Assembly (NCBI RefSeq): GCF_000025885.1
Contig: NC_014011.1
Span: forward strand, 806,001-870,000
DNA length: 64,000 nt
Direction of reading: 5' to 3'
Source: Aminobacterium colombiense DSM 12261
GTDB taxonomy: Bacteria > Synergistota > Synergistia > Synergistales > Aminobacteriaceae
Part shown: positions 1 to 64,000 of the stretch, piece after piece
Layout: every line of letters begins with the position of its first letter
Position numbering within the stretch: position 1 is the stretch's first letter
Translations under genes and position numbers: made by a program
The notes under the pieces: model-generated
Told to the model about the DNA's origin: nothing
What the model saw: only the letters and a program-made list of their open reading frames with translations
The model's database searches: none

Positions 1-1
1 A

Positions 2-481
2 CTCTTCCGTATAAATAAATGGGGTTTTACAGCTTTATTGGCATGTTTCTTGCTGACAGGAGGGGGGGCTATTTATTGTTGCCATCAGAAGGCAATAGAA
101 CTTGACAGTCAAATAGCGGCGAAAAGGCAAAATATAAATAAGGTTTTGTCTGTTAAAAAGAACTTGGCAATGAAACAGAAAGATCTCATTAAAACATGTT
201 CTTTACGTCTTGAGGCATCAAGTTGCCACAAAAATAACCATTCAGAAGTGTTGCGGTTTTTGATAAATTCCATTCCAGATAGTGTTGTGTTAGACCAAAT
301 ACAATTTAAAAGAGAAGAAATGCTCCTCAGTGGGGAAGGCGAGGGTAGGGAGATTTTTATTTGGGGAGAAGAGTTGTATAAAAATCTTTACCTTCAGGAC
401 ATAAACTATCCGCATTTTTCTAAAAATGGAGAACGATCCAATTTTAAATTAAGATTGCTTTTCGTTAAATTGGAGGAATAG
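2..481 (+). CDS. PilN-like pilus/secretion inner-membrane protein, 5' truncated
   Basis: The reading frame is open from the first bases of the window, so the true start lies upstream. What remains is a short cytoplasmic tail, one hydrophobic segment (LLACFLLTGGG region) and then a helical, probably coiled-coil stretch leading into a small C-terminal domain. This is the architecture of PilN/GspL-C-type proteins that form the inner-membrane platform with PilO and PilP. Sequence similarity alone is weak. The assignment rests mainly on topology and on the order PilN-PilO-PilP-secretin. Only 2 nt separate it from the next gene. Confidence 0.6.
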   Translation, partial: LFRINKWGFTALLACFLLTGGGAIYCCHQKAIELDSQIAAKRQNINKVLSVKKNLAMKQKDLIKTCSLRLEASSCHKNNHSEVLRFLINSIPDSVVLDQIQFKREEMLLSGEGEGREIFIWGEELYKNLYLQDINYPHFSKNGERSNFKLRLLFVKLEE

Positions 482-483
482 TT

Positions 484-993
484 ATGAAAAGACAGAGAAT
501 TATTTTTCTGTCCTTCTATAGTGCAGGTATCCTAGCCGTACTTTGTATAGTTATAGGGCTATGTTTTTTGTGTAACGATCTGCGTTTCATGAAAAATAAA
601 ATTACCAGGCTTTTAGAAAAAGAACAGCATATACAAAATGACGCTTCCCTTTTGCTTAAAGACAACAACCTTTTTAAGGAAGTTCTGGCCCGCCATGAAA
701 AAGAAATAACACAGTCTTGTTTAGGAGAGAGAAAATCCTCTCTAGAGTGGCTATCTGATATCACCGATAAATGTAGCCTGATTCTTTTAGATCTGCGACA
801 AGATTCTTCTGCAGGTGAAGTTGTTATTTTAAGTGCAGAAGGCCCTTATCGCGAGTGTGTTTCCTTTATAGAGGAACTTGAGGCTTCCAGTTCACCATTC
901 CTCATTCATTCAGGAGAGCTCTCCAAAGGTGAAAACGGAGATCGTCTAAAACTTTATTTAGAGTGCAAAAAGAAGGACGAGAAGAATGTCTAA
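484..993 (+). CDS. PilO-like pilus/secretion assembly protein
   Basis: A 169-residue bitopic protein. One transmembrane helix spans about residues 8-30, followed by a charged, probably coiled-coil stretch (about 31-75) and a compact C-terminal domain. PilO and GspM proteins have this plan and pair with PilN/GspL in the periplasm to align the secretin with the inner-membrane motor. The last bases overlap the next start by 8 nt, indicating translational coupling. Identification is by topology and position; I see no diagnostic residue motif. Confidence 0.55.
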   Translation: MKRQRIIFLSFYSAGILAVLCIVIGLCFLCNDLRFMKNKITRLLEKEQHIQNDASLLLKDNNLFKEVLARHEKEITQSCLGERKSSLEWLSDITDKCSLILLDLRQDSSAGEVVILSAEGPYRECVSFIEELEASSSPFLIHSGELSKGENGDRLKLYLECKKKDEKNV

Positions 994-1528
994 AAAACAT
1001 TTTTTTATAAAAATTGCCATTTCAGCTTTTTTTCTAGCAGGAATTTGTTGTTTTATTTGCTGCATAAGTGTATGGTTGCCCTCTTTATCTCTTGCTCCTT
1101 ACAGCGAAACACATACTTTATCTATGGACGAGACCACTTTAGCGCAGCATGAATATAATATAAAACTTGCCAGAAACCTGCAGGCAGCTCTTGAGGGAAC
1201 CCAGGTGCCTAAAAAAGATGAGGATTCTTCTTTGCTCTTTGCTGTCCCCCGCAGGAGTACTCCATTTTTTCATGATGCAAAAGAAACAGACGCCATAGAA
1301 GAAGACTTAGAGACACCTTTGATTCTTAAAGGGGTTATAGTAGGTCAAACGGGTAGATTTTCCCTTCTTGACGAGGAAGGCGGAGAAAAAGGACTTCTCG
1401 TGAAAGAAGGGGATGTTCTATATGACGGAAAAGTAAAAGTGATACATATTTCACTAGATGTTATGAATTTAGAAATAGAACAAAAATGTACCCAGAAATT
1501 GAAAATAGGAGGAACGTCTAATGAATAG
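986..1528 (+). CDS. PilP/GspC-like periplasmic linker protein
   Basis: A 180-residue protein with an N-terminal membrane anchor (about residues 8-33), a variable linker, and a small beta-rich C-terminal domain (about 108-170, LILKGVIVG... LLVKEGDVL) resembling the homology region of PilP/GspC proteins. That domain contacts the N0 domain of the secretin and links it to the inner-membrane complex. The end overlaps the secretin start by 8 nt. It has no lipobox cysteine, so it resembles GspC more than lipoprotein PilP. Assignment is moderate, supported by the neighbours. Confidence 0.55.
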   Translation: MSKKHFFIKIAISAFFLAGICCFICCISVWLPSLSLAPYSETHTLSMDETTLAQHEYNIKLARNLQAALEGTQVPKKDEDSSLLFAVPRRSTPFFHDAKETDAIEEDLETPLILKGVIVGQTGRFSLLDEEGGEKGLLVKEGDVLYDGKVKVIHISLDVMNLEIEQKCTQKLKIGGTSNE

Positions 1529-3191
1529 AAATCGCCTCCTTCTTCGTATTTGGGGAACGTTCATATTGATAGTGCTTTTGTGCGTTGTAAAGAACAGTCA
1601 GCTTTATGGAACGGAGAAGGGAACTATGACAGGTGTATCTGTAGAGCAAGCTCAGCATGATAAGGTCACCGTTTATGTTGGGGGACAAAATTTGCCTAAA
1701 CCAGAAATAGTGGAGATAAATAAACAAAAAACAATTTTGAAGTGGAGAAATGTTGTTCTTCCCTCTACCACATGGAATCGTGATTATGAAGGGCCACTTC
1801 TGTTAAGCATCAATGTCATGCAGAAAGAAGGATACATAGAAATGAGCGTCTTGCACAAAACAGGATTAAAACTTAATCTCCATAAAGCCGATGGGGAAAA
1901 GCGGTCCTCCAGTTGGTGTTTTACATTGCAAAGAGAGGGGGCAGAGGAGCAAGGCTCTTATAGGGGGAAAAGACAATATCATGAGTTGCAATCAGGGGAA
2001 GGAGCATTTTTGCCTATATCCGAAAAAATGGCCTCTGAGTCTGTCTCTCTTTCTCTTCGCGATGTTTTGCTGCCTGACGCTTTTCGCCTCTTTGCCGAAT
2101 ATTGGGATATGAACCTTATCTTGGATGATTCCGTCCCCGAGAGAAAAACCACAATAATTTTAAAAGAAATTTCAGCCAGCCAGGCTTTTTTTTATCTCCT
2201 CCGTTCGAATGACCTCCGATTTGTTGCTTTGGGCGACAAAACTCTTTGGGTTGGAAAAAAAGAAAATTTAGGGGAAATATTAGGTTTGACAGAAACAAAA
2301 TCTTTCAGGCTGGCCTACAGCGATATCGCTAGCACCGCAAAAATGGTCAAACAGGCTACTGGGGTTCAAAAAATTGTGGAAGATGAAAGATTAAACACTC
2401 TTTATGTAACTGCTGATAGAGAGCAACTTCTGAAAGTGGAGCGATACGTTGAACTTATAGACCGTCCAGGGAAGCAGGTTATGATCGAGGCCAGGATTGT
2501 TGAGATAGCAGACCGCGCCTCACATGAGGTTGCGTCGTGCCTGGAATCAATTTATAAACACTGGATGCTGGAATATAAAGGCAGAGGGACTCCTGGTCGA
2601 ATAGGGTACAGTGATTCTTACAGCGAAGGGATGTTTGGTGAAGACATAACTTCCCTTTCTGGTACAGTAAAAAAATTGGACGCCTTAATATCAACCCTTG
2701 AAAAGGAAGAAAAGGGGCACATTCTTGCAGAGCCGTCAGTTATAACTATCGAGGGAACGAAGGCAAGAATACAGCTTGTTCAAAAGTATCCATACGTATC
2801 GACACGTGATGAGGCGGGCAATCCTACATATGTTTCAGAGGAAGTAGGGCCTCAACTTGAAATAACTCCTTTTGTAGGAAGGGATGAGATCATAACTATT
2901 AAGCTTGTTATAAAAACGGGTGAGGTTGTTTCATGGAGGGAGGGAGCCAGAGGCGAAACATATCCGGAGACAAGTACAAGGCAAGTGGAAACCCAGGTGC
3001 GAGTTCGAGATGGGGAGCCTTTCGTCATAGGAGGATTATTTAAAGAACTAAAAAGGGGAAACCAATATAAGTTTCCCCTTCTTGGGGATATTCCCATTTT
3101 AGGTTCGTTGTTTTCGACTCAGTATACAGAAAAAGAAAAGAACGAAGTGATTATAATTGTTATACCCCATATACTGTCTATACAGACATGA
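1521..3191 (+). CDS. Secretin, PilQ/GspD family outer-membrane channel
   Basis: This 556-residue protein begins with a hydrophobic signal (about 5-25). A non-conserved region follows, then an STN/N0-like domain (about 175-245), an N1-like ring domain (about 258-320) and the secretin beta-barrel domain to the C-terminus. The barrel carries the family signature VETQVRVRDGEPFVIGGL followed by PLLGDIPILGSLF. Secretins form the outer-membrane gate for type IV pili, type II secretion or DNA uptake, so the organism is diderm. It is short for PilQ and has no visible AMIN domain. It is the last gene of the pilN-pilO-pilP-like operon; no terminator follows before the tRNA promoter. Confidence 0.9.
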   Translation: MNRNRLLLRIWGTFILIVLLCVVKNSQLYGTEKGTMTGVSVEQAQHDKVTVYVGGQNLPKPEIVEINKQKTILKWRNVVLPSTTWNRDYEGPLLLSINVMQKEGYIEMSVLHKTGLKLNLHKADGEKRSSSWCFTLQREGAEEQGSYRGKRQYHELQSGEGAFLPISEKMASESVSLSLRDVLLPDAFRLFAEYWDMNLILDDSVPERKTTIILKEISASQAFFYLLRSNDLRFVALGDKTLWVGKKENLGEILGLTETKSFRLAYSDIASTAKMVKQATGVQKIVEDERLNTLYVTADREQLLKVERYVELIDRPGKQVMIEARIVEIADRASHEVASCLESIYKHWMLEYKGRGTPGRIGYSDSYSEGMFGEDITSLSGTVKKLDALISTLEKEEKGHILAEPSVITIEGTKARIQLVQKYPYVSTRDEAGNPTYVSEEVGPQLEITPFVGRDEIITIKLVIKTGEVVSWREGARGETYPETSTRQVETQVRVRDGEPFVIGGLFKELKRGNQYKFPLLGDIPILGSLFSTQYTEKEKNEVIIIVIPHILSIQT

Positions 3192-3228
3192 TTACATGGG
3201 CCGCTTACAACGACATGTAGTCAATCCC

Positions 3229-3257
3229 TTGACAGAACTTAAAGAGCTCCTTATAAT
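3229..3257 (+). promoter_or_regulatory. Sigma-70 promoter for the tRNA-Leu/fMet/Met cluster
   Basis: A perfect -35 TTGACA (3229-3234) and a perfect -10 TATAAT (3252-3257) are separated by exactly 17 bp. The -10 lies 12 bp before the tRNA-Leu 5' end, as expected for a stable RNA promoter. Confidence 0.92.
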
Positions 3258-3269
3258 GTCTGAGTGCTG

Positions 3270-3358
3270 GCCGGGCTGGCGGAATAGGTAGACGCACGGG
3301 ACTTAAAATCCTGGGGACAGAAAAGTCCGTGCGGGTTCGAGTCCCGCGTCCGGCACCA
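3270..3358 (+). tRNA. tRNA-Leu (anticodon UAA)
   Basis: Acceptor stem GCCGGGC pairs with GTCCGGC (one G-U). The anticodon loop CTTAAAA gives TAA. There is a long class-II variable arm, the T-arm GCGGG TTCGAGT CCCGC is intact, and CCA is encoded. First gene of a three-tRNA transcript. Confidence 0.96.
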
Positions 3359-3398
3359 CAATGTACTTAATTTGGGTTTTAGTTATGTCTATATAGAT

Positions 3399-3479
<81 letters not shown>

Positions 3480-3556
3480 GGCGGTGTAGCTCAGATGGCT
3501 AGAGCATGCGGTTCATACCCGCAGTGTCACTGGTTCGATTCCAGTCACCGCCACCA
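3480..3556 (+). tRNA. Elongator tRNA-Met (anticodon CAU)
   Basis: The cloverleaf is complete: acceptor GGCGGTG/CACCGCC, anticodon loop TTCATAC, T-arm ACTGG/CCAGT, encoded CCA. CAU could also mean Ile2 (lysidine-modified). The acceptor and anticodon-stem sequence closely resembles the Bacillus elongator tRNA-Met, so Met is preferred. Confidence 0.88.
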
Positions 3557-3570
3557 AATATGAATTCATA

Positions 3571-3603
3571 GGCGGGGGACCCATCTCCCGCCATTTTTGT
3601 TTC
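3571..3603 (+). terminator. Intrinsic terminator after the tRNA cluster
   Basis: GGCGGGGGA pairs with TCCCGCC around a short loop and is followed by ATTTTTGTTT. It separates the tRNA transcript from tilS. Confidence 0.85.
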
Positions 3604-3627
3604 ACCTCTTTTCTGGGAGGTGGCTGA

Positions 3628-5040
3628 ATGGTTGAAATGAAAGGTTTAGAAAAACAACTTCCATATGAATTATCACTTCCATATTTGAGGGATCAATTCT
3701 GGGCTGTAGCCAGAAAACAGGGCTGGGCAGAAAAGATAGGACCAGCTGTAGTTGCCGTTTCTGGTGGCAGTGACTCTGTTGCTCTGCTCTGGTTCTTTGT
3801 GCAATTCTGGCCTGGAAAGGTTATCGTGGCTCATTTGGAGCATGGCATTAGAGAAAGAAGTTCAATAGAAGACGCGGCTTTCGTAAAAAAGCTTGCAGAG
3901 GCATGGGGTTGCGAATTCGAGATAGAGCATGTTGTTGTCCCACGCCTTTTACGCAAGGGTGAGAGTCTAGAAGAAGGAGCGCGAAGGGTTCGCTACGATT
4001 TTTTTGAGCAGATAGCGGCTTCAGAAGGAGCAACAGTTGTTGCGCTTGGCCATACAGCTGATGATATAGCAGAAACACTGTTATTCAATCTTTGCCGTGG
4101 GTCAGGTCCCTTCGGACTTGTAGGCATACCCGAGGTCCGGGGACAATTTATACGCCCCCTCTCTGGATGGTGGCGAGAAGACTTAAGGCGTCTTTTGCAG
4201 GCTCGCGGAATTTGTTGGAGAGAAGACCCTACAAACCTTGACACAACCTACGTCAGGAACCGCATCCGTCATGAAATTATTCCATTGCTTGAAAGAACAA
4301 TAAATTCCTCTACGCGTCAACATTTTGTCGATTTCGCTCAGGATATGCAGGAATTCCGCCGACGTGAAGAGAAGCAGGGAGAGTTGCTTGTTCAATGGGG
4401 CAAAGAAAATGTTCCTTTCTCTATGTATGGGACCACACTTTCATTTGTTCGTTCCCTCTCAGAGCAGGAACAGGCTTGGTTTATTCGGGCTATTGGAAGA
4501 AATTTGAGTCTTAAAACATTGACAAGGAATCGCCTTACATCCCTGATTGCAACTTTAAAAACTTCTGGTCGGTGGTTATTTCAATGGGAAAATAAAGCTT
4601 TTATTTGTTGTGGTTCAGGTTTTATGGTATGGATAAACCCAAAACTCTTGTATAATACTCACGCTATATCTAAAGAGATTGTTTTTAAAGGAGACAGGGG
4701 TGTGTTTTTATGGGGCTACTGGAAGGTGCATTGGGAAAAGAAACAGCACTTTTCAGGATCCTTGACGTCTTCTACAGGAAGGTTTCAAGAGGCTTTCCCT
4801 TTGGAGTTGGGGAGCAGCCTCATTGTTTCACCTGCAGATAGTGAGTCTTCTAGCCTGAAAAATAGGAAAATGAAAAAAATACCCTGGTGGTTACAGAAAA
4901 TATGGCCGGTTTTTTCAAAAAGTGAAAAATGGCAGTGGATACCTTTTGAAGGCACTTTTTCTGACAAAGCGTATCATGGAGGAGCACAGATAATTTTGAG
5001 GCTTGAGCCTGTGGCATCGGCGCTGGAGGGAGTACAATAG
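3628..5040 (+). CDS. tilS: tRNA(Ile)-lysidine synthase
   Basis: TilS converts C34 of the CAU-anticodon tRNA-Ile to lysidine using ATP and lysine, so that the tRNA reads AUA. The N-terminal PP-loop ATP-pyrophosphatase motif SGGSDS is at residues 45-50. Typical TilS blocks follow: HLEHGIR near 73, LGHTADDIAETLL near 140, and EDPTN...RNRIRHEIIP near 202. The 470-residue length suits forms with central and C-terminal tRNA-binding domains. The start is preceded by GGGAGGTG. It lies directly downstream of the tRNA-Met genes, which carry the CAU anticodon it must discriminate against. Confidence 0.95.
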   Translation: MVEMKGLEKQLPYELSLPYLRDQFWAVARKQGWAEKIGPAVVAVSGGSDSVALLWFFVQFWPGKVIVAHLEHGIRERSSIEDAAFVKKLAEAWGCEFEIEHVVVPRLLRKGESLEEGARRVRYDFFEQIAASEGATVVALGHTADDIAETLLFNLCRGSGPFGLVGIPEVRGQFIRPLSGWWREDLRRLLQARGICWREDPTNLDTTYVRNRIRHEIIPLLERTINSSTRQHFVDFAQDMQEFRRREEKQGELLVQWGKENVPFSMYGTTLSFVRSLSEQEQAWFIRAIGRNLSLKTLTRNRLTSLIATLKTSGRWLFQWENKAFICCGSGFMVWINPKLLYNTHAISKEIVFKGDRGVFLWGYWKVHWEKKQHFSGSLTSSTGRFQEAFPLELGSSLIVSPADSESSSLKNRKMKKIPWWLQKIWPVFSKSEKWQWIPFEGTFSDKAYHGGAQIILRLEPVASALEGVQ

Positions 5041-5041
5041 A

Positions 5042-5620
5042 ATGGAATATGTTGTTTCAGACATACTTCTGTCAGATGAAGTTATACATCGTAGGGTAAA
5101 GGAACTTGCTAAACAGATAAGCAAAGATTATGCTGGGAAAGAGCTTGTTACAATAGGCATATTGAAAGGTGCGGTTATTTTCCTTTCAGATCTTATCCGT
5201 TACATAGATCAAGATGTAGACGTAGTCATGGACTTTATGGCAGTTTCTTCCTATGGTGATTCCACCAAAACGAGTGGTATTGTTAAAATAACGAAGGATA
5301 TTGATATAAACATAAGGGGAAAAAACGTGTTGATCGTAGAGGATATTGTGGATAGTGGTTTAACCTTGTCTTATCTCATTCGTATGATGGGAGAGCGAGA
5401 ACCGGAGAGTATACGGGTGTGTGTGTTGCTTGACAAAGAGGAACGGCGCAAGGTACCGGTCAATGTAGATTATAAAGGATTTGACATCCCTGATAAGTTC
5501 GTAGTGGGGTATGGTCTGGACTATGCAGGGAAATGGCGGAACTTGCCATCGATCCATATGGTTGATATATATATGAATAGCCCCGAAGAGGGAAAATCAA
5601 TGAGAGGCGGCGATATTTAG
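5042..5620 (+). CDS. hpt: Hypoxanthine phosphoribosyltransferase
   Basis: A 192-residue purine-salvage enzyme that makes IMP/GMP from hypoxanthine/guanine and PRPP. The PRPP-binding signature VLIVEDIVDSGLT is at about residues 96-108. GILKGAVIF and the flexible-loop region SSYGDSTKTSG are also present. I take the ATG at 5042 rather than an upstream in-frame codon, because GGAGGGA lies at proper distance and the protein then begins just before the conserved core. It starts 1 nt after the tilS stop. The tilS-hpt-ftsH order is common in Gram-positive and related phyla. Confidence 0.95.
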   Translation: MEYVVSDILLSDEVIHRRVKELAKQISKDYAGKELVTIGILKGAVIFLSDLIRYIDQDVDVVMDFMAVSSYGDSTKTSGIVKITKDIDINIRGKNVLIVEDIVDSGLTLSYLIRMMGEREPESIRVCVLLDKEERRKVPVNVDYKGFDIPDKFVVGYGLDYAGKWRNLPSIHMVDIYMNSPEEGKSMRGGDI

Positions 5621-7539
5621 TGGGCCGATTGATCAAGAATCTCGGGTTGTACCTGATTCTCGTAGTACTTGTAGTAAGCCTTGTAAACGTTTTCTTATCA
5701 CCAGCTCAAAGTCCACAGCAGGCGGAAGTAATCACGTACTCCGAGTTCCTGACTGCAGTAGATACAGGACAAATTAAAAGCGTTACGATAAAAGAAAACA
5801 CCGTATCCGGCCGCTTTATTGACGGCAGAAGTTTTCAGGCTGAGGTTGTAGGGACAGGAGATCTTGCTAAAGAAATAGCAGGGAAAAATGTTAATGTCCA
5901 GGTAGAACCACCACAGAAAACCCCATGGTGGGCGACAATGATTTCTTCTTTCTTCCCTACGTTGCTGTTAATAGGAGTGTGGATATTCTTCCTCTACAAC
6001 ATGCAGGGTGGCGGGGGGAAGGTCATGAATTTCGCAAAAAGCAAGGCGAAGCTTTTTCTTGATAACCGTCCTAAAGTCACCTTTGACGACGTGGCTGGAT
6101 GCGATGAGTCCAAAGAAGAACTGAGTGAGGTCATCCAGTTTCTTCGAGATCCGGGAAAATTCAGGGCCTTAGGGGCGAAAGTGCCTAAGGGAGTGCTTCT
6201 TCTCGGACCTCCTGGTACGGGGAAAACATTGTTGGCTCGCGCTGCCGCAGGAGAGGCCGATGTTCCTTTCTTCAGTGTGAGCGGCTCGGACTTTGTAGAA
6301 ATGTTCGTAGGTGTTGGCGCAGCCCGAGTTCGGGATCTTTTCGAGCAGGCACGGAAATATCAGCCATGTATTATTTTTATAGACGAAATGGATGCTGTGG
6401 GCCGTCATCGTGGGGCTGGTCTTGGTGGCGGTCACGATGAAAGGGAGCAGACGCTGAACCAGCTTTTGGTTGAACTGGATGGATTTGATGAGTCTACGGG
6501 GATTATTCTCATCGCAGCCACAAACAGGCCGGATATCCTTGATCCTGCGCTTTTACGGCCGGGACGTTTCGATCGTCACATTGTCGTGGATCGCCCAGAT
6601 GTAAAAGGAAGAGAAGAAATATTGGCTGTCCATGTGAGGAACAAGAAGATAGCCGATGATGTGGATCTGGGGGTAGTGGCTCGTAGAACCCCTGGTTTTG
6701 TGGGAGCGGATCTTGCGAACCTCGTCAATGAAGCGGCCCTTTTGGCAGCTAGAGCTGGCAAAAGCCTCATTACCATGGCTGAGTTTGAAGAAGGGATAGA
6801 TCGTGTAATCGCTGGACCTGAGCGTAAGAGTCGCCTTGTTAGCGACAAAGAGCGAAGGATCATCGCGTTTCATGAAACAGGGCACGCTTTGGTGGCGAAG
6901 TATTTGCCCAATTGTGATCCCGTACATAAGATATCGATTATACCGCGAGGTCATATGGCTTTAGGGTATACGCTTCAGCTGCCTGATGAGGATCGTTTCC
7001 TAATGTCCAAGACGGAACTGACAAATCAGATTACAGTACTTCTGGGAGGCCGTGTGGCAGAAGAGCTCACTTTTGGTGACGTGACTACTGGTGCTGGGAA
7101 CGATCTTGACAGAGCTACTCAAATTGCAAGAAGGATGGTAACGGAATTTGGCATGAGCGATGCTCTTGGTCTCGTGAAGTTAGGACATAAACATCAGGAA
7201 GTCTTTTTGGGGCGGGACATCGCGGACGATAAAAACTATAGTGATAATGTTGCATACATGATAGACCAAGAAGTAAAGGCCATTATTGACGGCTGCTACG
7301 AAAAGGCCAAGCAGATTCTGACAGAAAAGAAAGAGCAGGTCGAAATGGTCGCTGAGACCCTTCTAGAAAAAGAAGTCATTGAAGGGAAAGAACTTGATGA
7401 ACTTCTGGGTTTCGTTACAGAAGAAGAGACCGAAGAGCAGGAAGAAAGATTGCTCCATGGCGACGTTAAAGAGAGCAAAAAAGAAGAGTTGAGACGAAAG
7501 GGAAGTACGAAGCCTGAAGTGGCAAGTAATCTTGCATAA
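5620..7539 (+). CDS. ftsH: ATP-dependent membrane zinc metalloprotease FtsH
   Basis: A 639-residue AAA+ protease that degrades membrane and regulatory proteins. Transmembrane helices lie at about 8-26 and 107-126. Walker A GPPGTGKT is at 196-203, Walker B IIFIDEMD near 251, and the zinc site HETGH at 418-422 (H418, E419, H422). The second region of homology ([19 protein letters not shown]) is intact. The GTG start overlaps the hpt stop by one base (TAGTG). The C-terminus is charged, as usual. A strong terminator follows. Confidence 0.97.
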
Positions 7540-7560
7540 CAGTACCATCTGATAATCTCT

Positions 7561-7592
7561 AAGCGTGCCCGCTTTTGTGGGCACGCTTTTTT
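7561..7592 (+). terminator. Intrinsic terminator after ftsH
   Basis: AAGCGTGCCC and GGGCACGCTT form a perfect 10 bp stem with an 8 nt loop, followed by a T run. It ends the tilS-hpt-ftsH unit. Confidence 0.93.
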
Positions 7593-7644
7593 ACTTTTCT
7601 AACGAATGATAGACTAGAGGGGTAACAAGAGGAGTTGAAACGTC

Positions 7645-9693
7645 ATGTCTGGAATTTTTAATTTGAAAGCAGATTGGGGACCTTCTGGAGATCAGCCTGA
7701 AGCTATAGAAAAACTTGTTGAATCCCTTAAAAATGGAACACGTTTCCAAACTCTCTTAGGAGTTACGGGGAGTGGAAAAACCTTTACTGTGGCAAATGTA
7801 CTGGCCCAGTTTGATCGTCCCGTTCTTGTTCTGGCTCATAATAAAACATTGGCAGCACAACTTTATACTGAGTTTAAAACATTTTTCCCCCACAATGCTG
7901 TCCATTATTTTGTAAGTTATTATGATTATTACCAGCCGGAAGCCTATATTCCCTCGAGTGACACTTATATAGAAAAAGATGCCTCTATCAATGACCGTAT
8001 AGAGAAATTGCGTCTTGCAGCAACGAAAGCTCTTGTTGAACGAAGGGATGTTATTGTTGTAGCTAGCGTATCTTGTATCTATGGCCTTGGAAAAAAGGAA
8101 ATGTACGAAGAAGTTATATTTCCCTTTGCTGTGGGGGAAAAATGGGATCGTAGAGGTTTTATGGAGCGGCTAATAGATAATTATTACGCTCGGAATGACA
8201 TGCTTCTTGAAGCAGGAAAGTTCAGGGCACGAGGAGATGTTCTTGAAATCTATCCATCCTATAGTGAAACGGCACTCAGAGTCGCTTTTTTTGACGATGA
8301 AATTGAACGCATTGATGAAATTGATCCCGTGAGTGGCCATACACTGAAACAGCTTCCTAAAGCTTCTATTTTCCCTGCCCAGCATTATGTTACAAGTCGA
8401 GATGCCATAGATAAAGCTATGGGGCAAATACAGCAGGAACTTGATGAGCAGCTTCACCTATTGAAAAAACAGGGGAAACTTCTCGAGGCACAACGTTTAG
8501 AGATGAGGACCCGATATGATATGGAGATGCTTGCAGAAGTGGGCTACTGCTCAGGCATAGAGAATTACTCGCGATATCTTGATGGCCGCAATCCTGGAGA
8601 ACCCCCTGGAACTCTTCTTGATTTCTTCCCCGATGATTTTATTATGGTAATAGATGAGTCTCACATTACCCTTCCTCAGGTGAGGGGCATGTATAACGGA
8701 GATAGGGCCAGGAAGACTACCCTCGTGGAAAATGGTTTTCGCCTCCCTTCATGTCTTGACAATAGACCTCTCAACTGGAGGGAGTTTAAAAAATATCTTC
8801 GTCAAGTTATTTTTATCTCAGCTACTCCTGGGGATTGGGAACGAGAAGTTTCCACCTGTGTAGCGGAACAGATAATTCGGCCCACTGGAGTGGTGGATCC
8901 TGAGGTAGTGGTGAGTCCTGCAACTGGACAGGTTGATGATCTCGTTGATAGACTGCGAGGTATCACAGCAAGGGGAGAACGGGCACTTGTAACGACATTA
9001 ACAAAAAAATCATCAGAAGATCTAGCTGAATACTTGGCAGATCTGCAGTTCAAAGTAAAATATATCCATTCGGAATTAAATGCTTTTGAGCGAGCAGAAC
9101 TCATACGTGATCTTCGAAGCGGAGAAGTTTCTATTCTTGTTGGTATTAACCTGCTGAGAGAGGGGATGGATCTTCCTGAGGTGTCGCTGGTGGCTATCCT
9201 TGATGCTGACAGAGAAGGCTTTCTCCGTTCTCATCGGTCGCTTATACAGATCATGGGGCGAGCGGCGAGAAACACGCGGGGGCAAGTTGTACTTTATGCC
9301 GATGTGGAAACAGAGAGTATTAGGACTTCTGTACAAGAGACTCGCAGGCGAAGAGAAATACAGATGCTTTTCAATGAAAAGCATGGCATTATACCTCAAA
9401 CTATTAGTAAAACAGTACAAAACCTTCTTCCAGAAGAATTTACTTCCGATGCTGTAAAATTAGAGAGCCGCAGGGGGAAAAGAACAAAAGAAGTTCAGGA
9501 ATACACCCATAGTGATCTAGAACGCCTCATGTGGGAAGCAGTAGAAAAACTTGATTTTGAAAAAGCCGCGCAAATTCGTGATATATTGACAGACTCAAAA
9601 GGGAAGGAGTGGCAGCGTGTTGCATCTTATCAGCATAAGAGGAGCAAGAGAGCACAATCTCAAAAATATAAACGTAACACTTCCAAAAAATAA
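7645..9693 (+). CDS. uvrB: Excinuclease ABC subunit B
   Basis: The DNA-damage verification helicase of nucleotide excision repair; it is loaded by UvrA and recruits UvrC. Walker A GVTGSGKT is at 39-46. The beta-hairpin region ([12 protein letters not shown]) and DEAD-like DESH are present, and helicase motif VI (QIMGRAARN) is near 535. The C-terminal UVR (UvrC-binding) motif is at about 622-650. After it comes a strongly basic tail of about 25 residues that overlaps the uvrA start by 77 nt. At 682 residues it is slightly long because of this tail. The start is preceded by AGAGGAG. Confidence 0.97.
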
Positions 9694-12460
9694 ACTTGTG
9701 GTTATTACAGGGCCATCAGGTTCCGGGAAGTCATCCCTGGCTTTTGATACACTATATGCAGAGGGTCAGCGCCGGTATGTAGAATCCCTTTCTGCCTATG
9801 CCCGACAATTTTTAGGTATACAAAAAAAACCTGATGTGGATGACATTTCAGGATTATCTCCAGCTATTTCAATAGAACAGAAAGGTACATCCCATAACCC
9901 TCGCTCAACAGTGGGTACCGTAACGGAGATTTATGACTATCTGAGACTTTTGTATGGTAGGCTAGGAGTTCCATACTGCCCATCGTGCGGGAAGGCCGTC
10001 ATTCGTTATTCCCTTGATGAAATTGTAGACGTTATATTCAGGAACTACCCGGACCAGCGGCTTGAAATTCTTTCCCCCCAGGTTCGAGGGAAAAAAGGGG
10101 AGTTTAAAAATCTTTTTGCCCAAAATAGGGAGAAGGGATTCATGCGCGTAAGGGTGGATGGAACTATTTACTGGTTAGAAGAAGAGATTGCCCTTGATAA
10201 GAATAAAAGACACACTATTGAAGTGGTAATTGATCGACTGAAAGTCCTGGACGACCGGAAAGGGCGTATTAGCGAAGCTGTAGAGGCAGCCTTGAGCCTC
10301 TCTGGAGGGTATGTGCTCCTTGTCACAGAGGGGGGAAAGGAGCAGCTTCTCACAGAAAACTATGCCTGTCCTGACTGTGGCATCTCCCTTCCGGAAATAG
10401 AGCCACGGTTATTTTCCTTTAATAACCCTTACGGAGCCTGCCCTGATTGTTCTGGTCTTGGCAGCCACGAACACTTTTCTGAAGAGCATGCCATAGACCC
10501 CGTCCGCTCAGTGGAAGAGGGCGCTCTTCTTCCCTGGAAAAAAAAGCACTACATGCTGAGAAAGCTGTACACTTTCTCTCAGTCGAAAGAATGGGATTTG
10601 ACTCAGCCATATGGAACGCTGCCAAAGAATGTGCAGAACTTTATCCTTTATGGGAGCGATGAAAGACTTCCCATGTTCTTCTCTGACCGCGGAGAACGGC
10701 ATCAGTATATGGGGCGATATGAGGGGCTCCTTCCATGGCTGGAAGGGAGATGGAATGAAACGGAATCTGAGAACGTCCTAGAAGAGTTAGCCGGATATCG
10801 TGTGGAAGATATATGTCAAACATGTCATGGTTACCGTCTACGTCCTGAAGCTCTTATGGTTCAATTAAACCACCACACTATTGATGAGCTGGTGGAAATG
10901 CCTGTGGATAGACTGTTACCCGTGCTTAAAGAAATGGAATTCACTGAAAATGAACAAAAAATTATGGGTCAAGTGATGATAGAGCTTGAAAAGAGACTCT
11001 CTTTTCTTGTCGATGTGGGCGTTGGATATCTGTCCCTTATGCGTCGCGCAGATACTTTAAGTGGCGGTGAGAGTCAGCGTATTCGTTTGGCTACTCAGAT
11101 AGGTTCAAAGCTCAGCGGGGTTCTCTACGTTCTTGATGAACCGACCATTGGCCTTCATTCCAGAGATACCGATCGTCTTTTGCGTACCCTTCGCTCCATT
11201 CGAGATCTTGGCAACACTGTAGTAGTCGTGGAACATGATCGTGAAACAATGCTTGCAGCTGACGCTATTGTAGAAATGGGGCCTGGTGCAGGAGAGCAGG
11301 GTGGAGAAATTGTTAATGCAGGAACAGCTGAAGAGGTGCTCAATACCAATGCTTTAACTGGTCCCTATTTGCGAGGGGAAGTTTCAGGATGTATTAGAAG
11401 AAGAGATGTGCGTAATACTTCTCATTGGCTCACATTACGGAAGGTTGCCCATCACAACCTTAAGGAAATTGATGTAGCAATACCTTCACGTGTTTTCTCC
11501 TGCATCAGCGGAGTCTCGGGATCTGGAAAGAGCAGCCTCTTGTATGATGTGCTATATAAGGGTATGAAACGTATTCTGGACAAAGATTTCAGAGAGAGAG
11601 CCGGGAAACATCTAAGCATTGATGGGGCAGAGCAATTTAGAAATGTGGTGCTTGTGGATCAAAGTCCAATTGGTAGAACTCCAAGGTCAAATCCAGCAAC
11701 ATACACAGGTCTCTTTACTCTCATCCGCGAACTTTTTGCAGAGCTTCCAGAATCAAAAATACGTGGATATGCACCTGGCAGGTTTAGTTTCAACGTAAGG
11801 GGTGGACGATGTGAAGCTTGCAGCGGAGCTGGATCTGTTAAAGTTTCCATGCTTTTTTTGCCCGATGTTTACGTGGACTGTGAGGTTTGCGGAGGAACAA
11901 GGTATAACAGAGAAACTCTTGAAGTTCGTTATAAAGGGAGAAACATTGCTGATGTTTTGAATATGACAGTAGATGATGCTTTTGAGTTTTTTAAGGAAAT
12001 TCCCCGCATTGCATCAAAACTGGCCTTAATTCAAGAAGCAGGTCTCGGATATATTCGTCTTGGTCAATCGGCCCTCACCTTGAGCGGGGGAGAAGCACAA
12101 CGGGTTAAACTTGCAAAAGAGCTGAGTAAACGCTTCACCGGTCCTACTCTGTATCTTCTCGACGAACCAACAACAGGTTTATTTTATACAGATGTGAAGA
12201 AGTTGCTTCACATTCTCCATCGCATCGTGGATCAGGGAAATACTGTGGTGACCATCGAGCATAATCTGGATGTACTTCTATCGTCAGATTATATTATCGA
12301 TCTAGGCCCCGAGGGAGGAATGGAGGGCGGTTCTATAGTAACCCAGGGAACGCCAGAAGAAATAATCAAAAGCAGACAAGGGTATACTTCTGCCTATCTT
12401 CAGGAATATGCCAGGCAGCTTGAAAGGGAGGACCACTATGAGCGCAAAACAGCGTCGTGA
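9617..12460 (+). CDS. uvrA: Excinuclease ABC subunit A
   Basis: A 947-residue damage-sensing ATPase with two ABC modules. The first Walker A GPSGSGKS is at 32-39. There are two zinc modules: the CPSC/CPDC/CPDC cysteine pairs in the N-terminal half, and CEAC-18-CEVC at about 734. ABC signatures LSGGESQR and LSGGEAQR are present. The GTG start at 9617 lies inside uvrB; AAGGAG sits just upstream and the conserved [16 protein letters not shown] block begins immediately. The second D-loop reads TTGLFY where most UvrA proteins have TTGLHF. Co-transcribed with uvrB. Confidence 0.97.
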
Positions 12461-13334
12461 TAATAGTAAGCCAGATAGCAAAAAACCATATAGTAGAAAA
12501 ATGGAGAATAAAAAGAGAGAGAATCAGAAACCATATGGCAAGAAACCTTATATCAAAATGCCAGATGTGAGGAAACAAATTGATGAAGATCTTATATGGG
12601 GACGCCAGCCAGTTTTAGATCTTCTCCAATACTCACCACAGAAATGTTTAAAAGTCTGGATCTCAGAAAGGGCCCATCCTTCCTTTTCAGGAGAAGTAAT
12701 GACCCTTGCCCGTTCTACTAAGGTCCCTTTTCAAAAAGTGGCGTCAACTTTGGTTGATGAAATGTGCCCCGGAGAGAACCACCAGGGGGCAGTGGCAAAA
12801 ATAACAATGGTGGAACAACTGGATATGGAAGATTTTCTACCCACCTTAAAAACAAAGGAAGGGCCGATTCTTCTTGTAGTTCTTGATCACATACTTGACC
12901 CTCACAACTTGGGAGCTATTATACGTACGTCAGAGGCTGCTGGAGCTACGGCTGTTGTTTATTCAAAACGCCGCTCGGCCTTACCTGGCGGAACGGTAGT
13001 GAAAGTGAGTGCTGGGGCAGCGTTGCGAGTGCCCATGATATCCGTAACGAATATTGCACAGACGATAACCCGGCTTCAGGAGGAAGGCTTCTGGGTGGTG
13101 GGACTTGACCATAATGCGCCCCAATCCCTTTGGGGGGCAACATACCCAGACAAGTCCTCACTTGTTGTTGGAGCAGAAGGTGAGGGTTTGTCCCGTCTCG
13201 TTGCCCAGCGGTGCGACATGTTGCTTCGCATCCCTATAACAGGGAAAACAGGTTCGCTCAATGCAGGTGTCGCTGCTGCCTTAGGAATGTTTGAGTGGGC
13301 CAGGGCAAAAGGAGTAGATGTTCATGGTGAATAA
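12438..13334 (+). CDS. rlmB: TrmH/SpoU-family rRNA 2'-O-methyltransferase (RlmB-like)
   Basis: A 298-residue SPOUT-class methyltransferase predicted to 2'-O-methylate 23S rRNA (G2251-type). Knot motif 1 (DHILDPHNLGAIIRT), motif 2 (VVGAEGEGLS) and motif 3 (IPITGKTGSLNAGVA) are all present. The N-terminal 45 residues are an extremely Lys/Arg/Asn-rich, low-complexity extension before the substrate-binding domain (WGRQPVLDLL). The ATG at 12438 has GGGAGG upstream and overlaps the uvrA end by 23 nt. A tRNA target (TrmH-type) cannot be excluded, but the WGRxPVLDLL domain favours RlmB. Confidence 0.88.
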   Translation: MSAKQRRDNSKPDSKKPYSRKMENKKRENQKPYGKKPYIKMPDVRKQIDEDLIWGRQPVLDLLQYSPQKCLKVWISERAHPSFSGEVMTLARSTKVPFQKVASTLVDEMCPGENHQGAVAKITMVEQLDMEDFLPTLKTKEGPILLVVLDHILDPHNLGAIIRTSEAAGATAVVYSKRRSALPGGTVVKVSAGAALRVPMISVTNIAQTITRLQEEGFWVVGLDHNAPQSLWGATYPDKSSLVVGAEGEGLSRLVAQRCDMLLRIPITGKTGSLNAGVAAALGMFEWARAKGVDVHGE

Positions 13335-14139
13335 AAAAAGATGTACCATTGCTGTTATCGGAGCGGGAATGCTTGGCAGTTCTGTGGCCAGGGGATGGGT
13401 GAAGGAAAATTGCACAGTCATAGCCTACGACAAAGATAGACAAAAGGTGGAATCCCTCGAAGAACTGGGTATTTGTTATGAGGAAAGCAACGAAGCTATA
13501 GCAAGGGCAGACGTGGTGGTTTTTGCGCTGAAGCCTCATATTCAACTTCCCGTGGTGGCTTCTCTGGCGCAAAATCTGACAAACAAGCTATGTTTTTCTA
13601 TGGCAGCGGGTATTCGGTTAGAGCAGCTTGCAGAAGCAGCCCCCCATGCAAGATGGATTCGGGGAATGACAAATATATGTGCCGCTGTTAATGCTGCTTT
13701 TACGGCCTATACGCCTTCTGAAAATGTGACAGAAGAAGATATGAAAAAAACCAAACTTCTTTTCGGCCTTCTTGGAGAAAGTGAAGAAACAGCAGAGCCA
13801 AATCTTGACGCCATAACGGGCATTTCAGGATCAGGGCCCGCCTATATGTTTACAGTGCTTGAGGCATTGACCTACGGGGGCCTCCGAGTTGGAATTCCGA
13901 AAGATTTGGCACTAAAGGCCTCTGCCGCGACGATGATCGGGGCAGCAAAACTTGTTTTGGAAACAGGAAAACATCCAGCGGAACTGAAAGATGGTGTGGT
14001 TACCCCTGGTGGTACCACTATCGAAGGGCTTTATGAATTGGAGGAAGGAGCGGTCCGTGCGTCCTTTATCCGGGCTATTGCAGAGGCAACCCGACGCGGT
14101 AAGGAATTAGGGGAGCAAAAGACCAACAAAAAGAAGTAG
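13324..14139 (+). CDS. proC: Pyrroline-5-carboxylate reductase
   Basis: Catalyses the last step of proline synthesis, the NAD(P)H-dependent reduction of pyrroline-5-carboxylate. The Rossmann motif is at the N-terminus (VIGAGMLGSSVARGW). The C-terminal signature region includes ITGISGSGPAYMF and VTPGGTTIEGLYELE. I prefer the ATG at 13324 (9 nt after AAGGAG) over the one at 13318 (only 3 nt away). It overlaps the rlmB end by 11 nt, so it is probably translationally coupled. The length of about 271 residues is normal. Confidence 0.95.
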   Translation: MVNKKRCTIAVIGAGMLGSSVARGWVKENCTVIAYDKDRQKVESLEELGICYEESNEAIARADVVVFALKPHIQLPVVASLAQNLTNKLCFSMAAGIRLEQLAEAAPHARWIRGMTNICAAVNAAFTAYTPSENVTEEDMKKTKLLFGLLGESEETAEPNLDAITGISGSGPAYMFTVLEALTYGGLRVGIPKDLALKASAATMIGAAKLVLETGKHPAELKDGVVTPGGTTIEGLYELEEGAVRASFIRAIAEATRRGKELGEQKTNKKK

Positions 14140-14162
14140 GGGTTTTGATTGTCTTGCAGTTA

Positions 14163-14191
14163 TTGACATTTCGCACTTAGACCTGTAGAAT
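14163..14191 (+). promoter_or_regulatory. Sigma-70 promoter for tRNA-Val
   Basis: -35 TTGACA (14163-14168), 17 bp spacer, -10 TAGAAT (14186-14191), placed 11 bp before the tRNA 5' end. Confidence 0.85.
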
Positions 14192-14202
14192 ACCGAGTCG
14201 TT

Positions 14203-14277
14203 GGGTGGTTAGTTCAGGGGGAGAACGCTTCCTTGACGCGGAAGAGGTCAGAGGTTCAATTCCTCTACCACCCACCA
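14203..14277 (+). tRNA. tRNA-Val (anticodon GAC)
   Basis: Acceptor GGGTGGT pairs perfectly with ACCACCC. The anticodon stem CTTCC/GGAAG encloses loop TTGACGC, giving GAC. T-arm AGAGG/CCTCT and CCA are encoded. It marks the boundary between conserved genes and the variable segment to its right. Confidence 0.95.
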
Positions 14278-14288
14278 TTGAGAATACA

Positions 14289-14320
14289 AGGGTCCCGGCA
14301 TAATGCCGGGACCCTTTTTT
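14289..14320 (+). terminator. Intrinsic terminator after tRNA-Val
   Basis: AGGGTCCCGGCA and TGCCGGGACCCT form a 12 bp perfect stem with a 3 nt loop, followed by T6. Confidence 0.95.
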
Positions 14321-14364
14321 GTCCAGACTCCACATGTACTCATATCGGTTTGCCGTGGCAACAC

Positions 14365-14726
14365 TTAGAAAGTATTAAAGAAGCTATAGACTTTGTACAT
14401 TACCTTGTATTTTTTCAAAGGACACCTGACCCTATCTTTAAGTGTCTCTACATCGTAAGAATATATCCATCCGGTAATCACAGCGGTAATAGGTGAAATC
14501 AAAACTAAGCCTATACTCCAGCCATAGTTCTCAGTATTTTTGCCGCAATCATTCTATAATTTATAACCCGTACAAAAACTGTATTCTGTCTTGCAAACAA
14601 CATAAGCAACGTTAAATATCCACCAAAGTAGGCCAGCAAAAGAGTAGTCGTCATAGTTCCGATAACAGCACGCGAGAGAGATCTTTCAGAGGCCGTCTGC
14701 TCCTTTTTTCTGGTAGGTGCTATTAC
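14365..14726 (-). pseudogene. Decayed YibE/F-family membrane protein, C-terminal remnant
   Basis: Read on the minus strand from 14726, the frame encodes RSLSRAVIGTMTTTLLLAYFGG, then a hydrophobic stretch, then IAAKILRTMAG, and meets a stop at 14511-14513. Shifting by one base near 14517 restores SIGLVLISPITAVITGW and runs to a stop at 14365-14367. From memory of the family, this order (GTMSNTLILAY-like, then AGSIGL...P.TA) is the conserved C-terminal end of YibE/F-like multipass proteins. A single-base deletion and loss of the N-terminal part make it a pseudogene. No start codon with an SD is seen. Confidence 0.65.
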
Positions 14727-14985
14727 TTACGTACTTCCAAAGAAATACTGTAAAAGATTCAGGAGCGCCAACATGATACAGAGGCTCAACGAGGAGATCC
14801 GTTTAAGGGGAAAAGCTGTTCGGCGATGTATCCGAACATGAAGGAATACAGGGAGGCCATTCCGCTCCTGTAGAAAGCTCAGCGAAACAGTTTTCAAGCT
14901 ACAGGCAAAGATAACCCGATGATTCTGGTCGTATGAACCCATATTTAACCGGAAACAAATTTACAGCAGTATTAAGACTTGACTC
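14719..14985 (+). pseudogene. IS256-family (Mutator-like) transposase C-terminal remnant
   Basis: From 14719 the plus strand reads LPKKYCKRFRSANMIQRLNEEIRLR, split here as LPKKYCKRFRSAN + MIQRLNEEIRLRGKAVR. This matches the IS256-family block usually seen as FP..H...RTTN..ERLN.EIRRR. A 2 nt insertion near 14825 then shifts frame; compensating for it gives MYPNMKEYREA, the usual IFPN segment. Downstream sequence ending ...TTTACAGCAGTATTAAGACTTGACTC (to about 14985) looks like the right terminal inverted repeat of this family. Only the 3' end of the element remains. The remnant abuts the truncated YibE/F-like gene. Confidence 0.6.
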
Positions 14986-15342
14986 TTGAGTCGTTGATCA
15001 ATGCTGTTAAATTTGACAAAAAAATAAATTATAGTAGTCTTACTTTAGAATCTTGATTTACTCGCAATATTAAATATTTCGACTCGAATGATGTGTTTCT
15101 ATCCCTGCCTCACATCATGATGGAGTTGTTGGCGAAAATTGTATAGAGCCGTTGATGCGACTCCGTAATAATACAAGTAAAGAGACCCCCTTGCGAAAAG
15201 AGTGATTTCCAATTGCTCAAATAGAGAGTAGGTTATACTTAACGATTTGCTAACTATCACATAAACGTGGCGTGTCACGCTGACGATGATTAATTTCGTC
15301 ACCGTTATGCTTGTTGATGCGCCAATAAAGGAAGGTATTGGC
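14986..15342. other. Intergenic leader upstream of the peptide transporter operon
   Basis: About 360 bp without a supported gene. It has a GACTC-TT-GAGTC dyad at its left edge (14981-14992, overlapping the probable IS end). It also has a GCGTG-T-CACGC palindrome near 15269-15279, which could be an operator. A TTGACA near 15015 has no -10 at proper spacing. A candidate promoter is TTGCTC (15213-15218) with TATACT (15234-15239), but its 15 bp spacing is short. I see nothing else recognisable. Confidence 0.4.
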
Positions 15343-16293
15343 ATGATAAGATATATTTTAAAAAGATTCATATTTGTTATCCCCGTTTTACTCGGAGCTA
15401 CATTCCTTGTGTTTGCTATTATGAATTTCACACCTGGTGATCCGGCAAGAATAATTGCGGGAAATGACGCTACGGAAATTGATCTTCAAAATATTAGAGA
15501 AAAAATGGGCCTTAATGACCCTTTTTTGGTTAGGTATGGCAGATTCATTGTTAATGCGATTCGAGGGGATCTCGGCACATCATATAGAAATAATTTGGAA
15601 ATCTCCTCTCAAATAATTATAAGGTTGAAAAACACCATGATACTAGCAGCCTCAGCAGTTTTTATAGCTATAATAATAGGAATACCGGTGGGGATCATCT
15701 CAGCAATAAAACAATATTCCACCTTTGATAATATCGTGATGGTAGTAACGTTATTTTTGGCCGCCTCCCCGGTTTTTTGGATGGGGTTAATCTTAGTTCT
15801 TGTTTTTTCGTTAATGCTCGGAATTCTTCCAGCCGCTGGGATGCAGACTGGTTTTCTTGGCATGTTGAAAAGCCTTATACTTCCGGCATTTACCCTTTCT
15901 ACCAATACCTTAGCGGTAATAGCACGAACAACCCGAGCGTCAATGTTAGAAGTTGTGCGTCAAGATTATATTGATACTGCAAGAGCAAAGGGATTAAAAG
16001 AAACGGCCATAACTATCAAACACATGCTTCCGAATGCGTTAATCCCCATACTCACAATCATCGGAATTAATTTCGGTAGTTTACTCGGGGGATCGGTCGT
16101 TACGGAGTCAATTTTTGCGTGGCCTGGAGTTGGCAGATTTATTGTTGAGTCGATTAGTTTTCTGGATACACCTTCTATATTAGCTTCAGTCGTTATGTTG
16201 TCGGTTTTTTCCACGTTCATTAATTTATTTGTAGATTTACTTTATGCGTATGTCGATCCACGGATCAAATCACAATACAAAGCCAAGAGGTAA
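15343..16293 (+). CDS. Dipeptide/oligopeptide ABC transporter permease (DppB/OppB family)
   Basis: A 316-residue inner-membrane permease. The first helix is at about 8-28, followed by the characteristic extracellular N-terminal loop (FTPGDPAR). The binding-protein-dependent transport EAA-type motif is near residue 215 (DYIDTARAKGLKETAI...HMLPNALIP). I chose the ATG at 15343 because AGGAAGG sits 7 nt upstream and this start gives the typical MIRYILKRF N-terminus. First gene of an operon with a DppC-like permease, two ATPases and a binding protein. Confidence 0.93.
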   Translation: MIRYILKRFIFVIPVLLGATFLVFAIMNFTPGDPARIIAGNDATEIDLQNIREKMGLNDPFLVRYGRFIVNAIRGDLGTSYRNNLEISSQIIIRLKNTMILAASAVFIAIIIGIPVGIISAIKQYSTFDNIVMVVTLFLAASPVFWMGLILVLVFSLMLGILPAAGMQTGFLGMLKSLILPAFTLSTNTLAVIARTTRASMLEVVRQDYIDTARAKGLKETAITIKHMLPNALIPILTIIGINFGSLLGGSVVTESIFAWPGVGRFIVESISFLDTPSILASVVMLSVFSTFINLFVDLLYAYVDPRIKSQYKAKR

Positions 16294-16298
16294 TAGTA

Positions 16299-17210
16299 AT
16301 GAATGCTAATATCACATTAACTAAACCACATCAATCCGAACGAGACAGAACTTTGCTTCAGCAGGCCTGGCGCCAGTTTAAGTACAATAAAAGGGCCATG
16401 GTTGGTTTATTTATTATCGCCACACTACTTTTGATAGTCGCCGCAGTCGTTGCAATAGATTTCTTTACTGACAACTCTATTTATAATGAGTACATTATTA
16501 AGCAAAATTTGAGAAATAAATTAGCGAAACCAAGCTTGCATCATATATTTGGATGTGATGAGTTTGGTAGGGATGTGTTTTTAAGGATCCTATGGGGCAC
16601 GAAGTATTCGTTAATGCTTGGATTCAGTGCTGTAACATTATCATTTTTGATGGGTGGTCCGCTGGGGATAGTGGCTGGATTCTATGGCGGGAAAATAGAT
16701 AACATTATCATGCGCATAATGGATATTTTTATGGCATGTCCGTTCATTTTACTTGCTATGGCAATTGTGGCAGCACTTGGCGCAAACACAGTTAACTTGT
16801 TAATAGCACTTGGCGTTTCGCGTATGGCCGCTTTTTCGCGTATTTCCAGAGCAGCTATTATGTCTGTTAAAGAAAAAGAATTTATTGAGGCAGCGCGGGC
16901 TGTAGGGGCTAACGATTTTACTATAATTCTGCAGTACATACTTCCTAATGCCATGGCTCCTATTCTTGTTCAGTTTACACTTCAGATTGGTACGTCCATA
17001 TTACTTGTGGCGGGGTTGTCATATATAGGGTTAGGAATTCAACCGCCAACTCCCGAGTGGGGAGCCATTCTTACATCAGCTAAGGTTTATATGCGTCATG
17101 CATGGCACATCTCGGTTTTCCCTGGGCTTTTTTTAGTAATTACGGTAGTTGCTTTCAATTTATTTGGTGATGGACTACGCGATGCTTTAGACCCCAAAAT
17201 GAAAAAATAA
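16299..17210 (+). CDS. Dipeptide/oligopeptide ABC transporter permease (DppC/OppC family)
   Basis: A 303-residue partner permease. It has the family N-terminal QAWRQFKYNKRAMVGL block, a transmembrane helix at about 34-54, the HIFGCDEFGRDVFLRILWG segment, and the EAA loop (EFIEAARAVGANDFTII...ILPNAMAPI). It would pair with the upstream permease to form the channel. The start is 5 nt after the previous stop, with an SD-like AGAGGTAATAG sequence just upstream. Confidence 0.93.
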   Translation: MNANITLTKPHQSERDRTLLQQAWRQFKYNKRAMVGLFIIATLLLIVAAVVAIDFFTDNSIYNEYIIKQNLRNKLAKPSLHHIFGCDEFGRDVFLRILWGTKYSLMLGFSAVTLSFLMGGPLGIVAGFYGGKIDNIIMRIMDIFMACPFILLAMAIVAALGANTVNLLIALGVSRMAAFSRISRAAIMSVKEKEFIEAARAVGANDFTIILQYILPNAMAPILVQFTLQIGTSILLVAGLSYIGLGIQPPTPEWGAILTSAKVYMRHAWHISVFPGLFLVITVVAFNLFGDGLRDALDPKMKK

Positions 17211-17228
17211 ACTATCATAAGGTAAGGA

Positions 17229-18194
17229 ATGAGCATTATGGGAAAAATACTTGAAATAAGGAACCTAAGAGTGAGTTATGAAACTGAAGATGGTACTGTT
17301 GAAGCTCTTAATGGGATTGATCTTGATTTAGATGAAGGTGTGACTTTAGGGATTGTTGGGGAAACAGGAGCAGGCAAAACAACGTTAGCTAAAAGCATTA
17401 TGAGAATTATACCTACCCCTCCCGGTCATATTGAGTCAGGAACGATACTTTATAAAAATAAAGATATTTTAGGTATGACGAGTTCTGAAATCAGAAAAGT
17501 TCGTGGTGAACAAGTCTCTATGATTTTTCAAGACCCGATGACATCCTTAAACCCCATTATGATAGTGGGAGATCAAATAGCGGAAGCCATCAAAACGCAC
17601 ATGCATGTTTCATCAGCAAAGGCAACAAAGAAAGCATCAGAAATGATGGAGTTAGTCGGTATTGATCCAGTTCGAATGAGCGATTACCCACACCAATTTT
17701 CTGGAGGAATGAAACAGCGCGTTGTTATTGCTATGGCACTGGCATGTAATCCCAAGGTGCTTATTGCAGATGAACCTACTACCGCTTTAGACGTCACTAT
17801 ACAGGCTCAAGTTCTGGAAATGATGAATGAGTTAAAAAAGAAATTTAATATGGCTACGATACTCATAACTCATGATTTAGGGATAGTTGCGCAGACTTGC
17901 GAAAAAGCAGCCGTGATTTATGCTGGTGAAATAGTAGAGTACGGAACAGTTCATGAAATATTCAAAAACATGAGACATCCATATACCATAGGGTTAATGA
18001 ATTCAATACCTAAGATTGGTATTGAAGAGAATCGTCTAAATCCAATTGATGGATTGATGCCTGATCCCATGAACTTACCTAAGGGATGCAACTTTTGGCC
18101 TAGATGTAAGTTGGCGACAGAAAAATGCAAGCATGAATCCCCTGCTGTGACTCATATTGACGGTGAGCATTTTGTTAGATGTTGGTATAGTTAG
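17229..18194 (+). CDS. Dipeptide/oligopeptide ABC transporter ATPase (DppD/OppD family)
   Basis: The first of two ATPases energising peptide uptake. Walker A GETGAGKT is at about 44-51. Q-loop [10 protein letters not shown], signature FSGGMKQR, Walker [13 protein letters not shown] and the switch His (LITHDLG) are all present. The C-terminal OppD-type extension carries the cysteine pattern GCNFWPRC...EKC found in peptide importers, which may bind an Fe-S cluster in some members. A second in-frame ATG at 17238 is possible. At 321 residues it is of normal length. Confidence 0.94.
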
Positions 18195-18280
18195 CGCATA
18201 GAATACTAAGGTTTCAAAGGTCCCAAGATAGACAATCACGGTTAATGAGATCGATGAAATAAAGGCTAGGATGTGGTTTT

Positions 18281-19240
18281 ATGAGTAATGACACTCTTTT
18301 AAAAGTAGATCATCTAAAAAAACATTTTTACACTCCTTACGGAACATTGTTTGCTGTTGACGATGTCTCGTTTTCTATTAAAGAAGGCGAGACGCTTGGA
18401 GTAGTAGGAGAGTCAGGATGTGGAAAATCAACACTTGGTCGCGCGGTTTTAAGGCTTTGCGAGCCGACATCTGGAACAGTCTTCTTTGACGGAGAAGATG
18501 TATTAAAATTCAACAAAGCTAAGATGAAAAAAATGAGATCCCAAATGCAAATAATTTTTCAGGACCCCTATGCATCGTTAAATCCAAGGATGACGGTTAG
18601 TCAATCTATTGCGGCGCCATTAATTATACAAGGTGTCTATAAATCCAGTGAAAAGGATAAGATACAGAAAAAAGTTGACCAAACGATGGATTTAGTCGGT
18701 CTTGCCAAAAGATTTGCGAATTCTTACCCTCATGAATTAGATGGTGGAAGACGTCAACGGATTGGTATTGCACGTGCTTTGACTTTGAATCCTAAATTTA
18801 TTGTTTGTGATGAGCCAGTGTCTGCTTTAGACGTTTCTATACAAGCTCAGATTTTAAATCTGATACAGGATCTCCAAGTCCAGTTTGGATTAACATATTT
18901 ATTTATAACTCATGATCTCAGTGTTGTTAAGCATTTGTCCACAAATATCATGGTGATGTATTTGGGACAGGTAGTAGAGTTAGCTGATTCTAAGAAATTA
19001 TTTAAAAATCCTGTTCATCCTTATACTAAAACTCTTTTGTCTGCTATCCCTATTCCCGATCCAGATATAAAAATGAATCGAATTGTTTGCAGGGGAGAGA
19101 TTACTTCTCCTATCAATGTCCCTGACGGATGTAGATTTGCTAAACGTTGTGTTTTTGCAAAAGATGATTGTGAAGCAAAAAAGTTAAGTCTAAGAGAAGT
19201 TGAACCAGGGCATTTTGTGTCATGCCATGTGTTTGGTTAG
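18281..19240 (+). CDS. Dipeptide/oligopeptide ABC transporter ATPase (DppF/OppF family)
   Basis: The second ATPase of the importer, 319 residues. Walker A GESGCGKS is at about 46-53, with Q-loop FQDPYASLNP and Walker B FIVCDEPVSALD. The ABC signature is LDGGRRQR, with Asp in place of the usual Ser; this variant is common in DppF-type proteins. The C-terminal cysteine-containing extension (DGCRFAKRCVFAKDDC) is present. An 86 bp gap with no obvious promoter separates it from the previous ATPase gene. Confidence 0.94.
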   Translation: MSNDTLLKVDHLKKHFYTPYGTLFAVDDVSFSIKEGETLGVVGESGCGKSTLGRAVLRLCEPTSGTVFFDGEDVLKFNKAKMKKMRSQMQIIFQDPYASLNPRMTVSQSIAAPLIIQGVYKSSEKDKIQKKVDQTMDLVGLAKRFANSYPHELDGGRRQRIGIARALTLNPKFIVCDEPVSALDVSIQAQILNLIQDLQVQFGLTYLFITHDLSVVKHLSTNIMVMYLGQVVELADSKKLFKNPVHPYTKTLLSAIPIPDPDIKMNRIVCRGEITSPINVPDGCRFAKRCVFAKDDCEAKKLSLREVEPGHFVSCHVFG

Positions 19241-19324
19241 GAGTGTTTTTGGGGACCATTAATTATGAGATGGGGGGAAAAGTTTTCTACCGTTTTTTAT
19301 TACGAAATATTAGGAGGGACACCT

Positions 19325-20842
19325 ATGAAGAAATTTGTATTTATCATTTTGGCCGTTTGTATTTTGTTTGCTCCAGCCGCTTCTGTTGATGCTAGTAGTC
19401 GTAAAATCAAAGAAGAGATTGTTTTTGCTCAGAGTGCTGATCTAACTACTATGAACCCTTGCTATGGAACTCAGGAAAGAGCGTTCTCTCTTACAAACCA
19501 TATGTATGACACACTCTTAACTTATGATAGTGATATGAAAGTGCAATTTGCTTTGGCGGAAAGTTATGAGTGGTTGGACGACCTTAGACTTCAGTTTAAC
19601 CTTAGAAAGAACGTAAAATTTCATAATGGGGACGTGCTTACTGCGAAAGATGTTGTGTTTACCTTTGAGCAGAGAGCTATTCGCGGGGGCGGCTTTACCA
19701 CCTATATAGATGTGAACAAATTGGAAATCGTGGACGATAACACCCTTATTGTCCATTTTAGCACGCCACACCCCTCGTTTATCTATCAATTAACTGATCC
19801 TGGATGGGGTATTATGCCAAAGGATTACTTTGAGGCTCATGGAGCTGAATATTTTGCGTCACATCCAATTGGTTGTGGTCCATACAAGATGAAGGAATAC
19901 GTTACGGGCGATCATTATACACTTGAGCGGTTTGATGATTATTGGGGTGGACCTGCAAAAACTAAGTATCTTACAATGAAGATAGTTCCTGAAGCAGGAC
20001 AGCGGACCATTTTGCTTGAAACTGGCGGGATAGATGTGGCATATGAGATTCCCTATATCGATATTGATAAGATCAAAGATAACCCTGATTTGCAATTTTT
20101 AAGTACCCCCTCCATGAAAATAGTGATGTTTTACGTTAACACTCAATCTTCTACGCCTTTAAAAAACAAGCTTGTTCGACAGGCAATGGAGTATGCGATA
20201 GATAAACAGCTTATAGTTGACAGTCTTTTGTATGGCTATGGAAAAGTGGCATACGCTGTTGTTCCAGATGTTGCCATTGAATATAAGGAAGTAAAGGTAC
20301 CCCATGTTTATAATCTTGAAAAGGCTAAAGCTTTGATGGCAGAGGCTGGTTATCCTGACGGCTTTGAAACAGAAATTTGGACAAGTGCAATTCAGGATTA
20401 CTCTGAACTAAGCCAGATTGTTCAGGATCAGTTGGCAGATATTAATATAAAGGCTAAAGTGCTTGTTCAAGATGCAAATACTATTGATTCACGCCTTAAT
20501 GCTGGGGACGAATACGGAATGTCATTGCATTTCTACTCCTGTAATAGTGGGCATGTTGAATTTACATTATCCAACATCCTTCCCACAGGAATGCTTCGCA
20601 ACAGCTCTAGGTTTAGCAATGCAGATTATGATGAAGCTTATTATAAATGGCTTGTAACCACGGATGAGGCAGAGCGTGATGTTCTGCTCACGAGAATGTT
20701 TGAAATTCAAAACGAAGAAACTCCTGTTATTCCTATATATAATGAAATAAAAGTACTTGGCGCAACAAAAAATATTGAGGGGATACAGTTAAGCAGAATT
20801 GGCGCTCATGAATACCAGAATGCTGTTGTTTATGTAGAGTAG
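19325..20842 (+). CDS. Peptide/solute ABC transporter binding protein (SBP family 5)
   Basis: A 505-residue periplasmic binding protein of the DppA/OppA fold. The start at 19325 follows AGGAGG and gives a classical signal peptide (MKKFVFIILAVCILFAPAAS), probably cleaved after VDA. No lipobox cysteine is present, so it should be a soluble periplasmic protein, which fits a diderm cell. The mature part has family landmarks: an LAESYEW block, LRKNVKFHNGD, A.DVVFTFE, and GCGPYKMKEY. It is the last gene of the operon; in many dpp operons it comes first. Substrate cannot be told from sequence; peptides or nickel chelates are possible. Confidence 0.93.
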   Translation: MKKFVFIILAVCILFAPAASVDASSRKIKEEIVFAQSADLTTMNPCYGTQERAFSLTNHMYDTLLTYDSDMKVQFALAESYEWLDDLRLQFNLRKNVKFHNGDVLTAKDVVFTFEQRAIRGGGFTTYIDVNKLEIVDDNTLIVHFSTPHPSFIYQLTDPGWGIMPKDYFEAHGAEYFASHPIGCGPYKMKEYVTGDHYTLERFDDYWGGPAKTKYLTMKIVPEAGQRTILLETGGIDVAYEIPYIDIDKIKDNPDLQFLSTPSMKIVMFYVNTQSSTPLKNKLVRQAMEYAIDKQLIVDSLLYGYGKVAYAVVPDVAIEYKEVKVPHVYNLEKAKALMAEAGYPDGFETEIWTSAIQDYSELSQIVQDQLADINIKAKVLVQDANTIDSRLNAGDEYGMSLHFYSCNSGHVEFTLSNILPTGMLRNSSRFSNADYDEAYYKWLVTTDEAERDVLLTRMFEIQNEETPVIPIYNEIKVLGATKNIEGIQLSRIGAHEYQNAVVYVE

Positions 20843-20882
20843 TAAATAATAACTATAAGCCATATTGTTTTTTAGTTTAATA

Positions 20883-20919
20883 CAGCGGGAGCCCGTGTAC
20901 AATACACGGGCTCCCGCTG
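20883..20919. terminator. Hairpin terminator between convergent genes
   Basis: CAGCGGGAGCCCGTGTA and TACACGGGCTCCCGCTG form a perfect 17 bp stem with a 3 nt loop. It lies between the binding-protein gene and the reverse-strand hydrolase. A/T-rich flank on the left gives U-rich RNA for the minus-strand transcript, so it probably serves both directions. Confidence 0.85.
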
Positions 20920-20932
20920 TTCGAGTGGTGCC

Positions 20933-21976
20933 TTACCTTAATGCTTGTATGATTTTTATCATGGTTTGAAATGCCACATTCGGTTTTGCTTGTTGGTTTA
21001 TCGTTCCCGTTATGTAAAGCTTCTTATCGGGGACATAAAACGCTACAGAACCAGTAGAACCGCAGTGCCCAACCATATAAGGTACAGGGTGAAATGGTGA
21101 GAGGAGACGAGACAAAGAAAACTTTTGTATTCCGATGCCATATTGAAAGGGGGAAAATATATTATTCCACTTCTCCAGTTCATTTAACCTTTCTTTTTGA
21201 AAAAAATATCCGCTAAAGAATGCTTTTAAAAACGTCATTTGGTCCTTTGCAGTGGAAATAATATCATTTTGAGTAGAGTTGAGAAAATTTGGGATGTGCA
21301 TTGTTGTCGATCTATGCCGAATGGGGACAAATTTTTCTGTTTTACCATTTTCATATACATACGTTTGTGTGAGTCTTAGTTCTTGAAAGAGACGGTTTAG
21401 GACTATATTGACAGGATCTCCAGTAACGGCTTCTACAATGAGACCCAAAATTTGATGGTTTGTATCGATATATTTTGCTTTGCCTTTTTCTCCTGGAGGA
21501 AAGTGTGTTTTCATCCTTTTTATTTCTTGAATGACTTTATCTATTGGCCAGGGTTGGTCGAAACCTGCTTCTAGCTCGGTCATTGCCTTTTTCCCATTGG
21601 CTTGTCTATCGAGCAGATAACAGGGGAGCCCTGAGGTTTGGGACATGAGATGGATGATGGAAAGGTCATAAGAATAGTCCTTGCCTTTGTGAATATGTAA
21701 TCTCTGAATGATCTCATCTGGAAGGTGTTTTGAAATTTTATCATGCAAGCTTAATTTGCTTCTCGTTACCAATCTTAGAATAATTGAGGATACAAAAAGC
21801 TTATTTATGCTGGCGATAAAATATCGGCTGTCTTCTTGTATATCTCCAGCAGCACTAATTGCGTCGATGCTGTTGTCATCAGATGATACATAAAAAACAG
21901 CTCCGTAAATGTATTTTTGGGTAACAACAGAACTTACAACTTGATGGAGCATTGATTTGATCTGTGTATCATCCAT
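20933..21976 (-). CDS. Serine hydrolase of the beta-lactamase/DD-peptidase fold (class C type)
   Basis: A 347-residue protein on the minus strand. SxxK is SINK (S56, K59), the YxN-type motif is Y169-I-D171, and the HxG triad motif is H304-C-G306. These fit beta-lactamase-related esterases/peptidases (pfam Beta-lactamase), where Asp for Asn in the second motif is often seen. The start at 21976 has GAGGGG 8 nt upstream on the minus strand. There is no signal peptide, so a cytoplasmic esterase/peptidase role is more likely than antibiotic resistance. Being next to a peptide importer, it may process imported peptides (inference). Confidence 0.85.
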   Translation of the reverse strand: MDDTQIKSMLHQVVSSVVTQKYIYGAVFYVSSDDNSIDAISAAGDIQEDSRYFIASINKLFVSSIILRLVTRSKLSLHDKISKHLPDEIIQRLHIHKGKDYSYDLSIIHLMSQTSGLPCYLLDRQANGKKAMTELEAGFDQPWPIDKVIQEIKRMKTHFPPGEKGKAKYIDTNHQILGLIVEAVTGDPVNIVLNRLFQELRLTQTYVYENGKTEKFVPIRHRSTTMHIPNFLNSTQNDIISTAKDQMTFLKAFFSGYFFQKERLNELEKWNNIFSPFQYGIGIQKFSLSRLLSPFHPVPYMVGHCGSTGSVAFYVPDKKLYITGTINQQAKPNVAFQTMIKIIQALR

Positions 21977-22285
21977 TTCTGTTCCCCTCTCATTTCGCAA
22001 GCCACCCCTTGTGCTCCCCAAATATTTGCTATTGTAGTGATAAGATGTGGAATAATTGTCCCCTTTGTCACCACAGCCTTGGAGAGAAAAATTACATGGT
22101 TGAGTTCGTTATATGATTCACTTGTACGCAAAAAACATACTACTCCAATTATTCACAAAAGAAAAGATCTGTCTCATGAGGCTTATAAAAATAATAGGGT
22201 TATTCATTTGGCTGCTTTTTTGTTTTATTAAAGCGAATTCTTCTGTGGCGTGGTATAAATGAATCGAAAGAGGAGGAGATCTTAT
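21977..22285. other. Intergenic region between divergent genes
   Basis: About 309 bp between the minus-strand hydrolase and acpS. A plus-strand open frame of 64 codons (22037-22231) has no SD and no recognisable family. A TGGTATAAA extended -10-like sequence at 22251-22259 could start the acpS transcript, but no good -35 is visible. Nothing else is supported. Confidence 0.35.
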
Positions 22286-22669
22286 ATGATTAGAGGCGTA
22301 GGAGTGGATCTTTGTCGAATCTCCCGCATAGAGAGGCTCCTTCAGGATGAACACTTTTTGAAACGGGTTTTTCATGAAGAAGAGCGTGATTATGCCATGA
22401 AAAAGGCTAATCCTGCCCGCCACCTTGCGGCATCTTTCGCAGCCCGTGAAGCTTTTGCGAAAGCAGCAGGCCTTGATTTTTTTAAAGTTGTATTGCAGGG
22501 GATGTGGCTTCATAGAACCCCTGAGGGGCCCGTTCCCTGCTTTTCTGCCAACATAGAGCAGTGGATGGATGAACAGAAGTTGAAAGTCCACATCAGTCTT
22601 TCCCATGATGGCGATTATGCCATTGCCTTTATAATTGTGGAGGTGTCAAGTCATGATAGATCTCTATGA
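22286..22669 (+). CDS. acpS: Holo-[acyl-carrier-protein] synthase
   Basis: Transfers 4'-phosphopantetheine from CoA to the acyl carrier protein. The 127-residue protein has the metal-binding GVGVDLCRISRIERL block (Asp8) and the second motif FAAREAFAKAAG with the conserved Glu. Asn-Pro-Ala-Arg-His-Leu-Ala preceding it is typical. I chose the ATG at 22286, 7 nt after GAGGAGGAG. First gene of the acpS-nnr-tsaE-tsaB operon, a frequent arrangement in Firmicutes-like and related genomes. Confidence 0.95.
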   Translation: MIRGVGVDLCRISRIERLLQDEHFLKRVFHEEERDYAMKKANPARHLAASFAAREAFAKAAGLDFFKVVLQGMWLHRTPEGPVPCFSANIEQWMDEQKLKVHISLSHDGDYAIAFIIVEVSSHDRSL

Positions 22670-24179
22670 TCCCACAACGATTAGAGAAGCAGATTCCATG
22701 GCCATAGGAAAGTTCAAGGTTCCAGGTATTGTACTTATGGAAAATGCGGGACTTGAAGCCTCTTTGTGTGTTCAACGTCTTTTCCCGCAAGCAGAGAGGT
22801 TCCTTATCCTTGCTGGCCCCGGTAATAATGGGGGTGATGGTTATGTTATGGCGCGACACTTTGCAATAAGAGGGCTTCTACCAATAGTCCTTTTAGCAGG
22901 GGCTCCTGAGAAAATAAAGGGCGACGCTTTGCAGAACCTTGAAATATTAAAAGAAATGAGCACCCCCATCCGTATCACGGAGGAAATGACAGTAGAAGAG
23001 ATCACATCCCTAATGTCAGAAAGCCACGTTGTTATAGATTGCCTGCTAGGAACAGGCAGCAAGGGTTCTCCACAAGGAGAAATTCGACGGATCATAGAGC
23101 TCCTTGAAGGGCGAAATAATATAGTTTCTATTGATATTCCTAGCGGCATAAATGCTGAAACAGGGGAAGTCTATTCTCCCTGTGTGGCATCGGTTGCGAC
23201 TATTACCATGCTTGCTATGAAGACGGGACTTGCTGCAATGCCGGCTGCTGCTAAAGCTGGTAAGATCGAAATCGTTTCCATAGGAGTTCCCCCTCACGAA
23301 GTACTGCCTTCTCTTCCTTGCGCAACTCTTTGGGAGGAAGAGGACGCAATAGCTACTCTTCCTGAAAGAAAGTTGGACCTTCATAAAGGGGGGAGAGGAA
23401 CACTCCTCGTAGTGGGAGGCAGCGAGCACTATAGAGGCGCTCCGCTTTTATCTGCTCTGGGAGCTCTTAAAAGCGGCTGTGGAGTAGTCATCGTGGCCAG
23501 TACTGATGATGTTTGCCGGGAAGGGATCTCCTTTTTGCCGGAAGCTGTTTTTCACCCAATGAAACGAGAGAATCCCCAGGATCTGCTTTGCTGGTCGGAA
23601 CGCGGTACGGCTGCTGTTGTCGGACCTGGTCTTGGAAGGGACAGTCATGGTGCCTCCCTGTTTGAATGTATATGGAATGAATGGCGCCATCCTCTATTGG
23701 TTGATGGCGATGGCATCTTTTGGCTTAATGAATTAAAAAGCTATTTAAAAAAACGCAATGATGTTATCATAACCCCTCACGAAGGAGAGGCAGCCAGATT
23801 GCTTGGCTTAACGGCGAAGGATGTGGCATCCTCGCGCCTTTACGCAGCAAAGGAGCTGGCTCGGCAATGGGGTTGCGTTGTTTTGAAAGGGCATGGAACT
23901 GTAATTGATACTATAAGCAGAACAGTAATAATTCGTGAGGGTGGACCAGAGCTGTCTGTCCCAGGGTCAGGAGATATCCTTTCTGGTGTGATAGGGACAT
24001 TTTTAGCTCAACAAATTTCTTTATTAGACAGTGCGTCTCTTGGTGTATGGATCCATGGCAAGGCAGGACAATTTCTTGCTGAGAGAAAAGGGATAGATGG
24101 TATACTAGCGCGGGAAATAGCCATGGGAATTCCTTCAGTGCTTTGTTCTTTAAGAGAGAAGGAGAAGACGAAACATTGA
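22653..24179 (+). CDS. nnr: Bifunctional NAD(P)H-hydrate repair enzyme (epimerase + ADP-dependent dehydratase)
   Basis: Repairs hydrated NAD(P)H. The N-terminal epimerase domain (about 1-215) carries MENAG and the GPGNNGGDGYV loop. The C-terminal ribokinase-like dehydratase (about 235-505) carries KGGRGTLLVVGG, VVGPGLGRD, TPHEGEAARLL and the nucleotide-binding VPGSGDILSGVIG. The ATG at 22653 has GGAGGTG 7 nt upstream and overlaps the acpS end by 17 nt. At 508 residues it is the normal length of the fused YjeF form. Confidence 0.95.
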   Translation: MIDLYDPTTIREADSMAIGKFKVPGIVLMENAGLEASLCVQRLFPQAERFLILAGPGNNGGDGYVMARHFAIRGLLPIVLLAGAPEKIKGDALQNLEILKEMSTPIRITEEMTVEEITSLMSESHVVIDCLLGTGSKGSPQGEIRRIIELLEGRNNIVSIDIPSGINAETGEVYSPCVASVATITMLAMKTGLAAMPAAAKAGKIEIVSIGVPPHEVLPSLPCATLWEEEDAIATLPERKLDLHKGGRGTLLVVGGSEHYRGAPLLSALGALKSGCGVVIVASTDDVCREGISFLPEAVFHPMKRENPQDLLCWSERGTAAVVGPGLGRDSHGASLFECIWNEWRHPLLVDGDGIFWLNELKSYLKKRNDVIITPHEGEAARLLGLTAKDVASSRLYAAKELARQWGCVVLKGHGTVIDTISRTVIIREGGPELSVPGSGDILSGVIGTFLAQQISLLDSASLGVWIHGKAGQFLAERKGIDGILAREIAMGIPSVLCSLREKEKTKH

Positions 24180-24676
24180 TTAATAAAAAGGAAGAAAAAG
24201 CGGACAGTATGGAAATTACCTCATTTTCGCCAGAACAGACGAGGCTCATCGGTGAATGTATGGCTCGTCATGTTTATTCAGGGTTGACTATTTTGCTCTA
24301 TGGTGACCTAGGAGCAGGAAAAACAGTTCTTGTTAAAGGGCTTGGAGATGGTTTGGGGGCTCGGGGAGTTCGAAGTCCTTCCTTCACACTTATCAATGAA
24401 TATGAAGGGCGTTTGCCCCTTGCCCATGTAGATTTGTACCGCCTCGAGAGGGGAGATGAATACGAGCTTGGTCTCTGTGAATACGCAGATGACGGCTTTG
24501 TATTGGTTATTGAATGGCCTGATCGCCTTGCGGAACAGCCAACTAAAGACCTATGGAAACTTTACTTTTGTAGAGACAGCGAAACGGTACGTCGCATTTC
24601 TTTTAAAGCTGAAGGCGAAAAAGCTGTAAAAACGATGGAACTTTTACTTAAAGATATTGGGGAGATAGGCCAATGA
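24176..24676 (+). CDS. tsaE: tRNA t6A37 biosynthesis ATPase TsaE
   Basis: An essential ATPase that works with TsaB/TsaD to form N6-threonylcarbamoyladenosine on ANN-decoding tRNAs. Walker A GDLGAGKT is followed by SPSFTLINEY and the HVDLYRL block. The start is uncertain. The TTG at 24176 overlaps the nnr stop (TTGA), with GGAG about 11 nt upstream. An ATG at 24209 would give MEITSFSPEQ and would align better with compact homologues, but lacks a good SD. The 3' end overlaps tsaB by 4 nt (ATGA). Confidence 0.92.
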   Translation: MINKKEEKADSMEITSFSPEQTRLIGECMARHVYSGLTILLYGDLGAGKTVLVKGLGDGLGARGVRSPSFTLINEYEGRLPLAHVDLYRLERGDEYELGLCEYADDGFVLVIEWPDRLAEQPTKDLWKLYFCRDSETVRRISFKAEGEKAVKTMELLLKDIGEIGQ

Positions 24677-25398
24677 ATTATGTTGTTTTAGGTGTTGACT
24701 GCTGTACTCGATGGACAAACATAGGTGTTTCTATCAATGGCAAAGTAGCAGCAGAGATGAATATGAACATAGGAAGAAATCAAGGGAGCAAGTTGCCCAT
24801 TCTTGTTGAAACGCTCATTTCTTCTTTGGGGATAGAGATTTCAGATATTTCCGCAGTCGCTATGACCATTGGGCCAGGCTACTTTACAGGAATTAGAGTA
24901 GGGTTGGCTTATGGCTGTGGTCTCGCAAAAGGATTGGGAGTGCCAGTTATTCCTATTTCAACACTTGAAGCCATGGGATATCCTGCTTCGAAGCTTGGAC
25001 TTACTACAATTCCTTTGATTTGGGCAGGACGTGGGGGAGTGTATGGCGGTGCCTACAGAATGGAAGATAATGTTTTTGAAGAAGTCTGGAGCCCCGCTTT
25101 TTTTACGGCAGAAGAAATCATAGTAAAATCTCGTGGATTGCAAAACAAAAAAACCTTATGCAGCATTTGTGATGATTTGGAGAGAGTGTCCGCTCTTTTT
25201 TCTGAAGGAGGAAGAACAAGCCCATTTCCTTTAGTGCAAGGAACAGTTTCGGGGGGAACTTTGGCATTGTTAGGGCATAAGTGGAAAGAGAGGGCTAAGA
25301 AACCAGACAAAATACGTCCCCTTTACCTTCGGGAGCCAGATTTTGGAACGTTTAAATTAAAAAATAGAGCGGTTTTTAATATACAAACCGCTCTATAA
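24673..25398 (+). CDS. tsaB: tRNA t6A37 biosynthesis scaffold protein TsaB
   Basis: An inactive Kae1/TsaD paralogue that forms the TsaBDE complex. The ASKHA-fold N-terminus (VLGVDCCTRWTNIGV), the TIGPGYFTGIRVGLAYG block and ISTLEAM are typical. At 241 residues it matches the family. It overlaps tsaE through ATGA, so it is translationally coupled. The last codons form the left arm of a hairpin (see 25366-25394). TsaD is not in this window. Confidence 0.92.
   Translation: MNYVVLGVDCCTRWTNIGVSINGKVAAEMNMNIGRNQGSKLPILVETLISSLGIEISDISAVAMTIGPGYFTGIRVGLAYGCGLAKGLGVPVIPISTLEAMGYPASKLGLTTIPLIWAGRGGVYGGAYRMEDNVFEEVWSPAFFTAEEIIVKSRGLQNKKTLCSICDDLERVSALFSEGGRTSPFPLVQGTVSGGTLALLGHKWKERAKKPDKIRPLYLREPDFGTFKLKNRAVFNIQTAL
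25366..25394 (+). terminator. Hairpin embedded in the 3' end of tsaB
   Basis: AGAGCGGTTT and AAACCGCTCT form a perfect 10 bp stem. The right arm lies within the last codons and stop region of tsaB. No clean T run follows, but the sequence after it is almost purely A/T and carries a second inverted repeat. Confidence 0.55.
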
Positions 25399-25408
25399 TG
25401 CTAATAAT

Positions 25409-25455
25409 ATTTATCTTTTTTATTTCTTATAAAAACAAAAAGAAAAAAGATAAAT
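25409..25455. repeat. A/T-rich inverted repeat in the tsaB-kor gap
   Basis: ATTTATCTTTTTT (25409-25421) is exactly complementary to AAAAAAGATAAAT (25443-25455). A second dyad, GATTTTTT-AAAATC-AAAAAATC, lies at 25507-25528. These may be terminators on either strand or binding sites upstream of the kor operon; the function is unknown. Confidence 0.6.
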
Positions 25456-25567
25456 ATCAATAAGAGCTTGAATAAAAAAACCGAAAACTATATGCTTGAT
25501 CTGTTCGATTTTTTAAAATCAAAAAATCTATTATTATGAATCCTTATCTCTTTGGGAGGTGTAGGTT

Positions 25568-25777
25568 TTGCCCAAAAAACATGAAGTAATTATTAATAGG
25601 GCTTGGTGCAAAGGTTGTGGATTATGCATCGAAATATGTCCTAAAAAAGTCTTAGGTTTTGACGATCAGCGTAAAGCTCAAGTCGAAAGAATCGAAGATT
25701 GTATTGGTTGCAGACAGTGTGAAAATATTTGTCCGGATTTTGCAGTGACGGTAAAGGAGGGAAAAGAGGATGCCTGA
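25568..25777 (+). CDS. korD: 2-oxoacid:ferredoxin oxidoreductase delta subunit (2x[4Fe-4S] ferredoxin)
   Basis: A 69-residue ferredoxin-like subunit with two classical cluster motifs, CKGCGLCIEICP and CIGCRQCENICP. It would relay electrons from the TPP site of KorAB to external ferredoxin. The start is a TTG at 25568 preceded by GGGAGGTG. The 3' end overlaps korA by 8 nt. Order D-A-B-C is common for 2-oxoglutarate-type enzymes. Confidence 0.9.
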   Translation: MPKKHEVIINRAWCKGCGLCIEICPKKVLGFDDQRKAQVERIEDCIGCRQCENICPDFAVTVKEGKEDA

Positions 25778-26903
25778 GGTTCGTTTTTGGCAGGGGAATG
25801 AAGCGTTAGCTTATGGCGCGCTAGCGGCCGGTTGTCGCTTTTTTGCTGGGTATCCAATTACACCTTCATCAGAAATAGCGGAAATTATGGCGAGTGAGCT
25901 ACCACGTCTTAATGGTCGTTTTATTCAGATGGAAGATGAAATTGCAGGTGTAGCGGCTGTTATTGGAGCCTCTATCGCAGGCAAGAAAACGTTGACGGCA
26001 ACATCAGGGCCAGGTTTTTCTTTAAAACAAGAGAATTTGGGGCTTGCATATATGGCAGAAATTCCCATTGTGGTAGTTGATGTAATGCGAGGTGGCCCTT
26101 CTACTGGCGTTCCTACGAAGATAAGCCAGCAAGATGTTATGCAAGCACGTTGGGGAACTCATGGAGACCACGCTACCATTTGTTATTCTCCATCTTCTGT
26201 GCAAGAGTGTTTTGAGCTGGCTATCAGAGCCTTTAACGCTGCTGAACGCTTTAGACAGCCTGTCCTTATTATGAGCGATGAAGTCTTAGGGCATATGCGG
26301 GAGAAAATAGTTCTCCCGGAGCCAGGGTCTTATCCTGTGGTAAACAGAAAGCGCCCTGTGGATGTTCCTGAGAAGTTTGTACCCTATCGCCCAGACCCTC
26401 AAGACGATTTGCCCTGCATGGCTTCCTTTGGGGATGGCTATACCTGGCATGTGACAGGTTTAACCCATAACGACTGGGGGTTCCCTACAAATAATTCAGA
26501 AGAAATAGAAAGAAAAATGCTTCGTCTTATGAGAAAAGTGGATCGTTTCAGAGATGACATCGTAGAGTATGAGACCGAAAATGTGGATGACGCCGATGTT
26601 ATAGTGCTTTCCTTCGGAAGCGTTGCACGATCGAGTTTGCGCGCGGTAAGAGAGGCCCGCAGCAGAGGGCTCCGTGCTGGCTACTTTAGACCTATTACCC
26701 TTTGGCCTTTCCCTGATAAGGAGATAGAGCGCCTTGCCCGTAAAACAAGAACCATCATTGTTCCTGAGCTTAACTGCGGACAAATGGTTCTGGAAGTGGA
26801 GCGGGCAGTGCACGGGAAAGCCAAGGTGGTTCCTCTAAATCTAGTGAACGGAGAACTTTTCCACCCTGAAGACATCCTTTCCGCTATTGAGGAGGTGGCG
26901 TAG
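25770..26903 (+). CDS. korA: 2-oxoacid (2-oxoglutarate-type):ferredoxin oxidoreductase alpha subunit
   Basis: A 377-residue subunit of the CoA-dependent 2-oxoacid oxidoreductase. The family N-terminus GNEALAYGALAAGCRFFAGYPITPSSEIAE is present in pieces (GNEALAYGALAAG, FFAGYPITPSSEI), followed by ATSGPGFSLKQENLGLAYMAE. The GPSTGVPTKISQQD segment is that of KorA-like rather than pyruvate enzymes. Substrate specificity (2-oxoglutarate versus branched 2-oxoacids) is not settled by sequence alone. It fits an amino-acid fermenter, converting transaminated 2-oxoacids to acyl-CoA and reduced ferredoxin. Confidence 0.9.
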   Translation: MPEVRFWQGNEALAYGALAAGCRFFAGYPITPSSEIAEIMASELPRLNGRFIQMEDEIAGVAAVIGASIAGKKTLTATSGPGFSLKQENLGLAYMAEIPIVVVDVMRGGPSTGVPTKISQQDVMQARWGTHGDHATICYSPSSVQECFELAIRAFNAAERFRQPVLIMSDEVLGHMREKIVLPEPGSYPVVNRKRPVDVPEKFVPYRPDPQDDLPCMASFGDGYTWHVTGLTHNDWGFPTNNSEEIERKMLRLMRKVDRFRDDIVEYETENVDDADVIVLSFGSVARSSLRAVREARSRGLRAGYFRPITLWPFPDKEIERLARKTRTIIVPELNCGQMVLEVERAVHGKAKVVPLNLVNGELFHPEDILSAIEEVA

Positions 26904-27731
26904 ATGCCGAGTCAAGACGTTATGAGCTGGCTGAGGACGCGTTTCTTCCCCCACATCTGGTGTCCAGGATGCGGACACGGGATTATTATGCATGCCTTGC
27001 TTCGTGCTCTCGTAGAGTTAGATAAGAAAAAAAGCCAGACAGTGATTGCGTCAGGAATAGGTTGTTCAAGTCGTATGCCAGGCTATATAGATGCTTGTAC
27101 AGTGCATACTACCCATGGCCGTTCTCTTGCTTTTGCCACAGGAATTAAATTAGCGAATCCTTCCCTTACTGTTGTTGACGTTATGGGAGATGGTGATTGC
27201 TCGGCCATAGGAGGGAACCACTTTATTCATGCGTGTAGACGCAACATCGATATTACAGCCATTGTAATGAATAACAATATCTATGGAATGACAGGAGGAC
27301 AAGCTTCTCCTACCACTCCCCAGGGGGCTTTGGCAACTACAACTCCATACGGGGCAATAGACCCGGCCTTTGATATTTGTCGGCTGGCAGAAGGCGCCGG
27401 TGCCTCTTATGTAGCAAGGGCAACTATTGCCAACCCGAAAATGGCTGAACAATATATTGCAAATGGCATAAAGAAAAAAGGGTTTGCTGTTATTGAGATC
27501 GTTTCGAGCTGCCATACTCAATTTGGACGAAGAAACAAACGGCGTACCCCAATCGATAACATTAATTATTTCAAGGAAAACACCGTAACTTTGGCGAGAT
27601 CCAAAAACATGTCTTCTGAGGAACTCGCAGGGAAAATAGTAGTGGGAGAATTTGTTAATAAAGACATTCCCGAATATACAGAGCAGTATCTCTCTCTCAT
27701 AGAAAGAGTAAGGGGGAAGGATCATGAGTAG
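26904..27731 (+). CDS. korB: 2-oxoacid (2-oxoglutarate-type):ferredoxin oxidoreductase beta subunit
   Basis: The TPP-binding subunit, 275 residues. WCPGCGHG near residue 18, GIGCSSRMPGY, THGRSLAFATGIK and the TPP/Mg motif GDGDCSAIGGNHFIHACRRN...NNNIYGMTGGQ are all intact (quoted in separate pieces). CPGC supplies cysteines for the proximal cluster typical of this family. It starts on the base after the korA stop and overlaps korC by 8 nt. Confidence 0.93.
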   Translation: MPSQDVMSWLRTRFFPHIWCPGCGHGIIMHALLRALVELDKKKSQTVIASGIGCSSRMPGYIDACTVHTTHGRSLAFATGIKLANPSLTVVDVMGDGDCSAIGGNHFIHACRRNIDITAIVMNNNIYGMTGGQASPTTPQGALATTTPYGAIDPAFDICRLAEGAGASYVARATIANPKMAEQYIANGIKKKGFAVIEIVSSCHTQFGRRNKRRTPIDNINYFKENTVTLARSKNMSSEELAGKIVVGEFVNKDIPEYTEQYLSLIERVRGKDHE

Positions 27732-28284
27732 GTATGAGATCCGTTTTGCCGGTTCAGGCGGGCAGGGGATAATTCTTGCTGCTGTTATTGCAGGAGAAGC
27801 TGCGGCCCTGTATGAGGAGAACCTCTATGTAGTGCAGACACAGTCTTATGGTCCTGAAGCTAGAGGCGGCAAATCCAAGGCCGAGGTTGTTATTTCTACA
27901 GTACCTATAGATTATCCAAAAGTAACAAGACCAAATCTGCAGGTGATCTTGACCCAGCAGGCTTGTGAAGAGTTTTCAGCCGATACACTTCCTGGCGGAA
28001 GAATAATTTTTGATGACAGCTTTGTCACAGATTTTCCACAGGTAGATGCCTATATATATCAGTTGCCAATTTCTAGAATTGCCCGGGAACAGCTTGGGCG
28101 TGAGCTTGTAACGAATATGGTGGCCCTGGGGGCAGTAGCTCGAGTTCTCGAGCTTGAAAATATTGTCCGGCCTGAGTCTGTAAAGAAAGCTATATTGGAA
28201 AAAGTACCAGCAGGAACAAAAGAACTGAACGCAAAAGCTTTCGATGAAGGCTACCAGGTGTTCAAAAAAAGCTTACATTTGTAA
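27724..28284 (+). CDS. korC: 2-oxoacid:ferredoxin oxidoreductase gamma subunit
   Basis: A 186-residue subunit with the family start FAGSGGQGIILAAVI and YGPEARGGKSKAEVVIS. These belong to the gamma-type (POR_N-like) domain that contacts the CoA region of the complex. It is coupled to korB by an 8 nt overlap and ends the operon before a terminator. Confidence 0.92.
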   Translation: MSRYEIRFAGSGGQGIILAAVIAGEAAALYEENLYVVQTQSYGPEARGGKSKAEVVISTVPIDYPKVTRPNLQVILTQQACEEFSADTLPGGRIIFDDSFVTDFPQVDAYIYQLPISRIAREQLGRELVTNMVALGAVARVLELENIVRPESVKKAILEKVPAGTKELNAKAFDEGYQVFKKSLHL

Positions 28285-28335
28285 TCAACACACCCCTCGA
28301 TAGAAGCAGGACTGCGCGGGTTTTCCGGGCAGAAT

Positions 28336-28377
28336 GACCAGCTGGTGAAATAATATCAGCTGGTCTTTTTCATTTTT
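28336..28377 (+). terminator. Intrinsic terminator after korC
   Basis: GACCAGCTG and CAGCTGGTC form a perfect 9 bp stem with a 12 nt loop, followed by TTTTTCATTTTT. Confidence 0.9.
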
Positions 28378-28422
28378 GATGTATTATATATAGAATTACG
28401 ACCAATGTTAGGAGTGTATGCG

Positions 28423-28773
28423 ATGCAGATGCTTGTTATAGTACTTAATAAGGTAGACAAGGTTGAAAGTCTTTTTAAGGAGTTTATTAACATAGGTGTT
28501 CGAGGGGCTACCATTATTGACAGTAAGGGGATGGCACGTGTTCTTCATGAGGATATCGATAAAATTCCTCTTTTTGGTTCCATTAAGATGCTGATTAACG
28601 ATCAGTATCCCTACAATAAAACCATTTTTGTTGTTTTAGAGGATGAACAAGTCCAACCGGCCATAGATGCCGTTAAAAGAGTAGTAGAAGATCTTTCTAA
28701 GCCTGATGTTGGAATACTATTTACCATACCTGTTAATTGCGTTGAGGGCCTTGCTTCCAACCATCGTAACTAA
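28423..28773 (+). CDS. PII-like signalling protein, unknown ligand
   Basis: A 116-residue protein with the ferredoxin-like alternation of PII/GlnB-superfamily proteins. It has a strand, then a helix (VDKVESLFKEFINIG), RGATIIDSKGMARVL (PII-like G-x-T...G-G-x-A), a central loop region (IPLFGSIKMLINDQ), a second strand-helix, and the C-terminal GILFTIPVNCVEGL that resembles the PII end (G.IFV.P). It lacks the canonical uridylylated tyrosine loop, so it is not a standard GlnB/GlnK. The ATG at 28423 follows AGGAG by 8 nt. It lies 65 bp upstream of a CPA2 antiporter, which suggests it regulates that protein; this is inference. Confidence 0.72.
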   Translation: MQMLVIVLNKVDKVESLFKEFINIGVRGATIIDSKGMARVLHEDIDKIPLFGSIKMLINDQYPYNKTIFVVLEDEQVQPAIDAVKRVVEDLSKPDVGILFTIPVNCVEGLASNHRN

Positions 28774-28838
28774 TCATCCACTCTGTTTTTCTTTTCTTTA
28801 CGAGGTCACAAAATATAATTTAAGGAGAGTCTTTTTCT

Positions 28839-30014
28839 GTGCATGTTTTGTATTATTTCGCCCTTGTTCTTCTTGCTGGAATTTTTATGGCTAAAGTTAC
28901 AAGGAAGCTGAGACTTCCAAATGTGACAGGGTATATTTTGGCAGGAATTGTTATAGGACCTTCTCTTGGAAAGTTGATTCCCAAAGAAGTGGTGTCATCT
29001 TTTTTTATTGTTTCAGAAGTAGCTTTAGGTTTTATTGCCTATAGTATAGGCAGTGAGTTTAACTTGAAGCATATTCGAAAAATCGGGTTGTCAGTTGTAT
29101 GGATTACTCTCATGGAATCCTTATGTGCGGTTTTTGCTGTGACGTTAGCCATGATATTTGTTTTCCACCAGCCCCTTCATTTCAGTCTTGTTCTTGGATC
29201 CATAGCGGCAGCTACGGCTCCTGCTGCCACCATTCTTGTCATAAGGCAATACAAGGCCAAAGGGGTATTAGTAGATACTCTTCTGCCCGTAGTTGCTATG
29301 GATGATGCAGTTGCCATTCTTGCTTTTGGTGTTGCGGTGGCTTTCGCAGAATCCCTTGTTTCCAATAATTCTGCTATTCCCATGGCATCTGTTGTTTTGA
29401 GAGTCTTCAACGAAGTTTTTTTCTCATTGCTTCTTGGTCTGGTTCTGGGACTCTTCCTTTCGTTTATGTCGGGGCGCGTTAAGGGGGAGGATGCACTTCT
29501 TTCTCTGACGATAGGCTGTATTTTTTTAGGCATAGGTCTTGCGTCGAAATTCGGACTTTCGTCTCTCTTCGTAGCGATGATGATTGGGGCTGTAGTTTCA
29601 AATCTGGTTTATTCTTGTGACAGAGTCCTCTCTGTAGTAGATCGTTTCACGCCTCCAATTTTTCTTGCTTTTTTTACTATCTCAGGTGCGGATTTGCAGC
29701 TGGGAATGTTGCCTAAAGTGGGTCTCATAGGGGTTGGATATGTTGTTTTTCGTGTAATAGGGAAAATTTTAGGAGCATATGCTGGAGCTCGAATGACCAA
29801 TTCGCCTCCAACTGTACAAAAATATCTTGGGCTGACCCTTGTGCCTCAGGCTGGTGTTGCTATAGGCCTCTCTCTTTTAGCAGAACAAACCCTCCCTGGT
29901 ATGGGGGTTGCATTGCGTAATATTATACTTGGGTCAACTGTAATATATGAGCTTTTCGGTCCTGTAATCGCTAAGCAGGCCTTAGTAATGGCAGGGGAGA
30001 TAAAAGAGTCCTAA
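28839..30014 (+). CDS. CPA2-family cation:proton antiporter (KefB/NapA-like membrane domain)
   Basis: A 391-residue integral membrane protein with about 12 hydrophobic helices. N-terminal RLPNVTGYILAGIVIGPSLGKLIP is typical of the Na+/H+ exchanger family PF00999. The unwound-helix region ASKFGLSSLFVAMMIGAVVSN and the acidic ion-site segment LLPVVAMDDAVAILAFGVA (DD) match CPA2 members. There is no C-terminal TrkA-N/RCK domain, so nucleotide control would have to come from another protein. The start is GTG with AAGGAGAG upstream. The preceding PII-like gene may supply regulation. Confidence 0.88.
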   Translation: MHVLYYFALVLLAGIFMAKVTRKLRLPNVTGYILAGIVIGPSLGKLIPKEVVSSFFIVSEVALGFIAYSIGSEFNLKHIRKIGLSVVWITLMESLCAVFAVTLAMIFVFHQPLHFSLVLGSIAAATAPAATILVIRQYKAKGVLVDTLLPVVAMDDAVAILAFGVAVAFAESLVSNNSAIPMASVVLRVFNEVFFSLLLGLVLGLFLSFMSGRVKGEDALLSLTIGCIFLGIGLASKFGLSSLFVAMMIGAVVSNLVYSCDRVLSVVDRFTPPIFLAFFTISGADLQLGMLPKVGLIGVGYVVFRVIGKILGAYAGARMTNSPPTVQKYLGLTLVPQAGVAIGLSLLAEQTLPGMGVALRNIILGSTVIYELFGPVIAKQALVMAGEIKES

Positions 30015-30092
30015 TAAATACGTAGGGGAATTTAATAATGAGGCAGAGCCAGTGCCCATGTTAAGAAAAAGGAGTTTGGGAAGGATGCAAAA

Positions 30093-31487
30093 GTGTTGAA
30101 TCAGTTTCATCCCTGCGGGCATGATGAAATAATTAACCTTAAAATTGAAACCATTAGCAGTGACGGGAGCGGCATCGCTCGACGCCCCAAAGATGGTCTT
30201 GTTTACTTTGTTCCAGGAGCCCTGCCGGAAGAAGAGATCAGGGTCAGAGTAACAAAAAAGAAGAGGGATTACGCTATTGGTGAGATACAGGAAATAATAG
30301 CGCCCCATCCTCAGCGGGTTACGCCGTTATGTTCCTGGTATGGACAATGTGGCGGTTGTCAGCTTCAGCACTGTTCTTATGATAAACAACTTGAAATCAA
30401 AAGAACAATTGTAGAAGAAGCTTTTTCTCGCGTGGCTCATATTCCCGTCAGAAATATTTTGGCACCTTGCATTGCAAGTCCAAAAGAATGGGGATACCGA
30501 AACAAGGCATCCTTCCCCGTGCGAAACAACGCAGGCAAGACTGATATAGGTTTTTTTAGAAGGCGCAGCCATTCTATTATTCCTATAGACACGTGCCCCG
30601 TTCTGGAACCAGCTCTTAATCATATGTTGAGTTACTTTATAGATTCTTTAGAGTGCATAAATCTGCCCCCATACGATGAAAAAAAACATTCGGGTCTGTT
30701 GCGTCACGTTATTTTCAGGTGTGGCAGTTTTTCCAAAGAATTATTAGCATGCCTTGTCGTACGCAAAAGCCTTTCTTCTTCAGAAATGAAAAGAGTAGAG
30801 CAACAGTGGCAAAGCTTTCAGTTTCCAGAGTTTTCCTTTGTAGGAATTTTAGAAAACAAGAATATCTCTCCTGGAAACACAATACTGGGGCAGAATTCGA
30901 GGAGCGTTCAGGGACGCGAGTGGCTGAGAGAGTTTCTTAATTCTAAAGAGTTTCATTTTGATGGTACGGCATTTTTTCAGGTTAACAGTTATCAGGCAGC
31001 GCGGCTTTTTACATATAGTGCCAACTGCTTTTCGGATAAAGGGCAGGGAAGGGCTCTTGAATTGTATTCTGGAGTAGGGGCATTATCTCTTTTTCTGGCC
31101 TCAAAATTTGATAATTTAGTGACAGTTGAGGATTGGCCGAGTGCTGTAGAAGCTATGAGGAAAAATCTGGAGCTTAACGATTTTCATAACGTATCTCCTC
31201 ATACTGGCAGGGCTGAAGATGTTATTTTTCATTTAGACGGGCCATTTAATTCTGTGATTCTGGACCCTCCACGCAGTGGCTGCAACCGACAGGTCATTCA
31301 ACGCATTTTAGAGTGGAAACCGCAACAAATACTTTACGTTGCATGTAATCCAGCTACTTTAGCCAGGGATATTGCGTTGCTTTATGAAGGGGGATACCGT
31401 TTGGAGAAACTCCAGCCTTTCGACATGTTTCCCCAGACTGTCCACGTCGAGTGCGTAGCGTTGCTGGAACATGTTGATAAGAAGTAA
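30093..31487 (+). CDS. rlmD: 23S rRNA (uracil-C5)-methyltransferase, RlmD/TrmA family
   Basis: A 464-residue SAM-dependent m5U methyltransferase. An N-terminal TRAM domain (about 10-66) is followed by a [4Fe-4S] ligand set C80, C86, C89 and C168, in the same spacing as E. coli RumA. The catalytic core carries ELYSGVGALSLFLA, the LDPPRSG motif and the nucleophile loop YVACNPATLARD. The GTG at 30093 is preceded by GGGAAGG. Some relatives modify both positions 747 and 1939 or act on tRNA, so the exact target is uncertain. Confidence 0.88.
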   Translation: MLNQFHPCGHDEIINLKIETISSDGSGIARRPKDGLVYFVPGALPEEEIRVRVTKKKRDYAIGEIQEIIAPHPQRVTPLCSWYGQCGGCQLQHCSYDKQLEIKRTIVEEAFSRVAHIPVRNILAPCIASPKEWGYRNKASFPVRNNAGKTDIGFFRRRSHSIIPIDTCPVLEPALNHMLSYFIDSLECINLPPYDEKKHSGLLRHVIFRCGSFSKELLACLVVRKSLSSSEMKRVEQQWQSFQFPEFSFVGILENKNISPGNTILGQNSRSVQGREWLREFLNSKEFHFDGTAFFQVNSYQAARLFTYSANCFSDKGQGRALELYSGVGALSLFLASKFDNLVTVEDWPSAVEAMRKNLELNDFHNVSPHTGRAEDVIFHLDGPFNSVILDPPRSGCNRQVIQRILEWKPQQILYVACNPATLARDIALLYEGGYRLEKLQPFDMFPQTVHVECVALLEHVDKK

Positions 31488-31525
31488 AACAAAAAAGCCT
31501 TGGAAAATAGGGATTTCAGAGTAAT

Positions 31526-31562
31526 AGCCACCCGCGGGAGCGATGCTTTAGGGTGGCTTTTT
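31526..31562 (+). terminator. Intrinsic terminator after rlmD
   Basis: AGCCACCC pairs with GGGTGGCT across a 17 nt loop that may itself fold, followed by TTTTTG. Confidence 0.78.
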
Positions 31563-31650
31563 GCTGTTCGCCGGCCGTCATAAAATCTAAGCAACTTGCC
31601 CTGGTGGCTGTTATGTTATTGATGAAGTGTTTTCCCATTTTGGGGGATAG

Positions 31651-31767
31651 ATGAAGATAAAAGTTATGGAATTACGGCATATTCTTAATTATTCGAGAAA
31701 GGGTCAGTTTCGTCTTTCTTTTAAGGTTAATACGACACGAATCATTTTAATTGGTATCATATCATAG
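31651..31767 (+). CDS. Possible 38-residue small protein, function unknown
   Basis: An open frame begins MKIKVMELRHILNYSRKG and ends RIILIGIIS, preceded by GGGGGATAG just before the ATG. It is basic with a hydrophobic end. It lies alone in a 270 bp gap between the rlmD terminator and tRNA-Gly. It could be a real small membrane peptide, a truncated N-terminus of a transporter, or chance. I recognise no family. The rest of the gap (31563-31650, 31768-31791) shows nothing. Confidence 0.2.
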   Translation: MKIKVMELRHILNYSRKGQFRLSFKVNTTRIILIGIIS

Positions 31768-31791
31768 TGGACTCATTAGCATAACGAGGTA

Positions 31792-31820
31792 TTGCAAAAA
31801 GGGGATTACGCGTTTATAAT
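31792..31820 (+). promoter_or_regulatory. Sigma-70 promoter for tRNA-Gly
   Basis: -35 TTGCAA (31792-31797), 17 bp spacer, -10 TATAAT (31815-31820), 14 bp before the tRNA. Confidence 0.85.
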
Positions 31821-31834
31821 GTCTCATCGATGGT

Positions 31835-31910
31835 GCGGACATAGCTCAGCTGGTAGAGCATTAGCTTCCCAAGCTAAGGGTCGCGGGTTCGAATCCCGTT
31901 GTCCGCTCCA
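31835..31910 (+). tRNA. tRNA-Gly (anticodon CCC)
   Basis: Acceptor GCGGACA pairs with TGTCCGC. The anticodon stem TTAGC/GCTAA encloses TTCCCAA, giving CCC. The discriminator is T, as typical for bacterial tRNA-Gly, and CCA is encoded. Confidence 0.95.
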
Positions 31911-32024
31911 GCTTATTTCAAAGAGAATCCCCCCAACAAACAATCCAGATAAATATAGAACGTAACCATCAGTGCTATTATTTGATGCTATTATGCCTTA
32001 AATAAATTTGATAATTTGCTAAGT

Positions 32025-32053
32025 TTGACACAAATTTTTATGAGTATTACAAT
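32025..32053 (+). promoter_or_regulatory. Sigma-70 promoter for the V-ATPase operon
   Basis: -35 TTGACA (32025-32030), 17 bp spacer, -10 TACAAT (32048-32053). It would start transcription about 65-70 nt before the first V-ATPase gene. Confidence 0.8.
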
Positions 32054-32127
32054 AACTCCGGCTTTGTACCCGATTATAGCCTACGCTGATGAATACTTTC
32101 TTGTAGTGGGGAAGGGGGGTGGATGGC

Positions 32128-32440
32128 ATGGCAACTAACTTGGCCGATGAAATCAAAAAGGCAGAATCAGATGCGAAACAGATAGTCAAAGATGCAAAGA
32201 ATGAAGCGGCACGTTTGATAAGTGAAGCCAAAAATGAAGCAGAAGTTCGAATCAAAGAAACTAGACAACAGGCCTTCCGAAAATATCGTGACAATTTGCA
32301 GAAAGTCGAAGAGGAGGCTGAAGCTAGGGCGGGGGAAATAGTCCGAAAGGGAAAAGAAGGTGCTAAAGCATTTACAAATAGCCATCAGGGGCGTGTTAAT
32401 AAGACCGCTGCCTGGATTGCGGAAGAGGTGATGGCTAGAT

Positions 32441-32454
<14 letters not shown>
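32128..32454 (+). CDS. V/A-type ATPase peripheral stalk subunit G/H
   Basis: A 108-residue protein that is almost wholly a charged alpha-helical coiled coil (ADEIKKAESDAKQIVKDAKNEA region, quoted in part as ADEIKKAESDAKQIV). This is typical of AhaH/NtpF-type stalk subunits that pair with subunit E. The ATG at 32128 has AAGGGGGG 8 nt upstream; a GTG at 32119 is too close to it. The end overlaps subunit I by 14 nt. First gene of the operon order G/H-I-K-E-C-F-A-B-D. Confidence 0.85.
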
Positions 32455-34965
<2,511 letters not shown>

Positions 34966-34989
34966 CCGTTGAGTCAGAGGTGAATGGTA

Positions 34990-35571
34990 ATGTCTTTGGC
35001 TGATATAAAGATAAAAATCGAGGCAGACGCAAAGAAAGAAGCCGAAAAAATTTTTGAGAACGCAAGACTGGAAGCAGATAAAATTCAAAAAGACGCTGAT
35101 GCTGAAATCCAGAAAATCGATGCATCTTATATTGAGCGGTTTAACACAGAAAAGCCGGAAATACTCAAGCGGCGCGAAATAGTTGCTAACCTCGATGTTA
35201 AGAAAATCATGTTGGGAGCTCAGCAGGATCTTATAGCCCTTGCTTTTAACGAAGCATTGAAAACTTTAGCTTCTCTTCCTGCTGATAAGTATTTGGCCTT
35301 CTGTGAGGCTCTTCTCGAGAAAGCAGTCGAGACTGGTGATGAATTCCTTCTTGTTTCACCAAAAGAGAAAAACCTCAACGAAGAGTGGCTTAAGAGGTAT
35401 AACGAAAAACATAAGACATCTCTCTCTTTAGAAAAATCAGCATCCCCTTTTTCTGGTGGTTTTATTCTCAGGAAAGGGGATATAGACACAGACTGTGTTT
35501 TTGACATGCTGATTACGTGGAGTAGAGAAGATATCGAGGCAGACGTTGCAAAACGGCTGTTCTCAGAGTAG
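34990..35571 (+). CDS. ntpE: V/A-type ATPase stalk subunit E
   Basis: A 193-residue stalk protein. The N-terminal long helix (SLADIKIKIEADAKKEAEKI) would coil with subunit G/H, and the C-terminal domain would bind the top of the A3B3 head. I prefer the ATG at 34990, which sits about 7 nt after GAGGTG, over the ATG at 34984. Subunit E is poorly conserved; the position between K and C supports it. Confidence 0.88.
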   Translation: MSLADIKIKIEADAKKEAEKIFENARLEADKIQKDADAEIQKIDASYIERFNTEKPEILKRREIVANLDVKKIMLGAQQDLIALAFNEALKTLASLPADKYLAFCEALLEKAVETGDEFLLVSPKEKNLNEEWLKRYNEKHKTSLSLEKSASPFSGGFILRKGDIDTDCVFDMLITWSREDIEADVAKRLFSE

Positions 35572-35588
35572 ACGGGGGGTGAGGCAGC

Positions 35589-36599
35589 ATGGCTACAGCA
35601 GTGCGGTATGGATATACAGTTGCACGCCTGCGGGCTATGGAAAGCCGCCTTCTCGATGATAGCGTGCTGCAGAGACTCATCGATTGTGAAGACCTTGATA
35701 GCGCCATGAAGGTTCTCGGAGAAACAGTCTATGCGTCCTGGCTTGTTGAACTTAAGACAAACGCGGAATTTGATAAGGCTATAGAGTCTGAGCTGAATTA
35801 TGTTTATAAAGAGGTTTCTAAATTTGCACCAGACTCTGCGTTGGTTGAGATGTGCAGGTTGCCTTATGATTTTCATAATGTGAAAGTTCTTTTAAAAAGC
35901 CAGATTCTTCAGCGCGAAAGTGGGGAACGTCGCTTTGAACTTTTAACATCTTTGGGAAACATTCCTACAGATGATCTCATTATGGCTGTGGAGTCAGAAG
36001 ATTTCAGATTGCTGCCTTATAGCCTTCATAGTGTTTTCCCAAGAGCCCTCGCTCTCTGGGAACAGACTCGCAACATTCTTGAGGTAGAGTGTTACCTAGA
36101 CGAGATTCTGTTCCAGGAGATGTTGAAGATGGCCCGTAAACTGGAATTCGATACTCCTCTTTTGTGGGTGCGGGGCAAAATAGACGCAGAAAATTTGCGA
36201 AATATGCTTCGCCTGAAAAGAATGGACAAAGACACTGCAACAGTTGAACCCTATCTTCACAATGGTGGCTTTGTGTCGATCGAAAGACTGTTAGCAATAC
36301 TTTCTGAACCAGTGGAAGGCTGGATCAGGGTTCTTTCTTACGCTGACATTGGAAAAGTACTGTCCAATGTACAGGACGGATCAGACATGAACGCTCTTCT
36401 GGTAGAAATGGAGAAGGTTCTGGATGATTACATAACAAGAATCCTGGAGACAGCAAAGTATGGTGCTTTTGCTCCCGAAAATGTCTTAAGCTATTTATGG
36501 AGAAAAGAGATAGAAGCAAAAAATCTGAGAATTGCTCTTGTTTCTGTGGCAAATGGCATGGACATGGACCTGACGAGGAGGTTGATGCGTCGTGGCTAG
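35589..36599 (+). CDS. ntpC: V/A-type ATPase subunit C (d-type rotor cap)
   Basis: A 336-residue, mostly helical subunit that sits on the K ring and connects it to the D/F shaft. RYGYTVARLRAMESRLLDD at the start and the C-terminal LSYLWRKEIEAKNLRIALV segment are characteristic of the AC39/NtpC family. It overlaps subunit F by 8 nt. Confidence 0.9.
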   Translation: MATAVRYGYTVARLRAMESRLLDDSVLQRLIDCEDLDSAMKVLGETVYASWLVELKTNAEFDKAIESELNYVYKEVSKFAPDSALVEMCRLPYDFHNVKVLLKSQILQRESGERRFELLTSLGNIPTDDLIMAVESEDFRLLPYSLHSVFPRALALWEQTRNILEVECYLDEILFQEMLKMARKLEFDTPLLWVRGKIDAENLRNMLRLKRMDKDTATVEPYLHNGGFVSIERLLAILSEPVEGWIRVLSYADIGKVLSNVQDGSDMNALLVEMEKVLDDYITRILETAKYGAFAPENVLSYLWRKEIEAKNLRIALVSVANGMDMDLTRRLMRRG

Positions 36600-36930
36600 A
36601 GATATGAACCAACCTATGGCAGCCATAGGCGAATACGAAACCGTTCTTCCTTTTCAGGCAGTGGGAGTCAGGCCTTTCGTTATTTCTGAAGAAGAAAGCA
36701 ACACCTTTGAATCTCTTCTTCTGCGGCTGGCCAAAGAGAAGTATGCGGTTGTTTTTATACAGGAGTTTCTCTTCGTAAAATACATGTCTATGGTAGAAGA
36801 GATCAACGAGGAATACCCTGTAAGCGTGTTACCTATCCCAGGGCTTAAAGGCAGTTCTGGAGCAGGATTAGAATCTATCCGCAATAGTGTGGAACGGGCT
36901 GTTGGGATGGATATCTTTGCTGTGAAATAG
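36592..36930 (+). CDS. ntpG: V/A-type ATPase subunit F
   Basis: A 112-residue central-shaft subunit with a Rossmann-like fold. It contains [15 protein letters not shown] near the N-terminus and [27 protein letters not shown] at the end (quoted in part as [12 protein letters not shown]). The start is taken as the GTG at 36592, with GGAGG upstream; an ATG at 36604 is possible. It binds subunit D in the rotor. Confidence 0.9.
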
Positions 36931-36956
36931 ACTTTTTATGCTGGAGGCGATTGATT

Positions 36957-38753
36957 GTGGCCACGGAAAAGGTCATTAGAGGGACCATAGAAAAAATATC
37001 CGGACCGCTCGTCGTCGCGAAGGGTATGTATGGCGCCAGTATGTACGACGTGGTACGAGTGGGCAATATAGGGCTTGTCGGTGAAATTATCGAATTAAAA
37101 GGTGATTTAGCTTCGATTCAGGCCTATGAAGAAACATCTGGCCTTATGCCTGGTGAACCTGTCGTAAGTACTGGAGAACCCCTTAGCGTCGAGTTGGGAC
37201 CCGGAATTATAGAGCAATTTTATGACGGAGTACAGCGTCCTTTGAACCTCATTGAAGATGCTGCGAAGAGCCACTTTATTTCTCGTGGTATAGATGTTCC
37301 AGCCATTGATAGAAATAAGAAGTGGAAATTTGAACCTCGAGTCAAGGCCGGAGATAGAGTTCATGCGGGGGATATTCTAGGAACTGTAAAAGAAACGGTC
37401 CTTGTCGAACATCACATTCTGGTTCCCTATGGCGTAGAAGGAACAGTTTCTGAAATTAAGGAAGGCGAATTTACAGTTATAGAAACAATCGCTGTTATTA
37501 AGAATGAAAGCGGTGAAGAGAAGAACGTAGTTATGTTACAGCGCTGGCCTGTCCGTAAACCAAGACCAGTGGCTCGACGCTTGCCACCTATTATTCCTCT
37601 GACAACAGGACAGAGGGTAGTTGACGCTTTCTTCCCTATAGCTAAAGGTGGGACAGCTTGTGTTCCAGGCCCCTTTGGTTCAGGAAAGACCGTCATCCAG
37701 CACCAGCTGGCAAAATGGGCTGAGTCGGATATCGTTGTTTATGTAGGGTGTGGCGAACGTGGAAACGAGATGACAGACGTTCTCCTTGAATTTCCTGAGC
37801 TGGAAGACCCACGATCAGGGGAGCCATTGATGAAACGTACTGTTCTTATCGCGAACACTTCTAATATGCCTGTTGCAGCACGGGAAGCAAGCATTTACAC
37901 AGCTATAACAATGGCCGAATATTATCGTGATATGGGGTACTCTGTGGCCTTGATGGCAGACTCAACAAGCCGCTGGGCAGAAGCTCTCAGAGAAATGTCA
38001 GGACGACTTGAAGAGATGCCTGGCGAGGAAGGTTATCCTGCCTATCTGGGGACACGTCTTGCCTCTTTCTATGAGAGAGCCGGCCGGGCTATTTGCCTTG
38101 GTTCCGACGGAAGAGAAGGATCGGTTACAGCCATTGGAGCAGTTTCACCTCCTGGCGGTGACCTTTCTGAGCCTGTTAGCCAGAATACTCTTCGCGTTAC
38201 AAAGGTTTTCTGGGGTCTTGACGCAAGTCTGGCTTACCAGCGTCACTTCCCGGCAATTAACTGGCTTCTCAGCTACTCTCTGTACACTGACACTCTCGAT
38301 AAATATTGGGATTCTCAGTTTGACGATGAATGGAGCGCACTGCGCGTAGAGGGCATGTCCCTTCTGGAAGAGGAAGATCAACTTCGCGAAATAGTGCGCC
38401 TCGTTGGAGTTGACGCTCTTTCCAAGGAAGAACGTATGGTTCTTGAGACTTCGAAGTCATTGAGAGAAGACTTTCTTCACCAGAACGCCTTCCATGAAGT
38501 GGACACATACGCTTCTATGGAAAAGCAGTTCAAGATGTTGAAGAATATTCTTATTTTCCATCACCTTGGCATGGATGCTCTGAAACGGGGAGCTTCAATG
38601 AGTGAAGTGTTCAATTTGCCAGTACGGGAAAAAATAGCACGAATGCGCTATATTGACGAAAAAGAGATCTCTCAGCTTGATAATCTTGATGGAGATATGA
38701 AAGCGGAGATCAACGCACTAATACCAGTGGGGGGCGATAGTGATGCTGCCTAA
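36957..38753 (+). CDS. ntpA: V/A-type ATPase catalytic subunit A
   Basis: A 598-residue catalytic subunit. P-loop GPFGSGKT is at about 238-245. The non-homologous bulge insertion precedes it, and the GERGNE motif carries the catalytic Glu. [27 protein letters not shown] is present in pieces. The GTG at 36957 lies 9 nt after GGAGG; an earlier TTG at 36951 is too close to it. It overlaps subunit B by 11 nt. The Na+-type rotor encoded upstream indicates a Na+-coupled enzyme. Confidence 0.97.
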
Positions 38754-40164
38754 AGAGTATAGTACCATCACAGAATTGTCTGGCCCGCTCCTGGTTGTAG
38801 AAAAAACCAAGGATGTGCGCTATGACGAGCTTGTAGAGATAGAACTGGCAAGTGGCGAGATGCGCCGAGGCCGAGTTCTTGAAATAACGTCTGACAGAGC
38901 TCTTGTTCAGGTGTTTGAAGGAACGGACGGCATTGATATTAAGAATACGAAATTGCGCTTTCTTGGCAAGGTTCTTACCCTTCCTGTGAGCCGAGATATG
39001 TTGGGGCGTATTTTTAATGGACGCGGCGAGCCCATCGATGGGGGAGCTCCGATCCTTCCTGATGCAAAGCTGGATATTAACGGTATGCCTATGAATCCCT
39101 TTTCTAGGGACTATCCTTCTGAGTTTATTCAGACCGGAATTTCTACAATTGACGGAATGAATCCCATGGTTCGTGGACAGAAGCTTCCTATCTTTTCGGG
39201 AAGCGGGTTGCCCCATAACCGAATGGCAGCCCAAATAGCTCGTCAAGCAACAGTTATCAGTGGTCACGAAGATTTCGCAGTAGTCTTCGCAGCCATGGGT
39301 ATCACCTTCGAAGAAGCGTCTTTTTTCATGGAGGACTTTAGAAGAACAGGTGCTATCCAGAGAACTGTAATGTTTGTTAACTTGGCGGATGACCCTGCAA
39401 TAGAGCGTATTACCACTCCTCGTCTTGCTTTGACAGCCGCAGAATACCTTGCTTTCGAACAGGACATGCATGTTGTTGTCATCCTGACAGACTTGACGAA
39501 CTATTGCGAAGCTCTGCGTGAAATATCCGCCGCACGAAAAGAAGTTCCGGGTCGGCGGGGCTATCCTGGATATCTTTACACTGACCTTGCTACCATGTAT
39601 GAGAGAGCTGGCCGTCTGAAGGGCAAAAAAGGCTCTATTACACAGATCCCTATCCTGACTATGCCTGAAGACGACAAGACTCACCCTATTCCTGACCTTA
39701 CAGGGTATATAACAGAGGGGCAGATCATATTAAGCCGCGGTCTTCACAGAAAAGGCATTTACCCGCCAGTGGACGTAATGCCGTCTCTTTCTCGTCTGAA
39801 AGATAAGGGTATCGGTAGAGAAAAGACAAGAGAAGACCATGCAGACCTTATGAACCAGCTTTTTGCGGCCTATGCTCGTGGAAAAGAGGCAAAAGAACTT
39901 GCTGTCATTCTTGGTGAAGGTGCTTTGACAGAAGAAGATAAAGCCTTTGCGAGTTTTGCAGATAAGTTTGAGGATACGTATGTGCGACAGGGAGAGTATG
40001 AAAACCGTACAGTAAAAGAAACTCTTGAATTAGGCTGGGACCTGTTGACCATGATACCAGTCAAGGAACTAAAACGTGTCCGAGATGCGTATATCGAGAA
40101 ATATCTCAACCCGAGGCTGCACGTAGAGGAGACAAACAAAGAAGCAGTTTCTGCTACAGAGTAA
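38743..40164 (+). CDS. ntpB: V/A-type ATPase regulatory subunit B
   Basis: A 473-residue non-catalytic nucleotide-site subunit. It lacks a canonical P-loop, having [18 protein letters not shown] in its place. Family segments [19 protein letters not shown] and [24 protein letters not shown] are present in pieces. The ATG at 38743 lies 9-10 nt after a GGGGGG SD and overlaps the A gene end. Confidence 0.96.
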
Positions 40165-40179
40165 AGGGGGGGACGAAAT

Positions 40180-40803
40180 ATGGCTCGGTTGAACGTCAAC
40201 CCCAACCGGATGGAGCTGTCACGTCTCAAAAAACGTCTTGTTGTTGCAAAACGCGGGCATAAGCTTCTTAAAGACAAACAAGATGCTTTAATAAAAGCAT
40301 TCCTTGAACGAGCTCGAGAAGCAAAGGCACTTCGCGAGGAGTTAGAGTCAGAATTGATGGCATGTTATCGTAGTTTTCTTCTGGCTCGTGCCCAGACGTT
40401 GCCAGTGATGCTGGAACAGGCGCTTATGATCTCAGGTACGCACTGTAATATCAGCGTTGCAAGAAAAAATGTTATGAGCGTTGTTGTGCCGGAATACACA
40501 GTGGAACAAGAAGGGGAATCCTTTAGCTATGGTCTTGCCACCACTCAGGGGAGTCTTGATGTAGCCCTTGAAAGGTTCTCAATATTGCTCCCGAGGCTCA
40601 TCGCACTCGCAGCCAAAGAAAAGGCTATTCGCCTTATGGCATCTGAGATTGAAAAAACAAGACGCCGTGTCAATGCTCTTGAGCACGTAATGATTCCAAA
40701 CTTTAACGAAACAATTCGTTATATAACTATGAAGCTCGATGAGCAAGAACGCTCCACTCTTAGCCGGTTGATGAAGATCAAAGATATTGTACGATCGCAC
40801 TAA
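40180..40803 (+). CDS. ntpD: V/A-type ATPase shaft subunit D
   Basis: A 207-residue coiled-coil axle. NVNPNRMELSRLKKRLVVAKRGHKLLKDKQ at the N-terminus (quoted in part as PNRMELSRLKKRL) and the C-terminal RRVNALEHVMIPNF...I..KLDEQERS block are diagnostic. It has GGGGGG just upstream of the start. Last gene of the operon before a terminator. Confidence 0.95.
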   Translation: MARLNVNPNRMELSRLKKRLVVAKRGHKLLKDKQDALIKAFLERAREAKALREELESELMACYRSFLLARAQTLPVMLEQALMISGTHCNISVARKNVMSVVVPEYTVEQEGESFSYGLATTQGSLDVALERFSILLPRLIALAAKEKAIRLMASEIEKTRRRVNALEHVMIPNFNETIRYITMKLDEQERSTLSRLMKIKDIVRSH

Positions 40804-40808
40804 ACTTT

Positions 40809-40846
40809 AGAGAGCAGAGGGTTAACCCTCTGCTCTCTAAGCTTTT
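40809..40846 (+). terminator. Intrinsic terminator after the V-ATPase operon
   Basis: AGAGAGCAGAGGG and CCCTCTGCTCTCT form a 13 bp perfect stem with a TTAA loop, followed by AAGCTTTT. Confidence 0.88.
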
Positions 40847-40880
40847 AAAGAACAACTATCTTTAAATCGTGCTAAAATAA

Positions 40881-41226
40881 AAAAGGAGTATTTTAGATAA
40901 TCGCTGTGCCTTTAATGGTGTGGAGGAAAGTCCGGGCTCCGCAGGGCAAAGCGCTGGATAACGTCCAGTTGGTGCGAACCAAAGGAAAGTGCCACAGAGA
41001 TATACCGCTTCTTTCGAGAAGTAAGGGTGAAAGGGTGGGGTAAGAGCCCACCAGGTGCCAGGTGACTGGTACGCTTGGCAAACCCCGCTTGGAGCAAGAC
41101 CGAATAGAGGGGGATGAGGCTGCCCGCTGACCCCTGGGTACGGTCGCTTGAGAAGTACTGTAAAGTCCTTCCCAGATAAATGATTATCTTTTACACAGAA
41201 CCCGGCTTATAAAATGCTCCTTTTAT
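40881..41226 (+). ncRNA. rnpB: RNase P RNA (class A)
   Basis: The catalytic RNA that matures tRNA 5' ends. Conserved core GAGGAAAGTCCGGGCTCC (from about 40922) and the 3' counterpart ACAGAACCCGGCTTA (41195-41209) are present, with GGTAAGAGCCCACC and the AGCAAGACCGAATAG block between. The P1 helix is formed by AAGGAGTATTTTA and TAAAATGCTCCTT at the two ends. Ends are estimated from P1 and may be off by several bases. Confidence 0.93.
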
Positions 41227-41241
41227 TTTAAATTAATGAAG

Positions 41242-41302
41242 ATAAGCCCTAAGACCCATATTTAAGTATTAAACAGGGGTCTTAGGGCTTATTTATTTTT
41301 TT
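41242..41302 (+). terminator. Intrinsic terminator after rnpB
   Basis: ATAAGCCCTAAGACCC (41242-41257) and GGGTCTTAGGGCTTAT (41277-41292) form a perfect 16 bp stem, followed by a T-rich run. It ends only 15 bp before the MraZ operator. Confidence 0.93.
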
Positions 41303-41316
41303 AAAAGGGTGTTAAT

Positions 41317-41356
41317 GTGGGAGAAAGTGGAGGGAAATGTCATAAAGTGGGAGGAG
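41317..41356 (+). promoter_or_regulatory. MraZ operator: 10 bp-spaced GTGGG direct repeats
   Basis: Four 10 bp units in register: GTGGGAGAAA, GTGGAGGGAA, ATGTCATAAA (degenerate) and GTGGGAGGAG. MraZ proteins are known to bind TGGGN-type repeats with 5 nt spacers upstream of mraZ, one contact per helical turn. The fourth unit contains the mraZ Shine-Dalgarno, so bound MraZ could also block translation initiation. Probably autoregulates the division/cell-wall operon. Confidence 0.8.
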
Positions 41357-41361
41357 TCCCC

Positions 41362-41787
41362 ATGCTAATGGGAACCTATGAACACAAGGTCGATTCAAAA
41401 GGGAGAACAGTCCTTCCTGCAAAGTTTCGGCAGGAGTTAGGCCAGTGTGTGGTTGCCACTATAGGCATTGACCAATGTGTATCAATCTACCCGATGAACC
41501 ATTGGAGCCGAGTCCTGGAGAAACTTCAAGAACTTCCTTTCTCTAAAAGTAAATCGAGAGGTCTCATGCGCGTCATGTTAGCAAGTGCCCACGAACTTCC
41601 AATAGATAATGCCGGTCGAATATTGATTCCCCAACTTCTGCGGGATCATGCAAATCTTCAGTCAGATGCTCTTTTTGTTGGAGTCAGCGATCACATAGAG
41701 CTTTGGGATAAACAGCTATGGGATGAGTATAGCCTGCAGGTCATGGAAGCGCTACCTGCTATTGCGGAAGAGATAGAGGGATTCTAA
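41362..41787 (+). CDS. mraZ: Transcriptional regulator MraZ
   Basis: A 141-residue protein with two SpoVT/AbrB-type domains. GTYEHKVDSKGRTVLPAKFR at the N-terminus and the second copy ELPIDNAGRILIPQLLRDH carry the paired DxxGR...P signature. It represses its own operon in other bacteria. The ATG at 41362 is chosen because GGAGG precedes it at normal distance; an upstream in-frame GTG (41317) is part of the operator. A second in-frame ATG is at 41368. The stop overlaps the rsmH start by one base. Confidence 0.93.
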   Translation: MLMGTYEHKVDSKGRTVLPAKFRQELGQCVVATIGIDQCVSIYPMNHWSRVLEKLQELPFSKSKSRGLMRVMLASAHELPIDNAGRILIPQLLRDHANLQSDALFVGVSDHIELWDKQLWDEYSLQVMEALPAIAEEIEGF

Positions 41788-42689
41788 TGGTAGAACATAT
41801 TCCTGTTATGTTAAAGGAAGTCATTGAAAGTTTAAAAAATGTAGAATCTCCTCAAATGATAGTGGATGCCACCTTGGGGTTAGGGGGTTACGCAGAAGAA
41901 ATACTGAATGTTTTTCCGGCAACGCTGTTAGTAGGCATTGATAGAGACGAACAAGCTATTTCTTTAGCTCAAAAACGGCTCGTCTCCTTTGCAGAGCGGG
42001 TGCATATCTACAATAGTCCCTTTAGTGCTATTGCAATGGTGTTATCAAAGGAAAATGCAGAACCAGATGGAATAGTTTTCGATTTAGGGGTTTCTAATCT
42101 CCAGCTTAGTTCGCCAGAACGGGGTTTTTCTTTTCAGAATGACGGTCCATTGGATATGAGAATGGAAGGAACTTCTGGAGAAAGCGGATATTCAGCTGCA
42201 CAAATAGTAAATACCTTTTCAGAAAAAGAGCTTGCCGATATTTTCTGGAAATATGGAGAAGAGCGATATTCAAGGCGCATTGCCACCGGCATAGTAAGAT
42301 TTCGCGAAAAAAATGGGCCAATACAGCGGACATTTCAGCTGGTAGAAGCTATCAGGTCATCGCTACCGGCTCCTGTGCAGCGAAAAATGGGAGGGCATCC
42401 TGCTCGAAAAGTTTTTCAGGCATTACGCATTTTTGTAAATGATGAACTCCAGGAGCTTGAAAAGGGGCTTCAAGGGGCACTCGAGAGCCTTGCTCCCGGA
42501 GGGGTTATTGTAGTTGTTAGCTACCATTCACTTGAGGACCGTATAGTTAAGTATGCAATGAAGGACTGGAAAACATCAGATCATGGTGATCTTTTAACAA
42601 GGCGGCCTTTAAAACCATCTGAAGAAGAAGTAGAAAAGAATTACAAGGCAAGAAGCGCAAAACTTCGTGCTTTTAGGAAAAAGTATTAG
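41787..42689 (+). CDS. rsmH: 16S rRNA m4C1402 methyltransferase
   Basis: A 300-residue SAM-dependent enzyme (MraW) that N4-methylates C1402. HIPVMLKEVIESL at the start, SAM loop DATLGLGGYAEEIL, FDLGVSNLQLSSPERGFSFQ and the C-terminal SYHSLEDRIVK block are diagnostic. The start overlaps the mraZ stop (TAATG). Length is normal. Confidence 0.96.
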   Translation: MVEHIPVMLKEVIESLKNVESPQMIVDATLGLGGYAEEILNVFPATLLVGIDRDEQAISLAQKRLVSFAERVHIYNSPFSAIAMVLSKENAEPDGIVFDLGVSNLQLSSPERGFSFQNDGPLDMRMEGTSGESGYSAAQIVNTFSEKELADIFWKYGEERYSRRIATGIVRFREKNGPIQRTFQLVEAIRSSLPAPVQRKMGGHPARKVFQALRIFVNDELQELEKGLQGALESLAPGGVIVVVSYHSLEDRIVKYAMKDWKTSDHGDLLTRRPLKPSEEEVEKNYKARSAKLRAFRKKY

Positions 42690-42721
42690 AGAGAAAGTTC
42701 TAAAGGGGAGGTGGATTGACC

Positions 42722-43138
42722 GTGTATAACACTCAGGCATGGGACCTAAGATGTGATTCAAAGGTAAAAGTAAGTCCGTATTTTGTGGTGTTTGTTTTTA
42801 TTATGGTAGTTTCATTTGTAGGATTAGGAGTTTTGAGACTTTACGCTAACAGGCTTGAGGCCCGTCTTAATGAAATTAATTTGCAAATAGAAAGCTACGA
42901 AATGCAAGAGGTAGATATGCGGCGTGCACTTTCCACTCTTACATCTCCGGAAGCGATTTACGGATATTCACAGAAAAAATTAGGTATGATAGCAAATGTC
43001 CGTAGCGAGAAAGTTCACGTAGCGATGTCTCCCCCTTTACACCAATCTCAGAAAACTATGGCTTCTTCTGTCCGGAGAGAGCATCGGCTGGGATTTCTCT
43101 TTTCTTTGTTCTCGTCCCAAGCTACTGCTAAAGAATAG
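42722..43138 (+). CDS. ftsL: FtsL-like cell-division protein
   Basis: A short bitopic protein of about 138 residues. It has a cytoplasmic N-terminus, one helix (about 22-42, YFVVFVFIMVVSFVGLG) and a leucine-rich coiled-coil region (NRLEARLNEINLQIESYE). This matches FtsL, which bridges FtsQ/FtsB to FtsW/FtsI. Identification rests on topology and on its place between rsmH and ftsI. GTG at 42722 (10 nt from GGAGG) or TTG at 42716 (4 nt) could be the start. The C-terminal 40 residues are unusual and basic. Confidence 0.75.
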   Translation: MYNTQAWDLRCDSKVKVSPYFVVFVFIMVVSFVGLGVLRLYANRLEARLNEINLQIESYEMQEVDMRRALSTLTSPEAIYGYSQKKLGMIANVRSEKVHVAMSPPLHQSQKTMASSVRREHRLGFLFSLFSSQATAKE

Positions 43139-43186
43139 TAGTATTCTTGTCCTTTGTAGTTAATAAAGTAATATGGAAACGATAAG

Positions 43187-44845
43187 ATGAAAAAAACCTT
43201 TTTTTTTAACCCTTGGTTCGCAGTATTTATCGCTTTTACGACGGTTCTGGTTCGTCTTTTTTTTGTTCATTGTCTGCCCGACAGCAGAGTAGTCCGCCAG
43301 GCACAAAGGCAGTACTGGAGTGAAGTTCCTGTTAGTACAACCAGAGGATCTATTGTTGATATTTATGGTAACCCTTTATCTATGTCGGTGCCAGCCTATA
43401 GTTTTTTTATTGACCCGGCTTTTTGGGACCCTTCAAATGCACAGGCACTAAACAAACATCTTCCTTCTGCAACAATTAAAAAATTTTCGTCTCCTTTATC
43501 TGGGCGCTTTCATTGGGTGGCACGGAAACTCAATCAGGAAGATGCTAATGCTATTGCAGCATTGAGATTACCTGGTCTTTACAGACTGCAAGAAAAAAAA
43601 CGCATTTACCCCCAAAACAATCTCTCTTCACATGTTTTAGGCTTTTGTGATATTGACGATAGGGGACTTTCTGGAATTGAATTCGTTTGGGATCAGGCCC
43701 TATATTCTCCCCCGGGAATAAGGCTTTTTATTAAAGATATTTCAGGCCGTGCCATTGATGTTTCTACTAGGTTGTCGGACCTTGAAAAAATAGAGCACAA
43801 AGGAAAAGTTCGACTTACCATGGACATGCGAATTCAGTACATCGTTGAGCGACGTCTTCAGGAAGCAGTAGATCAGCATAATGCGCACTGGGGAACTGCT
43901 ATTTGCATGAACCCGCATACAGGGGAAATTCTAGCCCTATCCAGCATGCCAACTTTTGATCCTAACAATAGGACAGAGCTGCTTGACACAAAAAAAATAT
44001 TTAATAATGCCGTGAGCCGGGTATATGAGCCAGGATCAACCTTTAAACCCATTGTCGTTGCGATTGCTCTTGAGAGGAAGGCAACGTATCCCTCAGAAAT
44101 CATAAAAACTCCTCATAAGATCAAGGTTGCTGATGGGTCTATTTCCGAGTCAGGAAATCATAGCTGGGGAAAACTCTCTTTAGGGGATATCGTGGTAAAA
44201 TCTTCCAATGTTGGAATGGCTCAAATAGGATTACGTATTCGCCCTTTTAATATGTACAACTGCCTTAAAGAATGGGGGTTTGGCCAGACTCCGGGCATAG
44301 AGCTCAATGGAGCAGAAGCAGGACTTTTACCTTCCCCTGACCAGTGGAGAGGAGTTGTACCAGCAAATATTGCTATAGGACAAGGAATAGGGGTAACACC
44401 TCTTCACCTTCTCACCGCTATAAATGCCATAGTAAATGGGGGGGAGCTTTTGCGTCCTTACATTGTGGCAGAAGTAACAGATACGAAAGGAAAAACTGTG
44501 TATAAAGGACAGAGAGAAAATGTTCGAACAGTGGTGACTCCAGCTATAGCAGCCTGGCTGAGAAAGATAATGAGAGAAGCCGTGATTAATGGCACTGGCA
44601 GGTCGGCGAATACTGCTGTAACTTCTGTCGCAGGAAAAACGGGAACAGCACAGGTAGCAGAAAAAGGGGTCTATGCGAAAAAAAAGTGGGTCGCCTCGTT
44701 TGTGGGGTTTTGGCCTTACGATTCTCCACAGTATGTCATGCTCATAGTTATAGGAGAGCCATCTAAAGGCAGATATTATGGCGGCGATGTGGCAGGGCCG
44801 GTTTTCAAAGCAATAGTAGAAGATATGGCTTTGCTTAACCTGTAG
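43187..44845 (+). CDS. ftsI: Peptidoglycan DD-transpeptidase FtsI (class B PBP)
   Basis: A 552-residue septal transpeptidase. It has a short cytoplasmic tail, an anchor helix near 8-26, the N-terminal dimerisation/pedestal domain starting with TTRGSIVDIYGNPLS, and the transpeptidase domain. Active-site motifs are S284-TFK, S339-S-N and K484-TG. No PASTA repeats are present. It lies in the dcw order between ftsL and murE. Confidence 0.95.
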   Translation: MKKTFFFNPWFAVFIAFTTVLVRLFFVHCLPDSRVVRQAQRQYWSEVPVSTTRGSIVDIYGNPLSMSVPAYSFFIDPAFWDPSNAQALNKHLPSATIKKFSSPLSGRFHWVARKLNQEDANAIAALRLPGLYRLQEKKRIYPQNNLSSHVLGFCDIDDRGLSGIEFVWDQALYSPPGIRLFIKDISGRAIDVSTRLSDLEKIEHKGKVRLTMDMRIQYIVERRLQEAVDQHNAHWGTAICMNPHTGEILALSSMPTFDPNNRTELLDTKKIFNNAVSRVYEPGSTFKPIVVAIALERKATYPSEIIKTPHKIKVADGSISESGNHSWGKLSLGDIVVKSSNVGMAQIGLRIRPFNMYNCLKEWGFGQTPGIELNGAEAGLLPSPDQWRGVVPANIAIGQGIGVTPLHLLTAINAIVNGGELLRPYIVAEVTDTKGKTVYKGQRENVRTVVTPAIAAWLRKIMREAVINGTGRSANTAVTSVAGKTGTAQVAEKGVYAKKKWVASFVGFWPYDSPQYVMLIVIGEPSKGRYYGGDVAGPVFKAIVEDMALLNL

Positions 44846-44879
44846 AAAGACAAGTGATAGAGAGGGGCATATATAATTT

Positions 44880-46382
44880 ATGTCGACTTTACAGTTGGTT
44901 CTCAAGGCCTTAAAAGAAAAAAACTTGTTAAAAGAGGCACGAAACATTTCAAATCCATCTCTTGTTCTCTGGGACGTGTTTAATAAGAGCCACCAATGTG
45001 AAGAGAACAGCCTTTTTTGTTGCATCCCAGGTGAAAAACATGATGGGCATAGTTTCGCTTCAGATGCAGTGCAAAGAGGAGCAGCGGTTTTGCTTTGCCA
45101 GCATGCCCTACCTCTCCAAGTGCCGCAGATTATAGTTGAAAACTCCCGTTGGGCTATGGGGTTTGCCGCGGCAGCTGTGTATGGTTTTCCATCTAAACAA
45201 GTTTCTTTATACGGCATTACTGGTACTAATGGTAAAACTACGTCTTCATATATGATCCGAAGCATACTTGAAGAAGCTGGTGAAAAGTGCGGATTGATGG
45301 GGACTATTGTCTATGCAGATGGGGAAAAGGAGCAGGAGGCAGATCGGACAACCCCTGAAAGCTGTGACGTTCAAAGACTTATTGCCCGCATGAAAAGAAA
45401 TGGCTGTACAAGCGTTATTATGGAAGCCTCTTCCCACGGGGCAAACCAGGGGCGCTTAAATGGTTGTCTTTTCCAAGGGATGGTCTTTACCAATTTAACC
45501 CCAGAACATCTTGATTACCATAAAGATATGGAGCATTATTTTGAGGCAAAGAAAAAGCTCTTCGAAGAGTATGTTTCAGAAAATTGGTGTGGGGCAGTGA
45601 ATAGTGACGATGAATATGGTAGAAGGCTGCTCAGAATCTATGGAAAGAAATGCCTTTCTTTTGGTCTAGACTCCACAAGACACCACGACGTGCAACTTCA
45701 GAATTTTTATATGACACTATCGGAGCTTTCTATGAAAGTGCAGTTTTTCAACTCAGACCCCATAGATATTACTTTGCCTTTAACAGGACGTTTCAATATA
45801 TACAATGCTTTAGGCGCTATGGCTATTTGCTATAAAATGGGAGTAGCCCCCCTTGTTATAAAGAAAGGGCTAGAGTCTATGCCCCAGGTTCCTGGCCGAT
45901 TGGAAAAGTACTTTTTTGAGAACGAAGTTTGTGGAGTGGTGGACTATGCGCACACACCAGATGCTTTAGAAAATGTCCTCTCTGCCCTGAGAGAGGTTTG
46001 CCATGGTAAAATTATTTCTGTTTTTGGCCATGGAGGCGAAAGGTACCAGGCCAACCGCCCGCTTTTAGGGCAAGTTGCAGCCAGGCTAGCCGATATAATT
46101 ATTGTAACCATGGATAATTCGCGGAGTGAGGATCCTGCTAAAATAGCGGAAGCAATAGAACAGGGCATAGCAAGTGTTGTTGAAGCTCCACCCCATTACC
46201 GCATTTTAGATCGGAATGAAGCAGTTCGGACCGCTCTCTCCATGGCTAAGCCCGGTGACGTGGTTGTCGTGACAGGTAAAGGGCCCGAACGTTTTATTGT
46301 TATGGATAATAACAAAATAGAATACAATGACTCGCATGCTATTCAGCAGTGGGCCCTAGATGTGGGATTGAGGTGGAGATAA
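44880..46382 (+). CDS. murE: UDP-MurNAc-tripeptide ligase MurE
   Basis: Adds the third amino acid of the peptidoglycan stem. The P-loop GTNGKT is at about 115-120, with ASSHG and FTNLTPEHLDYHK following. The diamino-acid recognition motif reads DNSRSEDP where DAP enzymes usually have DNPRxE. The Arg that contacts meso-DAP is retained, so meso-DAP is the likely substrate. Glu in the same motif is displaced by one. At 500 residues it is normal in length. Confidence 0.94.
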   Translation: MSTLQLVLKALKEKNLLKEARNISNPSLVLWDVFNKSHQCEENSLFCCIPGEKHDGHSFASDAVQRGAAVLLCQHALPLQVPQIIVENSRWAMGFAAAAVYGFPSKQVSLYGITGTNGKTTSSYMIRSILEEAGEKCGLMGTIVYADGEKEQEADRTTPESCDVQRLIARMKRNGCTSVIMEASSHGANQGRLNGCLFQGMVFTNLTPEHLDYHKDMEHYFEAKKKLFEEYVSENWCGAVNSDDEYGRRLLRIYGKKCLSFGLDSTRHHDVQLQNFYMTLSELSMKVQFFNSDPIDITLPLTGRFNIYNALGAMAICYKMGVAPLVIKKGLESMPQVPGRLEKYFFENEVCGVVDYAHTPDALENVLSALREVCHGKIISVFGHGGERYQANRPLLGQVAARLADIIIVTMDNSRSEDPAKIAEAIEQGIASVVEAPPHYRILDRNEAVRTALSMAKPGDVVVVTGKGPERFIVMDNNKIEYNDSHAIQQWALDVGLRWR

Positions 46383-46383
46383 A

Positions 46384-47790
46384 GTGAAATGGCAGTTATG
46401 GAAAGTTTCTGATCTGGCGGAATCTATCGGTGCTTCGTGGTGGGGAGAAGACATTATCCTTCCAGACTTTTTTACTGCCGACAGCAGAGAAGTTCGGCCG
46501 GGAGCTGCTTTTGTAGCGATACGCGGCAATGCTGAAGATGGGCACGATTATATTAAGGATGCTTTACATCAGGGGGCTTCTCTCATCATTGCTGAAAAAG
46601 GACGGATCCCCCAAGGACTGTCAATTCGGGATAGAGCAGTTATTGAAGTGAATGACTCTGTTGTGGATTTAGCACGCATGGCTTCGGCTTATCTTTCTGC
46701 GTGTTTGCCAGATGAAGTGATAGCTATTACAGGAAGTGTGGGCAAAACTACCACAAGAGAAGTATTAAAGAAATGCTTTGAGGGAATGCCACTTGTTTTC
46801 GGTGCTGAGAAAAGTTTTAACACTCTCATCGGATGCTCTCTTACAATCCTTGCGATGCCGGCAGGGACGAATGTCCTCATACTGGAGATGGGAACAAATA
46901 AACCTGGGGAAATAGAAGAGATGGTTCAGTATTTTCCTCCAACAAGGTGCATTATTACAGAAGTAAGCTCTGCCCATCTGGAAGGTTTGGTAACATTGGA
47001 AGGAGTTATAGCAGCCAAAATGGAGATTACCAGGTCTCCTCATTTAAAAACCCTCATTTTTAATGCTGATAATGAAAACCTCGCCAATGCAGCAGGACAA
47101 GTTTATGGAACCTGCAAGAAGATTGGAGTAGGAGTTCGAAAGGGCGAAGTTCGAATTTGCCAATCTACTTTTGATTTGGTAGAAAATCTGCCACGCCTAA
47201 AAACTACAATTCGATGGGAAGATGGCGTTATTTCAGATCTGTATTGCGGCCTATGGGGAACCCATAATTCCCTTTCTCTAGTTTACGCTTTAACCCTTTA
47301 TAGGGAGTTGGGGTACCCTCTTGAAGAGGCATTGAGAAACCTGGAGACCATGACTTCACTTCCAGGCAGAGGAAGGGTCTTTTCAACAAGAGCTGGAGCG
47401 GTCATCATTGATGATTCATATAATGCCAATCCCTCTTCCATGAAAGCATCTTTGAACACCTTTTCCACTGTAGAGGTCAAGGGGCGCAAATTGGCGATCC
47501 TTGGCAGTATGAAAGAGTTAGGGAAGGAAGAAAGCGTACTTCATGAAGAAATATTAAGGAGCACTCATTTTTTAGATGCTCTTTTCCTAGTAGGAGAAGA
47601 ATGGAAAGTGCCGCTGGAGAAAATGCCAGAACATGAACGGAGTAAAATAGTTATTGTATCAAAAGTGCAATCCTTTGCTGTAGAACTGGCTAAAATGATA
47701 AGGTCTGGGGATGGGGTGCTCATCAAAGGGTCCCATAGCCACCATCTGGAAAAAGTCGTATTAATTCTTATGGAGGGGCAAGAGTCGTGA
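46384..47790 (+). CDS. murF: UDP-MurNAc-tripeptide:D-Ala-D-Ala ligase MurF
   Basis: Adds D-Ala-D-Ala to complete the pentapeptide precursor. P-loop GSVGKTTTRE, the LEMGTNKPGEI block and DDSYNANPSSMKASL are diagnostic. The GTG at 46384 follows GAGGTGGAG and the murE stop almost directly. It overlaps mraY by 4 nt. 468 residues. Confidence 0.95.
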   Translation: MKWQLWKVSDLAESIGASWWGEDIILPDFFTADSREVRPGAAFVAIRGNAEDGHDYIKDALHQGASLIIAEKGRIPQGLSIRDRAVIEVNDSVVDLARMASAYLSACLPDEVIAITGSVGKTTTREVLKKCFEGMPLVFGAEKSFNTLIGCSLTILAMPAGTNVLILEMGTNKPGEIEEMVQYFPPTRCIITEVSSAHLEGLVTLEGVIAAKMEITRSPHLKTLIFNADNENLANAAGQVYGTCKKIGVGVRKGEVRICQSTFDLVENLPRLKTTIRWEDGVISDLYCGLWGTHNSLSLVYALTLYRELGYPLEEALRNLETMTSLPGRGRVFSTRAGAVIIDDSYNANPSSMKASLNTFSTVEVKGRKLAILGSMKELGKEESVLHEEILRSTHFLDALFLVGEEWKVPLEKMPEHERSKIVIVSKVQSFAVELAKMIRSGDGVLIKGSHSHHLEKVVLILMEGQES

Positions 47791-48734
47791 ATTCGCTTTT
47801 TCTCTTCGGTGTTGTTTTTCTATGTGCATTTTTCTTAGAAAGAGATTGGATAGAACGTTCTAATTGCTGGAATATGACCCAGGTACAAAAGGAATATGGG
47901 CCACAAAATCATATTGAAACGAAAAGCAAAACGCCTTCTATGGGTGGGGTTATGTTTATATTAGCTTCTCTTATAACCCTTATAGTCATAGTTGTGATGG
48001 GATGGGCCGCTTTTTGGGATGTCTTTATAATATGGCTTTTGCCCTGGGGGGCTGCCTTAATAGGATTTGCTGACGACTGGATCAAATTTAAGAGCCGCAG
48101 CAGTGAGGGGTTCCCGAGTCTTGTTAAGCTTGTCATTCAGATTATTATTGTTGTCCCCTGGGCTATTCTAATGTCATGGAAGCAGGGAGTGAGCCTTTGT
48201 CCAGGAGTTCTGCTTCCATGGTGGTTTGCCGTTCCTTTTTTAGCTATCCTAACTATCGGAATGCTTAACGCTGTAAATGTAACTGATGGGCTTGATGGGC
48301 TGGCTATTGGCGCTACGATCATTTCTCTTGTAATGTTTTTAACATGGTTTCCTGGAAATTCGGCTGTACGGGGTTGCGCACTTGGCACTCTCTCTATGAG
48401 TCTGGCTTTCCTTTGGTATAATGCCTACCCTGCAGCAGTTTTTATGGGTGATGTGGGATCCCATTTTTTGGCAGGAATGCTTGTTTCTCTATGTGTCTTT
48501 AGTGATTTTATAATTGCTGTTATCCCATTAGGTTTTTTGTTTGGTATAGAAATACTTTCAGTATCCATACAACTTGTAGCTATACATAAATTTAAAAGAA
48601 AGGTCTTTAAGATGAGTCCCCTTCATCATCATTTTGAACTTTCGGGATGGAGCGAAATCCAGATCGTAACACGCTTCTGGCTTATTCATGGACTTGGCGC
48701 ATGGGCCTTAATTTACATTTTTTTACAGTGGTGA
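47787..48734 (+). CDS. mraY: Phospho-MurNAc-pentapeptide translocase MraY
   Basis: A 315-residue polytopic enzyme with about ten helices that forms lipid I. SKTPSMGGVMFI, GFADDWIKFKSRSSEG (the DD-site) and NAVNVTDGLDGLAIG are present, and the C-terminal region carries MSPLHHHFELSGW, the HHH motif of MraY. The GTG start overlaps murF. Confidence 0.96.
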   Translation: MNSLFLFGVVFLCAFFLERDWIERSNCWNMTQVQKEYGPQNHIETKSKTPSMGGVMFILASLITLIVIVVMGWAAFWDVFIIWLLPWGAALIGFADDWIKFKSRSSEGFPSLVKLVIQIIIVVPWAILMSWKQGVSLCPGVLLPWWFAVPFLAILTIGMLNAVNVTDGLDGLAIGATIISLVMFLTWFPGNSAVRGCALGTLSMSLAFLWYNAYPAAVFMGDVGSHFLAGMLVSLCVFSDFIIAVIPLGFLFGIEILSVSIQLVAIHKFKRKVFKMSPLHHHFELSGWSEIQIVTRFWLIHGLGAWALIYIFLQW

Positions 48735-48766
48735 GCTGAAGAATTCGCTTGAAAGAAGGCATGGTT

Positions 48767-50140
48767 ATGAAGGAAAGCAACCAGGATATAGCCGGGAAAA
48801 AGATTACAATTCTTGGTGCTGGAGTAAGTGGAAAGGGGCTTGCGATATTAGCAAAAACCCTTGGAGCCCATGTCTTTGTGACAGAAAAAAAGGACACTCT
48901 TTCTCCCGAAGTAGAAGAGGCTTTTAAATTACAGGACATTCAGTGGGAAGTTGGAGGGAATAGCTTAAGAGCACTAGATGCGGATTGTATTGTTGTCAGT
49001 TCAGGTATTTCTCCTCAAGCTTCCGTCGTTAAAAAGGCTCAGGGTAGAGGAATACCGGTAATTGGAGAAATTGATTTTGTTGCTCCCCATATAAAAGGGA
49101 AAGTTATTGGGGTAACGGGGAGTAATGGAAAAAGCACGACCACAATGCTTATTGGTCATCTTCTGAAAAAATACGGATACAAGACGGCTGTGGCTGGAAA
49201 TATCGGAAACCCTCTTTCTTTGCATGCCAGTCAGAATTTGGATTTTATAGTGATTGAATTGAGCAGTTTCCAACTTTACTGGGCCCATCTCCTAAAAAGC
49301 CACGTAGCTATAGTGACTAATTTGGCACCTGATCATATAGATTGGCATGGTTCTTTCACGAATTATTTGAAAGCAAAGGCGCGTCTTGTCCGTTTGCAGG
49401 AACCGGGGCATTGGGCCGTGGTTCAAAACAGAGACGTCGACGCTCTTCAACTCTCGGGCAAATCGGCTGTTGCTTCTCTTTATTGGGAAGGGCAGGAGCC
49501 GGTTCATAAGACAGATGCCTATATTTGCATGGGAGAACAGGAAGCCTGGCTTTCCTACAACAAAAAAGAATTACTTTTTGATTATAGAGATGTGGATCTT
49601 ATCGGGCGGCATAACCTTGAAAATTTAGCTATGACTGCTTCTGCTCTCATTCTCGGGGGCGTTCCTTGTTCGAACCTTACAAAACAACTTTCGGATTTTA
49701 TACCTCTTCCTCATCGGTGCACTTTTGTGGCTGAAATTAATGGCGTTCGTTATATTGATGATTCAAAAGGGACGAATGTGGCGGCAAGTGCAACTGCCTT
49801 AACTTCAATACATGGCCCCAAGGTTGTTATTCTTGGCGGTCAGGGGAAAGGAGAGGATTACTCTCCCCTTGCGGAAGCGGTAAAAAAAGAAGCCAGAGTC
49901 GCTATTGTTCTTGGGGCAGAAAAGAAGCCTATCGTTACTGCTCTTGAGGGGGCAGGCTTTGCGCGGCATATTGAAGTTGATTCCATGGAAGATGCTGTGA
50001 AAGCAGCGATGGCTCTTTCTCTTCCAGGCGAAACCGTCCTTCTTTCGCCAGCGTGCACAAGTTGGGATATGTACCCCAGTTATAAGAAGAGGGGGGAACA
50101 TTTCCAGCACCTTGTCAATAAATACGGAGGATTGTTGTGA
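48767..50140 (+). CDS. murD: UDP-MurNAc-L-Ala:D-Glu ligase MurD
   Basis: A 457-residue Mur ligase. The N-terminal Rossmann segment is KITILGAGVSGKGLA, the P-loop is GSNGKST, and NLAPDHIDWHGS and YIDDSKGTNVAAS follow. ATG 48767 (AAGG 7 nt upstream) is preferred over ATG 48761 or TTG 48749. It ends with GTGA shared with ftsW. Confidence 0.95.
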   Translation: MKESNQDIAGKKITILGAGVSGKGLAILAKTLGAHVFVTEKKDTLSPEVEEAFKLQDIQWEVGGNSLRALDADCIVVSSGISPQASVVKKAQGRGIPVIGEIDFVAPHIKGKVIGVTGSNGKSTTTMLIGHLLKKYGYKTAVAGNIGNPLSLHASQNLDFIVIELSSFQLYWAHLLKSHVAIVTNLAPDHIDWHGSFTNYLKAKARLVRLQEPGHWAVVQNRDVDALQLSGKSAVASLYWEGQEPVHKTDAYICMGEQEAWLSYNKKELLFDYRDVDLIGRHNLENLAMTASALILGGVPCSNLTKQLSDFIPLPHRCTFVAEINGVRYIDDSKGTNVAASATALTSIHGPKVVILGGQGKGEDYSPLAEAVKKEARVAIVLGAEKKPIVTALEGAGFARHIEVDSMEDAVKAAMALSLPGETVLLSPACTSWDMYPSYKKRGEHFQHLVNKYGGLL

Positions 50141-51237
50141 GCGAGAAGGCACAGCGCGTGGATCCTCTTCTTTGGATCATTCCTCTTGTGCTGAACTGTT
50201 TGGGAATCGTTATGATAGTATCTCTCACTTCGCCACAATCTATGGAATCGTGGGGATCTCCTTTTATTATTGGGTTCAAACAGGTTCAGTGGAGCTTTTT
50301 AGGGCTTTGTGCCATGTTTATCATGTACTTGCTTCCCATTTCACTATGGAAGAAAGTGAGCGGCCCTCTCTGGGTGTTTGGTTTCCTCCTCTCCTTTAGC
50401 ACTCTAATACCGGGACTGGGAATAGAGGCAGGGGGAGCAAAACGCTGGATAGATGTAGGAGCCCTTCAATTTCAACCTTTAGAGCTTTTACTCTTGGCTA
50501 CGGTTATTCATTTATCTAAATGCCTCACTCGATCAGAGCTTTCTTCATCTAGGAAGTTTTGGACTATAACAATGGCAATGATTTTTTTCTCTGCCCTGCC
50601 TCTTCTAATGCAGCCGGACATAGGAGGAATGCTTCTTCTGGCTGTGATTTGTATGGGAATCCAAGTGGAAAATCAAGGATGGTGCTACCCTTTGATTATT
50701 GGTATTGGGGGTATATCTCTCCTTTTCCCCATATTAATAAAAGAAAGCTATCGTCTTCGTAGATATGTAGCATTTCTTGATCCATGGAAAGAGCCCCTTG
50801 ACAGTGGTTTCCAGGTTATACAGGGCCTTGTCGCCTTTGCGAACGGCGGACTTATTGGAGTTGGAATAGGGAAAGGCCTTCAGAAAATGAACTATCTTCC
50901 GGCAGCACATACGGACTATATATTTGCTGCAATAGGTGAGGAGTTTGGATTTATTGGAACTGGTCTAGTGGTTTTCCTTTTTACTATCTGGGTTGTTAGG
51001 TGTTACAAAATATACAGACAGGCGCAAGACCCCTTTATGAGAACCCTTTTATGGGGGCTTGTGATATCAGTACTAGTTCCTTTCTTCATTAATGTAGGAG
51101 GAGTTTTGAAATTAATGCCACTTACTGGAATGCCCTTGCCTTTTATAAGTTACGGGGGGAGCTCTCTGTTAATGATGTGGGTACGAGCCGGTCTCATTGT
51201 TCGTATAACAAAAGAGATTGCAGGTGCACAGTCATGA
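50137..51237 (+). CDS. ftsW: Septal peptidoglycan glycosyltransferase FtsW
   Basis: A SEDS-family polymerase of 366 residues and about ten helices. Family landmarks include GGAKRWIDVGALQFQPLELLLLA, QPDIGGMLLLA and the C-terminal PLTGMPLPFISYGGSSLL (quoted in pieces). It works with FtsI at the septum. The GTG start overlaps murD by 4 nt, and the end overlaps murG (ATGA). Confidence 0.95.
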   Translation: MSEKAQRVDPLLWIIPLVLNCLGIVMIVSLTSPQSMESWGSPFIIGFKQVQWSFLGLCAMFIMYLLPISLWKKVSGPLWVFGFLLSFSTLIPGLGIEAGGAKRWIDVGALQFQPLELLLLATVIHLSKCLTRSELSSSRKFWTITMAMIFFSALPLLMQPDIGGMLLLAVICMGIQVENQGWCYPLIIGIGGISLLFPILIKESYRLRRYVAFLDPWKEPLDSGFQVIQGLVAFANGGLIGVGIGKGLQKMNYLPAAHTDYIFAAIGEEFGFIGTGLVVFLFTIWVVRCYKIYRQAQDPFMRTLLWGLVISVLVPFFINVGGVLKLMPLTGMPLPFISYGGSSLLMMWVRAGLIVRITKEIAGAQS

Positions 51238-52322
51238 AAAAATTGTTTTTTGTAGCGGGAGGAACAGGAGGACACATTTTTCCAGCTATTTCTCTTGGGC
51301 AATGGATCGAAGAAAGAGAAATGAAGAACGTAAAAATAGAATATATCTGTGGTTCAAGGCCCCTGGAATGGGAAATATTCAGTCAGAATAACATTGCCCC
51401 AACGGTATTGCCCATAGAAGGCTCTCCCCTTGGGGTTTTAAAAGCAGGGAAGGTCATTCGCCGATTGGGGAGTCTTTTTTCCGCTTTTTTGCAGTCCGTT
51501 TCCCTGATCAGGGAAGATCGTCCCGATGTTTGTGTCCTTTTTGGCGGATATGTTTCTTTTCCACCTATGCTAGCGTGTTTATTACATAGGATACCGCTGG
51601 TTATTCATGAGCAAAATTCTGTAGCCGGGAAAGTAACTCGTTTAGCAAAGAAATTTGGTATTCCCGTGCTCTCTGGATGGCAAGAGTGCCGCCCTTTAGA
51701 AAAGGATCAATTTAATTATGTTGGAATTCCAATTCGTAAGTTTAAAAAGGTTGACCGTATAGAAGCTTGGGGTAAACTATATACAGGGGTTGATTTTCCA
51801 AAGGGCGCTATTGTTGGGGTGCTTAGTGGGTCATTAACGAGCTCGCCACTTTTTAAAACTATATGTGAATTGGCATCTGCGCCTGATCTCAAAAACGTTA
51901 CTTTTCTAGTAGTGGGAGGAAAAGGACGATGTCCCGATATAAATACTCTTATAGCTGTTGAAAGACAGTGGGATATGTCTATAATCTATTCGGTTGTCGA
52001 TGCTGTTATAGCGCGAGCAGGGGCTTCTACCTTATCCGAACTCATGGTTCTTAACATCCCATCGCTTATTGTCCCCTGGCGTGGCGCTTCTGATGGTCAC
52101 CAAGTGCGGAATGCCGTGCTATTTGAGAAAGAAACTATGGGAAATTTCGTATGGGATGAGCAGGCCTCTGTATTTGAATTAAAACACCATCTCATTGATT
52201 GTGTTTCGAAAGTCGATAATGGTACGAAGCTTGACGAGAGATCTCAGAGGGGATTTGAAGATCGTAGTTGTGAAAGGATCTGGGATGTTCTAATCTCGTT
52301 AATGCGAAGGGAGAGTCTGTGA
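51234..52322 (+). CDS. murG: UDP-GlcNAc transferase MurG, divergent
   Basis: Forms lipid II on the inner face of the membrane. The N-terminal FVAGGTGGHIFPAISLG loop and HEQNSVAGKVTRL are typical. The C-terminal domain's usual glycine-rich GGSQGA loop is replaced by SGSLTSSPL near residue 201. The donor-site segment is ARAGASTLSELMVLNIPSL followed by VPWRGASDGHQVRNA in place of VPYPHA..DHQ..NA. At 362 residues it is normal in length and lies in the standard position, so it is probably functional. The start is the ATG at 51234 overlapping the ftsW stop. Confidence 0.9.
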   Translation: MKKLFFVAGGTGGHIFPAISLGQWIEEREMKNVKIEYICGSRPLEWEIFSQNNIAPTVLPIEGSPLGVLKAGKVIRRLGSLFSAFLQSVSLIREDRPDVCVLFGGYVSFPPMLACLLHRIPLVIHEQNSVAGKVTRLAKKFGIPVLSGWQECRPLEKDQFNYVGIPIRKFKKVDRIEAWGKLYTGVDFPKGAIVGVLSGSLTSSPLFKTICELASAPDLKNVTFLVVGGKGRCPDINTLIAVERQWDMSIIYSVVDAVIARAGASTLSELMVLNIPSLIVPWRGASDGHQVRNAVLFEKETMGNFVWDEQASVFELKHHLIDCVSKVDNGTKLDERSQRGFEDRSCERIWDVLISLMRRESL

Positions 52323-53738
52323 TTGGACTTAATAATATCAAACTTAAAGGGAATTAACAGAATTCACCTCATGGGTATAGGCGGGGCAGGCATGAGCGGA
52401 CTCGCCCTCTTGCTGAAAGATCTTGGATACGATGTAAGTGGGTGCGATGTGAATTGGACGTCATATGTGGATAAAGTAATTCAGGATAATATTGGCTTTG
52501 TTCTTCATCACGGTAAAGAGCATCTTGATGATTTTTCCCCAGACCTAATTGTTTATAGCAGTGCTATTCCAGAAGATAACGAGGAGCTCCTTCATGCCAA
52601 AAGGAGGGGTATCCCCACAGCTAAAAGAGGAGAAGTGCTGAGCTGGATATTCGATTCCCAATATGGGATTGGCATCGCTGGAACTCACGGCAAAACCACA
52701 ACCTCATCCATGATCGCTCTCATCCTTGAGCAGTCCGGGTTGAGCCCTACATTAGCTATAGGTGGCGAACTTTGCGATATAGGAGTGAACGCTAAACTTG
52801 GAGAGGGTCCCTATATGGTTGCAGAACTTGATGAAAGCGACGGTTCTTTTGAAGGGTTTCATCCCAACATAGCTGTTTTAACAAATGCTGATTGGGATCA
52901 TGTGAACCATTATCCTACTTTTGATAGTGTAATTGAAGCCTTTGGTAGGTTCTTAGTTAATCCTAAAGATGACGGTGTAGTTGTCCTTTGCGGTGAAGAT
53001 GTGGGATTGACAAGGATACTTGATGAAAATCATCTTAAAAATGAAGTAATCACCTATGGTTGGGGCAGTGCCTGGGATTGGGGCGCTTATAACGTTGAAC
53101 ATGTCCCTGGCGGCGGAGTTTCCTTTTCTGTGGCAAAAAATGGGAAGTTTGTAGACGAAGTTAAACTTTCAGTTTCTGGAGATCACAATATAATGAATGC
53201 GCTGGCAGCTTGTGTAGTAGCAGATCGTCTTGAAGTTCCCTTCCCTTTGATTAAAAAGACCCTGAAAACTTTCCGGGGGGCAAAACGACGGTTACAGTAT
53301 ATTGGTTCTACAAATGGTATGGACATTTATGATGACTACGGTCACCATCCACGGGAAATAGCGGCGACTCTGAACACTCTATCCCAAATGTTTCCAGAAA
53401 GACGACTTAATGTTGTTTTTCAGCCCCATCGCTTTTCCCGTACAGCCGCTATGTACAAGGATTTTGCAGATGTTCTGCTCCTGGCGGATAGGCTTTTTCT
53501 ATTACCAGTCTATGGGGCAGATGAGGAACCCATAGAAGGTATTGATTCCAATCTTATTTACTCCGAACTGCAGCTTCGCCAGTACAAGAACTGTATTCTT
53601 TGCTCCGATATGTATGATGCTGTCGCCCTTCTCAAAGAATCTATGGAAGAGGGAGACGTTGTCGTTACGGTAGGGGCGGGAGATGTTTCCGCGGTAGGTG
53701 AGATGCTTGTTGAAGTGAAGGAGAAACGGGTGGTTTAA
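52323..53738 (+). CDS. murC: UDP-MurNAc:L-alanine ligase MurC
   Basis: A 471-residue first ligase of stem-peptide synthesis. Rossmann loop GIGGAGMSGLALLL, P-loop GTHGKTTTSSM, AELDESDGSFEGF and YDDYGHHPREIAATL are present. The TTG at 52323 is the likely start, directly after the murG stop, with AAGGGAGAG upstream. It precedes murB by 3 nt. Confidence 0.95.
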   Translation: MDLIISNLKGINRIHLMGIGGAGMSGLALLLKDLGYDVSGCDVNWTSYVDKVIQDNIGFVLHHGKEHLDDFSPDLIVYSSAIPEDNEELLHAKRRGIPTAKRGEVLSWIFDSQYGIGIAGTHGKTTTSSMIALILEQSGLSPTLAIGGELCDIGVNAKLGEGPYMVAELDESDGSFEGFHPNIAVLTNADWDHVNHYPTFDSVIEAFGRFLVNPKDDGVVVLCGEDVGLTRILDENHLKNEVITYGWGSAWDWGAYNVEHVPGGGVSFSVAKNGKFVDEVKLSVSGDHNIMNALAACVVADRLEVPFPLIKKTLKTFRGAKRRLQYIGSTNGMDIYDDYGHHPREIAATLNTLSQMFPERRLNVVFQPHRFSRTAAMYKDFADVLLLADRLFLLPVYGADEEPIEGIDSNLIYSELQLRQYKNCILCSDMYDAVALLKESMEEGDVVVTVGAGDVSAVGEMLVEVKEKRVV

Positions 53739-53741
53739 GAA

Positions 53742-54641
53742 ATGACCCCCTGCAATGTCGCATTATTGAAACGAAGTATAGCGGGACCTGTGAGAGAACA
53801 TTTTCCTCTTTCGCCCCTTACAACCTTTGGTGTGGGGGGTAGTGCTGATGTTTGTATCTGGCCTGCTTCTACACAAGATCTTGTGACTCTTGTAAAAATG
53901 AAAGAGGATACTTCGCTCAATATTATAGGAGGAGGAAGCAATCTTATAATTTCAGATGGCGACATAAAGGGTTTCGTCCTTTGTACAAAATACCTATCAT
54001 CCTTTTCTCTTTTTAGAAAGAACAATGAGGTAGACATAGAAGTTGGGACCGGAGTTTCTCTAGGAGTCCTTGTTTCTTTCGGGTTACGCTATGGTTTTAG
54101 CGGAATGGAGTTTGGTATCGGGATTCCTGGAACTGTAGGCGGCGCTATCATAGGAAATGCAGGTGTTCAAGGAGAAACTGTTTCAGATGTAATACAATGG
54201 GTTGAAGTTGTAGATGAGAGTGGAGAGGTGCTTCGTTTTAAGAAAGAAGAATTGCCCTGGGGCTACCGACGATCAGTTCTTCAGGAAAGAAACTATATAG
54301 TGACAGCGTGTGGTTTGCGTTTACAGGCAAAAGATCCATATTGGGTGAAAGAAAAGGCTGATAATTTTTTGCAAAAAAGAAAATCCCAGCCTCGTGGTTT
54401 TAAAAGTGCCGGATGTATTTTCAAAAATCCTGACGGCGAGAGTGCCGGGAAGCTGTTAGATGAATGCGGCTGCAAGGGACTTCGAGTAGGCGGTGCCATA
54501 GTATCTGAGGCCCATGCCAACTTCATTCTCAATATGGGTGATGCTAAGGCAGCGGACATCTGGGCTCTGATAGAAGAGTGCCGAAGAAGAGTGTTTGAGA
54601 AGACGGGGTATGTTCTAGAGCTTGAAGTGAGGGGCTTTTGA
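53742..54641 (+). CDS. murB: UDP-N-acetylenolpyruvylglucosamine reductase MurB
   Basis: A 299-residue flavoenzyme that forms UDP-MurNAc. The FAD domain carries PLTTFGVGGSADVCIWP and GGGSNLIISDG; GIPGTVGGAIIGNAGVQG and YRRSVLQER follow. The C-terminal GCIFKNPDGESAGKLLDECG segment has the type II substrate-site serine. In the type II form the extra Tyr loop is absent, consistent with this length. Confidence 0.95.
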   Translation: MTPCNVALLKRSIAGPVREHFPLSPLTTFGVGGSADVCIWPASTQDLVTLVKMKEDTSLNIIGGGSNLIISDGDIKGFVLCTKYLSSFSLFRKNNEVDIEVGTGVSLGVLVSFGLRYGFSGMEFGIGIPGTVGGAIIGNAGVQGETVSDVIQWVEVVDESGEVLRFKKEELPWGYRRSVLQERNYIVTACGLRLQAKDPYWVKEKADNFLQKRKSQPRGFKSAGCIFKNPDGESAGKLLDECGCKGLRVGGAIVSEAHANFILNMGDAKAADIWALIEECRRRVFEKTGYVLELEVRGF

Positions 54642-54671
54642 ACATGAAGTGGAAAGTAGAGGAGGTTGCAT

Positions 54672-55442
54672 GTGAAACGCTTGCTATTACTCCTTTTTTT
54701 GATATTGGGGATAGTGTATTGCGTCGAATCCAATTTTTTATTGCTATCTTCACAACGTATGGAATTACATCTTCCTGACCCCTATTCTGAACAAGTGTTC
54801 TGGAGTCATTTCAGTTCGGATTATTTACGTTTCTGTCCCGCTGTCTTTTTCTGCCGGGATAAGGTAAAAGAGAAGATTGAACGGGAAATTCCTGTTGATT
54901 TATCAATAAAGTTTCGTTCTTTTAGGGATATACAGGTATCCGCACAACCCCTGGATGTTTGGATCGTTTTGGTGCAAAAAGGGACACGCTGGTACATGTC
55001 AAGAGATGGCAGAATATGGGATGGAGATAGCGTCGCAAGCAAGTACATCTATGGAAATAATGTGGATATTGACGTTCCAGTATGGAATTTAAAAGATAGT
55101 CTTCCAATTCCTATAGATGGCGCAGGAGAGCCAGGCCGAGTTATCTTTCAAAGTGCTTTGCCTCTCAGTTCTCTCAAAAACTGGGTCGAAGAAATCAGAA
55201 AAAATAACTGGGGTGCGCCAATCAAGAAAGTTGAGCTTGGAAGAAAAGCAGGTAGCTACAGCTTCACAATTGAAGTAAAATGGGAAAAACGTTTTATAAG
55301 TATTTATCTTGATGAGGATACAGAGAGGTGGCCAGTTATATCACAGGCATTACCAAAGGTTATGAAAGATCTGCCTTCTGGCAATGAAATTGTAGAGATA
55401 GACGCGACCTATGGGAATAAGATAGTGGTTAAAACGCTATGA
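54672..55442 (+). CDS. FtsQ/DivIB-like division protein, divergent
   Basis: About 256 residues. A single N-terminal helix (about 3-23) is followed by an extracytoplasmic region with the layout of a POTRA-beta protein: EIPVDLSIKFRSFRDIQVSA could be a POTRA strand set, then WYMSRDGRIWD (usually Y.ID..G.vl...) and a C-terminal beta domain. The place between murB and ftsA is the FtsQ slot. Sequence identity to known FtsQ is not obvious. GTG 54672, 6 nt after GGAGG, is preferred over TTG 54666. Confidence 0.65.
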   Translation: MKRLLLLLFLILGIVYCVESNFLLLSSQRMELHLPDPYSEQVFWSHFSSDYLRFCPAVFFCRDKVKEKIEREIPVDLSIKFRSFRDIQVSAQPLDVWIVLVQKGTRWYMSRDGRIWDGDSVASKYIYGNNVDIDVPVWNLKDSLPIPIDGAGEPGRVIFQSALPLSSLKNWVEEIRKNNWGAPIKKVELGRKAGSYSFTIEVKWEKRFISIYLDEDTERWPVISQALPKVMKDLPSGNEIVEIDATYGNKIVVKTL

Positions 55443-55476
55443 ATTTGATCGATCGTAGGAAGGGAGCGGGAATAAA

Positions 55477-56793
55477 GTGTACACAGAGCCAGAAATAATA
55501 GTGGGGCTGGATCTAGGTACCAGTAAAATAGCAGTTGTTGTAGCGGAAAGGGATTCCCGTTTCCAGGATGCCCAGATTATAGGTATTGGCTCAGCTCCTT
55601 CTTTGGGTATCCGCAAGGGACTTATTGTAAACCTGGAACAGGCGGTGCAAGCTGTACGGATGGCAGTACAGGATGCTGAAAAAATGGTTGGTTTCGAAAT
55701 CGACGAGGCGACTGTGGCTTTTAGTGGCATTGACGCTACAAGTATAACGTCGAGAGGTATGGTTTCCTTGGGGCGAGTACCTCGACAAGTAGGCATCCAG
55801 GACATTGAGCGTGTTATTGAAGCGGCCCAGAGTGAGCTTTCGGTTCCTTCAAATCGCGTGACTCTCCATACCATCCCAGTAAAATACTCCCTTGATGGAA
55901 ACAGCGGTATAGATGATCCCCTTGGAATGACGGGAATACGTCTGGAAATTGAACTGCAGTCAGTGATCGTACCTACATCTGTTATACAGAATATTATTAA
56001 TTGTGTTGAGAGCGCAGGATTGAATGTCAACGGACTTGTGATTAAATCTCTGGCTAGCGCCCTTGGTTCCCTTACGGATGAAGAAACACGTACCGGTGCG
56101 GTTTCCCTCTGCGTTGGAGGAGGCACAACCGGAGTGGCTCTCTTTTCTGACGGACGTCCTGTCCGACTTACAGTTATCCCCATTGGCGGAGACCATATAA
56201 CTAATGATCTAGCTTATGTGCTTAAAATTCCTATCAGCAAAGCTGAAAACATCAAACATCAGATTTCTCTTATTCTCGATGAAAATGATGATACGGTAGA
56301 AGTTGAAGCGCGGGGACGAACAAAGCTTCTTGAGGTTTCAGAGGCTGTTGATGTGGTTTCTTGCCGTCTTGAAGAGCTTTTTGTTGATCATGTGTTAAAG
56401 ACCTTTTCCGACCAGAATGTTCATATGTTTCCAGCGGGGATTGTACTTTCGGGCGGTGTAGCTAAAACAGGCGGGATTGAAACTTTCACTACTGAAGTGA
56501 TGAATTTGCCAGTTCGTATTGCTGATCCCCTTGATAGTTTTCAAATGCCTCCTGGGCGGAATGATTGTGAGTACACCACTTCTTCCGGAATCATTAGATA
56601 TATTATGAATAAAGAGCGGAACCCCTATCGGTATATCGAAGCGCCAATTGAGGTTCTTCGATCAGGAGGAATGTCTGCCTACATGGCAGCAAAAAGAGGA
56701 GGACAACAGAGAAACACTAAAAGCGCAAGCGGGGGGGAAGGCTTTCGCCATTTCCTCGAGATGGTGAAGAAATCGATTAAAGAACTTTTCTGA
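55477..56793 (+). CDS. ftsA: Cell-division actin homologue FtsA
   Basis: A 438-residue ASKHA ATPase that tethers FtsZ to the membrane. Phosphate-1 motif VGLDLGTSKIAVVV, SHS2/1C domain, GGGTTGVALFSDG and the C-terminal GIVLSGGVAKTGGI are present. The last residues (FRHFLEMVKKSIKELF) form the amphipathic membrane-targeting helix. The start is a GTG preceded by AGGGAG. Confidence 0.94.
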   Translation: MYTEPEIIVGLDLGTSKIAVVVAERDSRFQDAQIIGIGSAPSLGIRKGLIVNLEQAVQAVRMAVQDAEKMVGFEIDEATVAFSGIDATSITSRGMVSLGRVPRQVGIQDIERVIEAAQSELSVPSNRVTLHTIPVKYSLDGNSGIDDPLGMTGIRLEIELQSVIVPTSVIQNIINCVESAGLNVNGLVIKSLASALGSLTDEETRTGAVSLCVGGGTTGVALFSDGRPVRLTVIPIGGDHITNDLAYVLKIPISKAENIKHQISLILDENDDTVEVEARGRTKLLEVSEAVDVVSCRLEELFVDHVLKTFSDQNVHMFPAGIVLSGGVAKTGGIETFTTEVMNLPVRIADPLDSFQMPPGRNDCEYTTSSGIIRYIMNKERNPYRYIEAPIEVLRSGGMSAYMAAKRGGQQRNTKSASGGEGFRHFLEMVKKSIKELF

Positions 56794-56815
56794 TGTATTG
56801 TGGGGTGGATGCGGA

Positions 56816-57979
56816 ATGGAGCATGTTTTTCAGATAGACAATGCGACACGGCCTCATCGGGAAAATATTAAAGTTATTGGGGTTGGAGGCGGTGGCGGTA
56901 ATGCTTTAAATCACATTATCCGAAATGGCATTGAGGGTGTGGAATGCATTGCTGCTAATACAGATATGGCAGCTCTCGGGCTTTCTGAAACGAAAACAAG
57001 AGTCATTTTGGGAAGAGAACTTACTCGAGGGCTTGGTGCTGGTGCTGACCCAGACGTGGGATCAGAGGCAGCGAAAGAGTCTATAGAAGAGATACGACAG
57101 CTCATTTCAGGCGCAGACATGGTTTTCCTTACAGCCGGCATGGGGGGCGGAACGGGAACAGGTGCGACTCCTGTTATCGCAGAAATAGCAAAGGAGTCAG
57201 GAGCTCTTGTTGTTGCGGTAGTAACGAACCCTTTCTCTTTTGAAGGGAAGAGAAGAAGGAATTATGCTAACGATGGCACGGCAATCCTTAAAGAGAAAGT
57301 AGATGCTCTTCTTGTGGTAGAAAACGATCGTCTCCTTGAAATTGCGGATAAAAAAACAGGTCTGACAGAAGCCTTTAAGCTTGCAGATGAAGTGTTACGT
57401 CAGGCGGTTCAGGGAGTGACAGATCTTATCTTAAAGCCCAGCCTTATAAACGTTGACTTCGCTGACGTGAGGACTGTCATGAAAAATGCAGGTTCCGCTA
57501 TTATGGGGATTGGTGAGGGACATGGGGATAATAGGGCTGAAACTGCGGCAAAAGCTGCTATTAATAGTCCGCTTATGGCCACTCCTATGGATGGCGCAAA
57601 GGGAATACTCTTTAATATAACTGGCAGCAGTGATATTGGTATCCACGAAATCCAGCTGGCAGCAGAAGTGATAAAGGGAACTGCAGATGAAGATGCCACA
57701 GTAATCTGGGGGCACACCATTGATGAATCTATGGAAGATCGGATGAAAATAACTGTCATTGCGACAGGATTCTCTTCTGAAAAAGATCGACGTCCCCCAG
57801 CAAGAACAGCGAAAGCGGTAAGTACCAGTAAAACAACTTTGCGTTCTCCAGGTGTTGTCTTAGAGGAGGCCGAAGTTGTTTCAGCTCCAGAAGAAGATTT
57901 ATTTACCATGAGCGGCGTTCCCAAAAACACCTATGATGTTCCTTCAATTATCAGAAGGTCGTCACGTTCCTCAAAATAA
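56816..57979 (+). CDS. ftsZ: Cell-division tubulin homologue FtsZ
   Basis: A 387-residue GTPase forming the Z ring. [17 protein letters not shown] at the start and the tubulin signature [10 protein letters not shown] near residue 104 are intact. The synergy loop region [11 protein letters not shown] is present. The C-terminal tail ends with [15 protein letters not shown], matching the DVPxFIR-type FtsA/ZipA-binding peptide. The ATG at 56816 follows GGGGTGGA. Last gene of the dcw cluster. Confidence 0.96.
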
Positions 57980-58012
57980 CCCTCGTCAAAGGGAATTTTA
58001 TTTAAACACAAC

Positions 58013-58056
58013 AACGGGCGGGGGCCGTTTTAAGATGGCTCTTGCCCGTTTCTTCT
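58013..58056 (+). terminator. Intrinsic terminator after ftsZ
   Basis: AACGGGC (58013-58019) and GCCCGTT (58044-58050) pair, with an internal GGGGGCC/GGCTCTT extension containing G-U pairs, followed by TTTCTTCTT. Confidence 0.7.
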
Positions 58057-58086
58057 TGTAGAACTGAAAAAACAGGAGGTTTTCCC

Positions 58087-58758
58087 ATGTCAGCACGTGA
58101 GAATCGCAGGCAGAGAGACAAAAAACCGATGCTTCCCTTTGGAGACCTGATGCTTCCTATTATTGGACTCATAGCTGTAGGTCTCTTAATTGTGGGCATC
58201 AAATTCTTTTTTCTTTCAGAGCCTTCTCGGGAACAACATAAGCCGGTTATAGTTCATGAAAAAACGACTACGACGGCGGCCCCATCTTCAACAGTCGCAT
58301 CTACAGCTGATGAGCCCCCTAAAGCCGCACCTGACAAAGCTGAAAATGCTGTTCCAGTGGCGGGATCTACAGCTCCAACTGCTCCCCAGGTTGCAGCACC
58401 TGTTACCCCCCAGACCGCATCGGAAGGCGGAACGCAGAAACCTGCTGCTGTAACTGCTGAAAGCGCAAAAGTGGTCATGGCTGCTCCAGCTCATGATGGG
58501 AAACTCATAACTGGGGGAGTGGAGAATAGTGCCTGGGGTGTCCAGATAGGCTCTTTTAAGAGCAATGAATCGGCGAACCGCTTAAAGGAAAAAGTTGAAA
58601 AAGAAGGGTATAAGGCCTTTGTGTCCAAGGCTCTTGTCAGCAACAGCACTTTTTACAGAGTGACAGTCTGGGCTGGAAATGAAAGAGGTGAAGCTGACAA
58701 ACAGGCAAATCAATTAAAGCAGGCAGGCCATCCTGTTCTTGTCGTTCGTCTGCGATAG
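58087..58758 (+). CDS. SPOR-domain membrane protein
   Basis: A 223-residue bitopic protein. It has a charged N-terminus, one helix (about 24-42), a long Ala/Pro/Thr-rich linker (about 50-145) and a C-terminal SPOR domain (about 150-223) starting WGVQIGSFKSNESANRLKEK. SPOR domains bind denuded peptidoglycan at the septum, as in FtsN. Its place directly after ftsZ suggests an FtsN/DedD-like role. The ATG at 58087 has ACAGGAGG upstream. Confidence 0.88.
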   Translation: MSARENRRQRDKKPMLPFGDLMLPIIGLIAVGLLIVGIKFFFLSEPSREQHKPVIVHEKTTTTAAPSSTVASTADEPPKAAPDKAENAVPVAGSTAPTAPQVAAPVTPQTASEGGTQKPAAVTAESAKVVMAAPAHDGKLITGGVENSAWGVQIGSFKSNESANRLKEKVEKEGYKAFVSKALVSNSTFYRVTVWAGNERGEADKQANQLKQAGHPVLVVRLR

Positions 58759-58773
58759 AAAAGGAGAAAGGAA

Positions 58774-60000
58774 ATGTCCGGTTTTGTTGAAAATTTAACA
58801 GATCGGTTAGAAAGTATCCTTAAAGTATCTGAGGTCCTACGTTTCCCGTGGGACCTTTCTTTTGACCTTCAAAATATTGAGCAGTGTCTAGGTGGTTTCC
58901 TTGCCGAAGATATAATATCTTCGATAGAATCTCCTCCTTTCACAAGAAGTTTGCGGGATGGTTATGCGGTCCTAAGTGAAGACATTTCAGGGGCAACTTC
59001 TTCTTATCCAGTTTATCTGAATTTGATTGGTGAAATTCCTATGGGAAAGGTGCCGGACAAGGTTCTTAATCCAGGGGAAACGATGGCTATCCATACAGGA
59101 GGAATTTTGCCAAAGGGCGCTGATAGTGTAGTTATGCTCGAAGATACAGCAACAAGCGGCCCTTGGATAGAGGTTCGCAAAGGGGCGCAGAGGGGAGAAA
59201 ATGTAATTTATAAAGGGGAAGAAATTTCCTTGGGAGAAAAAGTGCTTTGTCGCGGCGACAGAGTATCTTTTAAAACCCTGGGCATTCTTGCTACCATGGG
59301 GCAAATCCTAGTGCCTTGTCTGAACCTTAAAATAGGCATATTTAGCACGGGGGACGAAATAATGGAGGCTAAAACAGATCCATTGCCCCCCGGGTGCATT
59401 CGAGATGTAAATAGCTGGGTACTTTGGTCTTTTCTCAAAGATCAGGGGTATGATGTGACATCTTTAGGAATTATACGAGATACAAAAGAGGCTTTACAGA
59501 ACGCTTTATATGAAGCTCTTCATGCATTTGACGTGATCCTCATTAGTGGAGGTTCTTCAGTGAGTGTCAGGGATTATTGTTCTGAAGTGCTCGAAACGTT
59601 GGCAACACCAGGATTAATTGTACGAGGGGTTCGAATGTCGCCAGGCAAGCCTGTTTTAATAGCAGGCTCATTAAAAGAGAAGAAATTAGTAATGGGACTC
59701 CCAGGTCACCCTCTTTCCTGTATGGTAGCGGCAAAAGTTCTGCTTATTCCCCTTCTTGACCTCATTGCAGGAAGAATATCCAAGAAAAGCGCATTTTCCT
59801 TAGAGACAACAACTGATATCATAGGGTGTACAGGTATAGAAAAATTTTATCCCGCAGCGCTGCGGGATAATCGGGTTGTTCCCATCCTGGCTAAATCAGG
59901 GTATGTAGGAGCCCTAAACCATTCAGATGGACTTATTCGTTTGGGTGAGGAGGTAGAAACAGTTCGCCAGGGAGAAAGGGTGGAGTTTATACCATGGTGA
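58774..60000 (+). CDS. moeA: Molybdopterin molybdenumtransferase MoeA
   Basis: A 408-residue enzyme that inserts Mo or W into adenylated molybdopterin. The N-terminal RSLRDGYAVL block and the ILPKGADSVVMLED segment are followed by the MoCF-binding motif STGDEIM, then ISGGSSVSVRDY and VRGVRMSPGKPVL, and a C-terminal beta-barrel. Overlaps the next gene by 7 nt. Tandem moeA genes are common in anaerobes and may separate Mo and W use. Confidence 0.94.
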   Translation: MSGFVENLTDRLESILKVSEVLRFPWDLSFDLQNIEQCLGGFLAEDIISSIESPPFTRSLRDGYAVLSEDISGATSSYPVYLNLIGEIPMGKVPDKVLNPGETMAIHTGGILPKGADSVVMLEDTATSGPWIEVRKGAQRGENVIYKGEEISLGEKVLCRGDRVSFKTLGILATMGQILVPCLNLKIGIFSTGDEIMEAKTDPLPPGCIRDVNSWVLWSFLKDQGYDVTSLGIIRDTKEALQNALYEALHAFDVILISGGSSVSVRDYCSEVLETLATPGLIVRGVRMSPGKPVLIAGSLKEKKLVMGLPGHPLSCMVAAKVLLIPLLDLIAGRISKKSAFSLETTTDIIGCTGIEKFYPAALRDNRVVPILAKSGYVGALNHSDGLIRLGEEVETVRQGERVEFIPW

Positions 60001-61901
60001 AAAAATGGAGGGAACATGTTTCCATTGAAGAAGCATGGTTGGTTTTTAGACAGAATTTCTCTTCTCTTCACAAAAAGAGCAATGTCCCCGTAGATGAATG
60101 TACAGATCTAATTCTAGCAGAGGATGTTTTTTCGAAGAGGAATGTACCTCATTTTAGCGCCTCAGCTGTGGATGGTTACGCTCTTTCTACTAAAAAGACA
60201 GCAAATGCGTCTTCGGCAACGCCAGTGTTTCTTGATAGAGAGGAATACCAGTGGATTAATACCGGGATGGCTGTGTCTCTCGAATATGACGGAGTCTTAA
60301 TGGTTGAGGATTCCTCTGTGAAAGACGGGAAATTAGCCGTATATAAAACTCTTTCAATGGGAGATAATATTCGTCCAGTAGGGGAAGATGTGACATGTGG
60401 ACAAATAATAGCTCGTGCCGGAGACAAAATTTCTCCTGCATTAGCGGCACTCTTTCTTGCGTCGGGGTATTCTTTCGTTCCTGTGTGGAGCAAACCTAGA
60501 ACACTGTATATTCCAACTGGTGATGAAATAGTTTCTGGCAAGACATGGTTAAGTGAGGGAGCAGTCTGCGGAAAGGTAGTAGAGAGCAATTCTACCATGT
60601 TGAAAGCTTATTTCCACCGTTGGGGATTCCCCCTCGATGTAACAGGTCCACTGCCAGATGACCCTCAAATCATCCGCAAAAGCATTCTCAATGGGGTGGA
60701 GGATTATGACCTTCTTCTTGTAGGGGCAGGTTCCGCCAAAGGAGAAAAGGACTATACATCGACTATCCTTTCTGAAGAAGGCACCATGCTTTTCCACTGG
60801 CTTTTGATGAAACCAGGGCGTCCAGCAATGGCAGCGAAGGTGAAGGGAAAACCTGTGGTAGATCTTCCTGGATTTCCAATGTCAACAGCTGTTGTTTTAT
60901 GGACCCTTGTTTTGCCCCTCCTCCAGCTTTTAGCAGAAGGGAATTTCGATGAAGCCACAGTTCTTAAACAGGCTATGGGTGCGGAAACAGAAGAAACAAT
61001 GAAGCTTCTGACTCCCTGTTCGTCTGTACCCGGCCGAAATGAATGGCTGCGGATAAAGGCAATAGCCTTGCAGGGAGAGAAAAGGGTATTTCCTCTCTCG
61101 TCAGGCTCTAGTACCATGTGGACCATGTCCGAGGCAGATGGTTTTGCCCTTTTGCCCAGGCCTGTGGCAGAGTGTCCGGCTGGAACGAACTTAAAAGTAT
61201 GGCTGACTCGCAAAATAGATTGGACTCGCCGTCTTCTTTTCCAAGGATCGAATGACCCCGCTTTTGAACGTCTGGGATCCTATGTGCATAAAAGGGGTGG
61301 TGAGCTTATCTATCGTTCAGTTGGGAGTCTTGGCGGTTTGTCTGCATTGGCAAGGGGCGAGTGTCATATTGCGGCTTGCCACCTTCTTGATCCAGAAAAA
61401 GGATCGTATAACAACACATACATTGAAAAACTTTCTAACGGGAAGCAGTGGAAACGTCGCTTGCTCTTTTACAGAAAACAGGGGATCCTTGTGGCACCTG
61501 GTAATCCCCTTCATGTTTTAACTATTGAAGACCTGGCAGAAAAAGGAGTTAGATTTATAAATCGTCAACCAGGGGCGGGCACTCGTGTGCTCCTCGATGT
61601 TCTTTTGCAAGAAAAGGGGATAGCTGTTTCTGATGTTAATGGATATTCAATTCAGGCTACTACCCATTTCGATGCCGCAAATCGTATTGCTTCGGGGGTA
61701 GCAGATGCTGCACTGGGCATTAAGGCTGCTGCTGATGCTCTCGGCCTTGATTTTATTCCTATAACAGAAGAGCCTTACGAGCTTGTTTACCCCCAGGAAT
61801 ATGAAGATCATCCATGCATTCAGGCTCTTATGGATGCCCTGGACGATCCAGAGTGGAGGCGGGACGTAGATAAGTTAGGGGGATATCGATGGAACTCCTG
61901 A
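59994..61901 (+). CDS. MoeA fused to a periplasmic-binding-protein-like domain
   Basis: A 635-residue fusion. The N-terminal MoeA module (about 1-400) carries ASAVDGYAL, PTGDEIVSG, VGAGSAKGEKDY and MKPGRPAMAAKVKGKPVVDLPG, here quoted in pieces. The C-terminal module (about 410-620) is PBP-like (PF12727-type): SVGSLGGLSALARGECHIA, RQPGAGTRVLLD and ANRIASGVADAALGIKAAA. It lacks a signal peptide, so this domain is cytoplasmic and presumably senses or binds molybdate/tungstate or a related ligand. It overlaps moeA and moaA. Confidence 0.9.
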   Translation: MVKKWREHVSIEEAWLVFRQNFSSLHKKSNVPVDECTDLILAEDVFSKRNVPHFSASAVDGYALSTKKTANASSATPVFLDREEYQWINTGMAVSLEYDGVLMVEDSSVKDGKLAVYKTLSMGDNIRPVGEDVTCGQIIARAGDKISPALAALFLASGYSFVPVWSKPRTLYIPTGDEIVSGKTWLSEGAVCGKVVESNSTMLKAYFHRWGFPLDVTGPLPDDPQIIRKSILNGVEDYDLLLVGAGSAKGEKDYTSTILSEEGTMLFHWLLMKPGRPAMAAKVKGKPVVDLPGFPMSTAVVLWTLVLPLLQLLAEGNFDEATVLKQAMGAETEETMKLLTPCSSVPGRNEWLRIKAIALQGEKRVFPLSSGSSTMWTMSEADGFALLPRPVAECPAGTNLKVWLTRKIDWTRRLLFQGSNDPAFERLGSYVHKRGGELIYRSVGSLGGLSALARGECHIAACHLLDPEKGSYNNTYIEKLSNGKQWKRRLLFYRKQGILVAPGNPLHVLTIEDLAEKGVRFINRQPGAGTRVLLDVLLQEKGIAVSDVNGYSIQATTHFDAANRIASGVADAALGIKAAADALGLDFIPITEEPYELVYPQEYEDHPCIQALMDALDDPEWRRDVDKLGGYRWNS

Positions 61902-62866
61902 AGGATTCCTTCGGTCGAATCCTGCATTACATTCGTATTTCAGTAACAGATCGCTGTAACTTCAGATGTCAGTACTGCATGCCTCGTGAAGGCATTAAGT
62001 GGATCGACCATAGAAATATCCTTCGATATGAAGACTTATTATTCCTTTGTAATGTCCTTGCCAATATGGGAGCAGGCAAGCTTCGTTTTACTGGCGGGGA
62101 GCCTTTTGTAAGAAAGGGGTTTCCTTTATTCCTTAAAAAAGTGCGAGAGGAATTCCCGCAGGCGGCCCTTTCCGTTACTACCAATGGGTCAATGCTTGCA
62201 TCTGTAGCAGATGATATTTTATCCCTTAAACTTGAAAGTATAAATATAAGTCTTGATACCCTGGACCCGCAAAAATTTAAACTCATAACAGGCACCGGCA
62301 ACGTTCAGGATGTTATTCGGGGAATCAGGTCAGTAGCCATTCATAGCGACACTATAGTGAAACTCAACACCGTATTGATAAATGGGTTTAACGAAGATGA
62401 GATAGGCGATCTTTTATTATTTGCAGAGAGGGAAGGAGTATTGCTTCGTCTCATAGAGTTTATGCCCCTTCATGGGGATGTTTGGAATTACAACCGTTTT
62501 ATTTCCGCAGATGACATCCTTTCATCCCTTCCGGATGCAAACAGTTGGCGGGACGACACCTCAGAAAGTAAAGATAATGCAGGTCCTGCCCGCTATCTAG
62601 TGAATACTCTGACAGGGCAACGTCTTGGAGTTATAGCTGCGGTAACCCATCATTTTTGCGATACATGCAATCGTCTCCGCATAACGTCTACAGGGCAAGT
62701 TCTACCATGTCTTTTTAGCCAAAAGGGGGTTAACATTAGCAATGCATTACGAGAACGGGATGAAGAAATGGTAAAAAAGGGTATTATAGAGGCAATTAAG
62801 ATGAAACCCCGACGATGGCTTGATATGGAGTCGGGAGATGAACATATGTCTCGGATTGGAGGGTAA
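61889..62866 (+). CDS. moaA: GTP 3',8-cyclase MoaA
   Basis: A radical-SAM enzyme starting pterin cofactor synthesis from GTP. The N-terminal cluster motif is C23-NFR-C27-QY-C30. The C-terminal cluster ligands are C257, C260 and C274 (HHFCDTC...PC). The C-terminus ends SRIGG, the conserved Gly-Gly tail that enters the active site. At 325 residues it is normal in length. It overlaps the moeA-PBP gene by 13 nt and ends 6 nt before moaC. Confidence 0.96.
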   Translation: MELLKDSFGRILHYIRISVTDRCNFRCQYCMPREGIKWIDHRNILRYEDLLFLCNVLANMGAGKLRFTGGEPFVRKGFPLFLKKVREEFPQAALSVTTNGSMLASVADDILSLKLESINISLDTLDPQKFKLITGTGNVQDVIRGIRSVAIHSDTIVKLNTVLINGFNEDEIGDLLLFAEREGVLLRLIEFMPLHGDVWNYNRFISADDILSSLPDANSWRDDTSESKDNAGPARYLVNTLTGQRLGVIAAVTHHFCDTCNRLRITSTGQVLPCLFSQKGVNISNALRERDEEMVKKGIIEAIKMKPRRWLDMESGDEHMSRIGG

Positions 62867-62872
62867 TTTGAC

Positions 62873-63364
62873 ATGGAGCCATTTTCCCACCTTGATGACC
62901 TTGGACACCCGCGAATGGTCGATGTTGGCGGAAAAGAAAGGACTGCACGCGAGGCTCTTGCCGAGGGAGTGGTTTTATTGCCTCAAACTATTCGAGACGC
63001 CCTTTTTTCGGGAACCACAGATAAGGGAGATGTAATGAAAGTTGCGGAAGTTGCAGGAATAATGGCTGCAAAAAAAGCTTCGGAACTTATCCCCCTCTGT
63101 CATAATATAAGTCTTGACAAGGTAGAGATCCACTGTGAGCTGTTGCCTAAAGAAAACAGGATTAAGATAACGTGCAATGCGGCTTCGAAAGGTGTAACTG
63201 GAGTAGAAATGGAAGCTCTTACTGGCGTAATGGCAGCAGCCCTCACAGTTTATGATATGTGTAAAGGCATAGATAAGGGTATGGTGATACAAAATGTGCG
63301 ATTGCTTCATAAAATTGGGGGCAAAAGTGGAGATTATAGGGTTTCAGAGGAGGAGCATGAATGA
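62873..63364 (+). CDS. moaC: Cyclic pyranopterin monophosphate synthase MoaC
   Basis: Converts the MoaA product to cyclic pyranopterin monophosphate. 163 residues, hexamer-forming family. HLDDLGHPRMVDVGGKERT at the start and the LIPLCHNISLDKVEI motif (catalytic His and Lys region) are intact. GGAGGG lies just upstream. It overlaps the next gene by 4 nt (ATGA). Confidence 0.95.
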   Translation: MEPFSHLDDLGHPRMVDVGGKERTAREALAEGVVLLPQTIRDALFSGTTDKGDVMKVAEVAGIMAAKKASELIPLCHNISLDKVEIHCELLPKENRIKITCNAASKGVTGVEMEALTGVMAAALTVYDMCKGIDKGMVIQNVRLLHKIGGKSGDYRVSEEEHE

Positions 63365-64000
63365 AACTTCTCGGTATTTTGAGTAATGAGGATCGGCGTG
63401 AGTATGGAATATGCTATGTCAACAAGCGAGGAGATGGTCAATCTTCTGTTAATGGGAACCTGGCCACTCTTTTCATAGTAAAGCCAGGAGATATGCCTGC
63501 TTATGAAGGTGCGGCCTGTATCTTACGGGTCTCCCTTCTTAAAGATCTGGAGATAGGGAATTTGTTGGCCTTTGCAGAAAGTGACGTGTTGCTTCGTATA
63601 GAAAGACAACACGCCCCTTCTCAGTGGGAACTTTCTGTGCAGCAAAGTGGTTTTATTTCTGTATCTTCGGAAATAGAAACATGGAGATCACTGCGTGTTG
63701 GTGTTTTAACGGTGAGTGATAAAGCAAGTCAGGGTTTAAGGGATGACACTGCTGGTCCTGCTTTATCCAGAGCGGTAATTCTCATTGGCGGCATCGTAGA
63801 GGAACAGTCCATTGTTCCCGATGAAAAGGAAACCATAGAAAAAAAGCTCCGCCACTGGGTCGACCAGAAGGATCTTCATCTTATTCTGGTGACAGGAGGT
63901 ACGGGTCTATCAGAGCGAGATGTAACGCCAGAAGCTCTGGAGGCCGTAGCCCATAGGAAAATCCCGGGAATAGGGGAGTTTATGCGAAGTCGTACGGTTT
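63361..64000 (+). CDS. MogA/MoaB-family protein with an extra N-terminal domain, 3' truncated
   Basis: The frame continues to the window edge (213 codons seen). The first about 115 residues form a separate small domain, starting MKLLGILSNEDRREYGIC and ending before the MogA core; I do not recognise it. The MogA/MoaB module begins LRVGVLTVSDKASQGLRDD and includes the substrate motif VTGGTGLSERDVTPEA, so it should adenylate molybdopterin before Mo insertion by MoeA. The N-terminal part could be a reduced MOSC-type domain, but the MOSC cysteine is not evident. Confidence 0.85.
   Translation, partial: MKLLGILSNEDRREYGICYVNKRGDGQSSVNGNLATLFIVKPGDMPAYEGAACILRVSLLKDLEIGNLLAFAESDVLLRIERQHAPSQWELSVQQSGFISVSSEIETWRSLRVGVLTVSDKASQGLRDDTAGPALSRAVILIGGIVEEQSIVPDEKETIEKKLRHWVDQKDLHLILVTGGTGLSERDVTPEALEAVAHRKIPGIGEFMRSRTV

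Follow-up and report, generated by a model that had tools for sequence, protein, structure and literature searches.

The window analysed here, 64,000 nucleotides of contig NC_014011.1 of Aminobacterium colombiense DSM 12261, carries two genes on the same strand, separated by 65 bp, that encode a small PII-like protein and a membrane exchanger of the CPA superfamily (Table 1). The original prediction of a PII-superfamily-like protein directly upstream of an antiporter is borne out: both genes are present in this arrangement, and the smaller protein scores 27.6 bits against PF00543 (P-II), for which the gathering score is 25.

For the PII-like gene, a start at ATG 28423 is preferred over the longer open reading frame from 28405 because an AGGAG lies at 28410-28414. 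The exchanger gene starts with GTG 28839, directly preceded by AAGGAG. On the 5' side, a terminator-like hairpin stands between the pair and a set of 2-oxoacid:ferredoxin oxidoreductase genes. A shared operon with these genes was considered and rejected, on the grounds of the intervening terminator and of the different neighbours outside the genus. The promoter candidate following the hairpin is a consensus match whose score does not clearly exceed the shuffled background. An Rfam search of the locus at E values up to 1 returned no family, including the c-di-AMP riboswitch. About 2 kb 3' of the exchanger, a run of open reading frames resembling a V-type ATPase operon begins (window positions 32119-38753).

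Table 1. Features of the locus, in window positions. Conservation is given for the 46-member alignment of the PII-like family or for 83 paired exchangers.
Feature	Position	Strand	Basis or conservation
Terminator-like hairpin (stem 12 bp, loop 6 nt, then TTTTT)	28336..28365	+	sequence
Weak sigma-70-like promoter candidate, TTTTCA-18-TAGAAT, just 5' of the PII-like gene	28367..28396	+	consensus match only
Shine-Dalgarno AGGAG of the PII-like gene	28410..28414	+	sequence
PII-like protein gene, 116 aa	28423..28773	+	PF00543 above cut-off; PII fold
G28-A29-T30 motif, PII/PstA adenine-contact Thr position	28504..28512	+	T30 46/46; PstA Thr-28 in PMC4316997
S34-x-G36-M37, base of T-loop region	28522..28533	+	G36 46/46, S34 43/46, M37 37/46
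N65-K66-T67-I68-F69, family hallmark	28615..28629	+	N65 39/46, T67 42/46
P94-x-x-G97-I-L-F100-T-I-P103, at the canonical B-loop TGxxGDGKIF position	28702..28731	+	B-loop Lys absent
CPA-superfamily cation/proton exchanger gene, 391 aa, membrane domain only	28839..30014	+	PF00999
D155-D156, at the position of the ion-binding pair of NapA	29301..29306	+	D155 77/83, D156 80/83
K309, matching the TM10 lysine of NapA in alignment	29763..29765	+	80/83

The PII-like protein and the exchanger

The PII-like protein is the sole protein of its genome above the PF00543 cut-off. An AlphaFold2 run on ten sequences from the window and related loci gave a model of moderate quality (pLDDT 71.7, pTM 0.68), poor around loop 42-63, in which the predicted order of strands and helices is the β-α-β-β-α-β ferredoxin-like order of PII. 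When the model was compared with the PDB using Foldseek, the best 50 matches were all PII proteins, with probability 1.00, so the fold proposed from the sequence passes the structural comparison that had been suggested for it. PF00543 is matched by 41 of the 46 family members at E values up to 0.01, while PF06153 (CdAMP_rec) is matched neither by the window protein nor by any of the 46. The NCBIfam matches are weak, confined to a few members and to general P-II models, and we therefore conclude that no curated NCBIfam model is dedicated to this family. Profile comparison gave E = 8e-7 against canonical PII and E = 1.4e-5 against PstA; as judged from these sequence profiles, the family is closer to canonical PII than to PstA, yet distinct from both.

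Within the 46-member alignment, G28, T30 and G36 are invariant, and S34, M37, N65, T67, F69, P94, G97, F100, P103 and G109 are strongly conserved. Neither the window protein nor the family alignment has the T-loop Tyr51 (the YRG motif, site of uridylylation), and the canonical GDGK of the B-loop is replaced by PxxGI, with loss of its Lys. Across the family, Gln39, Lys90, Arg101 and Arg103 are missing, whereas canonical PII, as judged on the sequences of Bacillota_A, shows little or no variation at these positions. In GlnB/GlnK, Gln39 and Arg101/Arg103 serve, together with the B-loop, in the binding of ATP and 2-oxoglutarate. It had been claimed that the protein has no canonical uridylylation loop. 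This holds for the Tyr motif, with the refinement that the loop region has not been shortened: 26 residues separate R39 from K66, and 19 separate R38 from K58 in E. coli GlnB. Residues 50-58 of the loop are predicted to be helical, and most of the loop stretch has pLDDT below 50. Since the T-loop Tyr, the B-loop Lys and the C-terminal Arg are all absent, the protein is not regarded as a nitrogen sensor of the GlnB/GlnK type. The loss of canonical phosphate-binding residues also means that nucleotide binding is not assured. Thr30, Asn65 and Phe100 are the counterparts of the c-di-AMP contacts Thr28, Asn41 and Phe99 of PstA (PMC4316997). Relative to the PstA/DarA motifs TKLxxxGGFLxxGNTT and GGA (PMC4316997), the family keeps the Thr and NxT positions and has neither GGFL nor GGA.

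The exchanger matches PF00999 with 107 bits (cut-off 26.2) over residues 10-365 of 391, and a Pfam search found no RCK, TrkA_N, TrkA_C or other further domain in it. It therefore consists of the exchanger domain only, as originally described. The CPA2 label is retained here because of the DD motif and because NapA is the best structural match found by Foldseek, but the curated NCBIfam CPA2 model TIGR00932 gives only 40.7 bits, well under its cut-off of 238.3. Electrogenic exchangers carry the arrangement of DD and lysine, while the electroneutral KefC has QD (PMC11150392). As the present protein has the former arrangement, electrogenic Na+/H+ exchange is the likelier guess from its sequence. 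The other intact exchanger of the same genome carries a fused TrkA_C domain. A further PF00999 exchanger in this genome is split over two short open reading frames (G000:C1:35033-35781) and is apparently a broken gene.

Conservation of the pair

The pairing is conserved beyond A. colombiense, in two phyla, Synergistota and Bacillota_A, to which the survey was limited. In Synergistota, a closely related PII-like gene is present in six genomes, A. colombiense included, and in each of them an exchanger adjoins it; the genes upstream of these pairs vary between genera. A scan of GTDB genomes, which used the PII sequence alone, returned nine loci, two in Synergistota genomes already counted and seven in Clostridia-type genomes; in 9/9, including 7/7 from Clostridia, the exchanger is directly 3' of the PII-like gene. 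In Bacillota_A, the phylum around Caldicoprobacter, 82 of 398 genomes were matched at E values up to 1e-4, a few of these matches being of the type linked to DUF1538. Adjacency was scored there for the 85 PII-like proteins of at least 60 bits, counting as a neighbour a same-strand PF00999 gene within 500 bp. There are 77 such proteins, 54 with the PII-like gene first and 23 with the exchanger first. Of the other eight, two lie at contig ends, one (L111) is divergently adjacent and five have no adjoining exchanger. Because selection used the PII sequence alone, the adjacency of the exchanger is an independent result, and 77/85 rules out chance adjacency. The median intergenic gap is 27 bp over 83 complete pairs, and the outer neighbours are not conserved across loci. 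The side-by-side conservation that the original prediction called for is thus found both within and outside Synergistota.

Some loci depart from the simple arrangement. The entire pair is present twice in tandem at L116 and L117. At L006/L026 (genome G011) the paired exchanger is read as two overlapping open reading frames, possibly through a frameshift or a sequencing error. Three family members without an exchanger neighbour (L114, L118 and L121) have another neighbourhood in common, with a gene for 485-502 aa upstream. No natural fusion of the PII-like protein with an exchanger was found; the candidates, long open reading frames near PII matches (L072, L135 and L138), proved to be an N-terminal extension or tandem PII domains. 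Plasmid records gave just two weak, unannotated matches.

The tree distances of the PII-like proteins and their exchangers are correlated, with r = 0.50 against a maximum of 0.20 in 2000 permutations, a correlation that partly reflects common species history. There is also evidence of re-pairing: the PII-like proteins of L113/L127 and L092 group with one partner set, while their exchangers come from a second, distant subfamily. As the pairing survives both inversions of gene order and changes of partner, the data suggest that the pairing as such is under selection. A gene for 254-255 aa, of similar sequence, recurs directly 3' of the exchanger-PII pairs of this second subfamily (L112, L119, L130 and L131).

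Exchanger length, standing in for the lack of a C-terminal domain, was then compared in 40 genomes carrying the PII-like family. The open frame is at most 430 aa in 42 of 43 PII-adjacent exchangers, compared with 13 of the 25 that lie elsewhere (Fisher p = 7e-6). Replacement of a built-in domain by the PII-like partner is therefore a tendency and not a rule, since exchangers with neither a domain nor a PII neighbour exist. The exchanger homologues at 24 loci inspected in other Synergistota have no PII neighbour. Given that many exchangers of similar size have none, the exchanger fold does not need a PII partner.

More distant PF00543 domains, some of them in tandem within one protein, adjoin DUF1538 membrane proteins (L007-L011, L134, L136, L137 and L139). 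A member of the DUF1538 family, UmpAB, has been reported as a Na+/H+ antiporter (PMC7221264), and this adjacency is a second linkage of PII with an antiporter.

Proposed function and alternatives

We consider it probable that the pair constitutes a regulator-transporter module, in which a PII-like ligand sensor docks on and switches a NapA-like exchanger. The original reading of a two-gene system is supported as a conserved pair, and the step from there to sensing and control of transport is one that we infer. The PII-like protein is most likely the dedicated regulatory partner of the exchanger. As proposed, the exchanger would be a NapA-like cation/proton antiporter with no built-in control domain, and the PII-like protein a cytoplasmic partner dedicated to it. 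Like other members of the superfamily, the latter would be a trimer with ligand sites between its subunits, where an adenine-type ligand may bind; the adenine-contact positions Thr30, Asn65 and Phe100 are retained. In one ligand state it would dock directly on the exchanger from the cytoplasmic side and so turn it on or off, controlling activity and not expression. Our first guess for the ligand is an adenine nucleotide, such as AMP or c-di-AMP, bound in a different manner from ATP in GlnB. NapA-type exchangers are dimers. KefC is likewise a homodimer (PMC11150392), whereas in GlnK-AmtB and SbtB-SbtA a trimer sits on a trimer (PMC10710835), so the known plug geometry is not directly transferable.

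The nature of the ligand leaves room for alternatives. As a special case of the module just described, the PII-like protein may be a c-di-AMP receptor, a functional counterpart of KhtT or of the RCK_C domain of CpaA, setting the exchanger according to a potassium-linked second messenger. Both KhtT (PMC11302148) and CpaA (PMC4316997) bind c-di-AMP, the A. colombiense genome encodes a CdaA-type diadenylate cyclase, and the family resembles PstA in its profile and at the three ligand positions noted above. Yet such cyclases are so common that one in a single genome tells little; PstA Arg26, Gln108, the GGFL loop and the GGA stretch are absent, the profile similarity to canonical PII is stronger, and the locus has no c-di-AMP riboswitch or other Rfam match. 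This identity is possible, if rather doubtful. We regard it as unlikely that the protein instead senses a cation or metal directly, in the manner of the CutA-type or PII-NG proteins linked to metal exporters, and gates the exchanger by ion load with no nucleotide involved. It is true that PII-NG proteins are found clustered with CzcABC proton/cation antiporters and that metal sensing has been proposed as their role (PMC7726332), and both the loss of the canonical phosphate-binding residues and the DUF1538 neighbourhoods of more distant PII domains would suit such a role. In the 46-member alignment, however, His, Cys and acidic residues form no conserved cluster fit for a metal site, and what is conserved corresponds instead to the positions that contact adenine in PstA and PII.

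Other alternatives concern what the PII-like protein does. Adjacency and correlated evolution would look identical if it acted on how the exchanger is expressed or assembled and not on transport activity. We hold this to be improbable, since a Pfam search detected no DNA- or RNA-binding domain in it and the PII proteins that act on transporters work by protein contact (PMC10710835). That it is a canonical GlnB/GlnK-type sensor of nitrogen or energy, adjoining the exchanger by accident, is extremely improbable. Its position as the only protein of the genome above the PF00543 cut-off, and the resemblance of the upstream genes to 2-oxoglutarate:ferredoxin oxidoreductase, could be read in that way. 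But the residues missing family-wide largely refute it, and canonical identity was rejected on that basis; in addition, a terminator precedes the pair and the upstream neighbourhood is not shared outside the genus.

Relation to known systems

Pairs of PII proteins and transporters are known already. A PII partner of CPA exchangers is apparently undescribed in the literature searched, where no paper on such a pair was found; subscription journals were little covered, and an earlier description is possible. Among the regulated transporters covered by a 2023 review, those under PII proteins include no CPA exchanger (PMC10710835). The observations suggest a widespread two-gene control of ion exchange, in A. 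colombiense and in many Clostridia-type bacteria. There is perhaps an even chance of a broader reading, that a large undescribed PII-like family, present in about one fifth of the sampled Bacillota_A genomes and some Synergistota, serves as a detachable regulatory subunit of at least two subfamilies of CPA exchangers, doing an RCK-like job with a ligand of its own, and that the PII-DUF1538 pairs are a second example, in parallel, of cation/proton antiport under PII control. If so, PII proteins, best known for nitrogen sensing, would control monovalent-cation/proton exchange, and the pH, sodium or potassium balance of many anaerobes would be under PII control. Many proteins named 'P-II family nitrogen regulator' from a Pfam match alone would gain a function, with a caution against reading them as nitrogen sensors, and the pair would offer a compact two-protein system for studying the action of PII on a dimeric transporter.

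The fold of the exchanger is matched best by Thermus thermophilus NapA, with which it shares the Asp-Asp pair and the TM10 Lys, although sequence identity is only about 20%; we know of no PII partner for NapA. PstA/DarA (CdAMP_rec, PF06153) has a PII-like fold, and its ligand-binding Thr, Asn and Phe are matched by residues of the present protein, which lacks the long B'-loop, the short T'-loop and the GGFL and GGA motifs. To our knowledge, PstA/DarA has no antiporter partner.

The genetically linked precedents are GlnK-AmtB and the PII-like SbtB with SbtA, in both of which control is by direct contact (PMC10710835). GlnK is, like the present protein, a small PII-fold protein encoded beside the transporter that it controls. 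The differences are that AmtB belongs to another transporter superfamily, that GlnK has a uridylylated T-loop and a GDGK B-loop, and that trimer meets trimer, the present exchanger being a probable dimer. SbtB is a PII-like transporter partner responsive to adenine nucleotides, but it carries a redox R-loop, its transporter SbtA is a trimeric symporter of bicarbonate, and no close sequence relationship was seen.

PII-NG genes are also linked to a proton-driven cation antiporter. However, CzcABC is a tripartite heavy-metal pump of the RND type, described for Proteobacteria, and here the partner is a PF00999 exchanger and the hosts are Synergistota and Bacillota; this separation was judged from the published description of PII-NG (PMC7726332).

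Separate soluble partners of CPA2 exchangers are found in KhtT-KhtU and in KefF/KefG with KefC/KefB. KhtT differs from the present protein in being an RCK_C protein and not a PII protein, and KefF and KefG are oxidoreductase-like ancillary proteins, again not PII.
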